A stretch of 64,000 bases of DNA from Erythrobacter litoralis (GTDB lineage Bacteria; Pseudomonadota; Alphaproteobacteria; Sphingomonadales; Sphingomonadaceae): the NCBI RefSeq assembly GCF_029760855.1, contig NZ_SOSI01000002.1, forward strand, positions 496,001-560,000, written 5' to 3'. Both the position numbers and the translations under genes were made by a program. Positions 1-64,000 of the stretch are shown here, in pieces. How positions within the stretch are numbered: position 1 is the first letter of the stretch; each line of letters opens with the position of its first letter. A model generated the notes under the pieces. That model was given only the letters and a program-made list of their open reading frames with translations, did not search any database and was not told the DNA's origin.

Positions 1-7
1 GGCAAAT

Positions 8-33
8 CGAACCCGAAGGGCTAAGCGGGTTCG
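8..33 (-). terminator. Candidate terminator hairpin after the pyridoxamine-oxidase-like gene
   Basis: A perfect 8-bp inverted repeat (CGAACCCG and CGGGTTCG, 10-nt loop) lies about 20 nt beyond the stop of the minus-strand gene that ends at 52. Read on that strand it is followed by ATTTG, a very short U-rich tail, so termination is plausible but weak. It could equally belong to whatever lies left of the window. Confidence 0.35.
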
Positions 34-51
34 AGCGTCGCTAATGCGACG

Positions 52-621
52 TCACGGCGTCAGCCAGCGCCCGCCGTCGCGGCGAACCAGTGCGCGGCGG
101 TGGCCGTCGTTCGACAGCCAGTACCAGTCGATCTCCTCCACTTTAACCAGAAGCACCGCGAAATTCGCACGCACCGGGGCAAGTTGCTCCTCGGTCGGCT
201 GTTCCCCTTCCGCCCAATTGGGAAGTCCGCTGTTCGGTCCGTCCCGGGTCTCTCCCGGAGCCGCGCCCAGATAGCAACGCCGCGCAAATTCCGTACTCTC
301 GCTCCAAGCTGAATCGGCAAGCTCCGTATCGCGCTCTACCCGCCCTGTGCCTCTTAGCCTGAGCTGGACCTTCGCTTCCGCATCGTAAGCGAGGACGCCG
401 ACGCGCGGGTCGGCCGCAATCGCGTCCACCTTCGGCGATCGCGAATCTGTGTGGAACCGTAATGTCCAACTGTCCGCGTCGAATCCGCGCAGGACCAGCA
501 CCCGTACATCGGCATCGGCGGTTGCGAGGACAGGCGTATGCATGGCGGAATAGCGGCTTTCTGCCCCTTCTTTCAGGCGGCGAATGGCGTCATCTCTTAC
601 AGCATCGAGCGTTTCGATCAT
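52..621 (-). CDS. Pyridoxamine 5'-phosphate oxidase family flavoprotein
   Basis: The 189-residue product matches the general layout of the PNPOx-like split-barrel flavin-binding family. It has an N-terminal helix, a strand with LATAD, an RVLVLRGFD strand, an RFHTDSRSPK segment typical of FMN phosphate binding, and a C-terminal EIDWYWLSNDGHRRA segment near the end of such proteins. Family members bind FMN and reduce or oxidise small substrates; true PdxH cannot be separated from the general-stress or heme-utilisation type by eye. The length is close to that of the shorter family members. The start is the ATG at 621, with no clear ribosome site. The gene is divergent from the RcnB-like gene at 802 and stands alone. 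Confidence 0.8.
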   Translation of the reverse strand: MIETLDAVRDDAIRRLKEGAESRYSAMHTPVLATADADVRVLVLRGFDADSWTLRFHTDSRSPKVDAIAADPRVGVLAYDAEAKVQLRLRGTGRVERDTELADSAWSESTEFARRCYLGAAPGETRDGPNSGLPNWAEGEQPTEEQLAPVRANFAVLLVKVEEIDWYWLSNDGHRRALVRRDGGRWLTP

Positions 622-801
622 GGACCGGCAACGGGCGAACTGCGCAAAAGTGTCCGCCTCGAATTGTTCATCTCAAAGAGATTTATTATGAACAGCAGCA
701 TATATAAGCGGTTCAGAAAGGCGTCAGCGCGATATGGTAGAACACGGTCATCGAAAGGCCGGTGGTGATGGGACGGCTCGGTTCAGGAAAGGAACGCTAC
801 G

Positions 802-1806
802 ATGACGTTGACCAAGCTAATGAAAGGCACCGCGCTTGGCGCGCTTGCTGCCGCTCTTGCCTTCACCGCCCTGCCCGCGCCTGCCCAGGCCGCGGAAAGC
901 CAGCGCGCCGAACAGCGAGACCGCAATCCAAGTCGCGCTCGTGTCGAACGCGGGAGTCGCCCGCAGGTACAGCAGCGCCGTCAGGTCCGACAGGAACGAC
1001 GACAGGCCCGACCGGAACGGCGCGAAGCTCGTCAGGAACGACGCGAAGTCCGGCAGGAGCGTCGCAGCGAGCAGCGCGACAACCGCCAGGAACGTAGGGC
1101 CGAACGCCGCGATACCCGGCAGGATCGCCGCGAAAACACGCGCGAGCAGCGGCAGGAGCGACGGATCGATAACATCCGGGAGGCACGCCGAGATAGCACG
1201 CGCGAACAGGCTGCGCGCGAAGCCGCCCGCCGCGCCGCGCGGGAACGTGCAACAAACGGTCGCAACACTCGCTACACCGGCGATCGTAATCGCACATATG
1301 TTGACCGGCGCCGGACCCGTGACGGGGCGCGTGAACAGGCCGAGCGGATCGAACGCATTCGCCGTGAAGCCCGCCGCGACCAGCGCCGCGAGAACGTGCG
1401 CGATGCCCGTCGCGACCGCCGGGAGGACATTCGCGATGCCCGCCGTGATCGCCGCGCCCGGTATTACGACGGACGTAGTTGGCATAATTACGACCGGTGG
1501 GACACCCGCCGCTGGCGCGACAACCGCCGCTACGACTGGCGTGGCTATCGCCACAGCAATCGCAGTCTCTACCGGCTCGGTCGGTACTATTCGCCGTATC
1601 GCAATTACCGCTACAACCGGGTGAACATCGGCTTCCAGTTGGGAAGCGCGTTTTACGGCAGCCGCTACTGGATCAACGATCCGTGGCAGTATCGCCTGCC
1701 CGAGGTCTACGGCCCGTATCGCTGGGTCCGCTACTATGACGATGTGTTGCTGGTAAATATTTACAGCGGGGAAGTGGTCGACGTAATCAACGACTTCTTC
1801 TGGTAA
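802..1806 (+). CDS. Arg-rich secreted RcnB-family-like protein
   Basis: The 334-residue protein opens with a signal peptide (Ala/Leu-rich core, cleavage likely after AQAA near residue 30). Residues about 35-225 are almost wholly Arg, Glu, Gln, Asp and Ala, with many short units such as QERRE, RQDRR and DARRDRRE. The last 110 residues are a Tyr/Arg/Trp-rich domain ending in a YGPYRWVRYYDDVLLVNIYSGEVV-like stretch, the usual RcnB-type (periplasmic nickel/cobalt homeostasis) C-terminus seen in many sphingomonad proteins. The family link rests on this C-terminal part. The start ATG has a good AGGAAAGGAA site upstream. The basic low-complexity segment is much longer than in ordinary RcnB (about 110 residues). 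A metal role is not shown here. Confidence 0.75.
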   Translation: MTLTKLMKGTALGALAAALAFTALPAPAQAAESQRAEQRDRNPSRARVERGSRPQVQQRRQVRQERRQARPERREARQERREVRQERRSEQRDNRQERRAERRDTRQDRRENTREQRQERRIDNIREARRDSTREQAAREAARRAARERATNGRNTRYTGDRNRTYVDRRRTRDGAREQAERIERIRREARRDQRRENVRDARRDRREDIRDARRDRRARYYDGRSWHNYDRWDTRRWRDNRRYDWRGYRHSNRSLYRLGRYYSPYRNYRYNRVNIGFQLGSAFYGSRYWINDPWQYRLPEVYGPYRWVRYYDDVLLVNIYSGEVVDVINDFFW

Positions 1807-1847
1807 GCGACTGGCGAATAACCGCGCTGAAAAGACGCAAGAACAGA

Positions 1848-1878
1848 GCCCCTGCCGTATGTTCGGCGGGGGCTTTTT
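1848..1878 (+). terminator. Rho-independent terminator after the RcnB-like gene
   Basis: A 10-bp GC-rich stem (GCCCCTGCCG paired with CGGCGGGGGC, one G-T pair) with a 6-nt loop is followed directly by TTTTT, about 40 nt after the stop at 1806. It also separates this gene from the convergent cytochrome b561 gene ending at 1883. Confidence 0.9.
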
Positions 1879-1882
1879 CCGT

Positions 1883-2455
1883 TCAGTGGCGGGCAGTCGT
1901 CCCGACCTTGCCGAAAGGCAGCATACGGAAGATGCCGCCATCCTTGTCGAATAACGTGTGCTTCAAGGCACCGAGAATGTGAAGGCCGATCAGATAGATC
2001 ATGATCGAACCCGCCGTCGCGTGGACCGAATAGATGTCGCCCCCGAGCTTGTCGTTCTCACCGACCGGAAGCGGCGGAATTGTGAACAGCCCGAATACGT
2101 CGATCGAACGGCCCGACAGGGAATTGGCGATCCACCCCGCCAGCGGCAGCGCGATCAGCAGGAAGTAGAAGACCGCGTGGGTCGCACGGGCGAGAACTTT
2201 CTCCCAAGTTGCGTAATTCGACGGCAAGGCAGGCATCTTGTGCGTAAGGCGCCACAGGATTCGGCCGACGGTCAACGCAAGAATGGTAATGCCCAGCGCC
2301 TTGTGATCCGCAAAGATCGCGCCCGCTTCTTCGGGCGAGGCATGATGCGCGTTCTCGGCCAAACGCCAGTTCCAGATAACCGCGACCGCGATGATCCAGT
2401 GAAATATCATCGCACCGTAGGAATAGCGCGATTTCGCAGTCGTGGTCAGGCCCAT
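1883..2455 (-). CDS. Cytochrome b561
   Basis: The product (about 190 residues) is a four-helix membrane cytochrome of the bacterial b561 family, which carries two b hemes and passes electrons between quinol and a periplasmic or membrane partner. Heme-ligand-type histidines are visible in IFHWIIAV near the N-terminus, in ADHKALG before helix 2, and in VHATAGSIM and GLHILGALKH near the end. The GRILWRLTHKMP turn after helix 2 is characteristic. An ATG at 2461 is also possible, but the GGGAG ribosome site sits only 1 nt from it and 7 nt from the ATG at 2455, so I chose 2455. The gene is divergent from the dioxygenase gene at 2552. Confidence 0.9.
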   Translation of the reverse strand: MGLTTTAKSRYSYGAMIFHWIIAVAVIWNWRLAENAHHASPEEAGAIFADHKALGITILALTVGRILWRLTHKMPALPSNYATWEKVLARATHAVFYFLLIALPLAGWIANSLSGRSIDVFGLFTIPPLPVGENDKLGGDIYSVHATAGSIMIYLIGLHILGALKHTLFDKDGGIFRMLPFGKVGTTARH

Positions 2456-2483
2456 ATACATCTCCCTGGAAGTCGCGCGAACC

Positions 2484-2501
2484 TAACGCCTCGCGGCGTT
2501 A
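2484..2501. promoter_or_regulatory. Inverted repeat between divergent cytochrome b561 and dioxygenase genes
   Basis: TAACGCC and GGCGTTA form perfect 7-bp arms around a TCGC loop, centred in the only promoter space shared by the two divergent genes. It could be an operator or an RNA hairpin near one start. No protein is assigned. Confidence 0.35.
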
Positions 2502-2551
2502 CGGCAAGGCAAAGTCTTGCTCTCGCGGCGGTGCATGAATATCGAAGCGGC

Positions 2552-3220
2552 ATGAGCAAGACTGCCACGATCCCTGATCAGGATGCGCTGCGCCGGGTGG
2601 GCGCCAAGGTCCGCGAGCGGCTGGAAAGCGATCCCGATATCTACAAGGTGCCGACCAAGAAGGCGGAAATCTTCGCCCTTCCGGACTTCCTCAGCCCCGA
2701 CGAATGCCGCCGTTTTATCACCATGATCGACGTGGTGGCCCGGCCGAGCGAATTGCATCGCACCGCCTACATCGAGAAGTTCCGCACATCCTATTCCGGC
2801 AATTTCGACCCGCACGATCCGTTCGTAAAATCGATTAGCCGGAGGATCGACGATTGCTTGGGTATGAACCCGCTATGCGGCGAGAACATCCAAGGCCAAC
2901 GATACCTGCCCGGCCAGGAGTTCAAGCCGCACAACGACTGGTTCTACACTGATCAGGAATACTGGAAGGACGAACGCAAGCGTGGCGGCCAACGCTGCTG
3001 GACGGCGATGGCGTTTCTCAACGTGGTCGAAGAAGGCGGGCATACGCACTTCACCGAAGTGGGCGCCTCGATCGAGCCGAAGCCGGGCGTGTTGCTGATC
3101 TGGAACAATGCGAAACCCGACGGCACGCCGAACATCGATACGAAACATGCAGGCACACCCGTCATCAAGGGATCAAAATACGTGCTGACCAAGTGGTATC
3201 GCACGCGCAAGCATCATTGA
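2552..3220 (+). CDS. 2OG-Fe(II) oxygenase, prolyl 4-hydroxylase-like
   Basis: The 222-residue protein has the double-stranded beta-helix iron site of the P4H-type 2-oxoglutarate dioxygenases: H127-N-D129 in FKPHNDWF, distal H199 in DTKHAG, and a Lys (about K209 in IKGSKY) expected to bind 2-oxoglutarate. FLSPDECRRFI near residue 46 is the usual start of the domain. Such enzymes hydroxylate prolyl or other side chains; the substrate here is unknown. An open frame extends about 600 nt upstream, but it is antisense to cytochrome b561 and homology-like sequence begins only at this ATG. The 3' end overlaps the convergent kinase gene by 7 nt. Confidence 0.88.
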   Translation: MSKTATIPDQDALRRVGAKVRERLESDPDIYKVPTKKAEIFALPDFLSPDECRRFITMIDVVARPSELHRTAYIEKFRTSYSGNFDPHDPFVKSISRRIDDCLGMNPLCGENIQGQRYLPGQEFKPHNDWFYTDQEYWKDERKRGGQRCWTAMAFLNVVEEGGHTHFTEVGASIEPKPGVLLIWNNAKPDGTPNIDTKHAGTPVIKGSKYVLTKWYRTRKHH

Positions 3221-4329
3221 GGCGTCCGATGCGCGTCAGGTAATGGTAACCGGATCTCCGCGCGGAAACCGGCTTCGTCGAAATACTGGTTCAAGGTCCC
3301 GCCGTGTGGCTGGAGAATACCCAGCATCAAACGCGACCCGTTACCGGTCGGCGTCACCGAAGCCAATTCATCGGCATCCGGCTTTTCGCCGTCTTCCAGC
3401 CAATGGATAACGATCTCGTCATTCTGGTGTGACCAATCGAGACTGACCGTACCCCGGGCCCCCGCTAGCGAACCGTATTTCATCGCATTTGTCGCCAATT
3501 CGTGCAGGGTCAGCCCGACCGGTGTGACGAGCGACCGGGGTAGCGCAACTTCATCTCCGACGAACCTTATCGCCTCGCGCTCTTCCCGCTGATAGGGTTG
3601 CATGATCGTTTGCGCGAGTTCCTTTAAGTGGGCCGGCTCGCCAGCCCGGCCTCCTGCTGCGATCGAGGCAGTATGCGCTTTGCTCAAAGCGCGGATACGA
3701 GCTTTCAGCTTCTCGGCGAAAATCTTGGCGTCTGTCTCACCGCGAGAGGTAATCGTGATCATCGCTGAAAGAACCGAAAACAGGTTCTGGGTACGGTGCT
3801 GTAATTCCTGCGCGATAATTTCCTGCCGGATCTGCTCTTCCCGGGCTTCGAGAAGCTCGGTAACGTCCCATTGGGAACCGTAAAAATAGGCAAGCTCGCC
3901 GTTATCTCCGAAAATCGGACCGATATGCAGGGCGTTCCAGAAAACGGATCCATCCTTACGGTAATTTTGAACGTCGACGACGATCGTTTCTTCCGCTTCG
4001 ATCGCTCGATGCATTCGCGCAACCGTTTCGGGCGACGTATCGGGCCCCTGTAAGAAACGACAATTGCGGCCGATGCTTTCTTCGCGCGAATAGCCGGTAA
4101 GCCGAACGAATGCCTCGTTCACATAAACGATCGGGCAGTCTTCTTCGAACGGATCGGCTACTACAAGCGCCATCCGGGTCTGTTCGATTGCCTGAATGAA
4201 CAGACCGGTCGGATCGATCTGCAACTCTTCCGGTCTGGCGTTCGGCCCGCTGTTTACCGTTCGGTTACCGATCGGTTCTCCTGCCTGATCCCCTGTATTG
4301 TGCGGCGATGCCCCGTCATCGTCCGTCAT
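3214..4329 (-). CDS. LOV-domain blue-light sensor histidine kinase, HWE type
   Basis: The 371-residue soluble protein joins a LOV photosensor to a kinase. Residues about 40-160 form the LOV domain, with the flavin-cysteinyl adduct motif GRNCRFLQG (reactive cysteine C90). A short helix then leads to the dimerisation segment EIIAQELQHRTQN with phospho-acceptor H178. The HWE/HisKA_2-type ATPase domain follows, with HELATNAMKYGSL as N box and VIHWLEDG carrying the signature Trp. This is the architecture and approximate length of the Erythrobacter litoralis LOV-HK proteins, which autophosphorylate on blue light. There is no membrane segment and no adjacent response regulator, so the partner is encoded elsewhere. 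It lies 18 nt behind the LysRS gene in the same direction. Confidence 0.93.
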   Translation of the reverse strand: MTDDDGASPHNTGDQAGEPIGNRTVNSGPNARPEELQIDPTGLFIQAIEQTRMALVVADPFEEDCPIVYVNEAFVRLTGYSREESIGRNCRFLQGPDTSPETVARMHRAIEAEETIVVDVQNYRKDGSVFWNALHIGPIFGDNGELAYFYGSQWDVTELLEAREEQIRQEIIAQELQHRTQNLFSVLSAMITITSRGETDAKIFAEKLKARIRALSKAHTASIAAGGRAGEPAHLKELAQTIMQPYQREEREAIRFVGDEVALPRSLVTPVGLTLHELATNAMKYGSLAGARGTVSLDWSHQNDEIVIHWLEDGEKPDADELASVTPTGNGSRLMLGILQPHGGTLNQYFDEAGFRAEIRLPLPDAHRTPQ

Positions 4330-4347
4330 ATGCCCCCCACATGACTG

Positions 4348-5979
4348 CTATCGGTTAAGTGATTCCCTGATTAGGTTACGCGTATTGGCAACCCCGTAAA
4401 GGGAAATGAAACTCCCCATACGCGGGCCCTGATCGCTTCCCAGCAGTATTTGATATAACGCGCGAAACCAATTCCGTAGATTTTCGAAGCCGAATTCCTC
4501 ACGCTTGCCGATTTCGTAGACTTGCGTTTGTAAATCCTCGGCGGAAGTATCCTCGTCCGAACGTGCCAGCACCTCGTCCAGCATCCGCAACGCGGCTGCC
4601 TCGTTCGGCTCCGGTGCGCGGCGCTGCATAGTCGGGGCAACGAATTCGCGGTTGTAGGCCAGCGCTGCCGTCACCAGCGCGTCGAGTTCGGGATGCGTCT
4701 CAGGGTCCGCTCCCTCGACGTAGTTGCCGAGATAGGACCACACCTGCTCCCGGTCCGCTTCCGCGCCCAGCACACCGACCAGGTTAAGGAGCAGGCCGAA
4801 GGTCACCGGCAGGCGATCCCCCGCCCCCGGCGCTTCCGCGCCCTCGAACCCGCCATTGGCACGCGCCAGATGCCACACCGGGTTGCCAAGTTGTTTATCG
4901 AGCGGTTGCTCTGCCAGCCGTTCGCGGAACTGCCAGTAATCGTCCACCGCCCGCGGGATAACGCCGGCGTGAAGCTGCTTGGCGCTTTTTGGATTGGGAA
5001 AGATGTAAAGGCCGAGGCTTTCTTCGGTCCCGTACTCCAGCCATTCCTCGATCGTCAGGCCGTTGCCCTTGGACTTGGAAATCTTCTCTCCCTTCTCGTC
5101 GAGGAAGAGTTCGTAGATCAGCCCGTCCGGCTTGCGTCCGCCCAACACCTGGACAATCTTGCCCGACTGCACGCCGCTATCGGTCAGGTCCTTGCCGTAC
5201 ATCTCGTAATCGACGCCGAGCGCGTACCAGCGCATCGCCCAGTCGACCTTCCATTGCAGCTTGGCCCGCCCGCCGAGCGCGCTTTGCTCCACATTCGTCC
5301 CGTCCTCGTCGGCAAAGCGGATCGTGCCCGCTTCGGCATCCACCACCTCGACCGGAACTTGCAGAACCTTGCCGCTTGTCGGGCTGATGGGAAGGACCGG
5401 TGAGTAGGTCTGCCGCCGTTCTTCTCGCAAGGTGGGCAGCATGATGTCGAGGATGGCATCGTTCTTGCGCAGCACCTGCCGTAACGCCTCGTCGAACGCG
5501 CCCGCATTGTAGCGATCGCTCGCCGCGATGAACTCGTAATCGAAGCCGAACCGGTCGAGGAATGCGCGCAGCATCGCGTTGTTGTGCGCGGCGAAGCTGC
5601 CGTGATCGGTGCCGAAGGGGTCGGGAATGCGGCTCAGCGGTTTGTGCAGGTTTTCCGCCAGCACTTGTGGATTCGGTACGTTGTCCGGAACCTTGCGCAG
5701 GCCGTCCATATCGTCAGAAAAGGCGACGAGGCGCGTCCTGCCGTCTTCCGGCTTCGCCCCGATCAGCGCCTCGAACGCGCGGCGGACAAGCGTGGTGCGC
5801 AGCACTTCTTGGAAGGTGCCGATATGCGGCAGGCCGCTGGGGCCGTAACCCGTCTCGAACAGCACCGGCGAGCCGTCCGGCTTCACCCCATCCGGATAGC
5901 GCTTGAGCAAACGCTGCGCCTCCTGGAAGGGCCAGGCCTTGGAGGTGCGGGCGGCGTCGATCAGTTCGGTCATGCTCAT
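4348..5979 (-). CDS. lysK: Class I lysyl-tRNA synthetase
   Basis: The 543-residue product is the class I (Rossmann-fold) lysyl-tRNA synthetase, which attaches lysine to tRNA-Lys. The HIGH signature lies in GYGPSGLPHIGTF and the KMSKS equivalent in GEKISKSKGNG. This form is found in archaea and many alphaproteobacteria instead of the class II LysS; nothing here shows whether a class II copy also exists. The frame is open upstream, but the extra residues are Arg-rich junk, and MSMTELIDAAR at 5979 is the natural start. The gene lies 52 nt after the MscS gene and 18 nt before the LOV kinase, so the three may share a transcript. Confidence 0.95.
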   Translation of the reverse strand: MSMTELIDAARTSKAWPFQEAQRLLKRYPDGVKPDGSPVLFETGYGPSGLPHIGTFQEVLRTTLVRRAFEALIGAKPEDGRTRLVAFSDDMDGLRKVPDNVPNPQVLAENLHKPLSRIPDPFGTDHGSFAAHNNAMLRAFLDRFGFDYEFIAASDRYNAGAFDEALRQVLRKNDAILDIMLPTLREERRQTYSPVLPISPTSGKVLQVPVEVVDAEAGTIRFADEDGTNVEQSALGGRAKLQWKVDWAMRWYALGVDYEMYGKDLTDSGVQSGKIVQVLGGRKPDGLIYELFLDEKGEKISKSKGNGLTIEEWLEYGTEESLGLYIFPNPKSAKQLHAGVIPRAVDDYWQFRERLAEQPLDKQLGNPVWHLARANGGFEGAEAPGAGDRLPVTFGLLLNLVGVLGAEADREQVWSYLGNYVEGADPETHPELDALVTAALAYNREFVAPTMQRRAPEPNEAAALRMLDEVLARSDEDTSAEDLQTQVYEIGKREEFGFENLRNWFRALYQILLGSDQGPRMGSFISLYGVANTRNLIRESLNR

Positions 5980-6031
5980 GCCGCTGCATGTCGCGCGAGA
6001 CCGCCGCCTTCGCAAGAGCGAAATGGGCGGC

Positions 6032-7147
6032 TTACGCGTTCGTCGTGCCCATCTGGTGCAGCACCTCGCCCGACGGCGGTCCCGCAATCTCGACCGGAGC
6101 AACGGGGGCTATGCGGCTGCGCACGATCGCTTCGGGCATCTCGCGGGCAAGCCACTGGATCAGCGCCTCGCGAATGTCGCAGCGCAGATCGTAGAGCGTC
6201 GGCGAATCTTTCGCCGTTACGAGAAACCGTACCTCGATCGCATCGCGCGTCAGTTCGGTGACCTGCATATGCTTCACGCGCCCGTCCCAGCGGGCATTGC
6301 TTTCGACCAGCTTTTCGAATTGCCGGCGGATCGGATCGAGCCGCGTAGCAGGATCGACATACAGCATGATCGTACCCAGCAATTGCGCGGTCGTCTTGGT
6401 CCAGTTCTGGAAGGTCTCGTCGAGGAACTTGGACGTCGGCACGACCAGCCGGCGTTCGTCCCAGACCTTTACCACGACATAGGTCGTACGGATCTCCTCG
6501 ATCCAGCCCCACTCATCGGCAATAACAACGGCGTCGCCCACGATGACCGGCTCGGTCAGCGCCATCTGGATGCCGGCGATCAGGGATTTAAGCGCAGGTT
6601 GCGCTGCCGCACCTACGGCGAGGCCCGCTAGACCGGCCGAAGCTACCAGAGTGACCCCGATATCGCGCACCCCGGGGATCGCCAGCAGCATCAGGCCGAA
6701 TACGACGAAGACGATTATGAACGTGGCTATGCGGTTGAAGATGGCGAGCTTCGTACGCCGGCGACGGGCCGCCCGGTTGTCGGCCATCGAATCGTCGTTG
6801 CGCAGGATCATGACCTCGACCAGCGCGTGCAGCACCGCGATCACCGTCCAGCCGATGAAGAACGGCATGACGAATGCGCCGATCCCTTCCCATATCGCAC
6901 CCAGCGCCGGGAAGATCGCCGCAACGGCGACGATGGCGAGCATCCCGACAGCCCAACGGCTCGGCCGTTCGAGCTTGCGCACCACGATATTGTCGGAGTG
7001 GCTCTCGGTGCCCCGCGCCAGCCGCTTCAACAGGCAGAACCCGAGGTAATGCAGCACCAGAACGATTGCGACGGCGGCAGCGGCCACGAGCGCTATCACG
7101 GCCCATATCGGCAAGAAGGAGAGGTGCACGGCCAAGAAGTCGGGCAT
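6032..7147 (-). CDS. MscS-family mechanosensitive channel
   Basis: The 371-residue membrane protein has an N-terminal helix (IWAVIALVAAAAVAIVLVLHYL), further helices near residues 65-115 and 145-165, then the conserved pore-lining Gly/Ala helix GVTLVASAGLAGLAVGAAAQPALKSLIAGI. The MscS beta domain follows, with VGDAVVI and W-G-W-I-E-E-I. Such channels gate on membrane tension and protect against hypo-osmotic shock. An in-frame TTG at 7168 would add seven residues, but I prefer the ATG at 7147. It is the first gene of a possible operon with LysRS and the LOV kinase. Confidence 0.92.
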   Translation of the reverse strand: MPDFLAVHLSFLPIWAVIALVAAAAVAIVLVLHYLGFCLLKRLARGTESHSDNIVVRKLERPSRWAVGMLAIVAVAAIFPALGAIWEGIGAFVMPFFIGWTVIAVLHALVEVMILRNDDSMADNRAARRRRTKLAIFNRIATFIIVFVVFGLMLLAIPGVRDIGVTLVASAGLAGLAVGAAAQPALKSLIAGIQMALTEPVIVGDAVVIADEWGWIEEIRTTYVVVKVWDERRLVVPTSKFLDETFQNWTKTTAQLLGTIMLYVDPATRLDPIRRQFEKLVESNARWDGRVKHMQVTELTRDAIEVRFLVTAKDSPTLYDLRCDIREALIQWLAREMPEAIVRSRIAPVAPVEIAGPPSGEVLHQMGTTNA

Positions 7148-7477
7148 CGTCGAATCGTAAGTCGGCAAACCAAATGCTGCAAGTGCGAAATGTTGGACGA
7201 AATTTGGAATGGCGGGGCACCGTCCCTGCTCGATGGAACGGGTGGAACACGGCCTTGATCGAATTATCGGGGCGGGCGTGCGACGGCCGGGAAGAAGGAA
7301 CGACGTGCAATTTACTGACGGGCGTCATTGTTTTCGGGTAACCGAAAATGGGATGTGTAGGACAGCTTCGGCGAACTTTTCGCCTAATAGCCGACTTTCC
7401 GCTAACGACCCAATTTTGGACAACCGGCGCTGTGCTGACGCATTGCAGCTTTTGGCTTTTTCTCACATGCTGGGTTG
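7148..7477. other. Gene-free stretch before the orphan-gene patch
   Basis: About 330 nt without a convincing gene. It holds a hairpin at 7331-7348 (TTTTCGG, loop GTAA, CCGAAAA) and, near its right end, a short stretch resembling the ends of the dispersed repeat found between the next genes. The promoter of the minus-strand MscS gene should lie at its left side. I see no tRNA or other structured RNA. Confidence 0.5.
7381..7422 (+). repeat. Possible degenerate fourth copy of the dispersed repeat
   Basis: CGCCTAATAG followed within 20 nt by GCTAACGACCCAATTTTGG resembles the middle (CGCCTAAAAGCGG) and the end (GCTAACGACCC-ATTTT) of the three fuller copies at 8287, 9197 and 9683, with the part between deleted. 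It sits just left of the first orphan gene, where a boundary copy would be expected. The match is short. Confidence 0.35.
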
Positions 7478-8242
7478 ATGAATTGGACAGCTCGAACCTT
7501 TGCATTCGTCGCCCTAATCGGCGCGGCTATTGGGGGGGCAGCATGTCGGGACTTTGCTGCCGGATCGGCGTCTGCCTCAGAGGGCGACAGCGCGGTTTCG
7601 GCGACCATTTTGCAACTTCGCTCAAGCCCTGGCGACTTTGCAGAAAAACGGGTCAAGCTCACAGGCCAGCTTAGCGAGTGCTATGGCTGGGAGTGCTCAT
7701 TATGCCCCGACACGATGACCATTGAGATTCGCAACGAAGACAGGTGTCTTGCGCTCAGCTTCCGCCCCTTGATCGAAGGCACGGGGTTTGGTGAAGAGGA
7801 ACAGGAGAACGTGTTTCGGTTCTCGAAAGTCGTTTTGGTGGCGACGTTCGATCCATCATGCTGGGAGGAAGGGGTCTGTCTGGATCGACAGACGGTTCTA
7901 CATGATGCTGAAGTGATAACGGTGCGTGAGCGACGCGCGGGATCTGCCGGCCTTTGGCTGCAAGGGAGATCGACGCTGACGGAGATCTCCGGGGACGAAG
8001 CAATCAAGCTGCGGTCGGCGGCACAACTCGCAGGCTATCCAGATGGCCCGCCGATCAAGGCTTTTCGATCTGAAGGTTCGGATCGCAGAACGGTGGTCTG
8101 CTGGTCACCTGTTGGTGTGAATGACGAGCCCGGTGCTTGGCCTACGTCGCTGGAGGGAGCTTTGTACGCCAAAAGCACGCTCGACCTTTTTCATTGCAAC
8201 AAAGTCAAGAAGGTCGGCGAGCAACTCGTCCTGCAGGTATAG
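7478..8242 (+). CDS. Exported protein of unknown function
   Basis: I do not recognise this 254-residue product. It begins with a signal peptide (FAFVALIGAAIGGAAC). A cysteine follows GGAA, but position -3 does not fit a standard lipobox, so lipidation is doubtful. The mature part has many cysteines (CYGWECSLCP, RCLALSF, SCWEEGVCLD) and alternating short strands that could form an OB-like barrel with disulfides; this is inference. An in-frame TTG one codon earlier is possible, but I chose the ATG at 7478. It is the first of three orphan genes set between repeat copies. Confidence 0.7.
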   Translation: MNWTARTFAFVALIGAAIGGAACRDFAAGSASASEGDSAVSATILQLRSSPGDFAEKRVKLTGQLSECYGWECSLCPDTMTIEIRNEDRCLALSFRPLIEGTGFGEEEQENVFRFSKVVLVATFDPSCWEEGVCLDRQTVLHDAEVITVRERRAGSAGLWLQGRSTLTEISGDEAIKLRSAAQLAGYPDGPPIKAFRSEGSDRRTVVCWSPVGVNDEPGAWPTSLEGALYAKSTLDLFHCNKVKKVGEQLVLQV

Positions 8243-8286
8243 CCGTGATGGCTCTTCGTCCGATCGGACGCAAGCAGCCATTCGCC

Positions 8287-8398
8287 TATCCACCCCAACT
8301 GCAGCCGTTCGACAGGTGGTATGCATCGCCTAAAAGCGGACTGGCCGCTTCGCCGCGATTGAACTCGGAACCGGACAGTCAGCTAGCGACCCCATTTC
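8287..8398 (+). repeat. Dispersed repeat, copy 1
   Basis: This ~110-nt element follows the first orphan gene. It shares with copies 2 and 3 a CCACCCC start, a GCAGCCGTTC-type block, the core CGCCTAAAAGCGGACTGGC, a GCGATTG block and an end reading CAGTCAGCTAGCGACCCC. Identity between copies is high in blocks, with small insertions and deletions. It has no reading frame of its own, so it looks like a non-coding intergenic element. Confidence 0.8.
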
Positions 8399-8494
8399 TA
8401 ACATCCTCGTCTAGGGATAACAACGACGCCCCACGATTTGCGCTATTGCCAATACCGTGCAAGGTTTGCGGCGAATGTCTCTGTAGGTGGACCA

Positions 8495-9181
8495 ATGCGA
8501 ATTGTTCGTTTGCTTCGGCGATACAACCAGGTCGCACTTGCGATTGTCCTGACTTGGGCTCTCGTGGCAGCAGCAGTGCTCTCCGTTTTGCTGTGGAAGG
8601 CTATACAAGAGCCCAATCAATTTGAGGAATGGGAGTCTCCAATAGAAGACCAACGGGTAAACGGCGAGGAAATTGAAACATCGGAAGGGATCATAACCGC
8701 CTACAAATCGGAAGTTCCTGGAGACGATGAAGCGGTTCGTGATGTTCGCTACGTGTCGATGAGTACAGGAAATGTTGTGCGAGTTGCCAGTGATCCAACA
8801 GCATTGATCTATCAAGAGAAGCCTGTCGGTGACATCGGTCGCGCTGCATTGATCAAGACTGGAATGCGTGGTGAAACACCAGTCTTCGATTTTGTGTTCG
8901 TAAGTTTTCCCGACCTCAATCGCTTCACGATCGCTCGCGAAATCGATGCTCTCGATACAACGCAGCAGCTCGACGACGACACCTTTAGCGCCATTGTCTG
9001 GGACGAAGCCGAGAACGCGCGTTTTATTATTGTTAACGCGCGAACTGGGACGATTGAGTTGGCCCGGTCATTGGACTTTCAGATATCGCCCAAGGCGGTG
9101 ACAGACTTACAAGATGCCGTAGAAGCGGCGGCCATCGAAGCAGTTGCTGCGGCGAACGATGCAGCTCAATTAGCACGCTAA
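8495..9181 (+). CDS. Single-pass membrane-anchored protein of unknown function
   Basis: The 228-residue product starts with MRIVRLLRRYN, a basic cytoplasmic tail, then one membrane helix (VALAIVLTWALVAAAVLSVLLW). The rest would be periplasmic, acidic, rich in short strands, and ends in an Ala-rich amphipathic helix (about residues 200-228). I recognise no family. The ATG at 8495 is chosen because an AGGTGG site lies just upstream and the membrane segment follows; 19 more codons are open upstream. The gene is visibly richer in A and T than its surroundings, consistent with recent arrival. It sits between repeat copies 1 and 2. Confidence 0.7.
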   Translation: MRIVRLLRRYNQVALAIVLTWALVAAAVLSVLLWKAIQEPNQFEEWESPIEDQRVNGEEIETSEGIITAYKSEVPGDDEAVRDVRYVSMSTGNVVRVASDPTALIYQEKPVGDIGRAALIKTGMRGETPVFDFVFVSFPDLNRFTIAREIDALDTTQQLDDDTFSAIVWDEAENARFIIVNARTGTIELARSLDFQISPKAVTDLQDAVEAAAIEAVAAANDAAQLAR

Positions 9182-9196
9182 AGGTCATGAGCGTTT

Positions 9197-9314
9197 ATGT
9201 CCGCTTCCCACCCAATTGCAGCCGTTCAACAGGTAGAATGAACCGCCTAAATGCGGACTGGCTGCTTTGACGCGATTGGACCCGAAACCTAACAGCCAGT
9301 TAACAACCCAATTG
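9197..9314 (+). repeat. Dispersed repeat, copy 2
   Basis: Starts ATGTCCGCTTCCCACCC and carries GCAGCCGTTC, CGCCTAAATGCGGACTGGC, GCGATTGGACCCGAA and CAGCCAGTTAACAACCC. GTCCGCTT near its start can pair with the AATGCGGAC in its middle, so the RNA or single strand could fold into a long-loop hairpin. It lies 15 nt after the second orphan gene and 8 nt from the 3' end of the third. Confidence 0.85.
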
Positions 9315-9321
9315 CCGACAT

Positions 9322-9648
9322 TCACTCGACGGGTGATGGCCAGCATTCGAAACGCGCATTGTCGGTCGAGTTCATTCCCCGTAATTCGAAGCCGGGCAGT
9401 TGTTGCAGCCGAGCGAGTGCCTCCATCTCGCCGGTTGCCAACTGAGGAAAGGCGACCTTCGTTACGCCGGTGTTGTCGTTTAAAAGCCACCAAACGTCTG
9501 CTCCCCAAGGGCCACCGTCGTTTGTCTTTACATAAACAGCAGCAAGGTCTGTCATCTTGATGCGCTGTTCAGCCTGCCTGGGCGCTCGACAGACAATCTC
9601 ATCGTCCGTTGTCACTTCGACGACGAATTGCGCTTCAGAATAGTTCAT
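9322..9648 (-). CDS. Small conserved-looking cytoplasmic protein of unknown function
   Basis: A 108-residue soluble protein beginning MNYSEAQFVVEV, with a WGADVWWLLND strand and a C-terminal GFELRGMNSTDNARFECW segment. The pattern (charged strand, DDGPxxADVxWLL, then a cysteine-containing end) is one I associate loosely with uncharacterised proteins of sphingomonads; no function is known to me. The start at 9648 is preferred over 9702, because the extra residues run towards the neighbouring repeat. It lies on the opposite strand to the two orphan genes before it and is flanked by repeat copies 2 and 3 in direct orientation. Confidence 0.65.
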   Translation of the reverse strand: MNYSEAQFVVEVTTDDEIVCRAPRQAEQRIKMTDLAAVYVKTNDGGPWGADVWWLLNDNTGVTKVAFPQLATGEMEALARLQQLPGFELRGMNSTDNARFECWPSPVE

Positions 9649-9682
9649 CCGAGCATGATGCCTTCGCGCGAGTGCTGGCGCA

Positions 9683-9803
9683 ATGTCCACTTTCCACCCC
9701 AATATCTGCCGTCCGGCAGCATGAACAAATGGCCTAAAAGCGGATTGGCTGTTTTGCCAAATTCGGACCCGAAGCCCAACAGCCAGCTAACGGCCCCATT
9801 TTC
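9683..9803 (+). repeat. Dispersed repeat, copy 3
   Basis: Starts ATGTCCACTTTCCACCCC and carries GGCCTAAAAGCGGATTGGC, TTCGGACCCGAA and CAACAGCCAGCTAACGGCCCC. It is the most diverged of the three full copies in its second quarter, where the GCAGCCGTTC block is reshuffled. It lies on the promoter side of the third orphan gene. No gene is seen in the 95 nt between its end and the MBOAT-like gene. Confidence 0.8.
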
Positions 9804-9898
9804 CGGCGCTGAAGGCGATCGTATCTCGGATCGAAAGCGATCACCCGCCTTTCTGAGAAGTTCAAAATGTCGCCAGCTTCGTGTCGAACAGTATCCGA

Positions 9899-10354
9899 TC
9901 ACCAAAGCCCGAACTTATCCATCGTGAACATCGCGATGCCAGCCGTAGCGGCGAGCTGGAACAGGTTCAGAGCGGCGCGGACTGCCCACGGCTTATGCGT
10001 TACCCGCCACCCCAACCGATTACCCAGTACCACAAGCAAGGCGCAAAGCACGAACCAAGGTGTGAACAGCAAGGCCAGTTCCCTGCGTAAGGCCATGATC
10101 ACGAGGTCATGAACCAGACCGCTGGCGGCGAACGTTAGTACCAGTGCAGCGGGAAATGGAATGGCCCGGGTGAGTGGAGCCATGATGTAGCGTGCTAGTC
10201 CGTAGCTCCAGATCGGGTTCCAGTGCCGCCAGAAGCCGCCAAAATTTGCCGCACCCAGGGATCGGTCGAGCATGTTACGCATCGAATCGCGATGACCCAG
10301 CGGAACCCCAGTGCGCCGCCGCACATAGTCTCGTAATGTCAGATGTCGCTCCAT
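9899..10354 (-). CDS. Short MBOAT-like membrane acyltransferase homologue
   Basis: The 151-residue membrane protein has the hallmarks of the catalytic part of the membrane-bound O-acyltransferase superfamily: a GFWRHWNPIWSYG segment followed by a helix containing SGLVHDLV, whose His matches the invariant MBOAT histidine. Ordinary family members have 350-500 residues and 8-11 helices. This one has only four or five helices, so it is either a minimal member or a C-terminal remnant, though the frame is intact. The start at 10354 has a GAGG site and precedes MERHLTLRDYVRR; 23 upstream codons are open but uncharacteristic. It is divergent from the helicase gene. Confidence 0.65.
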   Translation of the reverse strand: MERHLTLRDYVRRRTGVPLGHRDSMRNMLDRSLGAANFGGFWRHWNPIWSYGLARYIMAPLTRAIPFPAALVLTFAASGLVHDLVIMALRRELALLFTPWFVLCALLVVLGNRLGWRVTHKPWAVRAALNLFQLAATAGIAMFTMDKFGLW

Positions 10355-10477
10355 GCGGACCTCTCTAGCGCCGTCGCGCTTCCCCCCCAAATCCCGTCGC
10401 GCAATCAAACCCCGTAAAACCACTCACCCTACTTGCCCACTTGCCCCGCGTTCCCCCGATGTTCTAACGCTCCCGAT

Positions 10478-13234
10478 GTGAGCCAGCCCCTCCCCCTCCC
10501 CGCCCTGCATGCCAGCCATGCCGGGACTTGGCTGCGCGATGCGAATGGAGATACGCGAGGGTGTTCCAAGGGCGAGGCGGTGATGGCGGCGGCGGATACG
10601 CCGCTGCTGCTGATGAACGCGCCGCTGGTGGCGAGCCGGCTGGGCTATCCCGATCTTTCGGGGCTCGATGTGCTGGAACTGTTCGCGTTCGTCCATCCGG
10701 CGGAGTTCTGCGTGCCGACGCCCAAGGGCCTCGCCCATGCGCTGGGGCTGGTCGAGCCGGAAGATGATGCCGCCGTGCCGCTGCTGCTGCAACAGGCGGC
10801 GGGCGCGCTGGTCGCGGTGTGCGAGAGCGCGGAGTGGGCGCAGCGCGAAGGCGCGTGGTCCACCCTGCAATCGCTCACCCGGCTGCGGTGGCCATGGGCG
10901 CAGGTGCTCAGCCCCCATGTTCGCAAGCCCGAACGGGCGGAGAAATGGCTGTTCAGCCGCTTACCCGAATGGGAGGATGCGCCCGAACGCCCGAGCCCTG
11001 CACAGGTGATGATCGACGAGCCGGAGATCGAGGCGCATCTTGAACGCCTGACCGGCGAAGGAGCGGAGCGGCGCGAGGGTCAGCGCCTGTTCGCGAAAGG
11101 GGCGGGCAGCGTGTTCGCCCCGCGCGACCGGCAGAAACGGCCGCACGTGTTGCTGGCGCAGGCAGGCACCGGGATCGGCAAGACACTGGGCTATCTCGCC
11201 CCCGCCTCGCTGTGGGCGGAAAAGGCGGGCGGCACGGTGTGGGTCAGCACCTATACCAAGAACCTCCAGCGGCAGCTGCGGCGCGAAAGCGGGCGCGCAT
11301 GGCCCTCCGCCCGGCCCGACGGTTCGCCGCCGGTCGTGGTGCGCAAGGGGCGCGGGAACTATCTCTGCCTGCTCAATCTGGAAGACGCGCTGCAGGGCGG
11401 CTTCGCGGGGCGTCCGGCGATCCTCGCGCATCTGGTGGCGCGCTGGGCCGCCTATTCGCAGGACGGCGACATGATTGGCGGTGATCTGCCCGGCTGGCTC
11501 GGCACCCTCTTCAGGAAGCGGGGCATCGCCGCCCTGACCGACCAGCGCGGCGAATGCGTCTATGCCGGGTGCCCGCATTACCGGAAGTGCTTCATCGAAC
11601 GAAGCGCGCGCAGCGCCGCGCAGGCGGACCTCGTGATCGCCAACCATGCGCTGGTGATGGTCAATGCGGCGCGGGGGCGCGATCAGGGCGGCCGCCCGAC
11701 CCGCATCGTGTTCGACGAGGGGCATCATGTGTTCGATGCCGCGGATTCCACCTTCTCCGCCGCGCTGACCGGGCAGGAGGCGATCGAGCTTCGGCGCTGG
11801 ATCGTCGGCCCCGAACGCAATTCGCGCGGGCGCAGGCGCGGTCTTTCGGCCCGCCTCGCCGATGTCGCCAGCTACGACGATGCGGGCGGCGAAGCGATCG
11901 AGGCGGCGGTGAAGGCGGCGCAGGAACTGCCGTCGGAAGGCTGGCTCGGGCGGCTGGCGGAAGGCGCACCGCTCGGTCCTTTGGAGGCGCTGCTGGCGCA
12001 GGTTCGGGCGACCACCTATGCGCGCGACGAAAGCGGGCAGGAGGCAGGCTACGGCATCGAGACCGAGACTGCGCAGCTTCCCGGCGAACTCGTCGAGGCG
12101 GCGATGGTGGCGGCGCAGGCGCTTGCCGCGATCCGCCAACCGCTCCAGAAGCTCGGCGGGCGGCTGGAGGCGGTGCTGGAGAACGCGCCCGACTGGCTCG
12201 ACGGACAGGGCCGCGCGCGGATCGAGGGGGCGCGGCATTCGCTGGCTTGGCGGGTGGACCTGCTGGCCGCGTGGGAGGCGCTGCTCGCCCGGCTCGGCGG
12301 CCCGGCGGACCCCGATTTCGTGGACTGGCTCGCCGTCGATCGCAACGATGCGCGCGAATTCGACATCGGCCTCCATCGCCACTGGCTCGATCCGATGCAG
12401 CCGTTTGCAAAGGTCGTGCTCGAACCCGCGCACGGCGTTATGCTTACCAGCGCCACCCTCACCGACCGGGGCGAGGAAGGGCCGGACTGGCCCCATGCCA
12501 TCACCCGCAGCGGCGCACCGCATCTCGACCTTGCGCCAAAGCAGGTCGAGGCCGCCAGCCCGTTCGACTATGCGAAGCGCGCCGAAGTCCTCATCGTCAC
12601 CGATATAAGGCGCGGCGACCTGCCCGCCCTTGCCGGCGCCTATGCCCGGCTGATCGAGGCGAGCGACGGCGGCGTGCTAGGCCTGTTCACCGCCATCCGC
12701 CGGATGCGCGCGGTCTATGGCCGGATCGCCGACCGGCTGGCGCGCACCGGCCTGCCGCTCTACGCCCAGCATGTCGATCCGATCGACACCGGCACGTTGA
12801 CCGACATCTTCCGCGACGATGCGCGCGCCAGCCTGCTCGGCACCGATGCCTTGCGCGACGGGGTGGACGTGCCGGGCCGCAGCTTGCGCTGCGTCGTCAT
12901 GGAAAGCGTGCCGTGGCCCCGCCCCACCATCCTTCACCGTGCCCGCCGCGCCGCCGCCGCCGCGGCGGAAGAGGGCGGCGCGAAACGGCACGATGATCGC
13001 ATTATCCGCGCCCGCCTCGCCCAGGCGTTCGGTCGCCTGATCCGCACGCGCGAGGATGCGGGCCACTTCGTCGTCCTCTCCTCCGCCTTCCCCAGCCGCC
13101 TGCTTTCCGCCTTCCCCGAAGGCACGCCGGTTCTGCGCGTCACGCTCGACGAGGCTTTACAGCGCGTCGCCAAGGGTGTTGGAGCAGAGGACCCGAACGC
13201 TACGGATTCGGCAATGGAGCGCGAACAGACGTGA
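10478..13234 (+). CDS. DinG/XPD-type ATP-dependent DNA helicase
   Basis: The product, about 918 residues, is a superfamily 2 helicase. Walker A is in AQAGTGIGKT, motif II is VFDEGHHVFD (DEGH), motif III is MLTSATLTD, and the C-terminal ATPase half has GTDALRDGVDVPG and QAFGRLIRTRED. Cysteines in YLCLLN, ECVYAGCPH and YRKCF lie between motifs I and II as in the iron-sulphur domain of XPD/DinG enzymes. A novel N-terminal 200 residues precede the helicase core. No ATG begins the frame: TTG 10433 or GTG 10478 are the options, and I chose GTG because the protein-like sequence starts there. It likely acts in DNA repair or replication-conflict removal. It is coupled to sixA by a 4-nt overlap. Confidence 0.88.
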   Translation: MSQPLPLPALHASHAGTWLRDANGDTRGCSKGEAVMAAADTPLLLMNAPLVASRLGYPDLSGLDVLELFAFVHPAEFCVPTPKGLAHALGLVEPEDDAAVPLLLQQAAGALVAVCESAEWAQREGAWSTLQSLTRLRWPWAQVLSPHVRKPERAEKWLFSRLPEWEDAPERPSPAQVMIDEPEIEAHLERLTGEGAERREGQRLFAKGAGSVFAPRDRQKRPHVLLAQAGTGIGKTLGYLAPASLWAEKAGGTVWVSTYTKNLQRQLRRESGRAWPSARPDGSPPVVVRKGRGNYLCLLNLEDALQGGFAGRPAILAHLVARWAAYSQDGDMIGGDLPGWLGTLFRKRGIAALTDQRGECVYAGCPHYRKCFIERSARSAAQADLVIANHALVMVNAARGRDQGGRPTRIVFDEGHHVFDAADSTFSAALTGQEAIELRRWIVGPERNSRGRRRGLSARLADVASYDDAGGEAIEAAVKAAQELPSEGWLGRLAEGAPLGPLEALLAQVRATTYARDESGQEAGYGIETETAQLPGELVEAAMVAAQALAAIRQPLQKLGGRLEAVLENAPDWLDGQGRARIEGARHSLAWRVDLLAAWEALLARLGGPADPDFVDWLAVDRNDAREFDIGLHRHWLDPMQPFAKVVLEPAHGVMLTSATLTDRGEEGPDWPHAITRSGAPHLDLAPKQVEAASPFDYAKRAEVLIVTDIRRGDLPALAGAYARLIEASDGGVLGLFTAIRRMRAVYGRIADRLARTGLPLYAQHVDPIDTGTLTDIFRDDARASLLGTDALRDGVDVPGRSLRCVVMESVPWPRPTILHRARRAAAAAAEEGGAKRHDDRIIRARLAQAFGRLIRTREDAGHFVVLSSAFPSRLLSAFPEGTPVLRVTLDEALQRVAKGVGAEDPNATDSAMEREQT

Positions 13235-13758
13235 AGATCCTCGGTCTCCTTCGCCATGCCAAATCCGATTGGGGCCAGAGCGACAAGCGCGATTTCGACC
13301 GGGGCCTGAACGATCGCGGACGCAAGGGTGCGGCCTTGATGGGCGACCACATCCGCGAACACGGCACGAAGTGGGACGCGCTGATCGCCAGCCCCGCCGC
13401 CCGCGTGAAGCAGACCCTTGCCGCCGCCCTCCCCGAAATGGAGCCGGACTGGGACCAGAAGCTCTATCTCGCCTCCGCCGAAACCATCTGCGACGTTGTG
13501 CGCGAGCAAGGCGGCGATGCGGAAAAGCTGCTGATCGCCGGTCACAATCCGGGCCTTGGCGATATGCTGTTCGAACTGGTCGCGCCTGCGAACGAGAATG
13601 CGCTTTACGATGAAGCCAAGGTCAAATTCCCGACCGCCAGCTTCATCGTCTACGAACTCGCCATCGACGACTGGGCCGATTTGGCCGAAGGCTGCGGAAC
13701 GGTGAAGCACTTCGCCCGCCCCCGCGATCTCGATGCGGAATTGGGTCCTGAATACTAG
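13231..13758 (+). CDS. sixA: SixA-type phosphohistidine phosphatase
   Basis: The 175-residue protein is a small member of the histidine phosphatase superfamily. LLRHAKSDWG provides the RHG-type catalytic His, and a second His lies in LLIAGHNPGLGD. SixA removes phosphate from histidine residues of signalling or phosphotransferase proteins; the target here is unknown. Its GTG start overlaps the helicase stop in GTGA, so its translation is probably coupled. The pairing with a helicase seems one of convenience. Confidence 0.88.
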   Translation: MKILGLLRHAKSDWGQSDKRDFDRGLNDRGRKGAALMGDHIREHGTKWDALIASPAARVKQTLAAALPEMEPDWDQKLYLASAETICDVVREQGGDAEKLLIAGHNPGLGDMLFELVAPANENALYDEAKVKFPTASFIVYELAIDDWADLAEGCGTVKHFARPRDLDAELGPEY

Positions 13759-13930
13759 GCCGGTTCGGCGGAGTAGTCGTTTCCCGGGGCGAGCTGGACA
13801 CCGGAAGTACAATACCGGAGACGCGTAGTTTTCGACTATCGCCTCGGTGCGAATCGTAGTATTTGCGACGGGCACGCGCGAAGAAAGACCTTGGGGGTTT
13901 TCAGACGCTTGCTTCTTTCTGGAGTATGCC

Positions 13931-14386
13931 GTGAACAACTCTCTGCGTATTGCTGCTGCTTGCCTGTCTTTGATTGCCCTGTCCGGGCAAACCACCGCCA
14001 GCGCCGCCGAAGCCGATTTCTGCGCACGTCTGGCCGCCGGGCTCGGGATCGACAAGCCGGTTTCTGCCGACGGGCGGACGGAATGGACGACCAATTCCCT
14101 CAACTTCGGACAGCGCTTCCTTTGGGGCGGTTCGGCCTCGACATCGCTCGGAATCGATCCGCCGGAAAATCCGACTGTCGCCGATTACGAACGGATCTCG
14201 GAATATTGCGAAGCCACCAAGAAGGGCGCGATCTGCCGCTTGCAGGGGCCGCTGACCTTCAGGCTTGGTTTTAAGGGAAGCGAATACAAGACACCGCTGA
14301 TGCCAGGGGAAGAGGCGGTCGTTTCGGTTCAGGGCACGAAGACCATGTGCAAGGCGGGGCCGATTGCCGAGTTTGTCGAGACGTAA
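13931..14386 (+). CDS. Small exported protein of unknown function
   Basis: The 151-residue product begins with a signal peptide (LRIAAACLSLIALSG, cleavage near ASAAEA). The mature part holds four cysteines (DFCARL, EYCEATKK, ICRLQG, TMCKAG), which could form two disulfides. I recognise no family. The frame is open from 13847, but the GTG at 13931 has a GGAG site 6 nt upstream and precedes the signal peptide. It stands alone. Confidence 0.7.
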   Translation: MNNSLRIAAACLSLIALSGQTTASAAEADFCARLAAGLGIDKPVSADGRTEWTTNSLNFGQRFLWGGSASTSLGIDPPENPTVADYERISEYCEATKKGAICRLQGPLTFRLGFKGSEYKTPLMPGEEAVVSVQGTKTMCKAGPIAEFVET

Positions 14387-14737
14387 TCAGGCGATGCGGC
14401 CAATCGTCACTTCGCAACACCCTCGGCCCCGTGCCGCCGCGCACCGCTTCGTCCCCGGCATGGTACAACGCGCAGTTTCTCAGGCTCAGGCGGCCGGAGC
14501 CGATGCAGCCGTCGAGCTTGTTATGGCGGGGTGGGCGCGGGAAATGTAATCGGTCCAGCGATACTCGTCTTATCGTTCCAATCACAGGCGCTGGCGTAAA
14601 CGCCGGCGGTTGGGGCGGTTAGCGACTGGTCATCAACGCTAAGGATTGCTTTCCCGATAGCATCCGCATCATCAAAATTAACGTCTTGACCGAATGCTCG
14701 ATTTTAAGAATCCAATGCTAACAGGGAAAGAAAGACA
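14387..14737. other. Gene-free stretch of 350 nt
   Basis: I find no supportable gene here. The clearest structure is a hairpin at 14589-14608 (CGCTGGCG, loop TAAA, CGCCGGCG, one G-T pair). The right half is A/T-richer than the rest of the area. It separates two genes that end towards each other, so it may act as a termination region. Confidence 0.5.
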
Positions 14738-15496
14738 TCACAATCCATTTAGAATTCCCCTTGAAAAATCACCTTGCGAAAGCTCATTTGCAAACGGCGC
14801 ATCTTCATCGAAGGAATGTAGACGCCTTCCATCGAGCATCTTGTCGAAATAGTTTGGGAGCCACCCCAGCCGCTTCTCAATCCCCGTCGTCACCGGCGCG
14901 TCGGTCAGTTCGACGGTGATGCGGCGCAGCGCGTAGTCTTCGCCGAAGGTCGCGGCGAGGTCGTCCGGATCGACTTCCGTTACGCTGGTCGGAACGGCGA
15001 TATCGCCGAAAGTCACCAGCATCGGATAAGCGGATCGTTCTTCCAGATGACCGACCGGCGGCCACATGCGCGGAAGCGTGAGCTTGCCTTCGAGCGCGAG
15101 AAGATTGTCGAACCGTGCCTGAAAGCGGTCTTCCACATCGTCGGGCGGATCGGGTGCAAGCATGGACATCACCCGGCTCGCCCAGTCGGCGTCGGTGCCT
15201 GATCGAAGCAGCGCGAACAGTGTGCGGCCGTCCGGCAAGTCGACCGCGACAGCCTCGCCCCGAACCCGATGCGAAACCGAACCCGGCGAAGGTATGGTTG
15301 TTGCGCTCGCTACGTCTGTTTCGACCTCGATCACGCTCGACCCGCTTCGCAAACCCTGCGGCGTATCGACTTCGACGGTCAGGCGGTAGCGATAGTCGGG
15401 CGTAGGATCGAGGCCGAGAAAGCCGCAACCCGCGAGGATGGCCACAGCCAGAACGGCACCTACGATGCGCCAGCCGCTATTTCTCCGAATGTCCAT
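14738..15496 (-). CDS. Putative lipoprotein of unknown function
   Basis: The 252-residue product has a basic start, a hydrophobic stretch and the lipobox LAGC (cysteine at about residue 24), so it is probably anchored to a membrane by lipid. The mature part reads like an immunoglobulin-type or beta-sandwich domain (YRYRLTVEVDTPQG, SGSSVIEVETDV) followed by a mixed region. I recognise no family. The gene precedes nothing obvious in the same direction; the ArsR gene upstream (15520) is separated by 23 nt and may share its transcript. Confidence 0.75.
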   Translation of the reverse strand: MDIRRNSGWRIVGAVLAVAILAGCGFLGLDPTPDYRYRLTVEVDTPQGLRSGSSVIEVETDVASATTIPSPGSVSHRVRGEAVAVDLPDGRTLFALLRSGTDADWASRVMSMLAPDPPDDVEDRFQARFDNLLALEGKLTLPRMWPPVGHLEERSAYPMLVTFGDIAVPTSVTEVDPDDLAATFGEDYALRRITVELTDAPVTTGIEKRLGWLPNYFDKMLDGRRLHSFDEDAPFANELSQGDFSRGILNGL

Positions 15497-15519
15497 CGCC
15501 TCAGCATAAGCGTGCGATC

Positions 15520-15834
15520 TCAGTGATTTGTTAACGCGCCGCCGCCGCTAAACCCCGCCATTGCGCCGAGTGGCACGTCCTCAAACCGGCCGAGCCAGCG
15601 GCGGGCGATCTTCGCCAGCGGCATCGGGTTGAGGTAATGCCGCTTGCACCGCCCGTCGCGCTGCGAGGCGACCAGTTCGGCCGCTTCCAGCACGGCGAGG
15701 TGCTTGGCAACCGCCTGCCGCGTCATGGCGAAATCCGCGCCAATCTCGCTTAGCGTGAGGCCGCCTTGCGCGCTCAACCGGTCGAGGATCGCGCGGCGGG
15801 TCGGATCTGAGAGAGCGGTGAAGGTATCGGTCAT
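15520..15834 (-). CDS. ArsR-family winged-helix regulator
   Basis: The 104-residue protein is a compact winged helix. The N-terminal ALSDPTRRAILDRLS is the standard opening of the ArsR/SmtB family, and ADFAMTRQAVAKHLAVLEAAELV is the DNA-recognition helix-turn-helix. It lacks a metal-binding ELCVCDL motif, so its signal is not metal of the usual type. Related genes often precede SRPBCC/AHSA1-domain genes, but none follows here; the next gene is the lipoprotein at 14738. Confidence 0.87.
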   Translation of the reverse strand: MTDTFTALSDPTRRAILDRLSAQGGLTLSEIGADFAMTRQAVAKHLAVLEAAELVASQRDGRCKRHYLNPMPLAKIARRWLGRFEDVPLGAMAGFSGGGALTNH

Positions 15835-15914
15835 GCCCCGAAGGTTAAGATCGGGTAAGCGAGTCCGGCAAGGTTCGGGCCGGTTGGGGTCGGCGGTTTT
15901 CCACTATCGGAGGC

Positions 15915-16961
15915 CTACCGGCGGTCGGTGTCCTTCTCCCGCCGCAGCAATTCCTGCTTGATCGCGGTGCCGTAGGCATAGCCGCCGAGCGTGCCGTCCG
16001 CCGCAATGACGCGGTGGCAGGGGATGAGCACGGCGACACCGTTCGCCCCGTTCGCTCCGCCGACCGCGCGGCTGGCCTTGGGATTGCCGAGTTCCGCCGC
16101 CAGTTGGCCGTAGCTGCGCGTCTCACCCGGCGGGATGCGGCGAAGGGCATCCCACACGCGCTGCTGGAAGGCGGTGCCCTGAACGTCGAGCGGGATGCCG
16201 ACATCGGCGGCGGGGGTCTCCACCGCCTGCACCACTTGCCGGACCAGTGCGGCAAAAGCCTCGTCGCCGCGCGAGAGGTCGGCGTTGGGGAAACGGCTGC
16301 GCAACGCCATTTCATCCTCGCCAAATGCGATGCGGCACACGCCCTTGTCGCTTGCGGCGACCAGCAGCGGCCCCAGTGTCGTCTCCGCAACCGCCCAGCG
16401 GATCGTCGCCCCCGCCCCGCCCTTGACCCAGATCGATGGCGCCATACCGCGTCCTTTCCTTTCGCGATAGAAGTGCGAGGCGCTTTCGTGGCCCGCTTCG
16501 TAGATGGCGTCGGTAACGTACCCGCTACCGGTCAACGCATCGTCGGCCCGCTGCTGCCGCCGCGAGCGAGCAAAGGCGGATGGCGACAGGCCGACGCTGC
16601 GTTTGAATACGCGCTGGAAATGGGTCGGCGAATAGCCGGTGCGCTCCGCCAAGGCCGCCAAACCGGGCGGCGTTTCGGCTTCATCCAATAGTGAAAGCGC
16701 CAGCGCCACCGCGGCGGCATCCCGGCGCACATCGTCGGGCAGGCAGCGTTTGCACGCCCGCAAGCCTGCCGCCTGTGCCGCCACGCCATCCGCGAAGAAC
16801 CGCACGTTTTCACGTGCAGGATGGCGCGCCGCGCAGGACGGACGGCAATAAATGCCCGTGCTGAGCACGCCGGTGACGAAGCGGCCATCGAACGCGCGGT
16901 CGCGCCGCTGCACGGCCGCCCATGCCTGCGTTTCGTCGATCGGTGCATCCTCGCGTGCCAT
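15915..16961 (-). CDS. ada: Ada, DNA alkylation-repair methyltransferase and regulator
   Basis: The 348-residue protein has the full Ada layout. The N-terminal zinc domain carries Cys39, Cys43, Cys70 and Cys73; Cys39 in YCRPSC is the expected methyl-phosphotriester acceptor. An AraC-type helix-turn-helix region follows (GYSPTHFQRVFKRSVG). The C-terminal O6-methylguanine methyltransferase domain has active Cys315 in IPCHRVI. In other bacteria methylation of the N-terminal Cys turns the protein into an activator of its own gene. No alkB or alkA lies next to it. It is divergent from the serine-protease gene. Confidence 0.95.
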   Translation of the reverse strand: MAREDAPIDETQAWAAVQRRDRAFDGRFVTGVLSTGIYCRPSCAARHPARENVRFFADGVAAQAAGLRACKRCLPDDVRRDAAAVALALSLLDEAETPPGLAALAERTGYSPTHFQRVFKRSVGLSPSAFARSRRQQRADDALTGSGYVTDAIYEAGHESASHFYRERKGRGMAPSIWVKGGAGATIRWAVAETTLGPLLVAASDKGVCRIAFGEDEMALRSRFPNADLSRGDEAFAALVRQVVQAVETPAADVGIPLDVQGTAFQQRVWDALRRIPPGETRSYGQLAAELGNPKASRAVGGANGANGVAVLIPCHRVIAADGTLGGYAYGTAIKQELLRREKDTDRR

Positions 16962-17041
16962 GCGTCCTTCCTATCGCCTCGCGGGACAAGCCGCATCCCG
17001 TATCTTGCGATCAAACCGATTGAGCGGCACATACGCGCGCA

Positions 17042-18607
17042 ATGGCCCGGGCCCTCCTCCTCATCGCGCTCCTGTCGGCGTTAATCGTACCCTGGCGCGC
17101 GGCGGCCGAGCCCGCCGATATCGACGCGGCGGCGCGCGGCGTAGTGCGCGTCGTCATTATCGGCACGGAGGATGGCGAGCTTTACCCGATCAGCCACGGA
17201 ACCGGCTTCGCCGTCACGCCAACCACTATAGTGACCAACGCCCACGTCGTGCGCGATGCGATGCGCGACGGGGGGCTCGACATCGGCATCGTGCCTTCGG
17301 GGGGCGGGCGCGCCATGTATGGCCGCCTCCTCGCCGTAAGCCCGCAGAGCGACCTCGCATTGATCCGCATCACCGGCGATCTGCGCCTGCCGCCGCTCGC
17401 GCTCGCCGGTCTAGACCAGCAATCGAGCGGCGAGGTGATCAGCGTCGGCTATCCGATGAATGTCGACCGGGCGCAGGGCCTCGGCAATAGCGACATCTTC
17501 TCCAGCCAGCCGCCCGTCAAAAGCCGCGGCTACATCTCTGGTGAGCGGCCCAGTCGCCAGTTCGACACCATCCTCCACACCGCCCCCATCGCACGCGGCA
17601 ATTCGGGCGGCCCGCTGCTCGACCAGTGCGGCCGGGTGCTGGGCGTCAACAGCTTCGGCTCGGATAGCGAGGCAGGCGATGCGGAATTCTTCTTCGCCGT
17701 ATCCAACCGCGAACTGATCCCGTTCCTGCGCGAGAACGGCATCGAACCGCCGGTAAATACCGCCACATGCCGCTCCATGGCCGAGCTCGACGCGGCGGAG
17801 CAGGAACGGATCGCACGCGAACAGGCCGAAGCGCGGCAATCCCTGTCCGAGCGTGCCGAGGAAACGCGCAATCGCCGCGAGCGCGCGCTTCTGGAAGCGC
17901 AACTCGGCGTGACGCAGGACCGCGAGGACCGGATGGCGCTGGCTTTCGTCCTCATACTCGCCGCCTTCGGCATCGCGCTATACGGGTTCTCGCTTCGGAG
18001 CCGCGCGCGGGAAGGCGAGGAGGCCGACCCGCTCGTCCTGCGCAAGGCGCATATCGCGTTCGGGATTGCCGGCTTTCTCGTTATCGTCGCCATCATCGCT
18101 TTCATCACCCGCCCCGGCCTCGACGAGGTAGACCGGCGCGTTGCCGCCGCGATGAGCGAAGCGGACGTAGCAACCGCATCGGGCACCGCCGAAGCGTCGG
18201 CCGGAAACCGAACCCTCACCTGCACCTTACTCCCCGACCGCAGCCGCGTTACCAGCGCGCAGGCCAGCAGCGTCTCGTTCGAGTGGTCGGGCGAAGGCTG
18301 CGTCAACGGGCGCACGCAATACGGCTATGCCTCGGGTACCTGGTCGCGCGTATTCGTGCCGAACGAAGAGGATGCGGTATCGGTCAACAGCTTCGATCCC
18401 GACCGCAATCTGTATCGCGTCGAGCGGTTCCTTCTGCCGCGCAGCGCCATGCAGTCGGCGCGTGAGGCGCGGAGCGAATATCGCGCGCCCCAATGCGGGG
18501 CCGAGAACGCCTCGCAGCAGCTGGGCGAAATGCAGAGCGAAGTGCTCGGCCTCTTGCCGCAACAGGCGAACGAGCGGCTGGTCTACAGTTGCGAGGCGGC
18601 GCGCTAA
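17042..18607 (+). CDS. Membrane-anchored trypsin-like serine protease
   Basis: The 521-residue protein has a signal peptide, then a trypsin-like domain with a complete triad: H68 in TNAHVV, D104 in SDLALI and S188 in GNSGGP. A charged, probably coiled helix (about residues 245-295) leads to two membrane helices (near 305-325 and 338-360), then a C-terminal domain of about 140 residues with paired cysteines. There is no PDZ domain, so it is not a standard DegP/HtrA. With a signal peptide and two helices both large domains should be periplasmic. The role could be envelope stress proteolysis; the C-terminal domain is unknown to me. Confidence 0.85.
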   Translation: MARALLLIALLSALIVPWRAAAEPADIDAAARGVVRVVIIGTEDGELYPISHGTGFAVTPTTIVTNAHVVRDAMRDGGLDIGIVPSGGGRAMYGRLLAVSPQSDLALIRITGDLRLPPLALAGLDQQSSGEVISVGYPMNVDRAQGLGNSDIFSSQPPVKSRGYISGERPSRQFDTILHTAPIARGNSGGPLLDQCGRVLGVNSFGSDSEAGDAEFFFAVSNRELIPFLRENGIEPPVNTATCRSMAELDAAEQERIAREQAEARQSLSERAEETRNRRERALLEAQLGVTQDREDRMALAFVLILAAFGIALYGFSLRSRAREGEEADPLVLRKAHIAFGIAGFLVIVAIIAFITRPGLDEVDRRVAAAMSEADVATASGTAEASAGNRTLTCTLLPDRSRVTSAQASSVSFEWSGEGCVNGRTQYGYASGTWSRVFVPNEEDAVSVNSFDPDRNLYRVERFLLPRSAMQSAREARSEYRAPQCGAENASQQLGEMQSEVLGLLPQQANERLVYSCEAAR

Positions 18608-18608
18608 T

Positions 18609-19436
18609 TTAGGCCGCCAGCGGTTCGCCGGTCAGCGTGATGCGGTGCATTTCGCGCGCATGGCCTTGGTAGTCGTTCATCGCGTAATGCCAGGTCGTCC
18701 GGTTGTCCCAGATCGCGACCGTGCCCGGCTCCCACCCCACACGGCACTGGAACTCCTCCTTCATCGCATGGGCGAACAGCTCTTGCAGTAAAGGCAGGCT
18801 CTCCTCGCGCGAGCGACCGGCGAAATTGATCGTGAAACCGGGATTGACGTAAAGCAGCTTCTGCCCGGTCTGCGGATGGCGCACCACGACCGGATGGGTC
18901 GCGCCAGTCTTCAGGTCCTTGCCGCGAAGCTCGCCGCCCTGATCGGTTTTCGCGTAGATGCCGTCAGGCGCATAGATATGGTCGGCGGTGTGGAATGCTT
19001 CCAGCAATTCCAATTTGGCCTTCGTCTCGTCGGGCAACGCATCGTAAGCCGCGCCCATATGTGCCCACAGCGTATCGCCTCCGCTCGGCGGCAGGTCGCG
19101 CGCGACGAGGATGGACCCCATTGCAGGCACTTGATCGTAGGAATGGTCGGTATGCCAGCCCCCGCCGATATTCATCGTCTGGTCCTTGCGCTTGCGGACC
19201 ACCGCGATTTCGGGATGCTCGTCGGTCAGCGGGAAGTAATTGTTGATATCGATGCCGCCCCACCGCTTCGCGAAGGCGATATGGTCTTCGGGGCCGAAGT
19301 CCTGATCGCGGAAAACGGCGACGCCCCGGCGATAGGCGATTTCGCGCACCCGATCGAGCGCCTCGCCCTCGAGCCGCGCCAGTTGCACACCTTCGATCGC
19401 GGTTCCGCAATGCTTCGTCAGGTCTTGCGTTTTCAC
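18609..19436 (-). CDS. TauD/TfdA-family dioxygenase
   Basis: The 275-residue enzyme belongs to the Fe(II)/2-oxoglutarate dioxygenases related to taurine and 2,4-D dioxygenases. The iron site is H95-T-D97 in GGGWHTDHSYD with distal H250 in TTWHYAMND; R261 or R265 near the end would bind 2-oxoglutarate. The substrate cannot be told; no sulphonate transport genes are adjacent. The start is the GTG at 19436, chosen for the strong AGGAGAAGG site upstream over an in-frame ATG at 19511. Confidence 0.9.
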   Translation of the reverse strand: MKTQDLTKHCGTAIEGVQLARLEGEALDRVREIAYRRGVAVFRDQDFGPEDHIAFAKRWGGIDINNYFPLTDEHPEIAVVRKRKDQTMNIGGGWHTDHSYDQVPAMGSILVARDLPPSGGDTLWAHMGAAYDALPDETKAKLELLEAFHTADHIYAPDGIYAKTDQGGELRGKDLKTGATHPVVVRHPQTGQKLLYVNPGFTINFAGRSREESLPLLQELFAHAMKEEFQCRVGWEPGTVAIWDNRTTWHYAMNDYQGHAREMHRITLTGEPLAA

Positions 19437-19619
19437 GGGCCTTCTCCTCTCGCAGCCAATGTGCACCCCGCCGGCGGCCCGCGCAAGCCGACGCGACTTG
19501 CCTTGCCGCACCCCCTTTGCTAGGCGCGCGCCAGCTTTGCCGGGGCCGCTCTGCGCATGCCCGGATTCGGCTTGGCACGAGACATTTCTTTTTCCGGACC
19601 CGAAGAGGACGAGAGACGC

Positions 19620-20174
19620 GTGGATATTTCCGCCGGTATTCAGGCTAGCCTAGCAGGCCGCTACGCCTCGGCGCTGTTCGATCTGGCCGCCGAACACGGT
19701 GTGGTGACCGCCGTCGAATCGGATCTCGACAAGCTCGAAGCCGGAATTGAACAATCGCCCGAATTGCGGATGCTCACCACCAGCCCCAAGGTGGGCCGCG
19801 GCGCTGCAGAAAAAGCGCTGTGGAGCGTTTCGGCGATCATGGGCCTGTCGGAATTGACGCAGAAATTCCTAGGCACGCTGGCGCATAACCGCCGCCTGTC
19901 GCAGCTGCCCGGCATCGTGCGTGCATTCCGCACCATCGCGGCGGCGCAGCGCGGCGAAGTCACGGCCGAAGTCACCAGCGCCCATGCGCTTACCGATGCC
20001 CAGCTTGATCAGCTCAAGACGAAGCTGACCCAGCGCGAAGGCCGCACGGTGAAACTCACTTCCAAGGTCGACCCCGATCTGCTCGGCGGCCTTGTCGTTA
20101 CCATCGGTTCGAAGCGCATCGATGCCTCGATCCGCAATCGTCTCAATTCCCTCGCCCAGGCCATGAAAGCCTGA
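19620..20174 (+). CDS. atpH: ATP synthase subunit delta
   Basis: The 184-residue product is the delta subunit, which ties the F1 head to the peripheral stalk. The N-terminal [14 protein letters not shown] helix and the C-terminal [26 protein letters not shown] signature are typical. The GTG at 19620 is preferred over 19557 since VDISAGIQ is the usual opening in relatives. It heads the operon atpH-atpA-x-atpG-y-atpD-z-atpC. The F0 genes are not in the window, as is usual for alphaproteobacteria. Confidence 0.95.
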
Positions 20175-21731
<1,557 letters not shown>

Positions 21732-21738
21732 TCGATAG

Positions 21739-22032
21739 ATGAGCTACACGGTCTTTGCCACAATTCCGGTCGAGCCGGAACACATGGAGGTCGCCGCGCA
21801 GGCGGTGGCCGCCATCGTTCCGATGACCCGTGACGAAGAAGGCTGTCTGGCGTTCGAACCGCGCCGCGCCGCGGATGGTTCGAGCACGATCATGATTTTC
21901 GAAGAGTGGGCGGATCGCGACGCGTTCGATTTCCACCATGCTCAAGAATACACCAAGGATGTCTTCGCAAGATACGAGGGATGGCTCCAGTCGGAACCGC
22001 AGCTCGTCGAAGTGAAGCCGCTGGAAGGCTGA
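21739..22032 (+). CDS. ABM-family monooxygenase-like protein inside the atp operon
   Basis: The 97-residue protein fits the dimeric alpha-beta barrel ABM superfamily (antibiotic biosynthesis monooxygenase, YgiN-like quinol monooxygenases). It has an N-terminal strand [15 protein letters not shown], a [11 protein letters not shown] turn, and [14 protein letters not shown] with a histidine typical of the family. Members oxidise quinols or bind small aromatics, some without cofactors. It starts 7 nt after atpA and ends 7 nt before atpG, so it must be co-transcribed with the ATP synthase. It is not an ATP synthase subunit. Confidence 0.8.
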
Positions 22033-22039
22033 ACAGGAT

Positions 22040-22915
22040 ATGGCAAGCCTCAAAGAACTCAAAGGCCGGATCAACTCGGTCAAGTCGACCCAGAAGATCA
22101 CCAAGGCCAAGCAGATGGTCGCTGCGGCGAAGCTGCGCCGGGCGCAGGCGGCGGCCGAAGCCGCACGTCCCTATGCCGAGCGGCTTTCGGGCGTCATGGC
22201 GTCGCTCGCCGGCAAGGTCGGCGGCGACAGTGCACCCCTGCTGCTGCGCGGCACCGGATCGGACAAGCGTAACCTCCTCGTCGTGGTCAATACCGACAAG
22301 GGGCTGTGCGGCGGCCTCAACGCCAATATCGTCAAGGCGGCCAAGGCCAAGGCGAAGGCGCTGCTTAACGAGGGCAAGGACGTGCAGTTCTACCTCGTTG
22401 GTAAGAAGGGCCGCGCACCGATCAAGCGCGATTATGCCGACCGGATCGAGAAGCATTTCGACACCTCCGACGTCCGCACGCCGGGCTTCGAGGAAGCCGA
22501 AGTCATCGCAGACGATTTGCTGACCCGCTACGAGAACGGCGAATTCGACGTCGCACACCTCGTTTATCCCGTCTTCAAATCGGCTTTGGCGCAGGACCCC
22601 ACGGTCGACCAGCTCATCCCCGTCCCGCCGCCCGAAAGCGACGGTGCGGGCGGCGCGGGTTCGGTCGTCGATTACGAGCCGAGCGAGGACGAAATCCTCG
22701 CCGACCTGCTGCCGCGCTATATCAAGACGCAGTTGTTCGGCGCGCTTCTGGAACGCGAGGCTTCGGAACAGGGCGCCTCGATGACCGCGATGGACAATGC
22801 AACTCGCAATGCCGGCGATCTCATCAAGGACCTGACCATCCAGTACAACCGCAGCCGTCAGGCCGCGATCACCACCGAACTCATCGAAATCATCGCGGGC
22901 GCGGAAGCGCTCTAA
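22040..22915 (+). CDS. atpG: ATP synthase subunit gamma
   Basis: The 291-residue gamma subunit is the rotating central shaft of F1. [36 protein letters not shown] is condensed here to the key helix pair at the N-terminus, and the C-terminal [29 protein letters not shown] helix is the family signature. Length is standard. It has an ACAGGAT site and lies between the ABM gene and a small lipoprotein gene. Confidence 0.97.
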
Positions 22916-22933
22916 GCAGGAATACCCTTACCC

Positions 22934-24779
<1,846 letters not shown>

Positions 24780-24782
24780 GGG

Positions 24783-25325
24783 GTGAACTGGATCTCCTGT
24801 CGCCTGATCGGGATCAGTGCTGCGTGCGTCGTCGGGGCGTTCGCTCCGACGGTCAATGCACAAACTTATCAGGAGCTTGCTCAGCAAGCCGTCGTAGAGT
24901 TGTGTCCCGAGCTGATGGAGATTGAAACGCCGCTTGGCGAAGTCGAACGTGTAATCGGTCTCGGCTATAAATCAGTCGCTACACGTGAGCATCCGCGGAT
25001 GGGCACGCTCGATGTCGTAGAGATCGATACGGACGGCGGGCATATCATGATTGCAAATTCGCGCACCGCTTCGTTCTGTCAGGTTGGACTTGAGGGCGCT
25101 GGAGCGCGCTCGGCGTATGAAGCGATCTATGCGGACCGCGCAAACTTGGATCCGACGCTGGTCCCAGACAACTCCTCTGAAGCGCCGAATCCGAGTATGA
25201 CTTTGGTCACCCTGCGCACCCCACCGATCGACGGCGTTTATTATGGCGTACAGTTCATGGATATGTCGGACATCGATCAAACTGCACCTTTGATCGTTCA
25301 GCAATATTTACTTTCGGAGAACTAA
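24783..25325 (+). CDS. Exported protein of unknown function inside the atp operon
   Basis: The 180-residue product begins at a GTG with a signal peptide ([20 protein letters not shown], cleavage probably after NAQ or VNA). The mature part is a mixed alpha-beta protein with cysteines in VELCPELM and SFCQVGLE. No family is recognised. It starts 3 nt after atpD and its TAA stop overlaps the atpC ATG as TAATG, so atpC translation may depend on it. Its base composition is lower in GC than the ATP synthase genes, which suggests an inserted gene. Confidence 0.7.
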
Positions 25326-25582
25326 TGCCCCTTCACTTCGAACTCGTAACTCCCGAAAAGCTCGTCCGCAGCGAGGACGTGCACATGGTTGTCGTGCCCG
25401 GCGAAGAGGGCGAATTCGGCGTGCTAGAAGGCCATGCCCCTTTCATGTCCACCATCCGCGACGGCGCGGTGCAGGTATGGAAGAGCGAAGGCGGCACGCC
25501 CGAAACGATCGAAGTGCGGGGCGGATTCGCCGAAGTCGGCGAGAACGGTCTGACCGTATTGGCGGAGCACGTCGAAGGCTGA
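25325..25582 (+). CDS. atpC: ATP synthase subunit epsilon, short form
   Basis: The 85-residue product covers only the N-terminal beta-sandwich domain ([52 protein letters not shown]). The C-terminal helical domain, which inhibits ATP hydrolysis in E. coli (139 residues), is absent. Short epsilon is usual in sphingomonads as I recall. It overlaps the preceding secreted-protein gene by 1 nt. Confidence 0.93.
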
Positions 25583-25592
25583 CGGACGCATC

Positions 25593-25640
25593 AACCGGTC
25601 GTTGAACCGCACCGGTTCGCATTCGGTCGAACCGCTATTT
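25593..25640 (+). terminator. Candidate terminator after atpC
   Basis: Two overlapping stems lie just past the operon end: AACCGGT/ACCGGTT (25593-25617) and CGGTTCG/CGAACCG (25613-25634). The latter is followed by CTATTT. They cannot form together, and the U-tract is poor, so this is a modest candidate. Confidence 0.4.
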
Positions 25641-25693
25641 CCCTGAAAGCGTGCAAAGGCTAGGCCTCTCCCGTTAGTTGGAGGAGAGCCCCT

Positions 25694-27856
25694 TTGAAAT
25701 TCGCATCGACGCTGGCAATGGCCGTCGCCATGACCATTGCAACTCCCGCCGCCGCCCAGAACGCTTCGCAAGATGGCGTGCCCGGCCCCGAACAGGACCC
25801 GTTCATCTGGCTTGAGGAAGCGCGCAGCGATAGAGCGCTCGAATGGGTCACGAACGAGAACGAGCGCACCATGGCGGCCCTTGCCGCCGACCCGCGGTTC
25901 GAGGAGTTGAAGAACGAAGCGCTCGCGATCTACGACAGCGAGGATCGCATTCCCTATGTCTCGTTCCGGCCCGACGGTCTCTACAATTTCTGGCAGGACA
26001 AGGATAATCCGCGCGGCCTGCTGCGCCGGACCACGCTCGAAAGCTACCGCACCGATAGTCCGCAATGGGAAACCGTGCTTGATATCGATGCTCTGGGCGA
26101 AGCCGAGGGGCGCGAATGGGTCTACAAGGGTTCGACCTGCCTGCCGCCCGAAATGACCCGTTGCATGGTCGCGCTGTCAGACGGCGGCGAAGATGCGACG
26201 GTGCTGCGCGAATTCAATACGACGACCAAAAGCTTCGTCGATGGCGGTTTCGTCATCGACAGCAAGAGCCAGGGCGGCGCGGCATGGGTCGATGCCGATA
26301 CTCTGCTCGTCAGTCGGGATTTCGGCGAAGGCACGCTGACCGAAAGCGAATATCCCTTCACCACTCGCGAATGGAAACGGGGCACGCCGCTTTCCGAAGC
26401 GCGCGAAATCTTCCGCGGCGAGCCGAGCGACGTATCGGCCGGTGCCTACGATTTGCGCGACAGTTCGGGCGAAATTCAAGCCCGTACCGCCTATCGCAGC
26501 GTCTCCTTCCACGAAACGAGAAACTTCATCGAGCACAACGGGGAATGGGTCGAGCTCGACATTCCGCGCAAGGCGGGTCTGCAGGGTATCGTCGACGGCC
26601 AATTGCTGTTCTCGACCGATGTCGATTGGGAAACCGGCGGGCAGACATTCCCGGCGGACTCTCTCGTCGCCGTCGATCTCGAAGCGTTCAAGGCCGACCC
26701 AAACGGCGCGCCCAAGACGCTGGTCTGGGCTCCGGCAGAACGACAGACCCGGCAAGGCGCCGCAAGCACCGCCGATTCGATGTATGTTTCGATGCTCGAC
26801 AATGTCGTCGGCAAGATCGTGAAGTTCGATTACGAGAACGGGCGTTGGGTGCAGACCCCCGTAGCCCTGCCCGACAATGCGACGCTGGGCATCGCAGCCG
26901 CGTCGGACGAGACCGACCAGATCATGTACACCGTCAGCGGGTTCCTCGATCCGACGACGCTCTATTACACCGACGGTAGCGGCGCTCCCGCCGTGTTGAA
27001 AACCAGCCCGGTCAATTTCGACAAGGCCGGAATGGACGTCGAGCAGTTCGAGGCCACCAGCAAGGATGGCACGAAAATCCCGTATTTCATCGTCAAGCCC
27101 GCCGGGATGACGATGGACGGCACCACGCCGACGCTGATGTACGGATATGGCGGCTATCAGGTCTCGATGCTGCCAAGCTATCTCGGCGCGACCGGCAAGC
27201 TCTGGCTCGAGAACGGCGGGGCCTACGTGCTCACCAATCTGCGCGGCGGCGGCGAGTTCGGCCCCGGCTGGCACCAAACCGCCATGCGCGAGAACAAGCA
27301 GCGGACCTGGGACGATTTCCAGGCGGTTGGCGACGATCTCGTTGCCCGCGGTTTCACCTCGCCCGAACATCTCGGCGTGCAAGGCGGCTCGCAGGGCGGC
27401 CTTCTGGTAGGCACCGCCCTCACTCAGCGTCCCGACCTGTTCAACGCGGCGATCGTCCAGATCCCGCTGTTCGACATGCTGCGCTATCACCTGATCGGTC
27501 GCGGCGCGTCATGGGTCGGCGAATATGGCGATCCCCGCATTCCCGAAGAACGCGCGTGGGTCGAAAGCTATTCGCCTTACCATGCCCTTCGCGAAGGCGT
27601 CGATTATCCGACGCCGTTCCTATGGGCCTCGACCGCGGACGATCGCACCCATCCGGCCCATGCGCGCAAAGGGGCGGCCAAGCTCAAGGCGCTCGGCCAG
27701 CCCTATTATTACTACGAAGACATGACCGGCGGCCATTCGGGCGGCGTCGACAACGAACAGCGCGCCAAGTTGCAGGCGCTGCAATATGTCTACCTGATGC
27801 AGCAGCTGATGGACGACGACACCGCCGAAACCGCGCAGGCAAGCGGCGGGCAATAA
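25694..27856 (+). CDS. Secreted prolyl oligopeptidase-family (S9) peptidase
   Basis: The 720-residue protein has a signal peptide (MAVAMTIATPAAAQ), then PEQDPFIWLEE, the usual opening of the prolyl oligopeptidase family. A beta-propeller part is followed by the alpha/beta hydrolase domain: nucleophile Ser566 in GGSQGG, the acid in TADDRTHPAHA and the His in GGHSGG. It should cut small proline-containing or oligopeptides in the periplasm. It starts at a TTG (25694) preceded by a strong GGAGGAGAG site. It stands alone and ends 10 nt from the convergent HNH gene. Confidence 0.92.
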   Translation: MKFASTLAMAVAMTIATPAAAQNASQDGVPGPEQDPFIWLEEARSDRALEWVTNENERTMAALAADPRFEELKNEALAIYDSEDRIPYVSFRPDGLYNFWQDKDNPRGLLRRTTLESYRTDSPQWETVLDIDALGEAEGREWVYKGSTCLPPEMTRCMVALSDGGEDATVLREFNTTTKSFVDGGFVIDSKSQGGAAWVDADTLLVSRDFGEGTLTESEYPFTTREWKRGTPLSEAREIFRGEPSDVSAGAYDLRDSSGEIQARTAYRSVSFHETRNFIEHNGEWVELDIPRKAGLQGIVDGQLLFSTDVDWETGGQTFPADSLVAVDLEAFKADPNGAPKTLVWAPAERQTRQGAASTADSMYVSMLDNVVGKIVKFDYENGRWVQTPVALPDNATLGIAAASDETDQIMYTVSGFLDPTTLYYTDGSGAPAVLKTSPVNFDKAGMDVEQFEATSKDGTKIPYFIVKPAGMTMDGTTPTLMYGYGGYQVSMLPSYLGATGKLWLENGGAYVLTNLRGGGEFGPGWHQTAMRENKQRTWDDFQAVGDDLVARGFTSPEHLGVQGGSQGGLLVGTALTQRPDLFNAAIVQIPLFDMLRYHLIGRGASWVGEYGDPRIPEERAWVESYSPYHALREGVDYPTPFLWASTADDRTHPAHARKGAAKLKALGQPYYYYEDMTGGHSGGVDNEQRAKLQALQYVYLMQQLMDDDTAETAQASGGQ

Positions 27857-27865
27857 GGCTACAGC

Positions 27866-28144
27866 CTACCGGCTTCTGCGCGTGGGTGCGTGGAAGTCGG
27901 GCGGTTTGTCGGCGATCCAGCGCACGAACTTCGCGACCGCTTCGTTCTCGAGCAGGCGGTCGCGATCGTCGCCGAAGCGGGCAAGCTCGGCATTGGTGAA
28001 GTTCGCGTGGATCGTGCGATGACAGATCGGATGGACCGGCACGGTCGCGCGCCCCTTCTTCGCCTTGGGCACCGTATGATGCTGCTGCACCTTGCGCCCC
28101 AGCGGACGCTCGCACAGCCAGCAGGTCGGCGGGGCCTTGGTCAG
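27866..28144 (-). CDS. Small HNH-type endonuclease-like protein
   Basis: The roughly 92-residue protein carries the HNH/ββα-metal pattern: CWLCERPLG, HHTVPKAKKG and VHPICHRTIHANFTN, where two Cys-x-x-Cys-like clusters could bind zinc. HNH domains cut DNA in many systems, and homologues of this short type are common and uncharacterised. No ATG, GTG or TTG lies in frame near the start of the recognisable sequence. The codon in the right place is a CTG at 28144 that overlaps the glmU stop as CTGA, so initiation there by coupling is likely. It is downstream of glmU on the same strand. Confidence 0.72.
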   Translation of the reverse strand: MTKAPPTCWLCERPLGRKVQQHHTVPKAKKGRATVPVHPICHRTIHANFTNAELARFGDDRDRLLENEAVAKFVRWIADKPPDFHAPTRRSR

Positions 28145-29508
28145 CCCTTCTTCTCCGCCGCCTTCTTCTTTTTCATGGTGTCGTGGAAGCGGTCGGCCCA
28201 GCCGGGTTTGACCAGCTGCTCGGCGCGTACCATGCGCAGTTCGCCCGCCTCGACATCGCGGCTTACCGCGCTGCCTGCCGCTACGATAGCGTCCGCGCCG
28301 ATCTTGACCGGGGCGATCAGCGCGCTGTTCGATCCGATGAAGGCCCGCTCGCCGATCACGGTGCGGTATTTGAAATAGCCGTCGTAATTGCAGGTAATGG
28401 TGCCCGCACCGATGTTGGCGCCCGCACCCACTTCGGCATCGCCGAGATAAGTAAGGTGGCTGGCCTTCGCGCCCTCGCCCAGCGTCGCCTTCTTCATCTC
28501 GACAAAATTGCCGACCTTCGCGTGCTTCTCCAATACCGCGCCGGGACGCAGGCGCGCATAGGGTCCAACTTCGCAATCCTCGCCTACGCGTGCGCCTTCC
28601 AGATGGCTGAACGCCCGAATACGCGCGCCTTTAGCGACCGAGACGCCGGGACCGAAGACGACGTTCGGCTCCACCGTCACGTCGGGCGCAAGTTCGGTAT
28701 CGTAGCTGAAGAACACGGTCTCGGGCGCGCGCAGGGTGACGCCCGCGTCCATCGCCTCTTCGCGCTTCAGGTCCTGCCACTGCGCTTCGGCAGCGGCGAG
28801 TTCGGCGCGCGAGTTGATCCCGGCCACTTCCTCCGGCCGGTCGGTCGTCACCGCCGCGCAGGTATCGCCGTCGGCGATAGCGATGTTGACGATGTCGGGG
28901 AGGTAATACTCGCCCTGCGCATTCTCGTTGCCGACCCGCTCGAGCAGGGCGAACATATCTTCGGCGCGTGCTGCCATGAGACCGGAATTACACAGGCGGC
29001 AGCCGCGTTCTTCCTCGCTCGCATCCTTGTATTCGACCATCTTGGCGATGCGGCCTTCGCTATCGGCCAGCACCCGGCCATAGCGCAGCGGATCGGCGGG
29101 TTCGAAACCGAGAACGACGACTTTCGGCGCGTCTTCGGCATGGAGGCGCTCGAGCATCGCTTCCATCGTCTCGCCTCGCACGAAGGGGACGTCGCCATAG
29201 AGGACCAGCACGTCGCCGCGAAAATCGCCAAGCTGCTGCCGCGCCTGCTGCACCGCGTGGCCGGTGCCATGCTGCGGCTCCTGCAGGCAGGTTTCGGCCG
29301 ATCCGCCAAGCGCGCCTTCCACCTGATCGCGGCCCGCACCGACGACGACGATCTTCTTCGAAGGCGCCAATCCATCCACCGTCGCCAGCAAATGATGCAG
29401 CATGGGCCGGCCCGCGATGGGATGGAGAACCTTGTGAAGATCGCTCTTCATGCGGGTGCCCTTACCCGCGGCGAGGACAATAGCGGCGAATTCGCGTGTC
29501 GTGTTCAT
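28141..29508 (-). CDS. glmU: Bifunctional GlmU, UDP-GlcNAc pyrophosphorylase and acetyltransferase
   Basis: The 455-residue enzyme makes UDP-N-acetylglucosamine for peptidoglycan and lipopolysaccharide. The N-terminal pyrophosphorylase half has LAAGKGTRMKSD, and the C-terminal half is a left-handed beta-helix of hexapeptide repeats (GARIRAFSHLEGA, GAGANIGAGTITCNYDG) with acetyltransferase residues. It ends in a Lys-rich tail. The upstream gene at 29571 is divergent, and a small HNH gene follows with a CTGA overlap. Confidence 0.97.
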   Translation of the reverse strand: MNTTREFAAIVLAAGKGTRMKSDLHKVLHPIAGRPMLHHLLATVDGLAPSKKIVVVGAGRDQVEGALGGSAETCLQEPQHGTGHAVQQARQQLGDFRGDVLVLYGDVPFVRGETMEAMLERLHAEDAPKVVVLGFEPADPLRYGRVLADSEGRIAKMVEYKDASEEERGCRLCNSGLMAARAEDMFALLERVGNENAQGEYYLPDIVNIAIADGDTCAAVTTDRPEEVAGINSRAELAAAEAQWQDLKREEAMDAGVTLRAPETVFFSYDTELAPDVTVEPNVVFGPGVSVAKGARIRAFSHLEGARVGEDCEVGPYARLRPGAVLEKHAKVGNFVEMKKATLGEGAKASHLTYLGDAEVGAGANIGAGTITCNYDGYFKYRTVIGERAFIGSNSALIAPVKIGADAIVAAGSAVSRDVEAGELRMVRAEQLVKPGWADRFHDTMKKKKAAEKKG

Positions 29509-29570
29509 AGGCTTCGCGCCATGCCAGCAATTCCTTGCAGAATGAAGGCGTATCCTGCACCCGTTTGCCG

Positions 29571-30239
29571 ATGGCGCAATTCCCTTTCGATATCGTGGCG
29601 TTCGACCTCGATGGCACCCTCCTCGAAACCCACCGCGATCTCGGCACGGCGGTCAATCACGCCCTCGCCGTGGGCGGGTTCGCGACCGTACCCCTGGACG
29701 AGGCAAAGCACTTGATCGGCGGCGGAGCGAAGGCGATGCTGCATCAGGCGTTGGGCAACCAGGGCGGCGTATCGGACGAGGAATTCCGGCGGCTCTACAA
29801 GGAGATGCTGGCTTATTACGGCGAGAACTACGCGGTCCACACGCGGCCCTATCCGCATGCCGAGGAGGTTCTCGATGCTCTTCGCCAACACGACGTCCGC
29901 CTCGCCGTGGTTACGAACAAGTTCGAGAATTTCGCACGCGGCGTCCTGGAAAGCTTGGGCCTGATAGAGCGGTTCGACACGGTTATCGGAGGCGATACGA
30001 TGGGCAAGGGCCGATCCAAGCCTGCACCCGATCCGATCATCGAGGCGCGCAAGCGCTGCGGCGGCGGCAGTATCGTCTTCATCGGCGACAGCAGCTACGA
30101 CATGGCGAGCGCCCGGGCGGCCGAGGTGCCGTTCGTCGTCGCCTGCTACGGCTATTGCGACCGGAGCCCGGAAGAATTCGGTGCCGATGCCACGATCCAA
30201 TCGCTCGATCAGCTTATTCCGGCGCTCCGGCGCATCTGA
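29571..30239 (+). CDS. gph: HAD-family phosphoglycolate phosphatase-like enzyme
   Basis: The 222-residue hydrolase has the HAD motifs: DLDGTLLET with the nucleophile Asp near residue 12, a Thr/Ser in VVTNK, Lys in KGRSKPAPDP and FIGDSSYDMASARAA as motif IV. The cap type and length match phosphoglycolate phosphatase, which removes 2-phosphoglycolate from DNA repair or Rubisco, but other small phosphates are possible. The frame is open earlier; the ATG at 29571 fits the family start. No ribosome site is visible. It is divergent from glmU. Confidence 0.87.
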   Translation: MAQFPFDIVAFDLDGTLLETHRDLGTAVNHALAVGGFATVPLDEAKHLIGGGAKAMLHQALGNQGGVSDEEFRRLYKEMLAYYGENYAVHTRPYPHAEEVLDALRQHDVRLAVVTNKFENFARGVLESLGLIERFDTVIGGDTMGKGRSKPAPDPIIEARKRCGGGSIVFIGDSSYDMASARAAEVPFVVACYGYCDRSPEEFGADATIQSLDQLIPALRRI

Positions 30240-30294
30240 TCGGCGTGCAGTTGCAACCCGTGCCGGAACATGGCACCGCGCCCGTGAGTTAACC

Positions 30295-30304
30295 TTTACG
30301 TAAA
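30295..30304. promoter_or_regulatory. Short palindrome before the SDR gene
   Basis: TTTACGTAAA is a perfect 10-bp palindrome 21 nt before the start codon at 30326. Symmetric sites of this kind are typical of dimeric repressors such as TetR members acting on fatty-acid genes, but no regulator is adjacent. Confidence 0.3.
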
Positions 30305-30325
30305 CGCAAACAGGAGCATTCCCGC

Positions 30326-31255
30326 ATGAGCATCGATTTCAAGGACAAGGTCGCCATCGTCACCGGAGCCGGCGGCGGTCTGGGCCGCGAATACGCACTC
30401 GAGCTCGGCAAGCGCGGCGCGAAGGTCGTGGTCAACGATCTCGGCGGCTCGCGCGACGGCACCGGTACGTCCGACATGGCCGCCCAGGTGGTCGAGGAAA
30501 TCGAGAAGGCCGGCGGCACCGCGATGGCCAACGGCTCCAGCGTCACCGAATACGACCAGATGGAAGAAATGGTCGCCAAGACGAAGGAGAAGTTCGGCGG
30601 CGTACACGTCCTCATCAACAATGCCGGCGTGCTTCGCGACAAGACCTTCGCCAAGATGGAGCCGCAGGATTTCGAATTCGTCGTCAAGGTCCACCTCAAC
30701 GGCTCGGCCTTTGCCACCAAGGCGTGCTGGGAGACCTTCCGCGAACAGTCCTACGGTCGCGTGCTGATGACCGCATCGTCGACCGGCTTGTTCGGCAATT
30801 TCGGCCAGGCGAATTACGGCGCCGCGAAGCTCGGCCTAGCCGGGCTGACCAAGACGCTCCAGCTCGAAGGCGCGAAATACAACATCAAGGTCAATACGCT
30901 GAGCCCGGTCGCCGGCACGCGAATGACCGAAGACCTCTTCCCTGAAGAAGCCTTCAAGCTGTTCGACCCGGTGAACGTGGTGCCCGCCGCACTTTTTCTC
31001 GTAAGCGAAGATGCGCCGAGCAACGCCATCGTAGGTGCGGGCGCCGGCGGCTTCCATAGCGCCTGGACCGTGATGAACGACGCCGTCTGGCTGAAGGACG
31101 AGGACCGTACGGTCGAAGGTTTCGCAGCACGGTGGGACGAGATCAGCAAGTTCGACAATCTGAAGGCGCCGCAATCGGGTTCCGAACAGTCGGGCGCGAT
31201 CCTCACCGCGATGCAGAAGGTCACGGGCCAGGGCCCGTCTTCCGCACGAGGCTGA
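30326..31255 (+). CDS. Short-chain dehydrogenase of the MFE-2 hydroxyacyl-CoA type
   Basis: The 309-residue enzyme is an NAD(P)-dependent short-chain dehydrogenase: TGAGGGLGREYALELGKRGAKVVVNDLGG as cofactor site at the N-terminus, NNAG, a catalytic Ser in TASSTGLFG and the Y-x-x-x-K in YGAAKLG. The extended DLGGSRDGTG insert and its C-terminal VPAALFLVSEDAP region closely resemble the 3-hydroxyacyl-CoA dehydrogenase part of the peroxisomal multifunctional enzyme 2, so a role in beta-oxidation is likely. A good AGGAG site lies upstream. It stands alone. Confidence 0.9.
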   Translation: MSIDFKDKVAIVTGAGGGLGREYALELGKRGAKVVVNDLGGSRDGTGTSDMAAQVVEEIEKAGGTAMANGSSVTEYDQMEEMVAKTKEKFGGVHVLINNAGVLRDKTFAKMEPQDFEFVVKVHLNGSAFATKACWETFREQSYGRVLMTASSTGLFGNFGQANYGAAKLGLAGLTKTLQLEGAKYNIKVNTLSPVAGTRMTEDLFPEEAFKLFDPVNVVPAALFLVSEDAPSNAIVGAGAGGFHSAWTVMNDAVWLKDEDRTVEGFAARWDEISKFDNLKAPQSGSEQSGAILTAMQKVTGQGPSSARG

Positions 31256-31325
31256 TCGCTTACCGTGTTGACTGAATAATACACCGGACGTATGTCTTTA
31301 CCCGAACAGGGGAAGGTAACGTTCG

Positions 31326-32513
31326 ATGTATTCGGAAGAAGATCTCAATTCGGCCGTCGCCGCCGGTGCCTTGAGCGCCGAGGCGGCGGCATCTTTTCGT
31401 GCCCATATGACGCAGGTGCGCGAAATGCCGCGCGGCGACGAAGAGAATTTCCGGCTGATCAACAGCTTCAACGATATTTTCGTGGCGATCGGCGTGGTGA
31501 TCATGCTGCTCGCTGCGGGCGCTATCGGGCAGGCGATCGCGGGCATTATTGCGCCGGATCCGGACTTCCCTTGGGATACCGAATTTACGGATGCTCAGTG
31601 GGCCGTGTATAATGCCGCCGATCAATTGAATAATGGATTGTCGGCGTGCTTCGCGGGCCTTCTCGTTGCTGCGACGGCTTGGCCTCTTGCCGAATTCTTC
31701 ACACGCCGCCGCCGGATGGCGTTCCCAAGCATAATTCTTCTGCTCGCCTTCGTTGGTGCTGTCTTCGCCGCGGCTTTCGGCATCGGTCTGACCGCGGGTT
31801 CATTAGACAATGAAACGGCTGGCGGCCTGATGATCGCCGCCGCCGGATTGATAGCAGCCGGCAGCGCATGGTTGCACTGGCGGCGCTTCATGGTGCCGAT
31901 CACCGTCGCAGCGGGCGCGGCTGCCCTAGCGATCACCGTAATTGCTCTGATCGTAGCAGGCTTCGACGCCGCATTCGGCCTGGATGGCGAAAACACCGGC
32001 AATGTCCTGCTGACTCTCACTTTCGCCCTCGGGTTGGCGATTTTCGCCTTCGCTATGCGCTGGGATATCAGCGATCGCGAACGAACCACGCGGCGCAGCG
32101 ACGTCGCCTTCTGGCTGCACCTGCTCGCCGCGCCGATGATCGCGCATCCGGTGTTCTATTCGCTTGGGGTGATGGACGGCGGCGACCGGGTCGGTATTGG
32201 CGGGGCGCTCGGCGTGCTGGCGATCTACGTGGTCTTCGGCTTTGTGGCGCTGGCTGTCGACCGGCGCGCGCTGCTTGTCTCCGCCCTCGCCTATGTGCTG
32301 GCGGCCCTTACCTTCCTGTTCGACCGGTTCGGTGCGGTGGAGCTGAACTTCGCGCTGACCGCGCTGGTAATCGGCTCAGCCCTGCTGACGCTCTCCGCCT
32401 TCTGGACGCCCATCCGTAACACGGTGGTGCGCCAGTTGCCGGGAAGCTGGCGCGATCGTCTGCCGGACGCGGCCGTCGTTCCGGCAAACGGAATGCGCCC
32501 GCTTGCGAGCTAG
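31326..32513 (+). CDS. Integral membrane protein with about ten helices, unknown function
   Basis: The 395-residue protein has a soluble N-terminal segment (EEDLNSAVAAGALSAEAAASF, amphipathic helices as in DUF2157-type proteins) and then about ten hydrophobic helices spread from residue 55 to 375, such as IFVAIGVVIMLLAAGAIG and VLAIYVVFGFVALAV. No catalytic pattern is visible. Function unknown; a family assignment to DUF2157-like proteins is tentative. It ends 3 nt into the convergent gene at 32510. Confidence 0.75.
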   Translation: MYSEEDLNSAVAAGALSAEAAASFRAHMTQVREMPRGDEENFRLINSFNDIFVAIGVVIMLLAAGAIGQAIAGIIAPDPDFPWDTEFTDAQWAVYNAADQLNNGLSACFAGLLVAATAWPLAEFFTRRRRMAFPSIILLLAFVGAVFAAAFGIGLTAGSLDNETAGGLMIAAAGLIAAGSAWLHWRRFMVPITVAAGAAALAITVIALIVAGFDAAFGLDGENTGNVLLTLTFALGLAIFAFAMRWDISDRERTTRRSDVAFWLHLLAAPMIAHPVFYSLGVMDGGDRVGIGGALGVLAIYVVFGFVALAVDRRALLVSALAYVLAALTFLFDRFGAVELNFALTALVIGSALLTLSAFWTPIRNTVVRQLPGSWRDRLPDAAVVPANGMRPLAS

Positions 32514-33022
32514 CGGTCGGCCAGAAGGCGGCGCACGGTTTCCGCAACGCCGCCGAACAGGAGATGCGCGCCGAAGGCGAAGGCATGGGTACGGGGCGGG
32601 CTATCTTCGGGATCGCCGCTGAGGCCGGTCGCAGGAACCAGAACCTCGTCGAACAGGGCATAGATACCTGTTCCGAACAAGGTGCCCCGTCCAGCCGTCA
32701 CTTCTGGCAACAAGCGTGCTGCCACGCCGTAAGCCGCGCCGAGAAGGCCGCCGAACGCGAATTGGAACGCGCCCGTAGCGCCTTCCTTCGCATCGTCCGG
32801 TACATCGTGCCCAGTCAGCGTCTCCGCCCCAAGGTCCACTGCCCGGGTCGCAGCCTGAGGAGAGCCAATCGGCACGTCACCCTCCTCGTCCTCCCCTTGA
32901 AGATCGACGCCCGACGGTTTCGATGCGAGTTGCATGAACGCCGCCGTTGCTGCGGTCGCGGCGAGGCCCGCAACGAGGCCAAACAAGGCATGTTTTCCGA
33001 GATCTAAGGGCTGACTGTCCAT
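32510..33022 (-). CDS. DUF1440/YagU-like membrane protein
   Basis: The 170-residue protein has an N-terminal helix HALFGLVAGLAATAATAAFMQLA, a polar acidic loop (about residues 40-80), and three more short helices including FGGLLGAAYGVAARLLPEV and AFAFGAHLLFGGVAE. This arrangement matches the YagU/DUF1440 group of inner-membrane proteins of unclear role. The assignment is by pattern only. It is convergent with the gene before it, and DUF2794 lies upstream on the same strand, 67 nt away. Confidence 0.65.
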   Translation of the reverse strand: MDSQPLDLGKHALFGLVAGLAATAATAAFMQLASKPSGVDLQGEDEEGDVPIGSPQAATRAVDLGAETLTGHDVPDDAKEGATGAFQFAFGGLLGAAYGVAARLLPEVTAGRGTLFGTGIYALFDEVLVPATGLSGDPEDSPPRTHAFAFGAHLLFGGVAETVRRLLADR

Positions 33023-33089
33023 CGGTGTTCTCCTTTGGAATTAGAACACCCTCATGCGGCAGGGCGTTCCGGGAGACACAGGGAAGCGC

Positions 33090-33437
33090 TTAGCTGTCGA
33101 CCGATTTCAGCAGGCGGCGCTCCATCGGTGCCAGAACGCCCGGAAGTTCATGGCCGCGCTTCAGGATCTGGCCGTGCTCGCCGAACAGAGTCCACATGCC
33201 CTGCTTGTTGCGCAATGCGGGCCGCTTCTCGATCCGCGCCTGTGGCCGTTCGGCAGTGCGGCGGAACGCGGCAAAGCTGGCCGCGTCCTTTGCAAAATCC
33301 ATCGCATAGTCGCGCCATTCGCCTGCAGCGACCATCCGGCCGTACAGGTCGAGAATGCGGGTCAGTTCCTCGCGCGTAAAGCCGATCTGGTTTTCGCGCC
33401 GCCCGGGAAACGCGACGACGGTATTGCCGAAAGACAC
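33090..33437 (-). CDS. DUF2794 family protein
   Basis: The 115-residue soluble protein starts at a GTG and reads SFGNTVVAFPGRRE, FTREELTRILDLYGRMVAAGEWRDY and a C-terminal ENGQILKRGHEL-like turn (here EHGQILKRGHEL), which is how the alphaproteobacterial DUF2794 group looks. Function is unknown. It begins just 3 nt after the cysE stop, so the two are one transcript. Confidence 0.85.
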   Translation of the reverse strand: MSFGNTVVAFPGRRENQIGFTREELTRILDLYGRMVAAGEWRDYAMDFAKDAASFAAFRRTAERPQARIEKRPALRNKQGMWTLFGEHGQILKRGHELPGVLAPMERRLLKSVDS

Positions 33438-33439
33438 GG

Positions 33440-34129
33440 TCAGTCGTCCGTCCCGCTGCGCTTCTCGGGCGAGGTGATAGCGCGCAGTTCGGCGACTTCG
33501 TGGCGCAGCGCCTGAAGCTCGGCCTCGATCGACGCGGTGGTGTCCGTCTGCGTCACGCACGGCTCGTCGCACGGCGTTCCATAGGGAATGAATTCGCGCA
33601 TCCATTCCTCGGCGGGGACGAGCGTGCTGCGCGCTTTCATACCGATCATGGTCGCGCCTTCCGGTACGTCGTCCGTCACGACGGCGTTTGCCCCGACACG
33701 GGCGCGCCGACCCACGACGATCGGGCCGATCACCTGCGCCCCGGACCCGACGATCACACCGTCCTCCAGCGTGGGATGGCGCTTGCCGCCGATGCCGTTG
33801 GTGGGGTTCGTGCCGCCCAGCGTCACGCATTGGTAGATTGTCACATCGTCGCCGATATGCGCGGTTTCCCCGATGACGGAGAAGCCGTGATCGATGAACA
33901 GGTTTCGCCCGATGGTCGCGCCGGGATGGATGTCGATCCCCGTCAGCATGCGGCTGAGGTGATTAATCAGGCGGGCGAGGAAGAACAGTTCGGCTTCGAA
34001 CAGCCAATGGGCGACGCGATGCATCCCCATCGCCAGCACGCCCGGATAGAGAAGGACTTCCCAGCGCGAACGCGGGGCGGGATCGCGGGCCTTGATGGAG
34101 TCGAGGTAAGCGGTGAGCCGTTCGAACAT
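33440..34129 (-). CDS. cysE: Serine O-acetyltransferase
   Basis: The 229-residue protein makes O-acetylserine, the precursor of cysteine. A helical N-terminal domain (LARLINHLSRMLTGIDIHPGA) leads into the left-handed beta-helix with the catalytic site FIDHGFSVIGET and the GGTNPTNGIGGKRHPTL loop. The C-terminal 50 residues, with C-D-E-P-C-V, are variable. It is preceded by hdaA (34157) on the same strand, 27 nt away. Confidence 0.93.
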   Translation of the reverse strand: MFERLTAYLDSIKARDPAPRSRWEVLLYPGVLAMGMHRVAHWLFEAELFFLARLINHLSRMLTGIDIHPGATIGRNLFIDHGFSVIGETAHIGDDVTIYQCVTLGGTNPTNGIGGKRHPTLEDGVIVGSGAQVIGPIVVGRRARVGANAVVTDDVPEGATMIGMKARSTLVPAEEWMREFIPYGTPCDEPCVTQTDTTASIEAELQALRHEVAELRAITSPEKRSGTDD

Positions 34130-34156
34130 GACTTCAATTCTTCCACCGTCCGGCGT

Positions 34157-34768
34157 TCAAAGCAAGCGCCCCTGCTCCGGACCCTGAACGGCATCCAGCG
34201 CATCGCGCCAGATGGACATGGTGGCAGGCGCCTTGCGTTCAAGACTGAGCCGGTCGATCGCGGCGACCACATGCTCGATCGACGCATAGCTGCGCTCGAT
34301 GCGAGGGACGAGATAGGCGGGGGCGCCGTCGCCCAAAGCAAGGCCCCGTTGGGCAGCATGGGAAAGGATAAGGTCGGCGGCCATCGCATCGTCCGGCGGG
34401 CCTATCCGAAGCTGCAGGGCCGCCCCGATCCGGCTTCCCAGGTCGGGCAGATCGATGCGCCACGCGCCCTCGCCTACGGCGATCAGCAAGGGTCGCCCCT
34501 CGCCCTGTGCGCGATTCCAGAGGTGGAAGATTTCGTCCTCGGATGCGCTTTTCGCATCATCGATGACTATTCCGTCAGGCGTTTCCGCGAACCAGCGCAG
34601 GAACAGGCTTTTCCCGGAACGCGGCGGCCCGGTAAGGACGGCGGTACGGTAAGGCCAGTCTTCCGGTCGGCCGAGCGCATCGGCAACCGCGCGGTTGCCT
34701 TCGCCCAGCACGATCTGCGCCGGACCGCTTGCAAGACCATCGGATAGAGGAAGAGCGAACTGCGCCAC
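34157..34768 (-). CDS. hdaA: HdaA, DnaA-like regulatory inactivator
   Basis: The 203-residue protein is the short AAA+ relative of DnaA without DNA-binding domain IV, known as HdaA in Caulobacter. It works with the loaded beta clamp to make DnaA hydrolyse ATP and so limit initiation. A clamp-binding QFALPL lies at residues 3-8, Walker A is GPPRSGKS, and the C-terminal ASIEHVVAAIDRLSLERKAPAT helix matches the lid. The GTG at 34768 is chosen because it places the QFALPL motif at the very start. It follows the DUF2066 gene by 13 nt, so the two are one unit. Confidence 0.9.
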   Translation of the reverse strand: MAQFALPLSDGLASGPAQIVLGEGNRAVADALGRPEDWPYRTAVLTGPPRSGKSLFLRWFAETPDGIVIDDAKSASEDEIFHLWNRAQGEGRPLLIAVGEGAWRIDLPDLGSRIGAALQLRIGPPDDAMAADLILSHAAQRGLALGDGAPAYLVPRIERSYASIEHVVAAIDRLSLERKAPATMSIWRDALDAVQGPEQGRLL

Positions 34769-34781
34769 GCCCGCGCGATCT

Positions 34782-36062
34782 TCAGCGCGAAATCGACAGC
34801 GCGCTCGACCCTTGCTGTACCGTGAGGCCGCGGGCGCGCAACGCGGCGGCAAGTTCGCCGATCGAGCCGCCATAGCTCACCGTCATGACCGAGGTTCCGC
34901 CAATCGCTGTACTGCGCGTGCCGGCATTGCGAACGCCGGGCGTCCCGCGAACGGCCGCAAGCAGGCTGTCGAAAGCCTCCGCATCGGGCGTTGCGAACTG
35001 CACCGTATACAGCGCGACCGAACCTTCCGGTGGCGGCGTGTTGACCGGTGCATCGGTGATCGTACCATCGCTTTCCGCGTTCTCGCTCGGTGACGCCACA
35101 TCGCGCCGTGCGGCGGCGGCGTCCTGCGCCCGGTATTGCCGCCCCAGTTCCACCAGCCGCGCGACTACGGGCGTCAATTCCCCGCCATCGATCTCCAGCG
35201 TCGGGTCGGGTTTGAGGCGACCACTGGCCAGAGCACGCTCGAAGATGCCGTTGAAGCTCAATACTGCGCGATCGAGCATGGCGGGAAGCTGCGCACTGTT
35301 TTCCGCACGCATGGTAAAGGTTTCCAGCAGGATCGAATCGGGACCATAGCGGGCCGAGAACGTGCCGTTAACCGGTCCGCCGGGATATTCGTAATCGAGG
35401 CGTGCTATCGGCACCAGCACATCGGAAGCGTTGAACTGGTCGAGCACGTTGCGCCACCATGTGCGGCTACGCCGACCGGTCTGCCCGTAGGTCAGAAGGA
35501 GCGATTCGCCGCCGGACCCGCTGGGGCGGACGTAATCGATCCGGCTGGCACCGGCCTGGTATTCGGCCCAGGCACGCTGCCATTCGTTACGCTGCTCGTA
35601 CAACAGCTCGACGCCGCCGGAGAACGTCACCGGCAATAGCAGCAGTGGTGCGGAGCGGGTGATCTGCCCTGACGCGCCGAGATAGCGGGATGCGCGCTCG
35701 CGGTCGAATACCACGCCGAGGGTTGCCACATAGCGCTTGGGACCCATGCGCTCGCGCTGGATGACGATGGCGGATACCAGCGAATCGATGGTTGAGTCCG
35801 GCAGGCTTGGTCCGTCGATTTTTTCCCACGCCTTGCGCTGCGCCTCTACCCATGCCTCGTCGCGCGCGGCGAGGCCGTTTTCGGCGCTTACATCGACTTC
35901 GATCCCCTGCACTTCGATATCGGACGTGGCGGCGACAGGCGCGATGCCGCGGTCCCCGCTGACCTGCGCATAGGCATACCATCCGCCAGCCCCCGCCAGT
36001 GCGAAAGCAGGTGCGATCATGGCAAAGCGGCGGGCGCGCGAGGTGGGAAAGGAAAGTCGCAT
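34782..36062 (-). CDS. DUF2066 domain exported protein
   Basis: The 426-residue protein has an N-terminal hydrophobic segment ([19 protein letters not shown]), then a periplasmic region. [20 protein letters not shown] stretch near residue 110 and [11 protein letters not shown] match the DUF2066 group, which commonly lies next to hdaA and purM in sphingomonads. A disordered linker (PSENAESDG) leads to a C-terminal domain of about 90 residues. Function unknown. The start ATG at 36062 is divergent from purM (36132), so the 70 nt between hold both promoters. Confidence 0.85.
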
Positions 36063-36131
36063 GGGGAAAGCGAGCGCCTTTTGCCCAATCGCCAGTGGAA
36101 ATCCAAGCGCGAATGCGCAAAGGCTTCCTGC

Positions 36132-37229
36132 ATGAGCAGCGATACGCCTTCCTACACCTACGAACAGGCCGGAGTTTCGATTGAGGCGGGCAATGCGCTG
36201 GTCAAGGCGATCGGCCCACTGGTCAAGGCCACGATGCGCCCCGGTGCGGATGGTGAGATTGGCGGGTTCGGCGGCTTTTTCGATCCGAAGGCGGCGGGGT
36301 ACAAAGATCCCCTGCTGGTCGCCGGGAACGACGGGGTCGGCACCAAGCTCAAGCTCGCGATCGACACCGACCGTCACGATACGGTGGGCATCGATCTCGT
36401 CGCGATGTGCGTCAACGATCTGATCGTGCAAGGCGCCGAACCGCTCTTCTTTCTCGACTATTTCGCCACCGGCAAGCTGGAGAACGGCGTCGCGGAACGC
36501 GTAATCGCCGGCATCGCGGAGGGCTGCAAGCAGGCCGGATGCGCCCTGATCGGAGGCGAGACGGCGGAGATGCCGGGCATGTACGCGCCCGGCGACTACG
36601 ACCTTGCAGGTTTCTGCGTCGGCGCGGTGGAGCGCGGAGAGCAATTGACCGGCGAGCGGGTTGCGCCCGGTCATATCCTGCTCGGCCTTGCCAGTTCGGG
36701 CGTGCATTCCAACGGCTATTCGCTGGTCCGGCGTTTGGCGGCGGACAAGGGCTGGAAGCTCGATCGTCCCGCTATGTTCGATCAGGATCGTCTTTTGATC
36801 GAGTTCCTGCTCGAGCCCACGCGCATCTATGTCCGCAACCTCCTCCCGCTGGTCCGCGACGGGCTGATCGATGCGCTGGCGCATATCACCGGCGGCGGTC
36901 TGCTCGAAAACATACCGCGCGTGCTGCCGGCGGGCGCGCATGCAGAGGTCGATGCCGACGGTTGGTCACAGTCCGGGTTGATGGCGTTCCTGCAGGCTCA
37001 GGGCAATATCGAGCCTGCCGAAATGGCCCGCACGTTCAATTGCGGCGTCGGTATGGTGCTGGCCGTCGAGCCGGCACAGGCGGAAATCGTGCGCACGCGG
37101 TTGGAAAAGGCAGGCGAAACCGTATTGCCGGTCGGCCGGATCGTAGAGGGCGAGAAAGGCTGCACGGTCAGCGGATCGGCCGGCACATGGGCGGCCAAAC
37201 AGGACTGGTCGGTGACGCATAATGGCTGA
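36132..37229 (+). CDS. purM: Phosphoribosylformylglycinamidine cyclo-ligase
   Basis: The 365-residue AIR synthetase closes the imidazole ring in purine synthesis. [34 protein letters not shown] and [11 protein letters not shown] are family signatures. The start is the ATG at 36132; the frame is open earlier but antisense to DUF2066. It overlaps purN by 8 nt. Confidence 0.97.
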
Positions 37230-38178
37230 GAAGGCCCGGGTTGCCGTGTTCATTTCAGGCCGCGGCACGAACATGGCGTCGCTGCTCTATGCGAGCCGCC
37301 TGCCCGGCGCGGCGTACGAGATCGTCCTTGTGGCGGCAAACGACCCCGGGGCTAAAGGCCTCGCTCTGGCCGAGGCGGAAGGCATTGCGACCTTCGCTCT
37401 TTCCCATAAGGGCATGGCCCGCGCCGATCATGATGCCGCGATGTCGTCGGCAGCGAAAAAGGCGGATGCGGACTACATCGCTCTCGCCGGTTACATGCGC
37501 ATCCTCGGCGAGGCGTTTGTAGAAGAATGGGCCGGGCGGCTGCTCAATATCCACCCCTCCCTGCTGCCGAAATATCCGGGGCTCGACACCCATGCGCGCG
37601 CGATTGCGGCGGGCGACTCGCATGGCGGCGTTTCGGTGCATCTGGTGACCGGCGAGCTCGACGCCGGGGAAGTGCTCGGCCAACTCTCGGTTGCCATCCT
37701 CGTGGGCGATACTACGGACGATCTCGCAAGCCGCGTGCTGTTTGCCGAACACCAGCTCTATCCGCAGGTGCTGAACGCGTATGTCTCGCGCCAGCACGAC
37801 GGCGAGCATCTGCTCGCCAAGGTGCGGAGCCTTGCCCTCACCCTTCCCCAGACGCACGAGCGCGAAAGCCACGGCTCGCCCGGCTGGCGCGTCGGCACGG
37901 AGGCATCGGGCAAGTATTTCGCCCATTTCGCCGACCGGCACCACGGCGCGCCGCATATCGCGCTTTTGGTGAAGACCGGCAGCATGGACGAATTGCTCGA
38001 CCTCGTGGAGGCGCAGCCCGAGGTGTATTTCAAGCCCGCCTATTACGGCGCGAGCGGGTGGATCGGGGTGATCCTTAACCGCGAGGGGCTGGACTGGCAG
38101 GACGTTGCCGACTGGCTTGAGCGGAGCTGGCGCAGCGTCGCGCCGAAGACGGCCGTGCGCTCGCTGGATGCGGCCTGA
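37222..38178 (+). CDS. purN: Phosphoribosylglycinamide formyltransferase fused to an MmcQ/YjbR domain
   Basis: The 318-residue protein joins two domains. Residues 1 to about 205 are a standard PurN ([40 protein letters not shown]), which formylates GAR with 10-formyl-THF. Residues about 215-315 ([43 protein letters not shown]) match the MmcQ/YjbR family, a small DNA-binding-like fold of unknown role. E. coli PurN has 212 residues, so the extension is real. The domain's function here is unknown. Confidence 0.92.
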
Positions 38179-38182
38179 TCTC

Positions 38183-38386
38183 ATGCGCCAGACCCGCTCA
38201 CTCCTCTTCTTCCTCGTCGCGATGATCGGGATTGCCTTCCTCGCCTATCGCGGCGTGGGCGAGGAAGAGGGCGACGGCCCGACGACCTTCGAAACGGTCC
38301 TGATCGTCGCCGCCGTTTTGCTGGGCGCGCACGCTCTGCGCTATGTCATATATCGCCTCGCCGGCCGGAACGGGCCGCGCGATTGA
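38183..38386 (+). CDS. Small two-helix membrane protein
   Basis: The 67-residue product has two hydrophobic helices (LLFFLVAMIGIAFLAY and ETVLIVAAVLLGAHALRYVIY) separated by an acidic loop (GEEEGDGP). No family is recognised. The ATG at 38183 is 5 nt past the purN stop, and its stop overlaps the next gene's TTG as TTGA. It is presumably co-transcribed with purMN and the sulfotransferase gene. Confidence 0.7.
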   Translation: MRQTRSLLFFLVAMIGIAFLAYRGVGEEEGDGPTTFETVLIVAAVLLGAHALRYVIYRLAGRNGPRD

Positions 38387-39615
38387 GCCGGGTTCCCCCC
38401 CGACCACATCCCCTCGCCCGCTCAGTTGCCGCCGAGCGGGCGAATGCCATGCTGGAGCGGGCATGGGCGCGCGGATGTGCATCGAAGCCCAGTCTCGACC
38501 CCGACCGCATCTGGTACGACGCGGCCAAAGGCTATTCCCCGCAGGACGAACGTTCGATCCGAAGCGAGGAGGACGTCGCAGATTTTCGCGAACGGCTGAA
38601 CTGGCTATGCCGATCCTTGCGCGAAGAAGCCGACCTTAATGCGCTCGGCCTCGTCATGGCCTATGGACAATTGCGCAAGGCGGTGCGCGAACGGCACCAG
38701 CTCGGGCGGTTGTGGAACGAGAAGCCGAAGCTCGCCCGAACCCAAATCGCTCCGCCCATCGCGGTCGTCGGTGTGATGCGTTCGGGCACGACGCGGGTGC
38801 ATCGCTTGCTCGCGGCGGACCCGCGCCACTGCGGCACACGGTTCGGCGACAGCCATTATCCTGTCCCGTCCTCGCCCGATCTTCGCCCGCTCAAGGCGCG
38901 CGTCGGCCTGGCCCTGCTCGGCAGACTCGATCCTTGGCTGCAGATCATGCATCCGGTGACGCCGACCGGCATCGACGAGGAAATCGGCTGGCTTGCGGCC
39001 GCCCTCTCGCCGCCGTCCTACGAAGCGCAGTGGACCATTCCGTCCTTCGTCCGGTGGAGCGAAGCGCGCGATGCCCGCCCCGTCTATGCCGAATTTGCGC
39101 GTATCCTACGCACCGATGCGGCGCATCATGGCAATGCCGGGAAAACCCGCATTCTGAAGTGTCCGCAATTCACCGAAGATCTGCCTGCTTTGCTATCAGC
39201 GTTTCCGGACCTCCGCATTGTCGCCACCGCCCGCGATCCCGATGCCGTATGGCGCAGCGCCGTTTCGATGGTCACATGCCAGAGCGGATATCAAACCCGT
39301 TCACCGGACCTCACCCGCGTCGAAGCCGAATGCGACCGGAAACTGCGGTATCGCAGCGCGTCGATGGATGAGGGACTTAAAGGAACCGATCGACCGGTCG
39401 CACGCGTGAGCTTCTCCGAACTCAATCGCGATTGGAGAGAGGCGGTCAGCAAGATTTACGCGCAAATCGGTCTGACCCTCGATGCGTCGGCGCTTCGGGC
39501 GATGGAAGCGGAAGTAAGCCGCACTCCGAAACGCTCGCTCGCTTCCCACCGCAAGCAGATCGACGACTTCGCGCTCGAGCGGCCTAGGCCGCCCGCCGAA
39601 GCGGTCAGCCTTTAA
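38383..39615 (+). CDS. Sulfotransferase-family protein
   Basis: The 410-residue protein contains the P-loop-like 5'-phosphosulphate motif of the sulfotransferase superfamily in GVMRSGTTRVHRLLA and a 3'-phosphate motif in IVATARDPDAVWRSAVSM. Such enzymes transfer sulphate from PAPS to lipids, sugars or other molecules, and many bacterial members of this 400-residue type are uncharacterised. The start TTG (38383) overlaps the preceding stop, and no better start exists nearby. It is the last gene of the purM cluster. Confidence 0.8.
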   Translation: MSRVPPRPHPLARSVAAERANAMLERAWARGCASKPSLDPDRIWYDAAKGYSPQDERSIRSEEDVADFRERLNWLCRSLREEADLNALGLVMAYGQLRKAVRERHQLGRLWNEKPKLARTQIAPPIAVVGVMRSGTTRVHRLLAADPRHCGTRFGDSHYPVPSSPDLRPLKARVGLALLGRLDPWLQIMHPVTPTGIDEEIGWLAAALSPPSYEAQWTIPSFVRWSEARDARPVYAEFARILRTDAAHHGNAGKTRILKCPQFTEDLPALLSAFPDLRIVATARDPDAVWRSAVSMVTCQSGYQTRSPDLTRVEAECDRKLRYRSASMDEGLKGTDRPVARVSFSELNRDWREAVSKIYAQIGLTLDASALRAMEAEVSRTPKRSLASHRKQIDDFALERPRPPAEAVSL

Positions 39616-40045
39616 GGCGGGCAGGTCTCGAAACGGATGCCGGAAGATCGCGAAATTTGGGCAAGGTCAATTTGTTACCTTGCCGCATGGTCTCGATATA
39701 ATTGACCACGCCGTTTTCGAAGGCAAAGCGCCAAAACGCCGTACCCGTAATTTCTTCGTGTCGACTTTCCACTCGGCCGCGCAGCAACACTTCGTCACCG
39801 TTGTGCGTCGTCAGATCAATATGGACTTCAAGATCGCTGTAGACCTTGCGGAAGGCCTGGTCGCGCTTCAGGAAAGCGTCACGCCCTTCGATCCGTGCTC
39901 CGCCGATATCGGCAACCACAAGATCCTCCGCGAGATAAATCGATGCCTGTTCGGTGTCGCCCGCGTCGAGGCAGGACAGCAGATTATTCACCGACGCTTC
40001 GCGCCAGCGCTTGCTTTTCTTCCCGAAGAATACAGACCACACCAT
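39605..40045 (-). CDS. SnoaL/NTF2-like protein
   Basis: The 146-residue product has the NTF2-like cone pattern: helix REASVNNLLSCLDAGD, EDLVVADIGG and strands EVLLRGRVESRHEEIT and GTAFWRFAFENGVVNYIE. Members are small isomerases, hydratases or binding proteins, and the active-site residue is not evident here. It is convergent with the sulfotransferase gene, overlapping it by 11 nt. The GXXIEGRDAFLKRDQ segment is typical. Confidence 0.75.
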   Translation of the reverse strand: MVWSVFFGKKSKRWREASVNNLLSCLDAGDTEQASIYLAEDLVVADIGGARIEGRDAFLKRDQAFRKVYSDLEVHIDLTTHNGDEVLLRGRVESRHEEITGTAFWRFAFENGVVNYIETMRQGNKLTLPKFRDLPASVSRPARLKG

Positions 40046-40119
40046 CCCATGGGCGCTTTAGCACCCACAAGCGAAACCGCCATTCACTTTTGATGTAGTG
40101 GCGGCAGGTGGAGATTTAT

Positions 40120-40151
40120 TTGCGGGCGGCTGAGATCCGAGCCGCCCGCAA
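40120..40151 (-). terminator. Strong hairpin downstream of ndk
   Basis: Perfect 12-bp arms TTGCGGGCGGCT and AGCCGCCCGCAA flank an 8-nt loop, 16 nt past the ndk stop. Read on the minus strand it is followed by ATAAATC, with few Ts, so it may terminate inefficiently or protect the mRNA. It is the strongest hairpin in this part of the window. Confidence 0.55.
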
Positions 40152-40166
40152 TATACTTAACGATTA

Positions 40167-40589
40167 TTAACCGACGATTTCATCTTCGTCGAAGAAGAAC
40201 TTGATCTCGTTCGCCGCATTTTCGTCCGAATCGGAACCGTGAACCGAATTCGCTTCGATGCTTTCGGCATAGGTCTTGCGGATCGTGCCTTCTTCGGCAT
40301 CGGCGGGGTTGGTTGCACCCATGACGTCGCGATTGCGCTTCACCGCGTCTTCGCCTTCCAGAACCTGTACTACGACCGGGCCGCTGACCATGAAATCGAC
40401 GAGTTCGCCGTAGAAGGGGCGGTCCTTATGGACTTCGTAGAACCCCTCGGCCTGCTCACGCGACATCTGGATGCGCTTGGAGGCGACGACGCGCAGGCCC
40501 GCATCTTCCAGCATCTTGGTTACGGCGCCGGTCAGGTTGCGGCGGGTGGCATCGGGCTTGATGATCGAAAAGGTGCGGGTGGCCGCCAT
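40167..40589 (-). CDS. ndk: Nucleoside diphosphate kinase
   Basis: The 140-residue enzyme equalises nucleoside triphosphate pools by phosphohistidine transfer. The active-site pattern is [16 protein letters not shown] with its His, and [16 protein letters not shown] is the start of the family. An upstream ATG would add six residues, but the ATG at 40589 has an AAGGAT site and fits the family. It is a single gene with a hairpin after it. Confidence 0.97.
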
Positions 40590-40666
40590 GATAAAATCCT
40601 TCGTCATGTAAGGGGGAATAAGCTGGCCGCGCCCCTAGCGCCGGGCGGGCGAAGCGGCAAGCCGTT

Positions 40667-41170
40667 CTAAAACCCCTTGCCAACGACCAGCTGAGCCTGC
40701 GTGACGTTGCCTTCGCGACGTGCATTGATGGAGAAGGTCAGTTGCAGCGCAGCATTCTCGCCGCCGAGCGTGAGGCTTTCGCTGCCCGGCACATCGACAT
40801 TCGGCGTAATGCCGGCGGCGGCGGCCAGTTCTCGGTAGAAGGCGATGACTTCGCGAGGTGTATCGACCGTCTCGAAATCGAGATAGACGAGCCGCGCATC
40901 GGCCTGCTCGACCCTTGTATTGTGCAGCACCTCCGCACCGGGATAGGCCACGAAAGGTTCGGGCAAAGCGGCGGGAAGGTTTTCACCTGCTTTGAGGCGC
41001 GTTACCACGCCTTCCGGATCGACATGTTCGGCAGAGACAGAACCGGTCGCAGGGTCGATATCGTAGCGGCCTGCCGTTTCCAAACGTGTAGCGGGCTCGC
41101 CTTCCGGCTCCTGCGAACCGCAGGCGGTCAGCGCTAGCGCGCATAGCGGAAGACAGAAGCGGGCGACCAT
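40667..41170 (-). CDS. Lipoprotein of unknown function
   Basis: The 167-residue product has a short signal with lipobox LTAC near residue 17 (LPLCALALTAC), so it should be lipid-anchored. A variable region is followed by VDTPREVIAFYRELAAAAG and a beta-rich C-terminal half that may form a small sandwich. No family is recognised, although the FYR..AA pattern recalls periplasmic proteins in which an amphipathic helix follows a strand. It sits between ndk and holC, in the same direction. Confidence 0.7.
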   Translation of the reverse strand: MVARFCLPLCALALTACGSQEPEGEPATRLETAGRYDIDPATGSVSAEHVDPEGVVTRLKAGENLPAALPEPFVAYPGAEVLHNTRVEQADARLVYLDFETVDTPREVIAFYRELAAAAGITPNVDVPGSESLTLGGENAALQLTFSINARREGNVTQAQLVVGKGF

Positions 41171-41203
41171 GCCGGACCGACGGGTGAGCGCCGCGCCGGT
41201 TCC

Positions 41204-41644
41204 TCAGCCGGCGAGTTTCCAGCGCCCGCGTTCGTCCTGCTTGAAGAAGCGCCGCTCGATATCGTCACGACCTGCGAATTGGCGCCAAAGATCGCGCGCG
41301 GCATCGGTGGCGGTGTCATCGAACAGCAGGATCGCCCGCTCGAACGCTGCTGCATCTTCGCGCCATTCGCCGTCCGCGAGCAAAGTCATTGTGGCATCGT
41401 TCGTCCGGTCGCACGTCTCGCCGATCAGGATCGGCTGGCGGTCGGCCCCGGCCTCATCCGCCATGCCGTTCGCCAGGAAAGCAGGCGGGTCCTGCGCCCA
41501 CAGTGCGTCCGATAGGCGGCGGCGCAAGGCTTCGTCGCGCGCAACCATGGCCAGCCTGGCACCGCTTTCCAGGACCTTGCCCGCCAGAAGGGGAACGACC
41601 CGCTCCACCGGATCGCGCGACAGCTGATAGAAATCGACCTGCAT
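41204..41644 (-). CDS. holC: DNA polymerase III chi subunit
   Basis: The 146-residue protein is the chi clamp-loader-associated subunit, which ties the polymerase to single-stranded DNA-binding protein. YQLSRDPVERVVPLLAGKVLESGARLAMVA and RQPILIGETC are the family's typical parts. In many proteobacteria holC follows pepA, and it does here apart from a micro-ORF between them. Confidence 0.88.
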   Translation of the reverse strand: MQVDFYQLSRDPVERVVPLLAGKVLESGARLAMVARDEALRRRLSDALWAQDPPAFLANGMADEAGADRQPILIGETCDRTNDATMTLLADGEWREDAAAFERAILLFDDTATDAARDLWRQFAGRDDIERRFFKQDERGRWKLAG

Positions 41645-41648
41645 CGCG

Positions 41649-41798
41649 CTATGCTCCGCCCTTGTTGCGGCGGCACCGTTCGGAGCAGTACTTCACCGCG
41701 TCCCAATCGCGCGCCCATTTCTTCCGCCACGCGAAATCGAGGCCGCAGGCGGCGCAGACCTTGGTCGGAAGATCGCCCTTGCGCCGCATCTTCGCCAT
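41649..41798 (-). CDS. DUF2256 zinc-binding micro-protein
   Basis: A 49-residue product, shorter than most gene callers report. It starts MAKMRRKGDLP, contains CAACGLDFAWRKKWARDWD and YCSERCRRNK, and ends in a short basic tail. The two CxxC/CxxxC pairs suggest one zinc ribbon, the pattern of the DUF2256 family. Role unknown; such proteins occur beside unrelated housekeeping genes. It begins 24 nt after pepA and ends 5 nt before holC's ATG, all on the minus strand. Confidence 0.85.
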   Translation of the reverse strand: MAKMRRKGDLPTKVCAACGLDFAWRKKWARDWDAVKYCSERCRRNKGGA

Positions 41799-41822
41799 TA
41801 TCCGCGCGCCCCGCTATTCAGT

Positions 41823-43283
41823 TCAACCTTCGGCGGTTTCGGCGATCAGCGTATCGATAAGTCGCACACCGAAACCGGTTGCGCCCTTGCCCCAGGTGCG
41901 GCCGGGCTTATCCGACCAGACCATTCCGGCGACGTCGCAATGCGCCCATGGCGTACCGTCCGCAATGAAGCGCTGGAGGAATTGCGCCGCAGTGATCGAA
42001 CCGGCGGCGCGGCCACCGATGTTCTTCATGTCGGCAATCGGACTGTCGAGTAGCTTGTCGTAAGCCGGACCGATCGGCATGCGCCACACCTTGTCGCCGC
42101 TCTTCGTACCGGCGGCAGCGAGGTCGCCAGCCAGCGTATCGTCGTTGGAGAATACGCCCGCATATTCATGGCCCAGCGCAACGATCATAGCGCCGGTCAG
42201 CGTGGCGAAATCGACGATCCGCGCGGGTTCGTGCTCCTGCTGCACCCAGTGGAGCGCATCGGCCAGCACCAGCCGCCCTTCAGCGTCGGTGTTGAGCACT
42301 TCGATGGTCTGCCCGCTCATGCTGGTGACCACGTCACTCGGGCGCAGGGCGTTGCCATCGGGCATGTTTTCCACGAGCCCCATCACGCCGATGATATTGG
42401 CCTTGGCCTTGCGCTTTACGAGCGCGAGCATACCGCCCGCGACCGCGCCGGCGCCGCCCATGTCCCACTTCATGTCTTCCATGCCCGCGCCCGGCTTGAT
42501 GGAGATGCCGCCGGAATCGAAGGTCACGCCCTTGCCGACGAAGGCGGTCGGCGCTTCGCCGCTTTTGCCACCGTTCCAGCGAATGGCGAGCAGGCGCGAA
42601 CCGCGCGCCGAGCCCTGCCCGACACTGAGCAAAGAGCCCATGCCGAGTTCTTCCATCTGGTCGTCATCAAGCACGACGATCTCGGCGCCGGTGCCTTCGA
42701 ACCGCTCGCGGCAGCGGGCGACGAAGCTTTCGGGATAGAGGATGTTGGCCGGTTCGGTGACAAGTTCGCGAGTGAATTCGATGCCATCGGCGAGATGTCC
42801 GGCCTTCGTCCAGGCATCTTCCGCTCCGTCGGGCGCCCCGACTATGGTCAGGGTTTCGAGCGTGACCTTCTGCTCGTCCTTCATCTTGGTGCGGTAGATA
42901 TCGTACCGCCAGTTGCGCAGCCGGATGCCGAGGACGACATGCGCCGCTTCCTGCGCCGAAAGGCCCGCATCGGACAGGTCGAGGACGAGTTCCTCCACTC
43001 CGATGCTTTGATACTTCGCCGCCAGAGCCGCGCCCGCTTTTTCCAGATTGGCCAGCCGTTCCTCGGCATCGGGCATACCCGCTCCGACAATGGCGAGCCG
43101 TGCGACGGTATCGCCGCTTTCCTCGAACCCGTCGAACACCTGCCCCGGCGTCCCCTTGAAGCGCGCAGCCTCGGCCCCTTCGCGCATTGCGCGCGACAGG
43201 GAAGATGGCAGCTTGCCCTTGTCGGCGATCTGCGCAATGAGGCGCGCCGCCTGCGGACGGGTCTGGCTAAACTGGATGTGCAT
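41823..43283 (-). CDS. pepA: Leucyl aminopeptidase (M17)
   Basis: The 486-residue aminopeptidase has the M17 C-terminal catalytic domain: VGKGVTFDSGGISIKPG, WDMGGAGAV and the NTDAEGRLVLADAL signature with the metal ligands. It releases N-terminal residues in the cytoplasm. The N-terminal domain is variable as usual. The natural start is MHIQFSQT at 43283; the frame is open further but overlaps the lptD region antisense. It is divergent from lptD at 43384. Confidence 0.95.
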   Translation of the reverse strand: MHIQFSQTRPQAARLIAQIADKGKLPSSLSRAMREGAEAARFKGTPGQVFDGFEESGDTVARLAIVGAGMPDAEERLANLEKAGAALAAKYQSIGVEELVLDLSDAGLSAQEAAHVVLGIRLRNWRYDIYRTKMKDEQKVTLETLTIVGAPDGAEDAWTKAGHLADGIEFTRELVTEPANILYPESFVARCRERFEGTGAEIVVLDDDQMEELGMGSLLSVGQGSARGSRLLAIRWNGGKSGEAPTAFVGKGVTFDSGGISIKPGAGMEDMKWDMGGAGAVAGGMLALVKRKAKANIIGVMGLVENMPDGNALRPSDVVTSMSGQTIEVLNTDAEGRLVLADALHWVQQEHEPARIVDFATLTGAMIVALGHEYAGVFSNDDTLAGDLAAAGTKSGDKVWRMPIGPAYDKLLDSPIADMKNIGGRAAGSITAAQFLQRFIADGTPWAHCDVAGMVWSDKPGRTWGKGATGFGVRLIDTLIAETAEG

Positions 43284-43383
43284 GGAAACTCCTGAGAAAC
43301 TGGGTGCGCGCAGCCTTGCGGACCGGGCCGGGGCTGCGTCGTTGTCGATTGCAGTTAGGAGCGGCGGGTGCGATAGGCAAGCG

Positions 43384-45738
43384 ATGCTCCCGCCAGCCGA
43401 GCCTGCCTTGCGTCCCTTCGCATCCATGCTCGCCCTAGCGTTGGCGCTTGCGTTCGCAGCGCCTGCCATGGCGCAGGAAGGCGCGGCGACCGGGACCGGC
43501 ACGGTCGAGGAGCCGGAAGGCGAAAGCCCGACCGACATTCCGGCGCCGCAAGACCCGTTGATGCGCGATGTCGCCGATCCGGACAACCAGCCCGGCCTTC
43601 CGCCCGCCACGCCCGAATTCAACGCAGCCGGCGAACGCCAGATCGGCTTCGCGGCCGATATCCTGAGCTACGATTCCAACGGCGAGACGGTCACCGCCGA
43701 GGGCAATGTCGTCCTGACGTCGGGCGACCGTTCCGTCCGTGCCGACAGCGTGACGTGGAACCAGACGACCGGCGAGATCTATGCGAGCGGCAACGTCCGC
43801 TTCGTCGATGAGGACGGCAACCAGCTCTATTCCGATCGCATCGAACTCAACGACCGGTTCGAGGCGGGGTCGCTCGAGAACCTCCTGCTCGCCTTGCGCG
43901 AAGGCGGTCGTCTTGCTGCGGAATCGGGCTCGCGCGCGGCGGACGGTACCGTCGAACTGAACCGTGCGGCCTATACCGCCTGCGAAGTCGTCACGCCCGA
44001 AGGCTGTCCAAAAGAGCCGAGCTGGCGCATCACGGCGGAGCGCGTGGTGTACGAGCCGGCCGAATCGCGAGTGCGCTTCTCCGATGCTTATCTGGAATTA
44101 TTCGGCGCCCGCATCCTGCCCTTGCCCGGACTCACGATCCGCACCGATGGCGGGCCCTCTTCCGGCGCACTGATTCCCGATTTCCGGGTCTCACGACGCA
44201 ATGGTGTCGAGGTATCCGGAAGCTATTACGTCCGCCTTGCCCCGAACAAGGACCTGACCGCCTCCGCCTACCTCTTCACCGAAGCGCCGCCGATGGTGTC
44301 GGCGCAGTGGCGGCATCTGACCGACAAGGGCGCGTACCAGATCACCGGCTACGCTACCTACAGCCAGCGCCTGACCGACTTCGGCGCCGAGACCCTCTCG
44401 AGCCAGTCCGATCCGCGCGGATATCTGTTCGCCAACGGCAAGTTCCAGTTCACGCCCGAATGGAGCCTGACGAGCTCGATCCGCGTCGCCAGCGACCGCA
44501 CCTTCCTTCGGCGTTACGATATCAGCCGCGACGATCGGCTTCGCTCGATGGTCGAACTGGAACGGATCGACGACAGTTCGTATTTCTCGCTGGCCGGCTG
44601 GGCGACACAGACGCTGCGGCTCAATCAGGATCAGGGACAGGTTCCGATCGCCCTCCCCGTGCTCGACTATCGCAAACGACTGAGCGATCCTGTGCTGGGG
44701 GGTAAGGTAGAGCTCCAGGCGAACACGCTGGCGATAACCCGTACCGAAGGCCAGGATACGCAGCGCGCTTTTGCCAAAGCCAAATGGGATCTGCGTACCG
44801 TAACCCCTCTCGGCCAAGTTCTCACCCTCACCGCGCTTGCTCGCGGCGACATGTACCATTCGGACCAGAACGAGCTGACCGACACCGTCAGCTATCGCGG
44901 CAATAGCGGCTGGCAAGGCCGTGGCATCGCGCTGGGTGCAGCCGATGTCGAATGGCCGCTGGTCGGAGCATTTCTGGGCGGGACACAGGTTCTGACGCCG
45001 CGTGTGCAACTGGTCGTGACGCCGCCCGTGCCTAATTTGGACATTCCGAACGAGGATGCACGCGCGATCGATCTGGAAGATTCGAACCTGTTCGCCCTCA
45101 ACCGCTTCCCCGGTTACGACCGCTTCGAGGACGGTGCACGCGTCACATACGGGTTCGATTGGGAAATGCGCCGGCCGGGCTGGGAAGTGAACGCCAATTT
45201 CGGCCAGTCCTTCAGGCTCGACAACGACCGGACGATCTTCCCCGACGGCACGGGCTTGTCCGAAAAGTTCAGCGACTTCGTCGGTCGGACCCAGGTGCGT
45301 TACCGCGACTTCGTGGCGGTCACCCACCGCTACCGGCTCGATAAGGACAATCTCGCCGTCCGCCGCAACGAATTCGATGCCACGATCGGCAGCCGCAAGA
45401 CTTATGCCGAAATCGGCTACCTTCGGCTCGATCGCAACATCATGACGGTGGAAGATTTGCAGGACCGTGAGGAGTTGCGTGCGGCGGCACGGGTCGCTTT
45501 CCTCAATTACTGGTCGGTTTTCGGATCCGGCGTCTTCAATCTTACCGATGCGGAGGAAGATGCCACTCTTTCTAGCGATGGCTTTCAGCCGATCCGCACC
45601 CGGCTCGGCTTCGCCTATCAGGACGACTGCCTCGAACTCGGGCTGACCTGGCGTCGGGATTACGTTTCGGCAGGGGACGCGCGGCGCGGCAATACCTTCC
45701 AAGTCTTCTTCGCCCTGCGCAATCTGGGGTTCCGCTGA
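43384..45738 (+). CDS. lptD: LptD, outer-membrane lipopolysaccharide assembly protein
   Basis: The 784-residue protein has a signal peptide (LALALAFAAPAMAQ), a Pro/Glu-rich linker, an N-terminal OstA domain (IGFAADILSYDSNGETVTAEGNV) and a large beta-barrel. Cysteine pairs lie in ACEVVTPEGC and near the end in DDCLELGLTW, as LptD needs disulfides. With LptE it inserts lipopolysaccharide into the outer leaflet. Relatives begin at this ATG. It heads lptD-surA-pdxA-rsmA, the same order as in E. coli. Confidence 0.95.
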   Translation: MLPPAEPALRPFASMLALALALAFAAPAMAQEGAATGTGTVEEPEGESPTDIPAPQDPLMRDVADPDNQPGLPPATPEFNAAGERQIGFAADILSYDSNGETVTAEGNVVLTSGDRSVRADSVTWNQTTGEIYASGNVRFVDEDGNQLYSDRIELNDRFEAGSLENLLLALREGGRLAAESGSRAADGTVELNRAAYTACEVVTPEGCPKEPSWRITAERVVYEPAESRVRFSDAYLELFGARILPLPGLTIRTDGGPSSGALIPDFRVSRRNGVEVSGSYYVRLAPNKDLTASAYLFTEAPPMVSAQWRHLTDKGAYQITGYATYSQRLTDFGAETLSSQSDPRGYLFANGKFQFTPEWSLTSSIRVASDRTFLRRYDISRDDRLRSMVELERIDDSSYFSLAGWATQTLRLNQDQGQVPIALPVLDYRKRLSDPVLGGKVELQANTLAITRTEGQDTQRAFAKAKWDLRTVTPLGQVLTLTALARGDMYHSDQNELTDTVSYRGNSGWQGRGIALGAADVEWPLVGAFLGGTQVLTPRVQLVVTPPVPNLDIPNEDARAIDLEDSNLFALNRFPGYDRFEDGARVTYGFDWEMRRPGWEVNANFGQSFRLDNDRTIFPDGTGLSEKFSDFVGRTQVRYRDFVAVTHRYRLDKDNLAVRRNEFDATIGSRKTYAEIGYLRLDRNIMTVEDLQDREELRAAARVAFLNYWSVFGSGVFNLTDAEEDATLSSDGFQPIRTRLGFAYQDDCLELGLTWRRDYVSAGDARRGNTFQVFFALRNLGFR

Positions 45739-45867
45739 GTCGGCCCCGTTGGCATCGGGCGGCAAACCCGCTATCCGCGCCCGCAATCAGCAACGGTTAA
45801 GCCGCCTCGCGGCATTCGATCGCATCTTCGGGCGCAGAAGCAAGCGCCGCAAACTGGAACGATACGC

Positions 45868-47214
45868 GTGAAAGCACATCTTTTTTCCAATCTGGTCGGC
45901 CTCGTATCCGCACTCGGCCTTGCTGCCACACCGCTCGCGGTGCAGGCGCAGGCCTCGCAGGCGGTCGAGAACGATCTGGGCCTGCCCGATCAGGTCACCA
46001 TGCTGACCAATCCCGATCCCAACGTCCGCCGAGCGACGGCGGTCGTGAACGGGCAAGTCATTACCGGTACCGATCTCAACCAGCGCCTCGCGCTGCTCAC
46101 GGCTGCTAACGAGCAGGAGCTGAGCGAACAGGAATTGCAGCAGGTCCGCGCGCAGGTGCTGCGCAACCTGATCGACGAGACCTTGCAGATCCAGGCTGCA
46201 CAGGCGGCGGATATCAATATCGCCCAGGCCGAAATCGATCAGACCTACAATCGCGTGGCTGCCCAGAACTTCGGGCAGCGCACCGATCAGATGGATCAGT
46301 ATCTCAGCAGCATCGGGTCTTCGCCGGGTTCGCTCAAGCGGCAGATCCAGGGTGAGCTCGCTTGGCAGCGCTTGCTGCGCCAGAAGGTCGCTTTCTTCGT
46401 CAACGTCTCGGCAGAGGAAGTGAACGAGTTGATGGAGCGGTTGAACGCGTCCAAAGGTACGGACGAGTACCGTCTCGGAGAAATCTACCTCTCGGCCAAT
46501 TCCGCCAACAAGACGGCGGTCGAGGCGAACGCTGCCAAGATCATGGAGCAGCTGCGCCAGGGCGGCAGTTTCGTCGCCTACGCCCGCCAGTTCTCCGAAG
46601 CCTCCACGGCGGCGGTGGGTGGTGACCTGGGCTGGATTCAGCTTCCCCAGCTCAAGAACGCGCAGCTCGAATCGGTCGCGCGCGAGATGGAGCCCGGCCA
46701 GCTCGTCGGTCCGATCGCGATACCCGGCGGCTATTCCATCCTGTATCTCATCGACAAGCGCCAGGTGCTGACCGCCGATCCGCGCGATGCGCTCCTTAGT
46801 CTCAAGCAGATCCAGGTCGGGTTCGAACCCGGCGCGAGCGAGGCGCAGAACCGGGCCAAGCTGCAGGAATTCACGGAAGGCGTGCAGGCCATGCGCGGCT
46901 GCGGCGATGCCGATCAGGCGGCGGCGGCCCTCGGTGCCAGCATCGTCAATAACGACCAGATCCGTGCACGTTCGCTGCCGGAGCAATTGCAGAACATCGT
47001 CTTGCAACTGCAGGTCGGCCAGACGACGCCACTGTTCGGGTCTGTCGAAGAGGGCGTGCGCGTCCTGATGCTGTGCGGCCGCGACGATCCACAAGCTGCC
47101 GAAGGGCCGGATTTCGACGAGTTGATGGCACAACTCGAGGACGAACGGATCGGCAAGGCTGCGCAGCGCTATCTGCGCGACCTGCGCAACGACGCCTATA
47201 TCGAGTACAACTGA
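45868..47214 (+). CDS. surA: SurA-type periplasmic chaperone and peptidyl-prolyl isomerase
   Basis: The 448-residue protein has a signal peptide, a SurA N-terminal helical region (VVNGQVITGTDLNQRLALL; ETLQIQAAQAADINI) and one clear parvulin domain from about residue 205 (EYRLGEIYLS, GGSFVAYARQFSEAS, GGDLGWI). It helps outer-membrane proteins fold. It starts at a GTG, 130 nt after lptD, and its TGA overlaps the apparent CTG start of pdxA. Confidence 0.93.
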   Translation: MKAHLFSNLVGLVSALGLAATPLAVQAQASQAVENDLGLPDQVTMLTNPDPNVRRATAVVNGQVITGTDLNQRLALLTAANEQELSEQELQQVRAQVLRNLIDETLQIQAAQAADINIAQAEIDQTYNRVAAQNFGQRTDQMDQYLSSIGSSPGSLKRQIQGELAWQRLLRQKVAFFVNVSAEEVNELMERLNASKGTDEYRLGEIYLSANSANKTAVEANAAKIMEQLRQGGSFVAYARQFSEASTAAVGGDLGWIQLPQLKNAQLESVAREMEPGQLVGPIAIPGGYSILYLIDKRQVLTADPRDALLSLKQIQVGFEPGASEAQNRAKLQEFTEGVQAMRGCGDADQAAAALGASIVNNDQIRARSLPEQLQNIVLQLQVGQTTPLFGSVEEGVRVLMLCGRDDPQAAEGPDFDELMAQLEDERIGKAAQRYLRDLRNDAYIEYN

Positions 47215-48221
47215 TTTCGGCGAGCGCGCCGCTGGCGGTGTCGCTCGGCGATCCCGCAGGTATCGGCCCGGAGATTATCGCCGCAGCTTGGGCTGCGCGT
47301 AAGGACCTCGACCTTCCGCCATTTTTGGTGGTGGGTGGGGAGAACCTACTGCGCGAAGCGGCGATGATGCGCGGTTTGGACATTGCGATCCGGGTGGTCG
47401 AAACGCCCGATGCAGCGCTCGAAACCTTTGCCGGCGCTCTACCCGTCTTCGGTGCCTCCGATTGCGAATACCGACCCGGGGAACCGCAACCCAACGCCAT
47501 CGCGGTCGCATTGGGCTCGCTCGAAACGGCAACCGGGCTTGCTCGTGCGGGGGCGGCAGCGGGCATCGTCACAGCACCCGTTGCGAAGGTGCAGCTGGCG
47601 TCCATCGGGTTTCATTATCCCGGGCAGACCGAATATCTTGCCGCCGCCTGTGGCCTGCCGGAAGAGGACGCGGTGATGATGCTCGCCGGCCCTAGCCTAC
47701 GCGCCGTGCCCCTCACCGTACATTGTGCCCTGATCGAAGTGCCGGATCGCCTCACCACCGACCTGATCTGCCGCAAGGCGCGCATCGTCTGCAACGCCCT
47801 GCGGCGCGATTTCGGTATCGACACGCCGCGCCTCGCCATCGCGGGGCTAAACCCCCATGCCGGGGAAGGCGGTCGCTTCGGAGACGAGGAAGCGCGCATC
47901 ATCCTGCCCGCTATCGAGCGATTGCAGGCCGATGGCCTCGACGTCACCGGGCCGCATCCCGGCGACGCCCTCTTCACACCCCGCGCCCGTGAAAATTACG
48001 ATGCGGCGCTCGCCATGTATCACGATCAGGCGCTTATCCCGTTGAAGGCACTGGATTTCGACGAAGGGGTGAACGTTACTCTCGGCCTGCCCATCATCCG
48101 CACCTCGCCCGATCATGGCACCGCGTTCGATATTGCGGGAAAAGGCTTAGCCGATCCCGGTGCGATGATCGCGGCGATCCGCATGGCAGGCGAGATGGCT
48201 GCGCGGCGGGCCGGGTCTTAA
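47211..48221 (+). CDS. pdxA: 4-hydroxythreonine-4-phosphate dehydrogenase
   Basis: The roughly 336-residue enzyme acts in vitamin B6 synthesis. AVSLGDPAGIGPE, VTAPVAK, VHCALIEVP, YHDQALIPLKALDF and RTSPDHGTAFDIAGKG carry the metal and substrate residues. No ATG, GTG or TTG lies between the surA stop and the first conserved strand. The options are a CTG at 47211 inside a CTGA overlap with the surA stop, an ATT just after it, or the GTG at 47238, which would cut off the first strand. I placed the start at the CTG. Gene order surA-pdxA-rsmA is classic. Confidence 0.9.
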   Translation: MISASAPLAVSLGDPAGIGPEIIAAAWAARKDLDLPPFLVVGGENLLREAAMMRGLDIAIRVVETPDAALETFAGALPVFGASDCEYRPGEPQPNAIAVALGSLETATGLARAGAAAGIVTAPVAKVQLASIGFHYPGQTEYLAAACGLPEEDAVMMLAGPSLRAVPLTVHCALIEVPDRLTTDLICRKARIVCNALRRDFGIDTPRLAIAGLNPHAGEGGRFGDEEARIILPAIERLQADGLDVTGPHPGDALFTPRARENYDAALAMYHDQALIPLKALDFDEGVNVTLGLPIIRTSPDHGTAFDIAGKGLADPGAMIAAIRMAGEMAARRAGS

Positions 48222-48239
48222 GACTTCGGCAAGCGGACG

Positions 48240-49073
48240 ATGCCCGAACTTCCCCCTCTTCGCGAAATCATTGCCCGGCATGGGCTGAGCGCGTCGAAAA
48301 GCCTTGGCCAAAACTTCCTGTTCGACGAGCAGTTGCTCGACCGGATCGCCGCCCTCCCCGGCTCGCTCGATGGCAAGGCGGTGCTGGAAGTCGGCCCCGG
48401 GCCGGGCGGCCTGACGCGGGCTCTCCTGCGCGCCGGCGCGCATGTTACCGCGATCGAGATGGATCGCCGCTGCCTGCCTGCCCTCGCGGAACTGGGCGAA
48501 GCCTACCCCGCCCAGCTGCGCGTGATCGAGGGCGACGCGCTTAAGATCGGCCATGCCGAACTTATGGGCGGCGAGCCTTTCGCCGTGCTTTCCAACCTGC
48601 CTTACAACGTCGGCACCGCGCTGTTCGTGCGCTGGCTGGGCGGCGAAGCATGGCCCCCGCCCTGGACCAGTCTAACGTTGATGTTCCAGCAAGAGGTCGC
48701 CCAGCGCATCGTCGCGCCACCCGGCGGTTCGGCCTATGGCAGGCTTGCCGTTCTGGCGCAGTGGCGCGCGAAGGCAAAACTCGCGATGAAGGTGCACCGC
48801 AGCGCCTTCACTCCGCCTCCCAAGGTGATGAGTGCAGTGGTTCACGTAACGCCGGAGCAAATGCCGGAGGGTGTCTCTATCGGCATGCTCGAGCGGATAA
48901 CCGAGGCCGCTTTCGGCCAGCGCCGAAAAATGCTGCGCCAAAGCTTGAAAGCCGTTCCCGGGGCCGTCGAGGCACTTGAAGGATTGGGCATCGATCCGAC
49001 GCGGCGTGCGGAGACGCTCTCGATCGAGGAGTTCGTCTCACTGGCGCGCTGTCTTACCGGCGATCGAGGTTAA
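48240..49073 (+). CDS. rsmA: 16S rRNA dimethyladenosine transferase
   Basis: The 277-residue KsgA/RsmA methylates two adenines near the 3' end of 16S r[26 protein letters not shown] (SAM site), NLPYNVGT and [13 protein letters not shown] are the standard motifs. It starts at an ATG 18 nt after pdxA and ends the four-gene operon. Confidence 0.97.
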
Positions 49074-49125
49074 TCTCGAAACGAATGGCAGACGCTATCC
49101 ATTGATAGGGCAAAGGAGATTTTCC

Positions 49126-49743
49126 ATGCCCACCACTGCCATCGCCATTAATTGCTCACTCAAGAAATCCTCCGGCGATCCCAGTTCGACCGATGCCATG
49201 ATCGACGTGCTTAAGGGTGCCTTCGACAAGCATGATGTCACACTTGCCGAAACGCTGCGCATAGCCGATTACAACGTGTTGCCCGGCGTCACATCGGACG
49301 AAGGCGAAGGCGACGAATGGCCGCAGCTGCGCGAGAAAATTCTCGCTCACGACATTCTGGTTTTCGGCGGCCCGATATGGATGGGCCAGGTCGGCTCCAT
49401 CGCCAAGCGCGTGCTCGAACGGATGGACGCTTTCGTATCGGAAACCGACGATCAAGGCCGCATGCCGAGCTACGGCAAGGTCGCCGTGGCCGCCATCGTC
49501 GGAAACGAGGATGGCGCGCATTGGAGTTCGGCGCAAATCTTCCAGTCGTTGAACGATACGGGCTGGACCATACCGGCTGTCGCTGCCTGCTACTGGGTCG
49601 GCGAAGCGATGGGCAGCACTGATTTCAAGGAGCTCGACAACACGCCCGATAAGGTACAGCAAACCGCCAATATGGTCGCCGGGAATGCGGCACACCTCGC
49701 AAAGCTGCTGAAGGATGCGCCGTATCCGGGTACGGGAGACTAA
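49126..49743 (+). CDS. Flavodoxin-like NAD(P)H-dependent FMN oxidoreductase
   Basis: The 205-residue protein has the flavodoxin-type fold: FMN phosphate loop near [38 protein letters not shown] and [12 protein letters not shown]. Members reduce quinones or other substrates with FMN. A strong AAGGAGA site precedes the ATG. It is a single gene that ends 4 nt into the convergent malate synthase gene. Confidence 0.85.
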
Positions 49744-51821
49744 CCCGCCGCTTCCTTTTTCTTCAAACGCCAGGCGTGGAGCAACGGTTCGGTATAGCCG
49801 CTCGGCTGCTCCGCGCCTTTGAAGATCAGGTCTTTCGCCGCGCTGAAGGCCGGGCCGTCCCGGTTCTCCAGTAGCGGCTCGTAAAGCGGATCGCCCGCAT
49901 TCTGCTCGTCCACCTTAGCGGCCATGCGATCAAGGCTTTCCATCACCTGATCTTCTGTGATTACGCCATGCTGCAGCCAGTTGGCGATGTGCTGCGAGGA
50001 AATGCGCAGGGTCGCGCGGTCTTCCATCAGGCCAACATCGTTGATGTCCGGCACCTTTGAACAGCCGACACCCTGATCGATCCAGCGCACGACGTAACCG
50101 AGCAAGCCCTGGCAGTTATTGTCCAGTTCCTCGCGGATCTCGTCGTCGGACCAGTTCGCCCCGTCGGCCAGCGGGATGGTGAGCAGTTCGTCCAGCTTCG
50201 CCGCATCGGGGAGGCCCTTCTGTATCTCGAACACGTCCTCGCGGTGATAGTGGATCGCGTGGAGCGTTGCCGCCGTCGGGCTCGGAACCCATGCGGTGTT
50301 GGCCCCTGCGCGCAGATGACCGATCTTCTCGATCATCATCTGTCCCATCAGGTCGGGCGCGGCCCACATGCCCTTGCCGATTTGCGCGCGGCCCGAAAGC
50401 CCATGGGCAAGCCCGATGCCGACATTGCGCGCCTCGTAAGCCTTCAACCATGCGGAGTTCTTCATCGCGCCCTTGCGCAACATCGCGCCCGCTCGCATCG
50501 ACGTATGGATTTCGTCGCCCGTCCGGTCGAGGAAGCCCGTGTTGATGAAGACGATGCGGTCCTTCACCGCATGAATGCAGGCGGCAAGGTTGACGCTGGT
50601 GCGCCGCTCCTCGTCCATCACGCCGACCTTGATGGTGTGGCGCGGCAGGTCGAGCAGGTCTTCCACCGCATTGAACAGGTCGTTGGTGAAGGCGCATTCA
50701 TCCGGCCCGTGCATCTTGGGCTTCACGATATAGATTGAACCGGTGCGACTGTTCCCGAGTTCGCCCAGCCCCTTCACATCATGTGCGCCGATGGCCGAGG
50801 TGATCACGGCGTCCATGATCCCTTCGGGGATATCATCGCCTTGCCAACGCATCGCCGGATTTGTCATGAGGTGGCCGACATTGCGCACGAACATCAGGCT
50901 GCGACCCGGTAGCGTGAAGTCCTTGCCGTTGGTCCAGCTGCGATCTTCGGCCAGCGTGCGGGTGACGCTTTCCCCACCCTTCTGAAATGTCTCGCGCAAA
51001 TCGCCGCGCATCAGGCCGAGCCAGTTGCGATAGGCGACCAGCTTGTCCTCTGCATCGACCGCCGCGACCGAATCCTCGCAATCGGCGATGGTGGTCAACG
51101 CCGCTTCGAGCAGCACGTCCTTGATCCCGAGCGGATCGGTCTTGCCGATGGGATGGCTGCGGTCGATCTGGACTTCTATGTGAAGGCCGTTGTGCTCGAA
51201 CAGAAGCGCCTTCGGGTCTGACGGCGAGCCGCGATACGCCTTGACGATGTTGCTGTCGGGCTTGTCCCAGTCCTTGTCCCAACCGGGAATAGTCTCGTCG
51301 AGGAACTCGCGCACCTTCGCGACCACTGCTGCACCGCGCATCTCGTCATATCCGCCCGGCCGCGCAGGCGGCGCGTCGAGTGCATCGGTGCCGTAGAACG
51401 CATCATACAGGCTGCCCCAGCGCGCATTGGCCGCGTTCAAGAGGAATCGCGCATTGAGGATCGGCACGACCAGCTGCGGCCCGGCCATCTTCGCGATCTC
51501 GGGATCGACGTTCTCGGTGCCGATCTCGAACGGTTCGGGTTCGGGGACGAGATAGCCGATTTCTTTGAGGAAAGCGCGATATTCGCCCGCATCGTGCGGC
51601 TTGCCGGCGCGGGCTTCGTGCCAGCTGTCGATCTCGCTCTGGAAGGCCTCGCGCACTTGCAGGAGGTTGCGGTTCACTGGCACGAACCGGTCGAGCAGTT
51701 CCGCGAACCCTTGCCAGAATGACTGCGTATCGCGGCCAAGCGGGGCCAGCACCTCGGTCTCGATAAAGCGGGCGAGCGCCGGGTCTACCTCGATACCGGC
51801 GTGCGTCACGTAATCTGTCAT
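49740..51821 (-). CDS. glcB: Malate synthase G
   Basis: The 693-residue enzyme condenses glyoxylate and acetyl-CoA into malate, in the glyoxylate bypass. Motifs include [16 protein letters not shown] with active-site residues, WNGxxF-like [19 protein letters not shown], and [12 protein letters not shown] near the C-terminal end. Length matches GlcB of about 720. The ATG at 51821 has an AGAGGAATTTC site, so I prefer it to the one at 51905. No isocitrate lyase gene is in the window. Confidence 0.96.
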
Positions 51822-51950
51822 GAAATTCCTCTGGGCAGCATTATCGGCGATGAATGACCCGGGGAGGAGCACCCCCTCCATGCCGCCGACGGTTGACGAA
51901 TGCAAGCGCCGGGGTGGACACGAAGCCGCGTGTATCTAAGGAGATTGCGC

Positions 51951-53159
51951 ATGCAACCGGATAGTCAGACCCCAGCCCTTCTCGAAACGATCGACGATGC
52001 GCAGATGCTGCGCGAGGTGCAGGAGTGGGCGGCGATCAACACCGGGACCGGAAACCTGACCGGTCTCGAAAAGATGGCCGGAATTCTCGCCGATGCGTTC
52101 TCTCAGCTTCCCGGCGAAGTCCGGCTGGTCGAGCCTAGCGAAGTTACGGCCATCGCGGCGGACGGCGTTGAATACGAAAAGCCCCACGGCAACCACATGG
52201 TCCTGAGCGTCCGGCCCGAGGCGGAGCGACGCTTCATCCTCACCGGGCACATGGATACGGTCTATCCTGAAGATCACCCCTTTCAGAACCTGACCTGGCT
52301 CGACGACGAGACGATCAACGGCCCCGGCACCGCCGATATGAAAGGCGGGCTGAGCGTCATCCTCCATGCGCTCAAGGCATTCGAAGCGAGCGGTGCCGCC
52401 GCCGAAGTCGGCTACGATGTGATGATCAATTCGGACGAGGAAACCGGCAGCCTTGCCAGCCGCGCGCTGATCGAGAAGCTGGCGCGCGGAAAATATGCCG
52501 CGCTAACCTACGAGCCGAGCGCCCTTCCCGACGGCACGCTCGCCCATGCTCGCGGCGGCACCGGCAACTACTCCATCACCTTTCGCGGGAAGTCCGCCCA
52601 TGCCGGCCGCAATCCGGAGGACGGTCGCAACGCGATCGTCGCGGCATCGGACCTCGTGCTGCGCCTCACCGAAATGGCCGCCGACGACATCACCATCAAT
52701 CCCGCCAAAATCGAAGGTGGCGGGGCGAACAATGTCGTTCCCGATCTCGCAATCCTGCGGTTCAACATACGTCCCAAATCGACCGATGCCATGGACAGGT
52801 TCGATAGCGAACTGGACGCTTTGCTGGCGACAATCGAAGAGCGCCACGAGGTCGGTATCAGTCGCCACGGCGGCGTGACCCGCCCTCCCAAACCGGTGGA
52901 CGAGAAAGCGCAGAAACTGTTCGATCTCGTGAAGTCCTGCGGCAGCCGGCTCGGTCAGGACATAGGCTGGAAATCCACGGGCGGGGTGTGCGACGGCAAC
53001 AACATCGCCAGCGTCGGCGTGCCCGTAGTCGACACGATGGGCGTGCGCGGCGGCGCGATCCATTCACCCGACGAATACATGATCGTCCCCAGCCTGAAGG
53101 AACGCGCGGCGCTCTCCGCCCTCGTCCTCTCCGGCCTTGCTAGCGGAGACCCGCTTTGA
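51951..53159 (+). CDS. M20-family hydrolase at the head of the ast operon
   Basis: The 402-residue protein is a zinc-dependent M20 peptidase or desuccinylase/deacylase. LTGHMDTVYP, NGPGTADMKGG, SDEETGS and the C-terminal GAIHSPDEYM bring the metal ligands. Placed directly in front of astA and astB (4-nt TTGA overlap), it is a candidate for the last arginine-succinyltransferase step, where classic operons use AstE. This is inference from position. The ATG at 51951 has an AAGGAG site. Confidence 0.85.
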   Translation: MQPDSQTPALLETIDDAQMLREVQEWAAINTGTGNLTGLEKMAGILADAFSQLPGEVRLVEPSEVTAIAADGVEYEKPHGNHMVLSVRPEAERRFILTGHMDTVYPEDHPFQNLTWLDDETINGPGTADMKGGLSVILHALKAFEASGAAAEVGYDVMINSDEETGSLASRALIEKLARGKYAALTYEPSALPDGTLAHARGGTGNYSITFRGKSAHAGRNPEDGRNAIVAASDLVLRLTEMAADDITINPAKIEGGGANNVVPDLAILRFNIRPKSTDAMDRFDSELDALLATIEERHEVGISRHGGVTRPPKPVDEKAQKLFDLVKSCGSRLGQDIGWKSTGGVCDGNNIASVGVPVVDTMGVRGGAIHSPDEYMIVPSLKERAALSALVLSGLASGDPL

Positions 53160-54172
53160 GCTTCCGCCTGCGCGCCGCCAAAGCGGGCGATCTCGAACAT
53201 CTTTACGAAATGGCCAAGCTTACTGGCGGCGGCTTCACCAACCTTCCCGCCGATCGCGATGCCCTTACCGCCAAACTCGAACGCGCCGAGAATGCCTTTT
53301 CGCGCAAAGGCGACGAACTGGGCGACGATCAGTTCGTGCTGGTGCTGGAAAACACGGAAGACGGCCACGTGCGCGGCACTTGCCAGCTATTTACGCAAGT
53401 CGGGCAGCAATGGCCCTTCTATTCCTATCGGCTCAACACACTGACGCAGCACAGCCAGTTGCTCGAGCGCACGGTACGGGCCGAATTACTCAGCCTCGTA
53501 ACCGATCTCGAAGGATCGAGCGAAGTCGGCGGGCTGTTCCTGCATCCGAACGAACGGGCCGGAGGGCTGGGAATGCTGCTCGCCCGCAGCCGCTACCTGT
53601 TCGTCGCCATGCATCGTCCGCGCTTTGCCGATCGCATCCTCGCCGAATTGCGCGGCATCATTGACGACAAGGGCGGCTCGCCCTTCTGGGACGGCGTCGC
53701 GGGCCGCTTCTTCGGCATGAGCTTTCAGGAGGCGGATACGTTCAATGCGCTGAACGGCAACCAGTTCATCGCCGACCTGATGCCGAAGCATCCGGTCTAC
53801 GTGGCCATGCTGGACGACGAAGCGAAGAAAGTCATCGGCCTGCCTCACCCCACGGGCCGCGCCGCAATGCGGATGCTTGAGAAGGAAGGCTTCGCCTATG
53901 AAGGCTATGTCGACATCTTCGACGGGGGCCCGACCATGACCGCGCGCACCGATGCGGTCGCCAGCGTGCGTGAGGCGGCAAAAGCGAAACTCACTGCCAC
54001 CGATGCAGCGGACGGCGAACGGGCGCTACTGGCCTGCGGCGAACTCGATACGTTTCGCTGCTGCTATGGCCTGCGTGCGATGCGGGCAGACGGTGAAGTC
54101 GCGATCGATGCGGAGACGGCGCGGACGCTCGACGTGGTCGCGGGCGACGACGTTTGGAGCGTGGCGCGATGA
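53156..54172 (+). CDS. astA: Arginine N-succinyltransferase
   Basis: The 338-residue enzyme succinylates arginine, the first AST catabolic step. SFRLRAAKAGDLEHLYEMAKLTGGGFTNLP and EVGGLFLHPNERAGGLGMLL are typical AstA sequences. It begins at a TTG overlapping the M20 stop and ends with ATGA into astB. The C-terminal 90 residues are less conserved, as in the family. Confidence 0.93.
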   Translation: MSFRLRAAKAGDLEHLYEMAKLTGGGFTNLPADRDALTAKLERAENAFSRKGDELGDDQFVLVLENTEDGHVRGTCQLFTQVGQQWPFYSYRLNTLTQHSQLLERTVRAELLSLVTDLEGSSEVGGLFLHPNERAGGLGMLLARSRYLFVAMHRPRFADRILAELRGIIDDKGGSPFWDGVAGRFFGMSFQEADTFNALNGNQFIADLMPKHPVYVAMLDDEAKKVIGLPHPTGRAAMRMLEKEGFAYEGYVDIFDGGPTMTARTDAVASVREAAKAKLTATDAADGERALLACGELDTFRCCYGLRAMRADGEVAIDAETARTLDVVAGDDVWSVAR

Positions 54173-55419
54173 TAAGGGAAATCAATTTCGACGGCATTGT
54201 CGGTCCGAGCCATAATTATGCCGGCCTCAGCCTCGGTAATATCGCCAGCGCCAGTCACAAGGGTGATCCCTCCTACCCCCGTGCCGCCGCGTTGCAGGGC
54301 ATCGCCAAGATGCGCCGCAATATGGAACTGGGCCTTACGCAAGGATTCTTCCTGCCGCTGCCCCGCCCGAACCATGCACTAGAAGCGCGGCTCGGCCTCG
54401 ACGAGACCGCCCCGCCCCAGTTGCATGCCGCGCCGTGGTCCGCTTCCAGCATGTGGACCGCCAACGCCGCCACGGTCAGCCCCGCGCCCGATACGGCAGA
54501 CGGGCGCTGCCACCTCACGCCTGCCAACCTCGTGACCATGCTTCACCGTGCGCAGGAATGGCAGGACACGAAGGCGCAGCTTGATATCGCGTTCGGCAAT
54601 ACCGAGCATTTCGTGGTCCACGATGCCGTGCCACCCAGCTTCGGCGACGAGGGCGCGGCTAACCATATGCGCCTTTGCGAAAGCCACGATGCGGCAGGCG
54701 TCGAGGTTTTCGTCTTCGGGCGACCCGGCGGCCGCTTCCCCGCGCGCCAGCACGAACAGGCCAGCCGCGCCGTCGCCCGGCTCCACCGGCTCGATCCGTC
54801 GCGCTGTGTTTTCATCGAACAGAACCCCGAGGCGATCGAGGCGGGCGCCTTTCACAACGATGTCGTTTCTGTCGCCAACGAGCGCGTACTGTTCGCCCAT
54901 GAACGCGCCTTCGCGGATCGCGACTACGCGTACGAGCAAATCCGCAACATCTTCCCCGCCCTCGAAGTGGTCGAGGTGCCGGAAAGCGCCGTCAGCCTTG
55001 AAGAGGCGATCCGCACCTACCTGTTCAACGCGCAGCTTCTCACCCTGCCCGATGGCGGCGGCATGGCGCTGGTCGTACCGGAAGAATGCCGGGAAAGCGC
55101 GAGCGTCTGGGCGTGGTGCGAAACGATGCTCAATTCGAACGGTCCGATCCGCAAGGTCCTGCCCGTGGACGTGCGCCAGTCGATGGCGAATGGCGGCGGC
55201 CCAGCCTGTTTGCGCCTGCGCGTGGTCGCCGACCCGGCTCATGTCGATGCGCGCTTTCTGCTAGACGAAGCGAAGGCGGAGCGGATCGAGGCGGTTGTTG
55301 CCGAAATGTGGCCCGAACAGATCGATCCGTCCGATCTTGGTACACCGGCTCTCGCACATACGGTTAACGAGGCACGTGAGGCGCTTTTGTCCGTATTGTC
55401 CTTGAGCGAGCTTGCTTGA
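54169..55419 (+). CDS. astB: N-succinylarginine dihydrolase
   Basis: The 416-residue enzyme hydrolyses succinylarginine to succinylornithine, ammonia and carbon dioxide. FDGIVGPSHNYAGLSLGN, ANAATVSPAPDTADGR, QNPEAIEAGAFHNDV and SMANGGGPACLRLRV are the expected motifs of this amidinotransferase-fold family. It is the last gene of the M20-astA-astB unit; astC and astD are not in the window. Confidence 0.95.
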   Translation: MIREINFDGIVGPSHNYAGLSLGNIASASHKGDPSYPRAAALQGIAKMRRNMELGLTQGFFLPLPRPNHALEARLGLDETAPPQLHAAPWSASSMWTANAATVSPAPDTADGRCHLTPANLVTMLHRAQEWQDTKAQLDIAFGNTEHFVVHDAVPPSFGDEGAANHMRLCESHDAAGVEVFVFGRPGGRFPARQHEQASRAVARLHRLDPSRCVFIEQNPEAIEAGAFHNDVVSVANERVLFAHERAFADRDYAYEQIRNIFPALEVVEVPESAVSLEEAIRTYLFNAQLLTLPDGGGMALVVPEECRESASVWAWCETMLNSNGPIRKVLPVDVRQSMANGGGPACLRLRVVADPAHVDARFLLDEAKAERIEAVVAEMWPEQIDPSDLGTPALAHTVNEAREALLSVLSLSELA

Positions 55420-55497
55420 CCGTTTCGATGGTTAACGGGCTGGACCGGAGGCTCAGGTCTTCGTAGTCATGTGATCCGATACGGAGAGACGCTGCCA

Positions 55498-55749
55498 ATG
55501 TGGGCGAAGGTTAAACGGCTATTTGTGATAAAGACGCGCTTCGAAGCGTTCCTGATCATCTACGCCCTCGCTCTCGGTGCTATGACCCGCGGCGCCGACT
55601 ACACTCAGCAGTTCCCCGGAATTGGAGGCTATTTGCTAATGGCGGCGACGGCCGGTGCGGTTTTCCTCGGCGGCGCGAAAATTCTCGATGCCCTGAGATA
55701 TGAACGCGAAGCGCGCGAAGCGGAAGCGGTAAACCGGCCCGTCGAGTGA
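55498..55749 (+). CDS. Small membrane protein of unknown function
   Basis: The 83-residue product has a short basic N-terminus, two helices (FEAFLIIYALALGAM and IGGYLLMAATAGAVFLGG) and a charged C-terminal tail (RYEREAREAEA). No family is recognised. A GGAGA site precedes the ATG at 55498; an in-frame GTG nine codons earlier is possible. It stands alone. Confidence 0.7.
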   Translation: MWAKVKRLFVIKTRFEAFLIIYALALGAMTRGADYTQQFPGIGGYLLMAATAGAVFLGGAKILDALRYEREAREAEAVNRPVE

Positions 55750-55991
55750 TCCGGGCTTTGCTATCGCATCGCCATAAATGCGCAAGATTAGGTGAAATCG
55801 GCTTTCGGTGCTAAAGCCGCATCGCTGACGTCGAAATTTGCGACGGACTTCGGATTTTGACGACCGCCGCTTGCCTTAAATGGCCCCGGCGCAAAACAGA
55901 CTGCGACTTCCTTTTCTTCGGACGATTTGACGCACGACCGTTCCCGCATTTTGCGGAAGCGGCAACCTTAGCGTTCTTGAAAGGAACCAAT

Positions 55992-56204
55992 ATGAGCAAG
56001 ACCGGAACCGTAAAGTTTTTCAACGCTGACAAGGGCTATGGCTTCATCCAGCCCGACGATGGTTCGGAAGACAGCTTCGTTCACATCACCGCGGTGCAGG
56101 CTGCTGGCATGCAGTCGCTCGATAAGGAGCAGCGCCTAAATTACGAAGTCGAAACCGGCCGCAACGGCAAGGCCAGCGCGGTCAATCTTTCCGCCGCCGA
56201 CTGA
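55992..56204 (+). CDS. cspA: Cold shock protein
   Basis: The 70-residue single cold-shock domain has RNP1 (KGYGFIQ) and RNP2 (SFVHITAV). Such proteins bind single-stranded RNA and help translation in the cold or on stress. The 240-nt gene-free leader before it is long enough to be a regulated 5' region, though I could not fold it. An AAAGGAACC site precedes the ATG. Confidence 0.95.
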   Translation: MSKTGTVKFFNADKGYGFIQPDDGSEDSFVHITAVQAAGMQSLDKEQRLNYEVETGRNGKASAVNLSAAD

Positions 56205-56215
56205 TCGGACATCAT

Positions 56216-56244
56216 GCCGCGCGCCGAACCTTTCAGCGCGCGGC
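56216..56244 (+). other. Hairpin between cspA and the next small gene
   Basis: Perfect 9-bp arms GCCGCGCGC and GCGCGCGGC flank an 11-nt loop 12 nt past the cspA stop. There is no T-run after it, so it is more likely a 3'-end stabiliser than a simple terminator. Confidence 0.5.
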
Positions 56245-56280
56245 AACCCCATGAAGGTCGCCTTCTGAAGGATGCGCCAT

Positions 56281-56502
56281 ATGAGCCAGACATTTGAATT
56301 TTACGACGCGCGTGCGAATGAAGCTGCCAGTGAAGCGGCCGAAGCAACGCTCGAAAACGTGAAAGACCGCAATTTGCGTGCCGAGAAGACCTGGCGCGGT
56401 TTGGCCGATCAGGCGAAGCGCGTATCGCTCGAACGGCAGAAAGCGCTCCGCGAGCGCGAGGCGCGTGACCGCGCCGAAAAAGACGCGCTCGGTCAGGAAT
56501 AA
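56281..56502 (+). CDS. Small charged protein of unknown function
   Basis: The 73-residue protein is almost wholly helical and rich in Ala, Glu, Arg and Lys (RANEAASEAAEATLENV; RQKALREREARDRAEK). A coiled coil is plausible. No family is recognised. The ATG at 56281 has a GAAGGA site 9 nt upstream. It lies between cspA and the convergent ssrA gene. Confidence 0.7.
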   Translation: MSQTFEFYDARANEAASEAAEATLENVKDRNLRAEKTWRGLADQAKRVSLERQKALREREARDRAEKDALGQE

Positions 56503-56524
56503 CCGACTGCAAATATGGAGGGGA

Positions 56525-56832
56525 AGGTGAGGGTTTCTGTTGCTAGCTACCCTCGGAGCCCCGGTATCCCTTCTGTTGCCCGGTGGGTCCAACCGCGCTT
56601 TGGCTTTGTAAGATCTGGCCGTTAGGCCGTCAGATTACGCAGCAAGAGCGAGTGCTTCATTGTCATTGGCACTTGTGTGTTGTGAGCCTTAAACGGGTTA
56701 CTCAGCCCGGGCGAAAACTGCGTCTTTGAGCACACGTCGATCCTAGTTCGGCCCCGTCATCAACCGCGCAATTTCCGCGCTTGGTGGTGGAGCCGCCGGG
56801 TACTGCCCCCGGGTCCGTTGTGCCTATTGCAC
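56525..56832 (-). ncRNA. ssrA: tmRNA, circularly permuted two-piece form
   Basis: On the minus strand the acceptor piece comes first: a GTGC/GCAC hairpin, then a 7-nt T-loop hairpin (CCGGG, GGCAGTA, CCCGG), acceptor strand CGGCTCC, discriminator A and CCA ending at 56785. After a spacer of about 30 nt the coding piece starts at 56755 with GGGGCCG, which pairs fully with CGGCTCC (one G-U), followed by AACTAGGATCGACG, the usual tmRNA 5' element. The tag frame at 56635-56670 reads ANDNEALALAA and stop, the alphaproteobacterial type. It rescues stalled ribosomes. The outer ends are approximate; the coding piece may end between 56525 and 56560. Confidence 0.95.
56635..56670 (-). other. tmRNA proteolysis-tag reading frame
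   Basis: On the minus strand GCC, AAT, GAC, AAT, GAA, GCA, CTC, GCT, CTT, GCT, GCG and TAA encode the degradation tag ANDNEALALAA, ending in Ala-Ala as ClpXP substrates do. The frame start is inferred from the tag pattern. Confidence 0.92.
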
Positions 56833-56839
56833 GCCGCAT

Positions 56840-56869
56840 TTTATCGCCATAGCCGACCGAAGCCGGCAA
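56840..56869 (-). promoter_or_regulatory. Candidate ssrA promoter
   Basis: On the minus strand TTGCCG (56869-56864) and GATAAA (56845-56840) are 18 nt apart, a fair sigma-70-type pair. The expected transcript start then falls at about 56832, exactly where the acceptor hairpin begins. The two hexamers are imperfect, so this is a good but unproven fit. Confidence 0.5.
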
Positions 56870-56892
56870 CAACCCATATAGCGATCTTCGGC

Positions 56893-57399
56893 TTAATGTG
56901 AAGTGGACGGATCGTTCGAGGTCGCAACTGTGTCGCGATCCTGCTTCAGTTCGGCGAGAATCTTTTTCAACACGTCGAGTTCTGGATTGGTGGGCACGTC
57001 GTCATTGGTCGCGCTGTCTTCCGTTTCGGCAGCCTTGCGCTGCATTTCCTCGGTTACACGGTTGACGCTGCGCACAAGGATGAACAGCGCGAAAGCGACG
57101 ATCAGGAAGTTGATTACCGCAGTTATCAGCGCGCCATAGCCGATCATGGCTACGCCTGCCTCTTTCAGCTGCTCGTAATTCGCAGTCGATCCCTCGTAAT
57201 TTTCGGGGATTTCGCCCAAAAGGATGAAATAGTTCGAAAAGTCGATATCGCCGAAGATCCAGCCGATCAGCGGCATGATGATCGCTTCCGTCACCTGTGT
57301 CACGATTCCGCTGAAGGCCGCACCGATGACGACACCTACTGCAAGATCGATCACGTTACCGCGTGCAATGAACTTCTTGAACTCGGTTCCCAGCGCCAT
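56893..57399 (-). CDS. mscL: Large-conductance mechanosensitive channel MscL
   Basis: The 168-residue channel has the standard two helices: FIARGNVIDLAVGVVIGAAFSGIVTQVTEAIIMPLIGW near the N-terminus and GALITAVINFLIVAFALFILVRSVN further on. The family usually has about 136-150 residues; here the C-terminal tail is longer and acidic (EDSATNDDVPTNPELD). It opens on extreme turgor. It ends 61 nt upstream of the acceptor piece of ssrA, on the same strand. Confidence 0.96.
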   Translation of the reverse strand: MALGTEFKKFIARGNVIDLAVGVVIGAAFSGIVTQVTEAIIMPLIGWIFGDIDFSNYFILLGEIPENYEGSTANYEQLKEAGVAMIGYGALITAVINFLIVAFALFILVRSVNRVTEEMQRKAAETEDSATNDDVPTNPELDVLKKILAELKQDRDTVATSNDPSTSH

Positions 57400-57531
57400 T
57401 TTCTATTACTCATCCTGTTGGAAACGCGCGAATGCCACGCGTTAGCCGCGCCGACAAGACGCGAGCGACTTGAACGCGTCGTCGGCTGTGCTATCTGCTT
57501 AAGACAGTATTCGACAACCGGGGACCGTATC

Positions 57532-58200
57532 ATGTCACGTCTTTCCGCCTTTCGCGCCGCTTTTATCGGCGTACTCGCCCTCGGTCTCGCCGCTTGCGGC
57601 ATCAATTCTGTGCCGACCAAAGAGGAAGCGGCGAAGGCTCGCTGGGCCGATGTGCAGAGCGCGTATCAGCGGCGCGCGGACCTCGTTCCCAATTTGGTGA
57701 GCACGGTGCGCGGGGCGGCGGCTTCGGAGGAGAGCATCCTTACCCAGGTCATCCAGGCACGTGCCGCTGCCACGCAGACGCAGATCAACGCCGACCAACT
57801 GAACGATCCGCAGGCTTTCCAGCGTTTCGAACAGGCGCAAGGGCAGCTCGGCAGCGCGCTTAGCCGCCTAATGGTGGTCGTCGAGCGGTACCCCGAATTG
57901 CAAAGTCAGCAGCGCTTCGCCGATCTGATGGTTGCACTCGAAGGCACGGAAAACCGGATCGACAACGCCCGCACCCGCTACAACGAGGCGGTGCAGGACT
58001 ATAATACGACGATCCGCACCTTCCCCGATGCAATCGGCGCGAACATCATTCACGGTGCCGAGCCGATGGAGACCTTCTCCGCACAGCCGGGCGCCGAAAT
58101 CGCACCGACGGTTGATTTCGGCGACAGTGCAACCCCGGCGGCGGCACCTGCGAACGACAATAGCGGGATGCAGCAGCCGAGAACCGGCACACAGAATTGA
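57532..58200 (+). CDS. lemA: LemA-family lipoprotein
   Basis: The 222-residue protein has a lipobox LAAC near residue 22 and a helical LemA domain: WADVQSAYQRRADLVPNLVSTVRG, then AQGQLGSALSRLMVVVERYPELQSQQRFADLMVALEGTENRI. A Pro/Ala-rich tail follows. Membership in the family is sure, but its function is poorly known. The ATG at 57532 is preferred to upstream starts. It overlaps the TPM gene as TTGA. Confidence 0.92.
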   Translation: MSRLSAFRAAFIGVLALGLAACGINSVPTKEEAAKARWADVQSAYQRRADLVPNLVSTVRGAAASEESILTQVIQARAAATQTQINADQLNDPQAFQRFEQAQGQLGSALSRLMVVVERYPELQSQQRFADLMVALEGTENRIDNARTRYNEAVQDYNTTIRTFPDAIGANIIHGAEPMETFSAQPGAEIAPTVDFGDSATPAAAPANDNSGMQQPRTGTQN

Positions 58201-59087
58201 CCGCTATCGCCGCATCGAGCAGCGGCCGGACCGGCCGGCTGCACGCATGGTTCGCATACCTCGTCGTCGTTCTGGCGCTGGTCGTTGGTGCGGCGGCGAA
58301 TGCACAGTCCTTTCCAGCACGCCCCGACGGTCCGATTTTAGACCAGGCCGACCTACTGCCGCCCACCGAGGAAGCGGCGCTCGATACGAAACTACGGGAC
58401 TATAACCGTACCACCGGCAGGGCCGTCATCGTGGCGACGGTGAACTCGCTCGACGGGTTGGATGAGGAAAGCTATGCGCGCGAACTTGCGCAGGAGTGGG
58501 GCGTCGGCGGCGCAGAAACCGAACAGGGCGTTCTCATGCTCGTCGCACCGAACGAGCGGCGGGTCTTCATCAGCACGGCCCGCGGGGTGCAGGGAACGCT
58601 TACCGACATTTCGGCGGGGCGTATTGTGCGAAACACCATCACGCCGGCCTTTCGGGAGGGCAATTTCGCCGAGGGCATCTCCGCGGGCGTTGACCAGATC
58701 ATAGAGCGGCTGAACATGGACCCGGCAGAGGCTGCCGCGATCGATGAAGCAGAGGCTGCGGCTGAGCAGACACGGCAGCGCGAGGGCGGCTTTCCTTTCG
58801 GCGGTCTGATTTGGCTTGGCTTCATTTTCTTCTTCTTCATCCTGCCCGCGATGCGCGGCGGCAAGCGGCGTCGCTATCGGCGACGCTCCAGCCCATGGGG
58901 CAGCGCTGCGCGCGACATCATGCTTTGGGAAGCTGGCAAGTCCATTGCTCGCGGCCTCGATAACGATCGCGGCGGCTGGGGCGGCGGCGGCCTCGGCGGA
59001 GGGGGAGGTTTCGGAGGCGGAGGCTTCGGCGGATTCGGCGGCGGGGGTGGCGGTTTCAACGGCGGCGGCGCCGGGGGCGGATGGTAA
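58197..59087 (+). CDS. TPM-domain membrane protein with glycine-rich tail
   Basis: The 296-residue protein has a signal peptide, a TPM domain (DQADLLPPTEEAALDTKLRDYNRTTGRAVIVATVNSLDG; WGVGGAETEQGVLMLVAPNERRVFI), then a helix (FIFFFFILP) and a basic linker. The last about 45 residues are almost only Gly with a few Phe (GGGGFGGFGGGGG). TPM proteins act in assembly or repair of envelope complexes. It starts at a TTG overlapping lemA, typical of lemA-TPM operons. Confidence 0.9.
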   Translation: MTAIAASSSGRTGRLHAWFAYLVVVLALVVGAAANAQSFPARPDGPILDQADLLPPTEEAALDTKLRDYNRTTGRAVIVATVNSLDGLDEESYARELAQEWGVGGAETEQGVLMLVAPNERRVFISTARGVQGTLTDISAGRIVRNTITPAFREGNFAEGISAGVDQIIERLNMDPAEAAAIDEAEAAAEQTRQREGGFPFGGLIWLGFIFFFFILPAMRGGKRRRYRRRSSPWGSAARDIMLWEAGKSIARGLDNDRGGWGGGGLGGGGGFGGGGFGGFGGGGGGFNGGGAGGGW

Positions 59088-59761
59088 TGCGACATCTGTC
59101 GGACGAACAGGCGAGCCTCGTCAGCCGCGCGGTCACCGAAGCGGAAGACCGGACGAGCGGCGAAATCGTGCCCGTGCTCGCCGACCGCTCGGATGGTTAC
59201 ACAGATGTGGCGCTGTGGTGGGCCCTTGGCCTGAGCTTCACCGTCATGAGCCTATTCGCCGCCCTTCCCACCGCTTTGACCGGCCTGCTCGACACATTAT
59301 CCGGGGGCTGGATGCACGACTGGACGGACGGGGAAATACTCGCGACCCTGCTCGCCATCGGGCTGGTGGTTTTTGCGCTTGGCTTGCTCTTCCAGCTCTT
59401 TCAGCCGCTTAAATTCGCGCTGGTTCCCGCCCCCGTCCGCTCGGCGCGCACGCGCGATGCGGCGATCCGGCATTTCAAGGTCGGCGCGGAACGACGCACG
59501 CATGGCCGCACCGGCGTGTTGCTTTACGTCTCGATGCGCGAGCACCGGGCGGAAATCGTCGCCGACGAATCGATCGTCGCAAAGGTCGAGGCCGAGGTAT
59601 GGGGCGAGGCGATGGCGGATATGCTCAGTGAAATTCGCGAAGGACGACTTGCCGAGGGTCTGGCCGCCGGCATTCGCGATGTCGGCGCCGTGCTGGCCGA
59701 GCATTTCCCGCGCGACGAGCACGACGAGAACGAACTTCCCGACCGGCTGATCGAGGTCTGA
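59087..59761 (+). CDS. Second TPM-domain membrane protein
   Basis: The 224-residue protein opens RHLSDEQASLVSRAVTEAEDRTSGEIVPVLADRSDGYTDVAL (TPM domain, split by helices) and has two or three membrane helices (LSFTVMSLFAALPTALTGLL; ILATLLAIGLVVFALGLLF), with a second part (GRTGVLLYVSMREHRAEIVADESI) of the same fold. It begins at TAATG overlapping the first TPM gene. Confidence 0.87.
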   Translation: MRHLSDEQASLVSRAVTEAEDRTSGEIVPVLADRSDGYTDVALWWALGLSFTVMSLFAALPTALTGLLDTLSGGWMHDWTDGEILATLLAIGLVVFALGLLFQLFQPLKFALVPAPVRSARTRDAAIRHFKVGAERRTHGRTGVLLYVSMREHRAEIVADESIVAKVEAEVWGEAMADMLSEIREGRLAEGLAAGIRDVGAVLAEHFPRDEHDENELPDRLIEV

Positions 59762-59763
59762 CC

Positions 59764-60315
59764 ATGACCGATCCCGAGCACGACGAGCCGGAAGAGATTG
59801 TCTGGCAGGGCAAGTTCATCACCGCGAAAACGCGGGGCCGCTGGGAATATGTCGGGCGGGCCCGCGGCATTCGCGCTGCCGTCATCCTCGCGGTCGACGA
59901 GGACGATCACGTCCTGCTGGTGCAGCAATATCGCGTGCCGCTCGGCCGCGACTGTCTCGAGTTGCCTGCCGGCCTCATCGGCGACGACGACGGCGGGGCG
60001 GACGAAGATCCACTCGCCGCCGCCGGACGCGAACTGGAAGAAGAGACCGGGTACCGCGCCGCGAACCTAAAGGATTGCGGCACGTACTATTCTTCGCCCG
60101 GCATGGTCAGCGAGAGCTTCACGCTGGTACGGGCAAGCGGTTTGACGAAGGTAAGCGAAGGCGGCGGTGTCGAAGGCGAGAACATAACGGTCCACCGCAT
60201 CCCCCGGTCCGACCTCCCCCGTTTCATTGCAGCCAAGCGCGCCGAAGGTTGCGGCATCGATGTTCGCCTGCTCATGCTGCTCGGCGAAGCACTGGTGCGA
60301 GGAGAGAGCGAATGA
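59764..60315 (+). CDS. NUDIX hydrolase
   Basis: The 183-residue enzyme has the NUDIX box GLIGDDDGG-AAAGRELEEETGY in the middle and an insert of 8 residues (GGADEDPL) in the box loop. It resembles ADP-ribose pyrophosphatase. It is the fourth gene in the lemA cluster, 3 nt after the second TPM gene, and overlaps the SDR gene as ATGA. Confidence 0.9.
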   Translation: MTDPEHDEPEEIVWQGKFITAKTRGRWEYVGRARGIRAAVILAVDEDDHVLLVQQYRVPLGRDCLELPAGLIGDDDGGADEDPLAAAGRELEEETGYRAANLKDCGTYYSSPGMVSESFTLVRASGLTKVSEGGGVEGENITVHRIPRSDLPRFIAAKRAEGCGIDVRLLMLLGEALVRGESE

Positions 60316-61094
60316 GCAGACGGGTTGCGGGAAAGCTGGCGCTTGTCACCGGCGCGGCGCAGGGCCTCGGCGCAGCGCACGCTACGCTGCTGGCCCGCGA
60401 AGGGGCGCGCGTCGTGTGCACCGACGTGAACGGAGAGGGCGCCAAGGGCACGGCCGCACGCATCGTCGAGCAATTCGGTGCGGGGACGGCGGTTGGTGCA
60501 CGGCACGACGTCACCGATCCGGAAGCCTGGGAACGCGTCGTGGCGCTCGCAAAGGATGAAATCGGTGGACTGAACGTGCTGGTCAACAATGCCGGAATCG
60601 GCGTCGGCGGCACTATCGAGACTTGCGACTTCGACGACTGGAGGCGGTGCTTCTCGGTCAATGTCGATTCCATCTTTCATGGCTGTCAGAAGGCATTGCC
60701 CCTGATGCGCGAGCATGCGCCGGGATCGATCGTCAACATCTCCAGCATCGCCGGGCTGATCGCCAGCGATACCATGCCCGCCTATAACGCAAGTAAGGCG
60801 GCGGTCTGGATGCTGACCAAGTCGATCGCGCTCCATTGTGCGAAGAACCGGATGGATATCCGCTGCAACTCGGTTCACCCGACCTTCGTCGATACGCCGA
60901 TCCTCGACGGGACGGCGCGCAATCACAATATCGACAAGAACGTATTGCTGGAAAAGCTGGCCCGTCAGATTCCACTGAAAAAGGTCGGCGAGCCGGACGA
61001 TATCGCCAATGCGGTGCTCTATCTCGCGAGCGACGAAAGCAAGTTCATGACCGGGGCGGAGTTGAAGCTCGACGGCGGTATCTCGGCCATGTGA
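60312..61094 (+). CDS. Short-chain dehydrogenase/reductase
   Basis: The 260-residue enzyme has VTGAAQGLGAAHATLLAREGA as cofactor site, NNAG, ISSIAGL (catalytic Ser) and YNASKAAV. The Asp after VVCT (VCTDVNG) favours NAD. It resembles glucose or 3-alpha-hydroxysteroid dehydrogenases; substrate unknown. It overlaps the NUDIX gene as ATGA. Confidence 0.9.
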   Translation: MSRRVAGKLALVTGAAQGLGAAHATLLAREGARVVCTDVNGEGAKGTAARIVEQFGAGTAVGARHDVTDPEAWERVVALAKDEIGGLNVLVNNAGIGVGGTIETCDFDDWRRCFSVNVDSIFHGCQKALPLMREHAPGSIVNISSIAGLIASDTMPAYNASKAAVWMLTKSIALHCAKNRMDIRCNSVHPTFVDTPILDGTARNHNIDKNVLLEKLARQIPLKKVGEPDDIANAVLYLASDESKFMTGAELKLDGGISAM

Positions 61095-61124
61095 GGGCAG
61101 GCGAGGCTGCTCGGCCCCGCCCGC

Positions 61125-61346
61125 TCAATCGGCGATCAGCCAGATCGCGAGGTAGATTAGCAGCAGGCTGCCGAACCCGATCAGCGTGCCGAGGACGAAG
61201 ACGATGCGGATCATCGTCACGTCCAATCCGAAATAGTCCGAAATGCCGGCACACACGCCGCCCAACTTCCCGTTTCGCTTATCGAGCCGGAACTTGCGGG
61301 ACTTGCTCGGCGTCGTTTCGCGGTCGCGGAATTTGATGTCGCTCAT
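61125..61346 (-). CDS. pspC: PspC-domain protein
   Basis: The 73-residue membrane protein has the PspC domain: FRLDKRNGKLGGVCAGISDYFGLDVTMIRIVFVL, then a second helix (LIGFGSLLLIYLAIWLIAD). PspC is part of the membrane phage-shock response; pspA/pspF genes are not adjacent. Its ATG overlaps the stop of the upstream 39-residue gene as ATGA. Confidence 0.9.
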   Translation of the reverse strand: MSDIKFRDRETTPSKSRKFRLDKRNGKLGGVCAGISDYFGLDVTMIRIVFVLGTLIGFGSLLLIYLAIWLIAD

Positions 61347-61462
61347 GCCAGGGCTCCGGGGGAATAGGCGGGAAGGATCGCAATCGCCATGATTGCGACG
61401 GTGAACGTAAGAGAGAACGCGGCGGCGAACAGTTTGTTGCCATGATCGCTAAGTTTGAACAT
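61343..61462 (-). CDS. 39-residue hydrophobic micro-protein, copy 2
   Basis: The 39-residue product has a basic polar start (MFKLSDHGNKL), one hydrophobic stretch (FAAAFSLTFTVAIMAIAILP) and a short end (AYSPGALA). It is about 40% identical to the neighbouring 39-residue product over its full length (16 of 39 positions by eye). An AGAAAGG site precedes the ATG at 61462, and its stop overlaps pspC. It is too short for most gene callers. Confidence 0.75.
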   Translation of the reverse strand: MFKLSDHGNKLFAAAFSLTFTVAIMAIAILPAYSPGALA

Positions 61463-61490
61463 CGATCTTACCTTTCTTTCTGTAGATAGC

Positions 61491-61610
61491 TCAGGCGATG
61501 AGGCCGGCGGGGCTGGCAGGTACAATCGTGATGGCCATGCACATGGCGGAGACGGTCAAAGCGAATACGGCGGCGATGGCTTTGCTGGCGAAGAAGCTGT
61601 TGGTTTTCAT
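61491..61610 (-). CDS. 39-residue hydrophobic micro-protein, copy 1
   Basis: The 39-residue product reads MKTNSFFASKA, then hydrophobic IAAVFALTVSAMCMAITIVP and ASPAGLIA. It is the same length as the next product and shares its Ala-Phe-Leu-Thr core, the Met-Ala-Ile-x-Ile turn and the Pro-Ala ending, so the pair is a tandem duplication. An AAGGGA site precedes the ATG at 61610. It heads the minus-strand set with copy 2 and pspC. Confidence 0.75.
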   Translation of the reverse strand: MKTNSFFASKAIAAVFALTVSAMCMAITIVPASPAGLIA

Positions 61611-61829
61611 AGTGATAATCCCTTCAAGTTCGTTTCCGTTCGACCATTCGAGCGGATACAAACGTACCTGCAAAGGGTGTGCCAAACTTTCAAACCGCCG
61701 GATTTAAGCCGTTCCGGTTTCGCGCGGGAGTTGTAGTTTCGTTCACCTTCCCGAAAGATTGGTAAAAATTCCCAAATATTGAAATTCGCTATTTCGATGG
61801 AAGCGGGAAAGGTCACCCGTTAGGCGCAG

Positions 61830-62915
61830 ATGTCTATGCTGGATCGCATCGCCCTGACCCGATTTCGCAATCATGCGGAGACGTCGTTGACGGGAACCGG
61901 CCGGTTCAATCTTCTTGTCGGAGAGAATGGCGCAGGCAAGACCAACATTCTCGAAGCCCTCAGCATGCTCGCGCCCGGTCGGGGCCTGCGCCGAGCTGCA
62001 ATCGCCGAGATGACAGGGACGATGGGCGATGGCGGCTTCGCTGTCGGGGCCGACCTCCTTGCCTCGGATGGGGACGCCACGCGCCTCGGTTCCTATGTAG
62101 AACCCGCCCAGCCCGGGCGGCGCAAGGTGCGTATCAACGCCGCGGAGACGAGCGCGACGCAGCTCGGCGAATGGCTCGCGATAACTTGGCTGACCCCGGC
62201 GATGGACGGTCTCTTCACCGGACCCGCTGCCGACCGCCGCCGCTTCGTCGACCGCATGGCGCTGGCGCTCGATCCGCGCCATGCTGCCCATGCTGCGCGC
62301 TACGAAGCGGCGCTGCGCGAACGCAACCGCCTGCTCGCCGACGATCGCGTACCCGACACGACATGGCTCGACGGGATCGAGGCGCAAATGGCCGAACACG
62401 GGGGCTTACTTATGGAAGGCCGCGCGAACCTCGTCGATACCGTGATGGCGCGGATCGCCGCCATGCCCGCCGAGCCCTTCGCCCGCCCCGCTTTGACCTA
62501 CGTGCCGGGCGGACCGAGCAACGCGGAAAACCTGTCGCAGACTTTGTTCGACAATCGCCGGCAGGATCGCGTGGCGCAGCGCACGCTTGCCGGCCCCCAC
62601 CGCGACGAGCTCGACGTGGTCCATGCCGCCAAGCGCGTGCCTGCAGCCCAAAGCTCGACCGGGGAGCAGAAGGCCATGCTGGTCGCCATCACCCTCGCCC
62701 ATGCCGCCCTCGCAGCGCAGGGGCGCCCCGGCATCCTCCTGCTGGACGAGGTCGCTGCACATCTCGATCCGGTCCGCCGCGCCGCCCTGTTCGAACAGCT
62801 CGCCGCGAGCGGCGCGCAAGTTTGGATGACCGGCACCGAGCCCTCGCCCTTCTCCAGCATCGTGGACGAAGCGGCCGTGTGGCGGATTGCCGACGGATCG
62901 GCGATCCGCGCCTAG
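61830..62915 (+). CDS. recF: RecF
   Basis: The 361-residue SMC-like ATPase repairs gapped DNA. FNLLVGENGAGKTNILEALSML has the Walker A; AAQSSTGEQKAMLVAI is the ABC-type signature region and ILLLDEVAAHLDPVRRAALFE the Walker B. The ATG at 61830 is natural. Its 3' end overlaps the convergent esterase gene by 4 nt. It is not in the dnaA-dnaN-recF arrangement here. Confidence 0.95.
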   Translation: MSMLDRIALTRFRNHAETSLTGTGRFNLLVGENGAGKTNILEALSMLAPGRGLRRAAIAEMTGTMGDGGFAVGADLLASDGDATRLGSYVEPAQPGRRKVRINAAETSATQLGEWLAITWLTPAMDGLFTGPAADRRRFVDRMALALDPRHAAHAARYEAALRERNRLLADDRVPDTTWLDGIEAQMAEHGGLLMEGRANLVDTVMARIAAMPAEPFARPALTYVPGGPSNAENLSQTLFDNRRQDRVAQRTLAGPHRDELDVVHAAKRVPAAQSSTGEQKAMLVAITLAHAALAAQGRPGILLLDEVAAHLDPVRRAALFEQLAASGAQVWMTGTEPSPFSSIVDEAAVWRIADGSAIRA

Positions 62916-63616
62916 TCCTGCGCGGGAGGCAGCGCCGCCTGAACTTCGTCCACAGTGTCCTCAACCAAGGTCGCGATGCCTTCGCGGGTCGGATGAACCC
63001 GGTCGTTCTGGAACAGCGAGGGATCGAGGTAGATGCTTTCGAGCCAGAACGGGATCAACTCCGCATCGTATTTCTGCGCGAGATCGGCATAGAGCCCGTC
63101 GAACGCTTGCTGATATTGCGGCCCGTAATTTGGCGGCGCGCGCATTCCCATGATCAGGACGGGAATGTTGCGGCGCTTCAATTCGGCCAGCATCGCGTCG
63201 AAGTTCGCTCGGGTTTCTTCCGGCGGCAGCCCCCGCAGCATGTCGTTGCCGCCGAGTTCGAGCAGGACTAGATCGGGCGTGTTCTGCTGATTGTCGAGCG
63301 CGAAGGCGAGCCGCTGGCGCCCCGCCCCACTGGTCTCACCCGACACCGCGGCATTCACAAGCTGTGCGTTTACGCCGCGCTGCCGCAACGCTTCCTGCAA
63401 TTGCGCGGGATAGCTGTTTTCTTGTCCGATGCCGTAACCGGCGAACAGGCTGTCCCCGAACGCGAAGATATTGCGGACCGGACCGCTGACTTCGGCCTGC
63501 GACGAGTCCGCCGGAGCCGCCGTGTCCCTTGCCGGTGCGTCAGCGACATCGGCGTCCCGACCGCATGCCGCCAGAGCCAGCGATGCCAAAGCTATCGACC
63601 ATATGCGCAATTCCAT
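62912..63616 (-). CDS. GDSL/SGNH esterase (TesA-like), putative lipoprotein
   Basis: The 234-residue enzyme has block I FGDSLFAGYG (catalytic Ser), block III GGNDMLRG and block V DRVHPTREG (Asp and His), like TesA/arylesterase. The N-terminus carries a lipobox LAAC (about residue 17), so it should be lipid-anchored. It hydrolyses acyl esters. The start at 63616 has a GGAAGG site; the ATG at 63640 is possible. It is divergent from the ABC gene, a tesA-ybbA-like pair. Confidence 0.9.
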   Translation of the reverse strand: MELRIWSIALASLALAACGRDADVADAPARDTAAPADSSQAEVSGPVRNIFAFGDSLFAGYGIGQENSYPAQLQEALRQRGVNAQLVNAAVSGETSGAGRQRLAFALDNQQNTPDLVLLELGGNDMLRGLPPEETRANFDAMLAELKRRNIPVLIMGMRAPPNYGPQYQQAFDGLYADLAQKYDAELIPFWLESIYLDPSLFQNDRVHPTREGIATLVEDTVDEVQAALPPAQD

Positions 63617-63663
63617 CGACCACCTTCCTTGTCCGTTCATCCGCCCTATGCCATCGCGGCTGC

Positions 63664-64000
63664 GTGACGAACACTCAAGATGCGATCCTCGCGCGCGATC
63701 TCAAGCTTACGCTGGGGTCCGACGCCGCTCCGGTCGAAATTCTCAAAGGCCTGAACCTGACCGTGAGGCAGGGCGAGACGGTCGCGCTGCTCGGCCCCTC
63801 CGGTTCGGGCAAGAGTTCGCTGATGGCGGTTCTTTCGGGGCTGGAACGGGCCTCGTCGGGAAGCCTCACGGTCGCCGGTGCAGACTTCGCGGCGATGGAC
63901 GAGGATTCGCTTGCTCATGCGCGGCGCGGCCGGATCGGCATCGTGCTTCAGGCCTTCCACCTGCTGCCTACCATGACTGCGCTGGAAAACGTGGCGACGC
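63664..64000 (+). CDS. ABC transporter ATP-binding protein, partial (YbbA/LolD-like)
   Basis: The gene starts at a GTG at 63664 and runs off the window. The visible 112 residues contain Walker A (GPSGSGKSS) and a Q loop (IGIVLQAFHLLPTMTALENV), typical of LolD/YbbA-type ATPases of the MacB-like class. In E. coli ybbA is divergent from tesA, as here, and is followed by the permease ybbP. Confidence 0.92.
   Translation, partial: MTNTQDAILARDLKLTLGSDAAPVEILKGLNLTVRQGETVALLGPSGSGKSSLMAVLSGLERASSGSLTVAGADFAAMDEDSLAHARRGRIGIVLQAFHLLPTMTALENVAT

Follow-up and report, generated by a model that had tools for sequence, protein, structure and literature searches.

The phage-shock (Psp) system is a textbook envelope-stress system, and one of its components, the small membrane protein PspG, has a sigma-54 promoter. 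In E. coli and Yersinia, the PspG gene stands apart from the main psp operon and is under PspF control, and the orphan pspG is the only other known PspF target of E. coli (excerpts of PMC9239133). The same excerpts describe PspG and PspD as small Psp members that are poorly understood and narrowly distributed. YohP is likewise small, hydrophobic and stress-induced, and is linked to the Psp response (excerpts of PMC12719787).

This work describes two micro-proteins, A and B, encoded upstream of a short pspC gene in a 64,000-nucleotide stretch of Erythrobacter litoralis DNA (hereafter the window). Like PspG, A and B are encoded apart from pspABC and have their own promoter, with presumed PspF control. 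They differ from PspG in being shorter than the 64 positions of its model, in occurring in one to three tandem copies, in being coupled to a PspC-domain gene and, in class-wide draws, in matching strongly only within the sphingomonads. Neither A nor B matched the PspG model TIGR02975 up to E 10. YohP resembles them by description and differs from them in control. The sphingomonad family seems to possess a second operon of PspF type, with products below the usual gene-calling size.

The locus lies on the minus strand (61125-61776) in the order A, B, short pspC. Micro-protein A (MKTNSFFASKAIAAVFALTVSAMCMAITIVPASPAGLIA; 39 aa plus stop) occupies 61491-61610 and is preceded by a ribosome-site-like stretch with AAGGG (61611-61628). 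After a gap of 28 nt, micro-protein B (MFKLSDHGNKLFAAAFSLTFTVAIMAIAILPAYSPGALA; 39 aa plus stop) follows at 61343-61462, with AAAGG in the stretch before it (61463-61480), and its stop codon lies within the ATGA that starts pspC. The third gene, preceded by the ribosome-site-like stretch GGAG, encodes a PspC-domain protein of 73 aa (61125-61346). The regulatory region is bounded by a divergent gene on the plus strand (61830-62915), presumably recF-like to judge from its sequence. The sequence-only reading had announced twin tandem frames of equal length and about 40% identity, each with its own ribosome site, the second overlapping pspC by ATGA. All of this stands: both frames, their ribosome-site-like stretches and the overlap are where that reading placed them, BLASTP aligns A and B with 14/32 identical residues (44%), and the A and B families align over their full length in a profile comparison (98.9% probability).

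A and B are real conserved genes. Upstream of the short PspC, the two frames are found together in 60/60 genomes of the genus (the 60 B include the window's own, added by hand). A starts with ATG in 59/60 and with TTG in one, B with ATG in all 60, and the ATGA overlap with pspC is found at 59/60 loci; the exception is L113, where the PspC start is unclear. Pairwise dN/dS, from pairs that are non-independent, has a median of 0.38 in A (1024 pairs), 0.29 in B (493 pairs) and 0.25 in pspC (668 pairs), against 1.1-1.7 in the other two frames of the same DNA. Frame conservation in relatives and selection on the peptides, the two checks proposed along with the earlier reading, thus both point to genes, and chance frames or an artefact are ruled out.

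Known families do not account for the two peptides. No match was found for A or B in Pfam or PHROGs, and none at cut-off in NCBIfam, where a match of A to PraA far below threshold (12.6 versus 150 bits, E 0.069) is regarded as chance. In a Pfam scan of four relatives and one pspA-head-like protein, one had sub-threshold matches only (DUF2776, 14.9 versus 26.1 bits; Neurensin), and a plasmid search with one B-type peptide gave no match. No description of the A and B proteins was found in the open-access literature, searched by title and start of the abstract. In the main text of the Psp-system surveys PMC9239133 and PMC11237479, as far as excerpted, no sphingomonad passage and no small-protein passage was found.

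Both peptides are predicted to be single helices. Their 19-residue hydropathy maxima are 2.41 (A) and 2.33 (B). AlphaFold, run without alignment, models B alone as one long helix (residues 4-29, mean pLDDT 80.5) and A without its first Met as a helix from 4 to 28 plus a short terminal helical turn (mean 73.8). Lys or Arg precedes the hydrophobic core in 50/60 A and 60/60 B, and no charged residue follows it in any of the 60 A and 60 B. Such a distribution fits an N-terminus inside; on hydropathy and charge, A and B probably have this topology, with a short, uncharged, Pro-containing tail outside.

The short PspC is a true PspC-domain protein, scoring 67.7 bits against PF04024 (gathering score 25). 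It differs from the PspC of TIGR02978 in having only 73 aa, in missing the C-terminal half and in lying outside a pspABC operon: it reaches 60.7 bits against a cut-off of 104 and covers positions 2-59 of 121. No solved structure was found for it by sequence up to E 1. The genome of the window has two PspC loci. The canonical operon lies on another contig beside pspF, where PspF, PspA, PspB and a 125-aa PspC all score above their NCBIfam cut-offs (PspF versus TIGR02974: 466.6 bits, cut-off 443.55), and the same genome encodes sigma-54 (PF04552, 219.1 bits). The neighbouring gene, called pspC in the sequence-only reading, is not the pspC of the envelope-stress operon: it encodes a second, 73-aa PspC, and A and B are not neighbours of the canonical gene.

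The link to the stress response comes from the promoter. Upstream of A, TTTGGCACACCCTTTGCA (61669-61686, minus strand) has the -24/-12 form of sigma-54 promoters. Such a site is present in 59/60 genus genomes, at -318 to -355 from pspC and with ≤ 1 mismatch; in the 60th, the contig is cut there. The strict pattern TTGGCACRNNNNTTGCA, with no mismatch allowed, has two matches in the 2.97-Mb genome of the window, namely the promoter of A and that of pspA, a uniqueness that applies to this genome only. In relatives, the pspA promoter mostly ends in TTGCT, so the strict pattern misses it. A looser pattern gave one to three sites in 59/60 genus genomes and none in one, and the second site in relatives often lies near a glutaredoxin-like gene, not pspA. 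No sigma-70 promoter was found between 61000 and 61900.

A second conserved feature, TTTGGGAATTTTTACCAATCTTTCGG (61751-61776, minus strand), is a candidate PspF enhancer. It has the form TTGG-N9-CCAA, with CCAA beginning exactly 78 bp before the -24 box, in 55/58 genus promoters. A matrix was built from the A promoters of the genus and p was derived from 300 dinucleotide shuffles, which test the element against composition and not against all regulatory DNA. On the pspA promoters of the genus, the matrix gave p ≤ 0.01 in 24/26 (the two failing are L232 and L147), with the best match at -77 to -79 in 23, at -58 in two (L228 and L148) and at -46 in one. Outside this set, 59 further micro-protein promoters all have their best match at -76 to -79, 54 of them with p ≤ 0.01; a 60th, L213, was left out for having too little upstream DNA. 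Five of the 59 fail the test, including L182 (p 0.08) and L195 (p 0.11). Among 20 more divergent loci, the element lies at -75 to -81 in 18 and reaches p ≤ 0.01 in 16.

The element also separates these promoters from others in the same genome. Of the 13 sigma-54-like sites of the window's genome (≤ 1 mismatch), scored with the sequence of this genome left out of the matrix, only the promoters of A (28.4) and pspA (0.5) are above zero, the latter low at 0.5 bits. Two sites before what we take to be GlnB/GlnK-like genes, which another activator is expected to control, score -43 and -45 at the same place. The three tested sites near glutaredoxin-like genes have no upstream element (p 0.08 to 0.53) and were therefore excluded from the regulon count. 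These sigma-54-like sites (L144 around 4789, L146 around 1876, and L145) lie about 10 kb from the psp operon and point against the gene, perhaps marking a small RNA or a chance match. A sigma-54-like site at L131 (G000:C1 around 10286, minus strand) has a weak element at exactly -78 (score -6.4), before a gene for a 422-aa membrane protein that is presumably a polysaccharide flippase; this gene is a possible third regulon member.

Although the element sits between two divergent genes at the locus of the window, it is kept at pspA and at two stand-alone pairs (L200 and L202) with different neighbours. The promoters of A and pspA carry both the -24/-12 box and the element at the same spacing. 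PspF is the likely binding protein, since pspF adjoins the pspA promoter and the element is common to both promoters. With the switch elements of the main phage-shock operon in front of them, A and B look like unrecognised parts of the stress response. The sigma-54 promoter, the upstream element and a third small protein before pspA go beyond the sequence-only reading.

In the family, the B profile matched in 77/347 genomes and 24/96 genera. The 77 include a weak and probably spurious match of G256 inside a 754-codon frame, whose locus (L203) gave no row, so the genus of G256 may be spurious in the genus count. All 77 genomes are among the 326/347 with PspF, a co-occurrence that carries little weight, as PspF is found in 94% of the family sample. 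Besides the genus loci, 62 further places were read out, several sharing a genus or genome and one (L202) from the window's own genus; L203 and L004 gave no row. A sigma-54 site (≤ 2 mismatches, at a median of -73 relative to the first start codon) is present at 60/62. The other two are L201, which lies at a contig end, and L196, a real miss. One micro-protein is encoded at 27 of the places, two at 26 and three at nine. The last frame ends in an ATGA or GTGA overlap at 50/62, and PspC lies downstream at 55/62, counting L176, where the PspC frame starts 238 nt after the last detected micro-protein. The locus of Aurantiacibacter luteus (L004), read by hand, has the same plan.

Pairs without a neighbouring PspC were found at L182, L183, L200 and L202. 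The first two, from two genomes of one genus, have the sigma-54 site and the pair and no PspC match at E ≤ 1e-10. Extra micro-protein genes without an adjoining PspC occur at L200 (G179), L202 (G009), and L195 and L196 (both G138). At L200 and at L202 the genes form a pair served by its own sigma-54 site and by an upstream element (p ≤ 0.01); the site is poor at L195 and missing at L196. Partnering a neighbouring PspC can therefore not be the sole role of the micro-proteins, and a complex with PspC is not general.

The profile underestimates the spread of this gene plan. Twenty loci were hand-picked, non-randomly, among the stronger matches to the short PspC that had no profile match, and each of the 20 carries a sigma-54 site together with a small hydrophobic frame. 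The frame ends in the overlap in 19/20; at L257 it ends 23 nt short. Among 385 genomes drawn class-wide, strong matches to the micro-protein profile were found in 3/5 genomes of the family, and the short-PspC profile matched in the five family genomes and in five outside the family (E 3e-13 to 8e-13). Four weak micro-protein matches outside the family (E 2e-4 to 8e-4) lie in frames of 424-553 codons in three cases and 110 in one, and are regarded as chance by the match data alone. In a control of 59 PspC loci of other bacteria, no micro-protein match was better than E 0.36.

We consider it fairly probable that A, B and the short pspC form a second PspF/sigma-54 phage-shock operon, placed like E. 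coli pspG and making single-helix membrane effectors together with a short PspC. The evidence throughout is sequence and the genomes compared are related; PspF binding, induction, topology, complex and membrane effect are what we infer from them. Membrane damage would free PspF. Bound to TTGG..CCAA, some 78 bp ahead of the -24 box, PspF would drive the sigma-54 polymerase, so that A, B and the short PspC would be transcribed alongside the main pspA operon. A and B would then be made as single-pass peptides of the inner membrane, probably with the N-terminus inside, and may act as membrane effectors, most likely as a helix bundle with each other and the co-translated short PspC. This bundle might steady or seal the stressed membrane. 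Joint action of A, B and PspC is suggested by the start-stop overlap, and the copies without PspC indicate that the peptides can act with no PspC next to them. The earlier proposal of single-helix membrane peptides that work with PspC in envelope stress is thus kept in part: the predicted single helices, the tie to PspC and the regulon promoter speak for it, whereas the pspC concerned is not that of the envelope-stress operon and some pairs have no neighbouring PspC.

Other functions of the two frames have to be weighed against this operon of membrane effectors. The start-stop overlap, so frequent both in the genus and at the further places, could mean that translation of A and B serves chiefly to bring ribosomes onto pspC by coupling, or to set when PspC is made, with little done by the peptides as such; the frame at the head of the pspA operon, which likewise ends in ATGA or GTGA where printed, would fit. 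We judge such leader frames quite unlikely, given that A overlaps nothing, that the copy number varies from one to three, that selection on both peptides is near that on pspC itself and that L200 and L202, without an adjoining PspC, keep promoter and element. No known RNA element was found either (Rfam, 60900-62000, gathering scores). Export is a further possible function: A26 and A28 are invariant or nearly so in both A and B, and a loose A-x-A-like pattern is present in 60/60 A, 60/60 B, 101/102 at other places and 15/16 pspA-head proteins. The hydrophobic stretch could be a signal peptide that signal peptidase I cleaves at the A-x-A, freeing the 11-residue PASPxG tail to act as a signal in the periplasm. 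Only 11/20 divergent members have the pattern, however, and by eye the N-terminal stretch has few positive charges, which makes export unlikely.

The small size and hydrophobicity of A and B would also suit membrane-active stress peptides like E. coli YohP, which would lower membrane potential or fluidity and silence metabolism while the short PspC protects the cell. A Psp-controlled peptide that dissipates the potential would, by inference, create a positive feedback loop, and a protective PspC is not adjacent in the pairs without one; we hold this to be very improbable. The operon of membrane effectors remains the reading that we prefer. It offers a defined promoter and gene list for study, and its loci provide a natural test for cooperation between PspC-domain proteins and single-helix peptides.

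The main operon has a small protein at its head as well. A hydrophobic protein of 50-51 aa is encoded between the pspA promoter and pspA in all 26 genus genomes that were read. It has no detectable homology with A (hhalign probability 1.7%), which makes this a likeness of plan and leaves common descent unsupported. Its counterpart in Zymomonas mobilis would be ZMO1062, numbered just before pspA and annotated as 'hypothetical' or 'putative pspD' (excerpts of PMC3495753 and PMC8237431), whose expression is reported to rise on xylose along with that of pspA, pspB and pspC (an excerpt of PMC8645129). This correspondence, by gene position and expression and not by sequence, is a lead only and concerns the pspA-head protein, not A or B.

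Tentatively, and with considerable doubt, these proteins may be grouped as a sphingomonad phage-shock effector class not yet described. Single-helix micro-proteins would head both PspF/sigma-54 operons (50-51 aa before pspA, 35-52 aa before the short PspC), with extra stand-alone pairs under the same promoter plan in some genomes (L200 and L202), and the micro-protein, not PspC, would be the constant effector. A periplasmic protease, or else PspC, might recognise their conserved nonpolar C-terminus, so that peptide turnover would be a readout of the membrane state. The last residue is Ala in 57/60 A, 53/60 B, 87/102 at other places, 20/20 divergent members and 15/16 pspA-head proteins.

Some further details of the canonical operon were observed. 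At L094 (G000:C2), the pspA frame (1309-2184) is extended in frame by about 64 residues ahead of the usual start, the PspA model beginning at residue 65, and similar extensions are found at L146 and L147. Two more genes (2882-3196 and 3193-3573) follow the canonical pspC at L094. The product of the first has a PspB match below the NCBIfam cut-off (26.8 versus 51.7 bits), and the canonical operon seems to hold PspB-like repeats.
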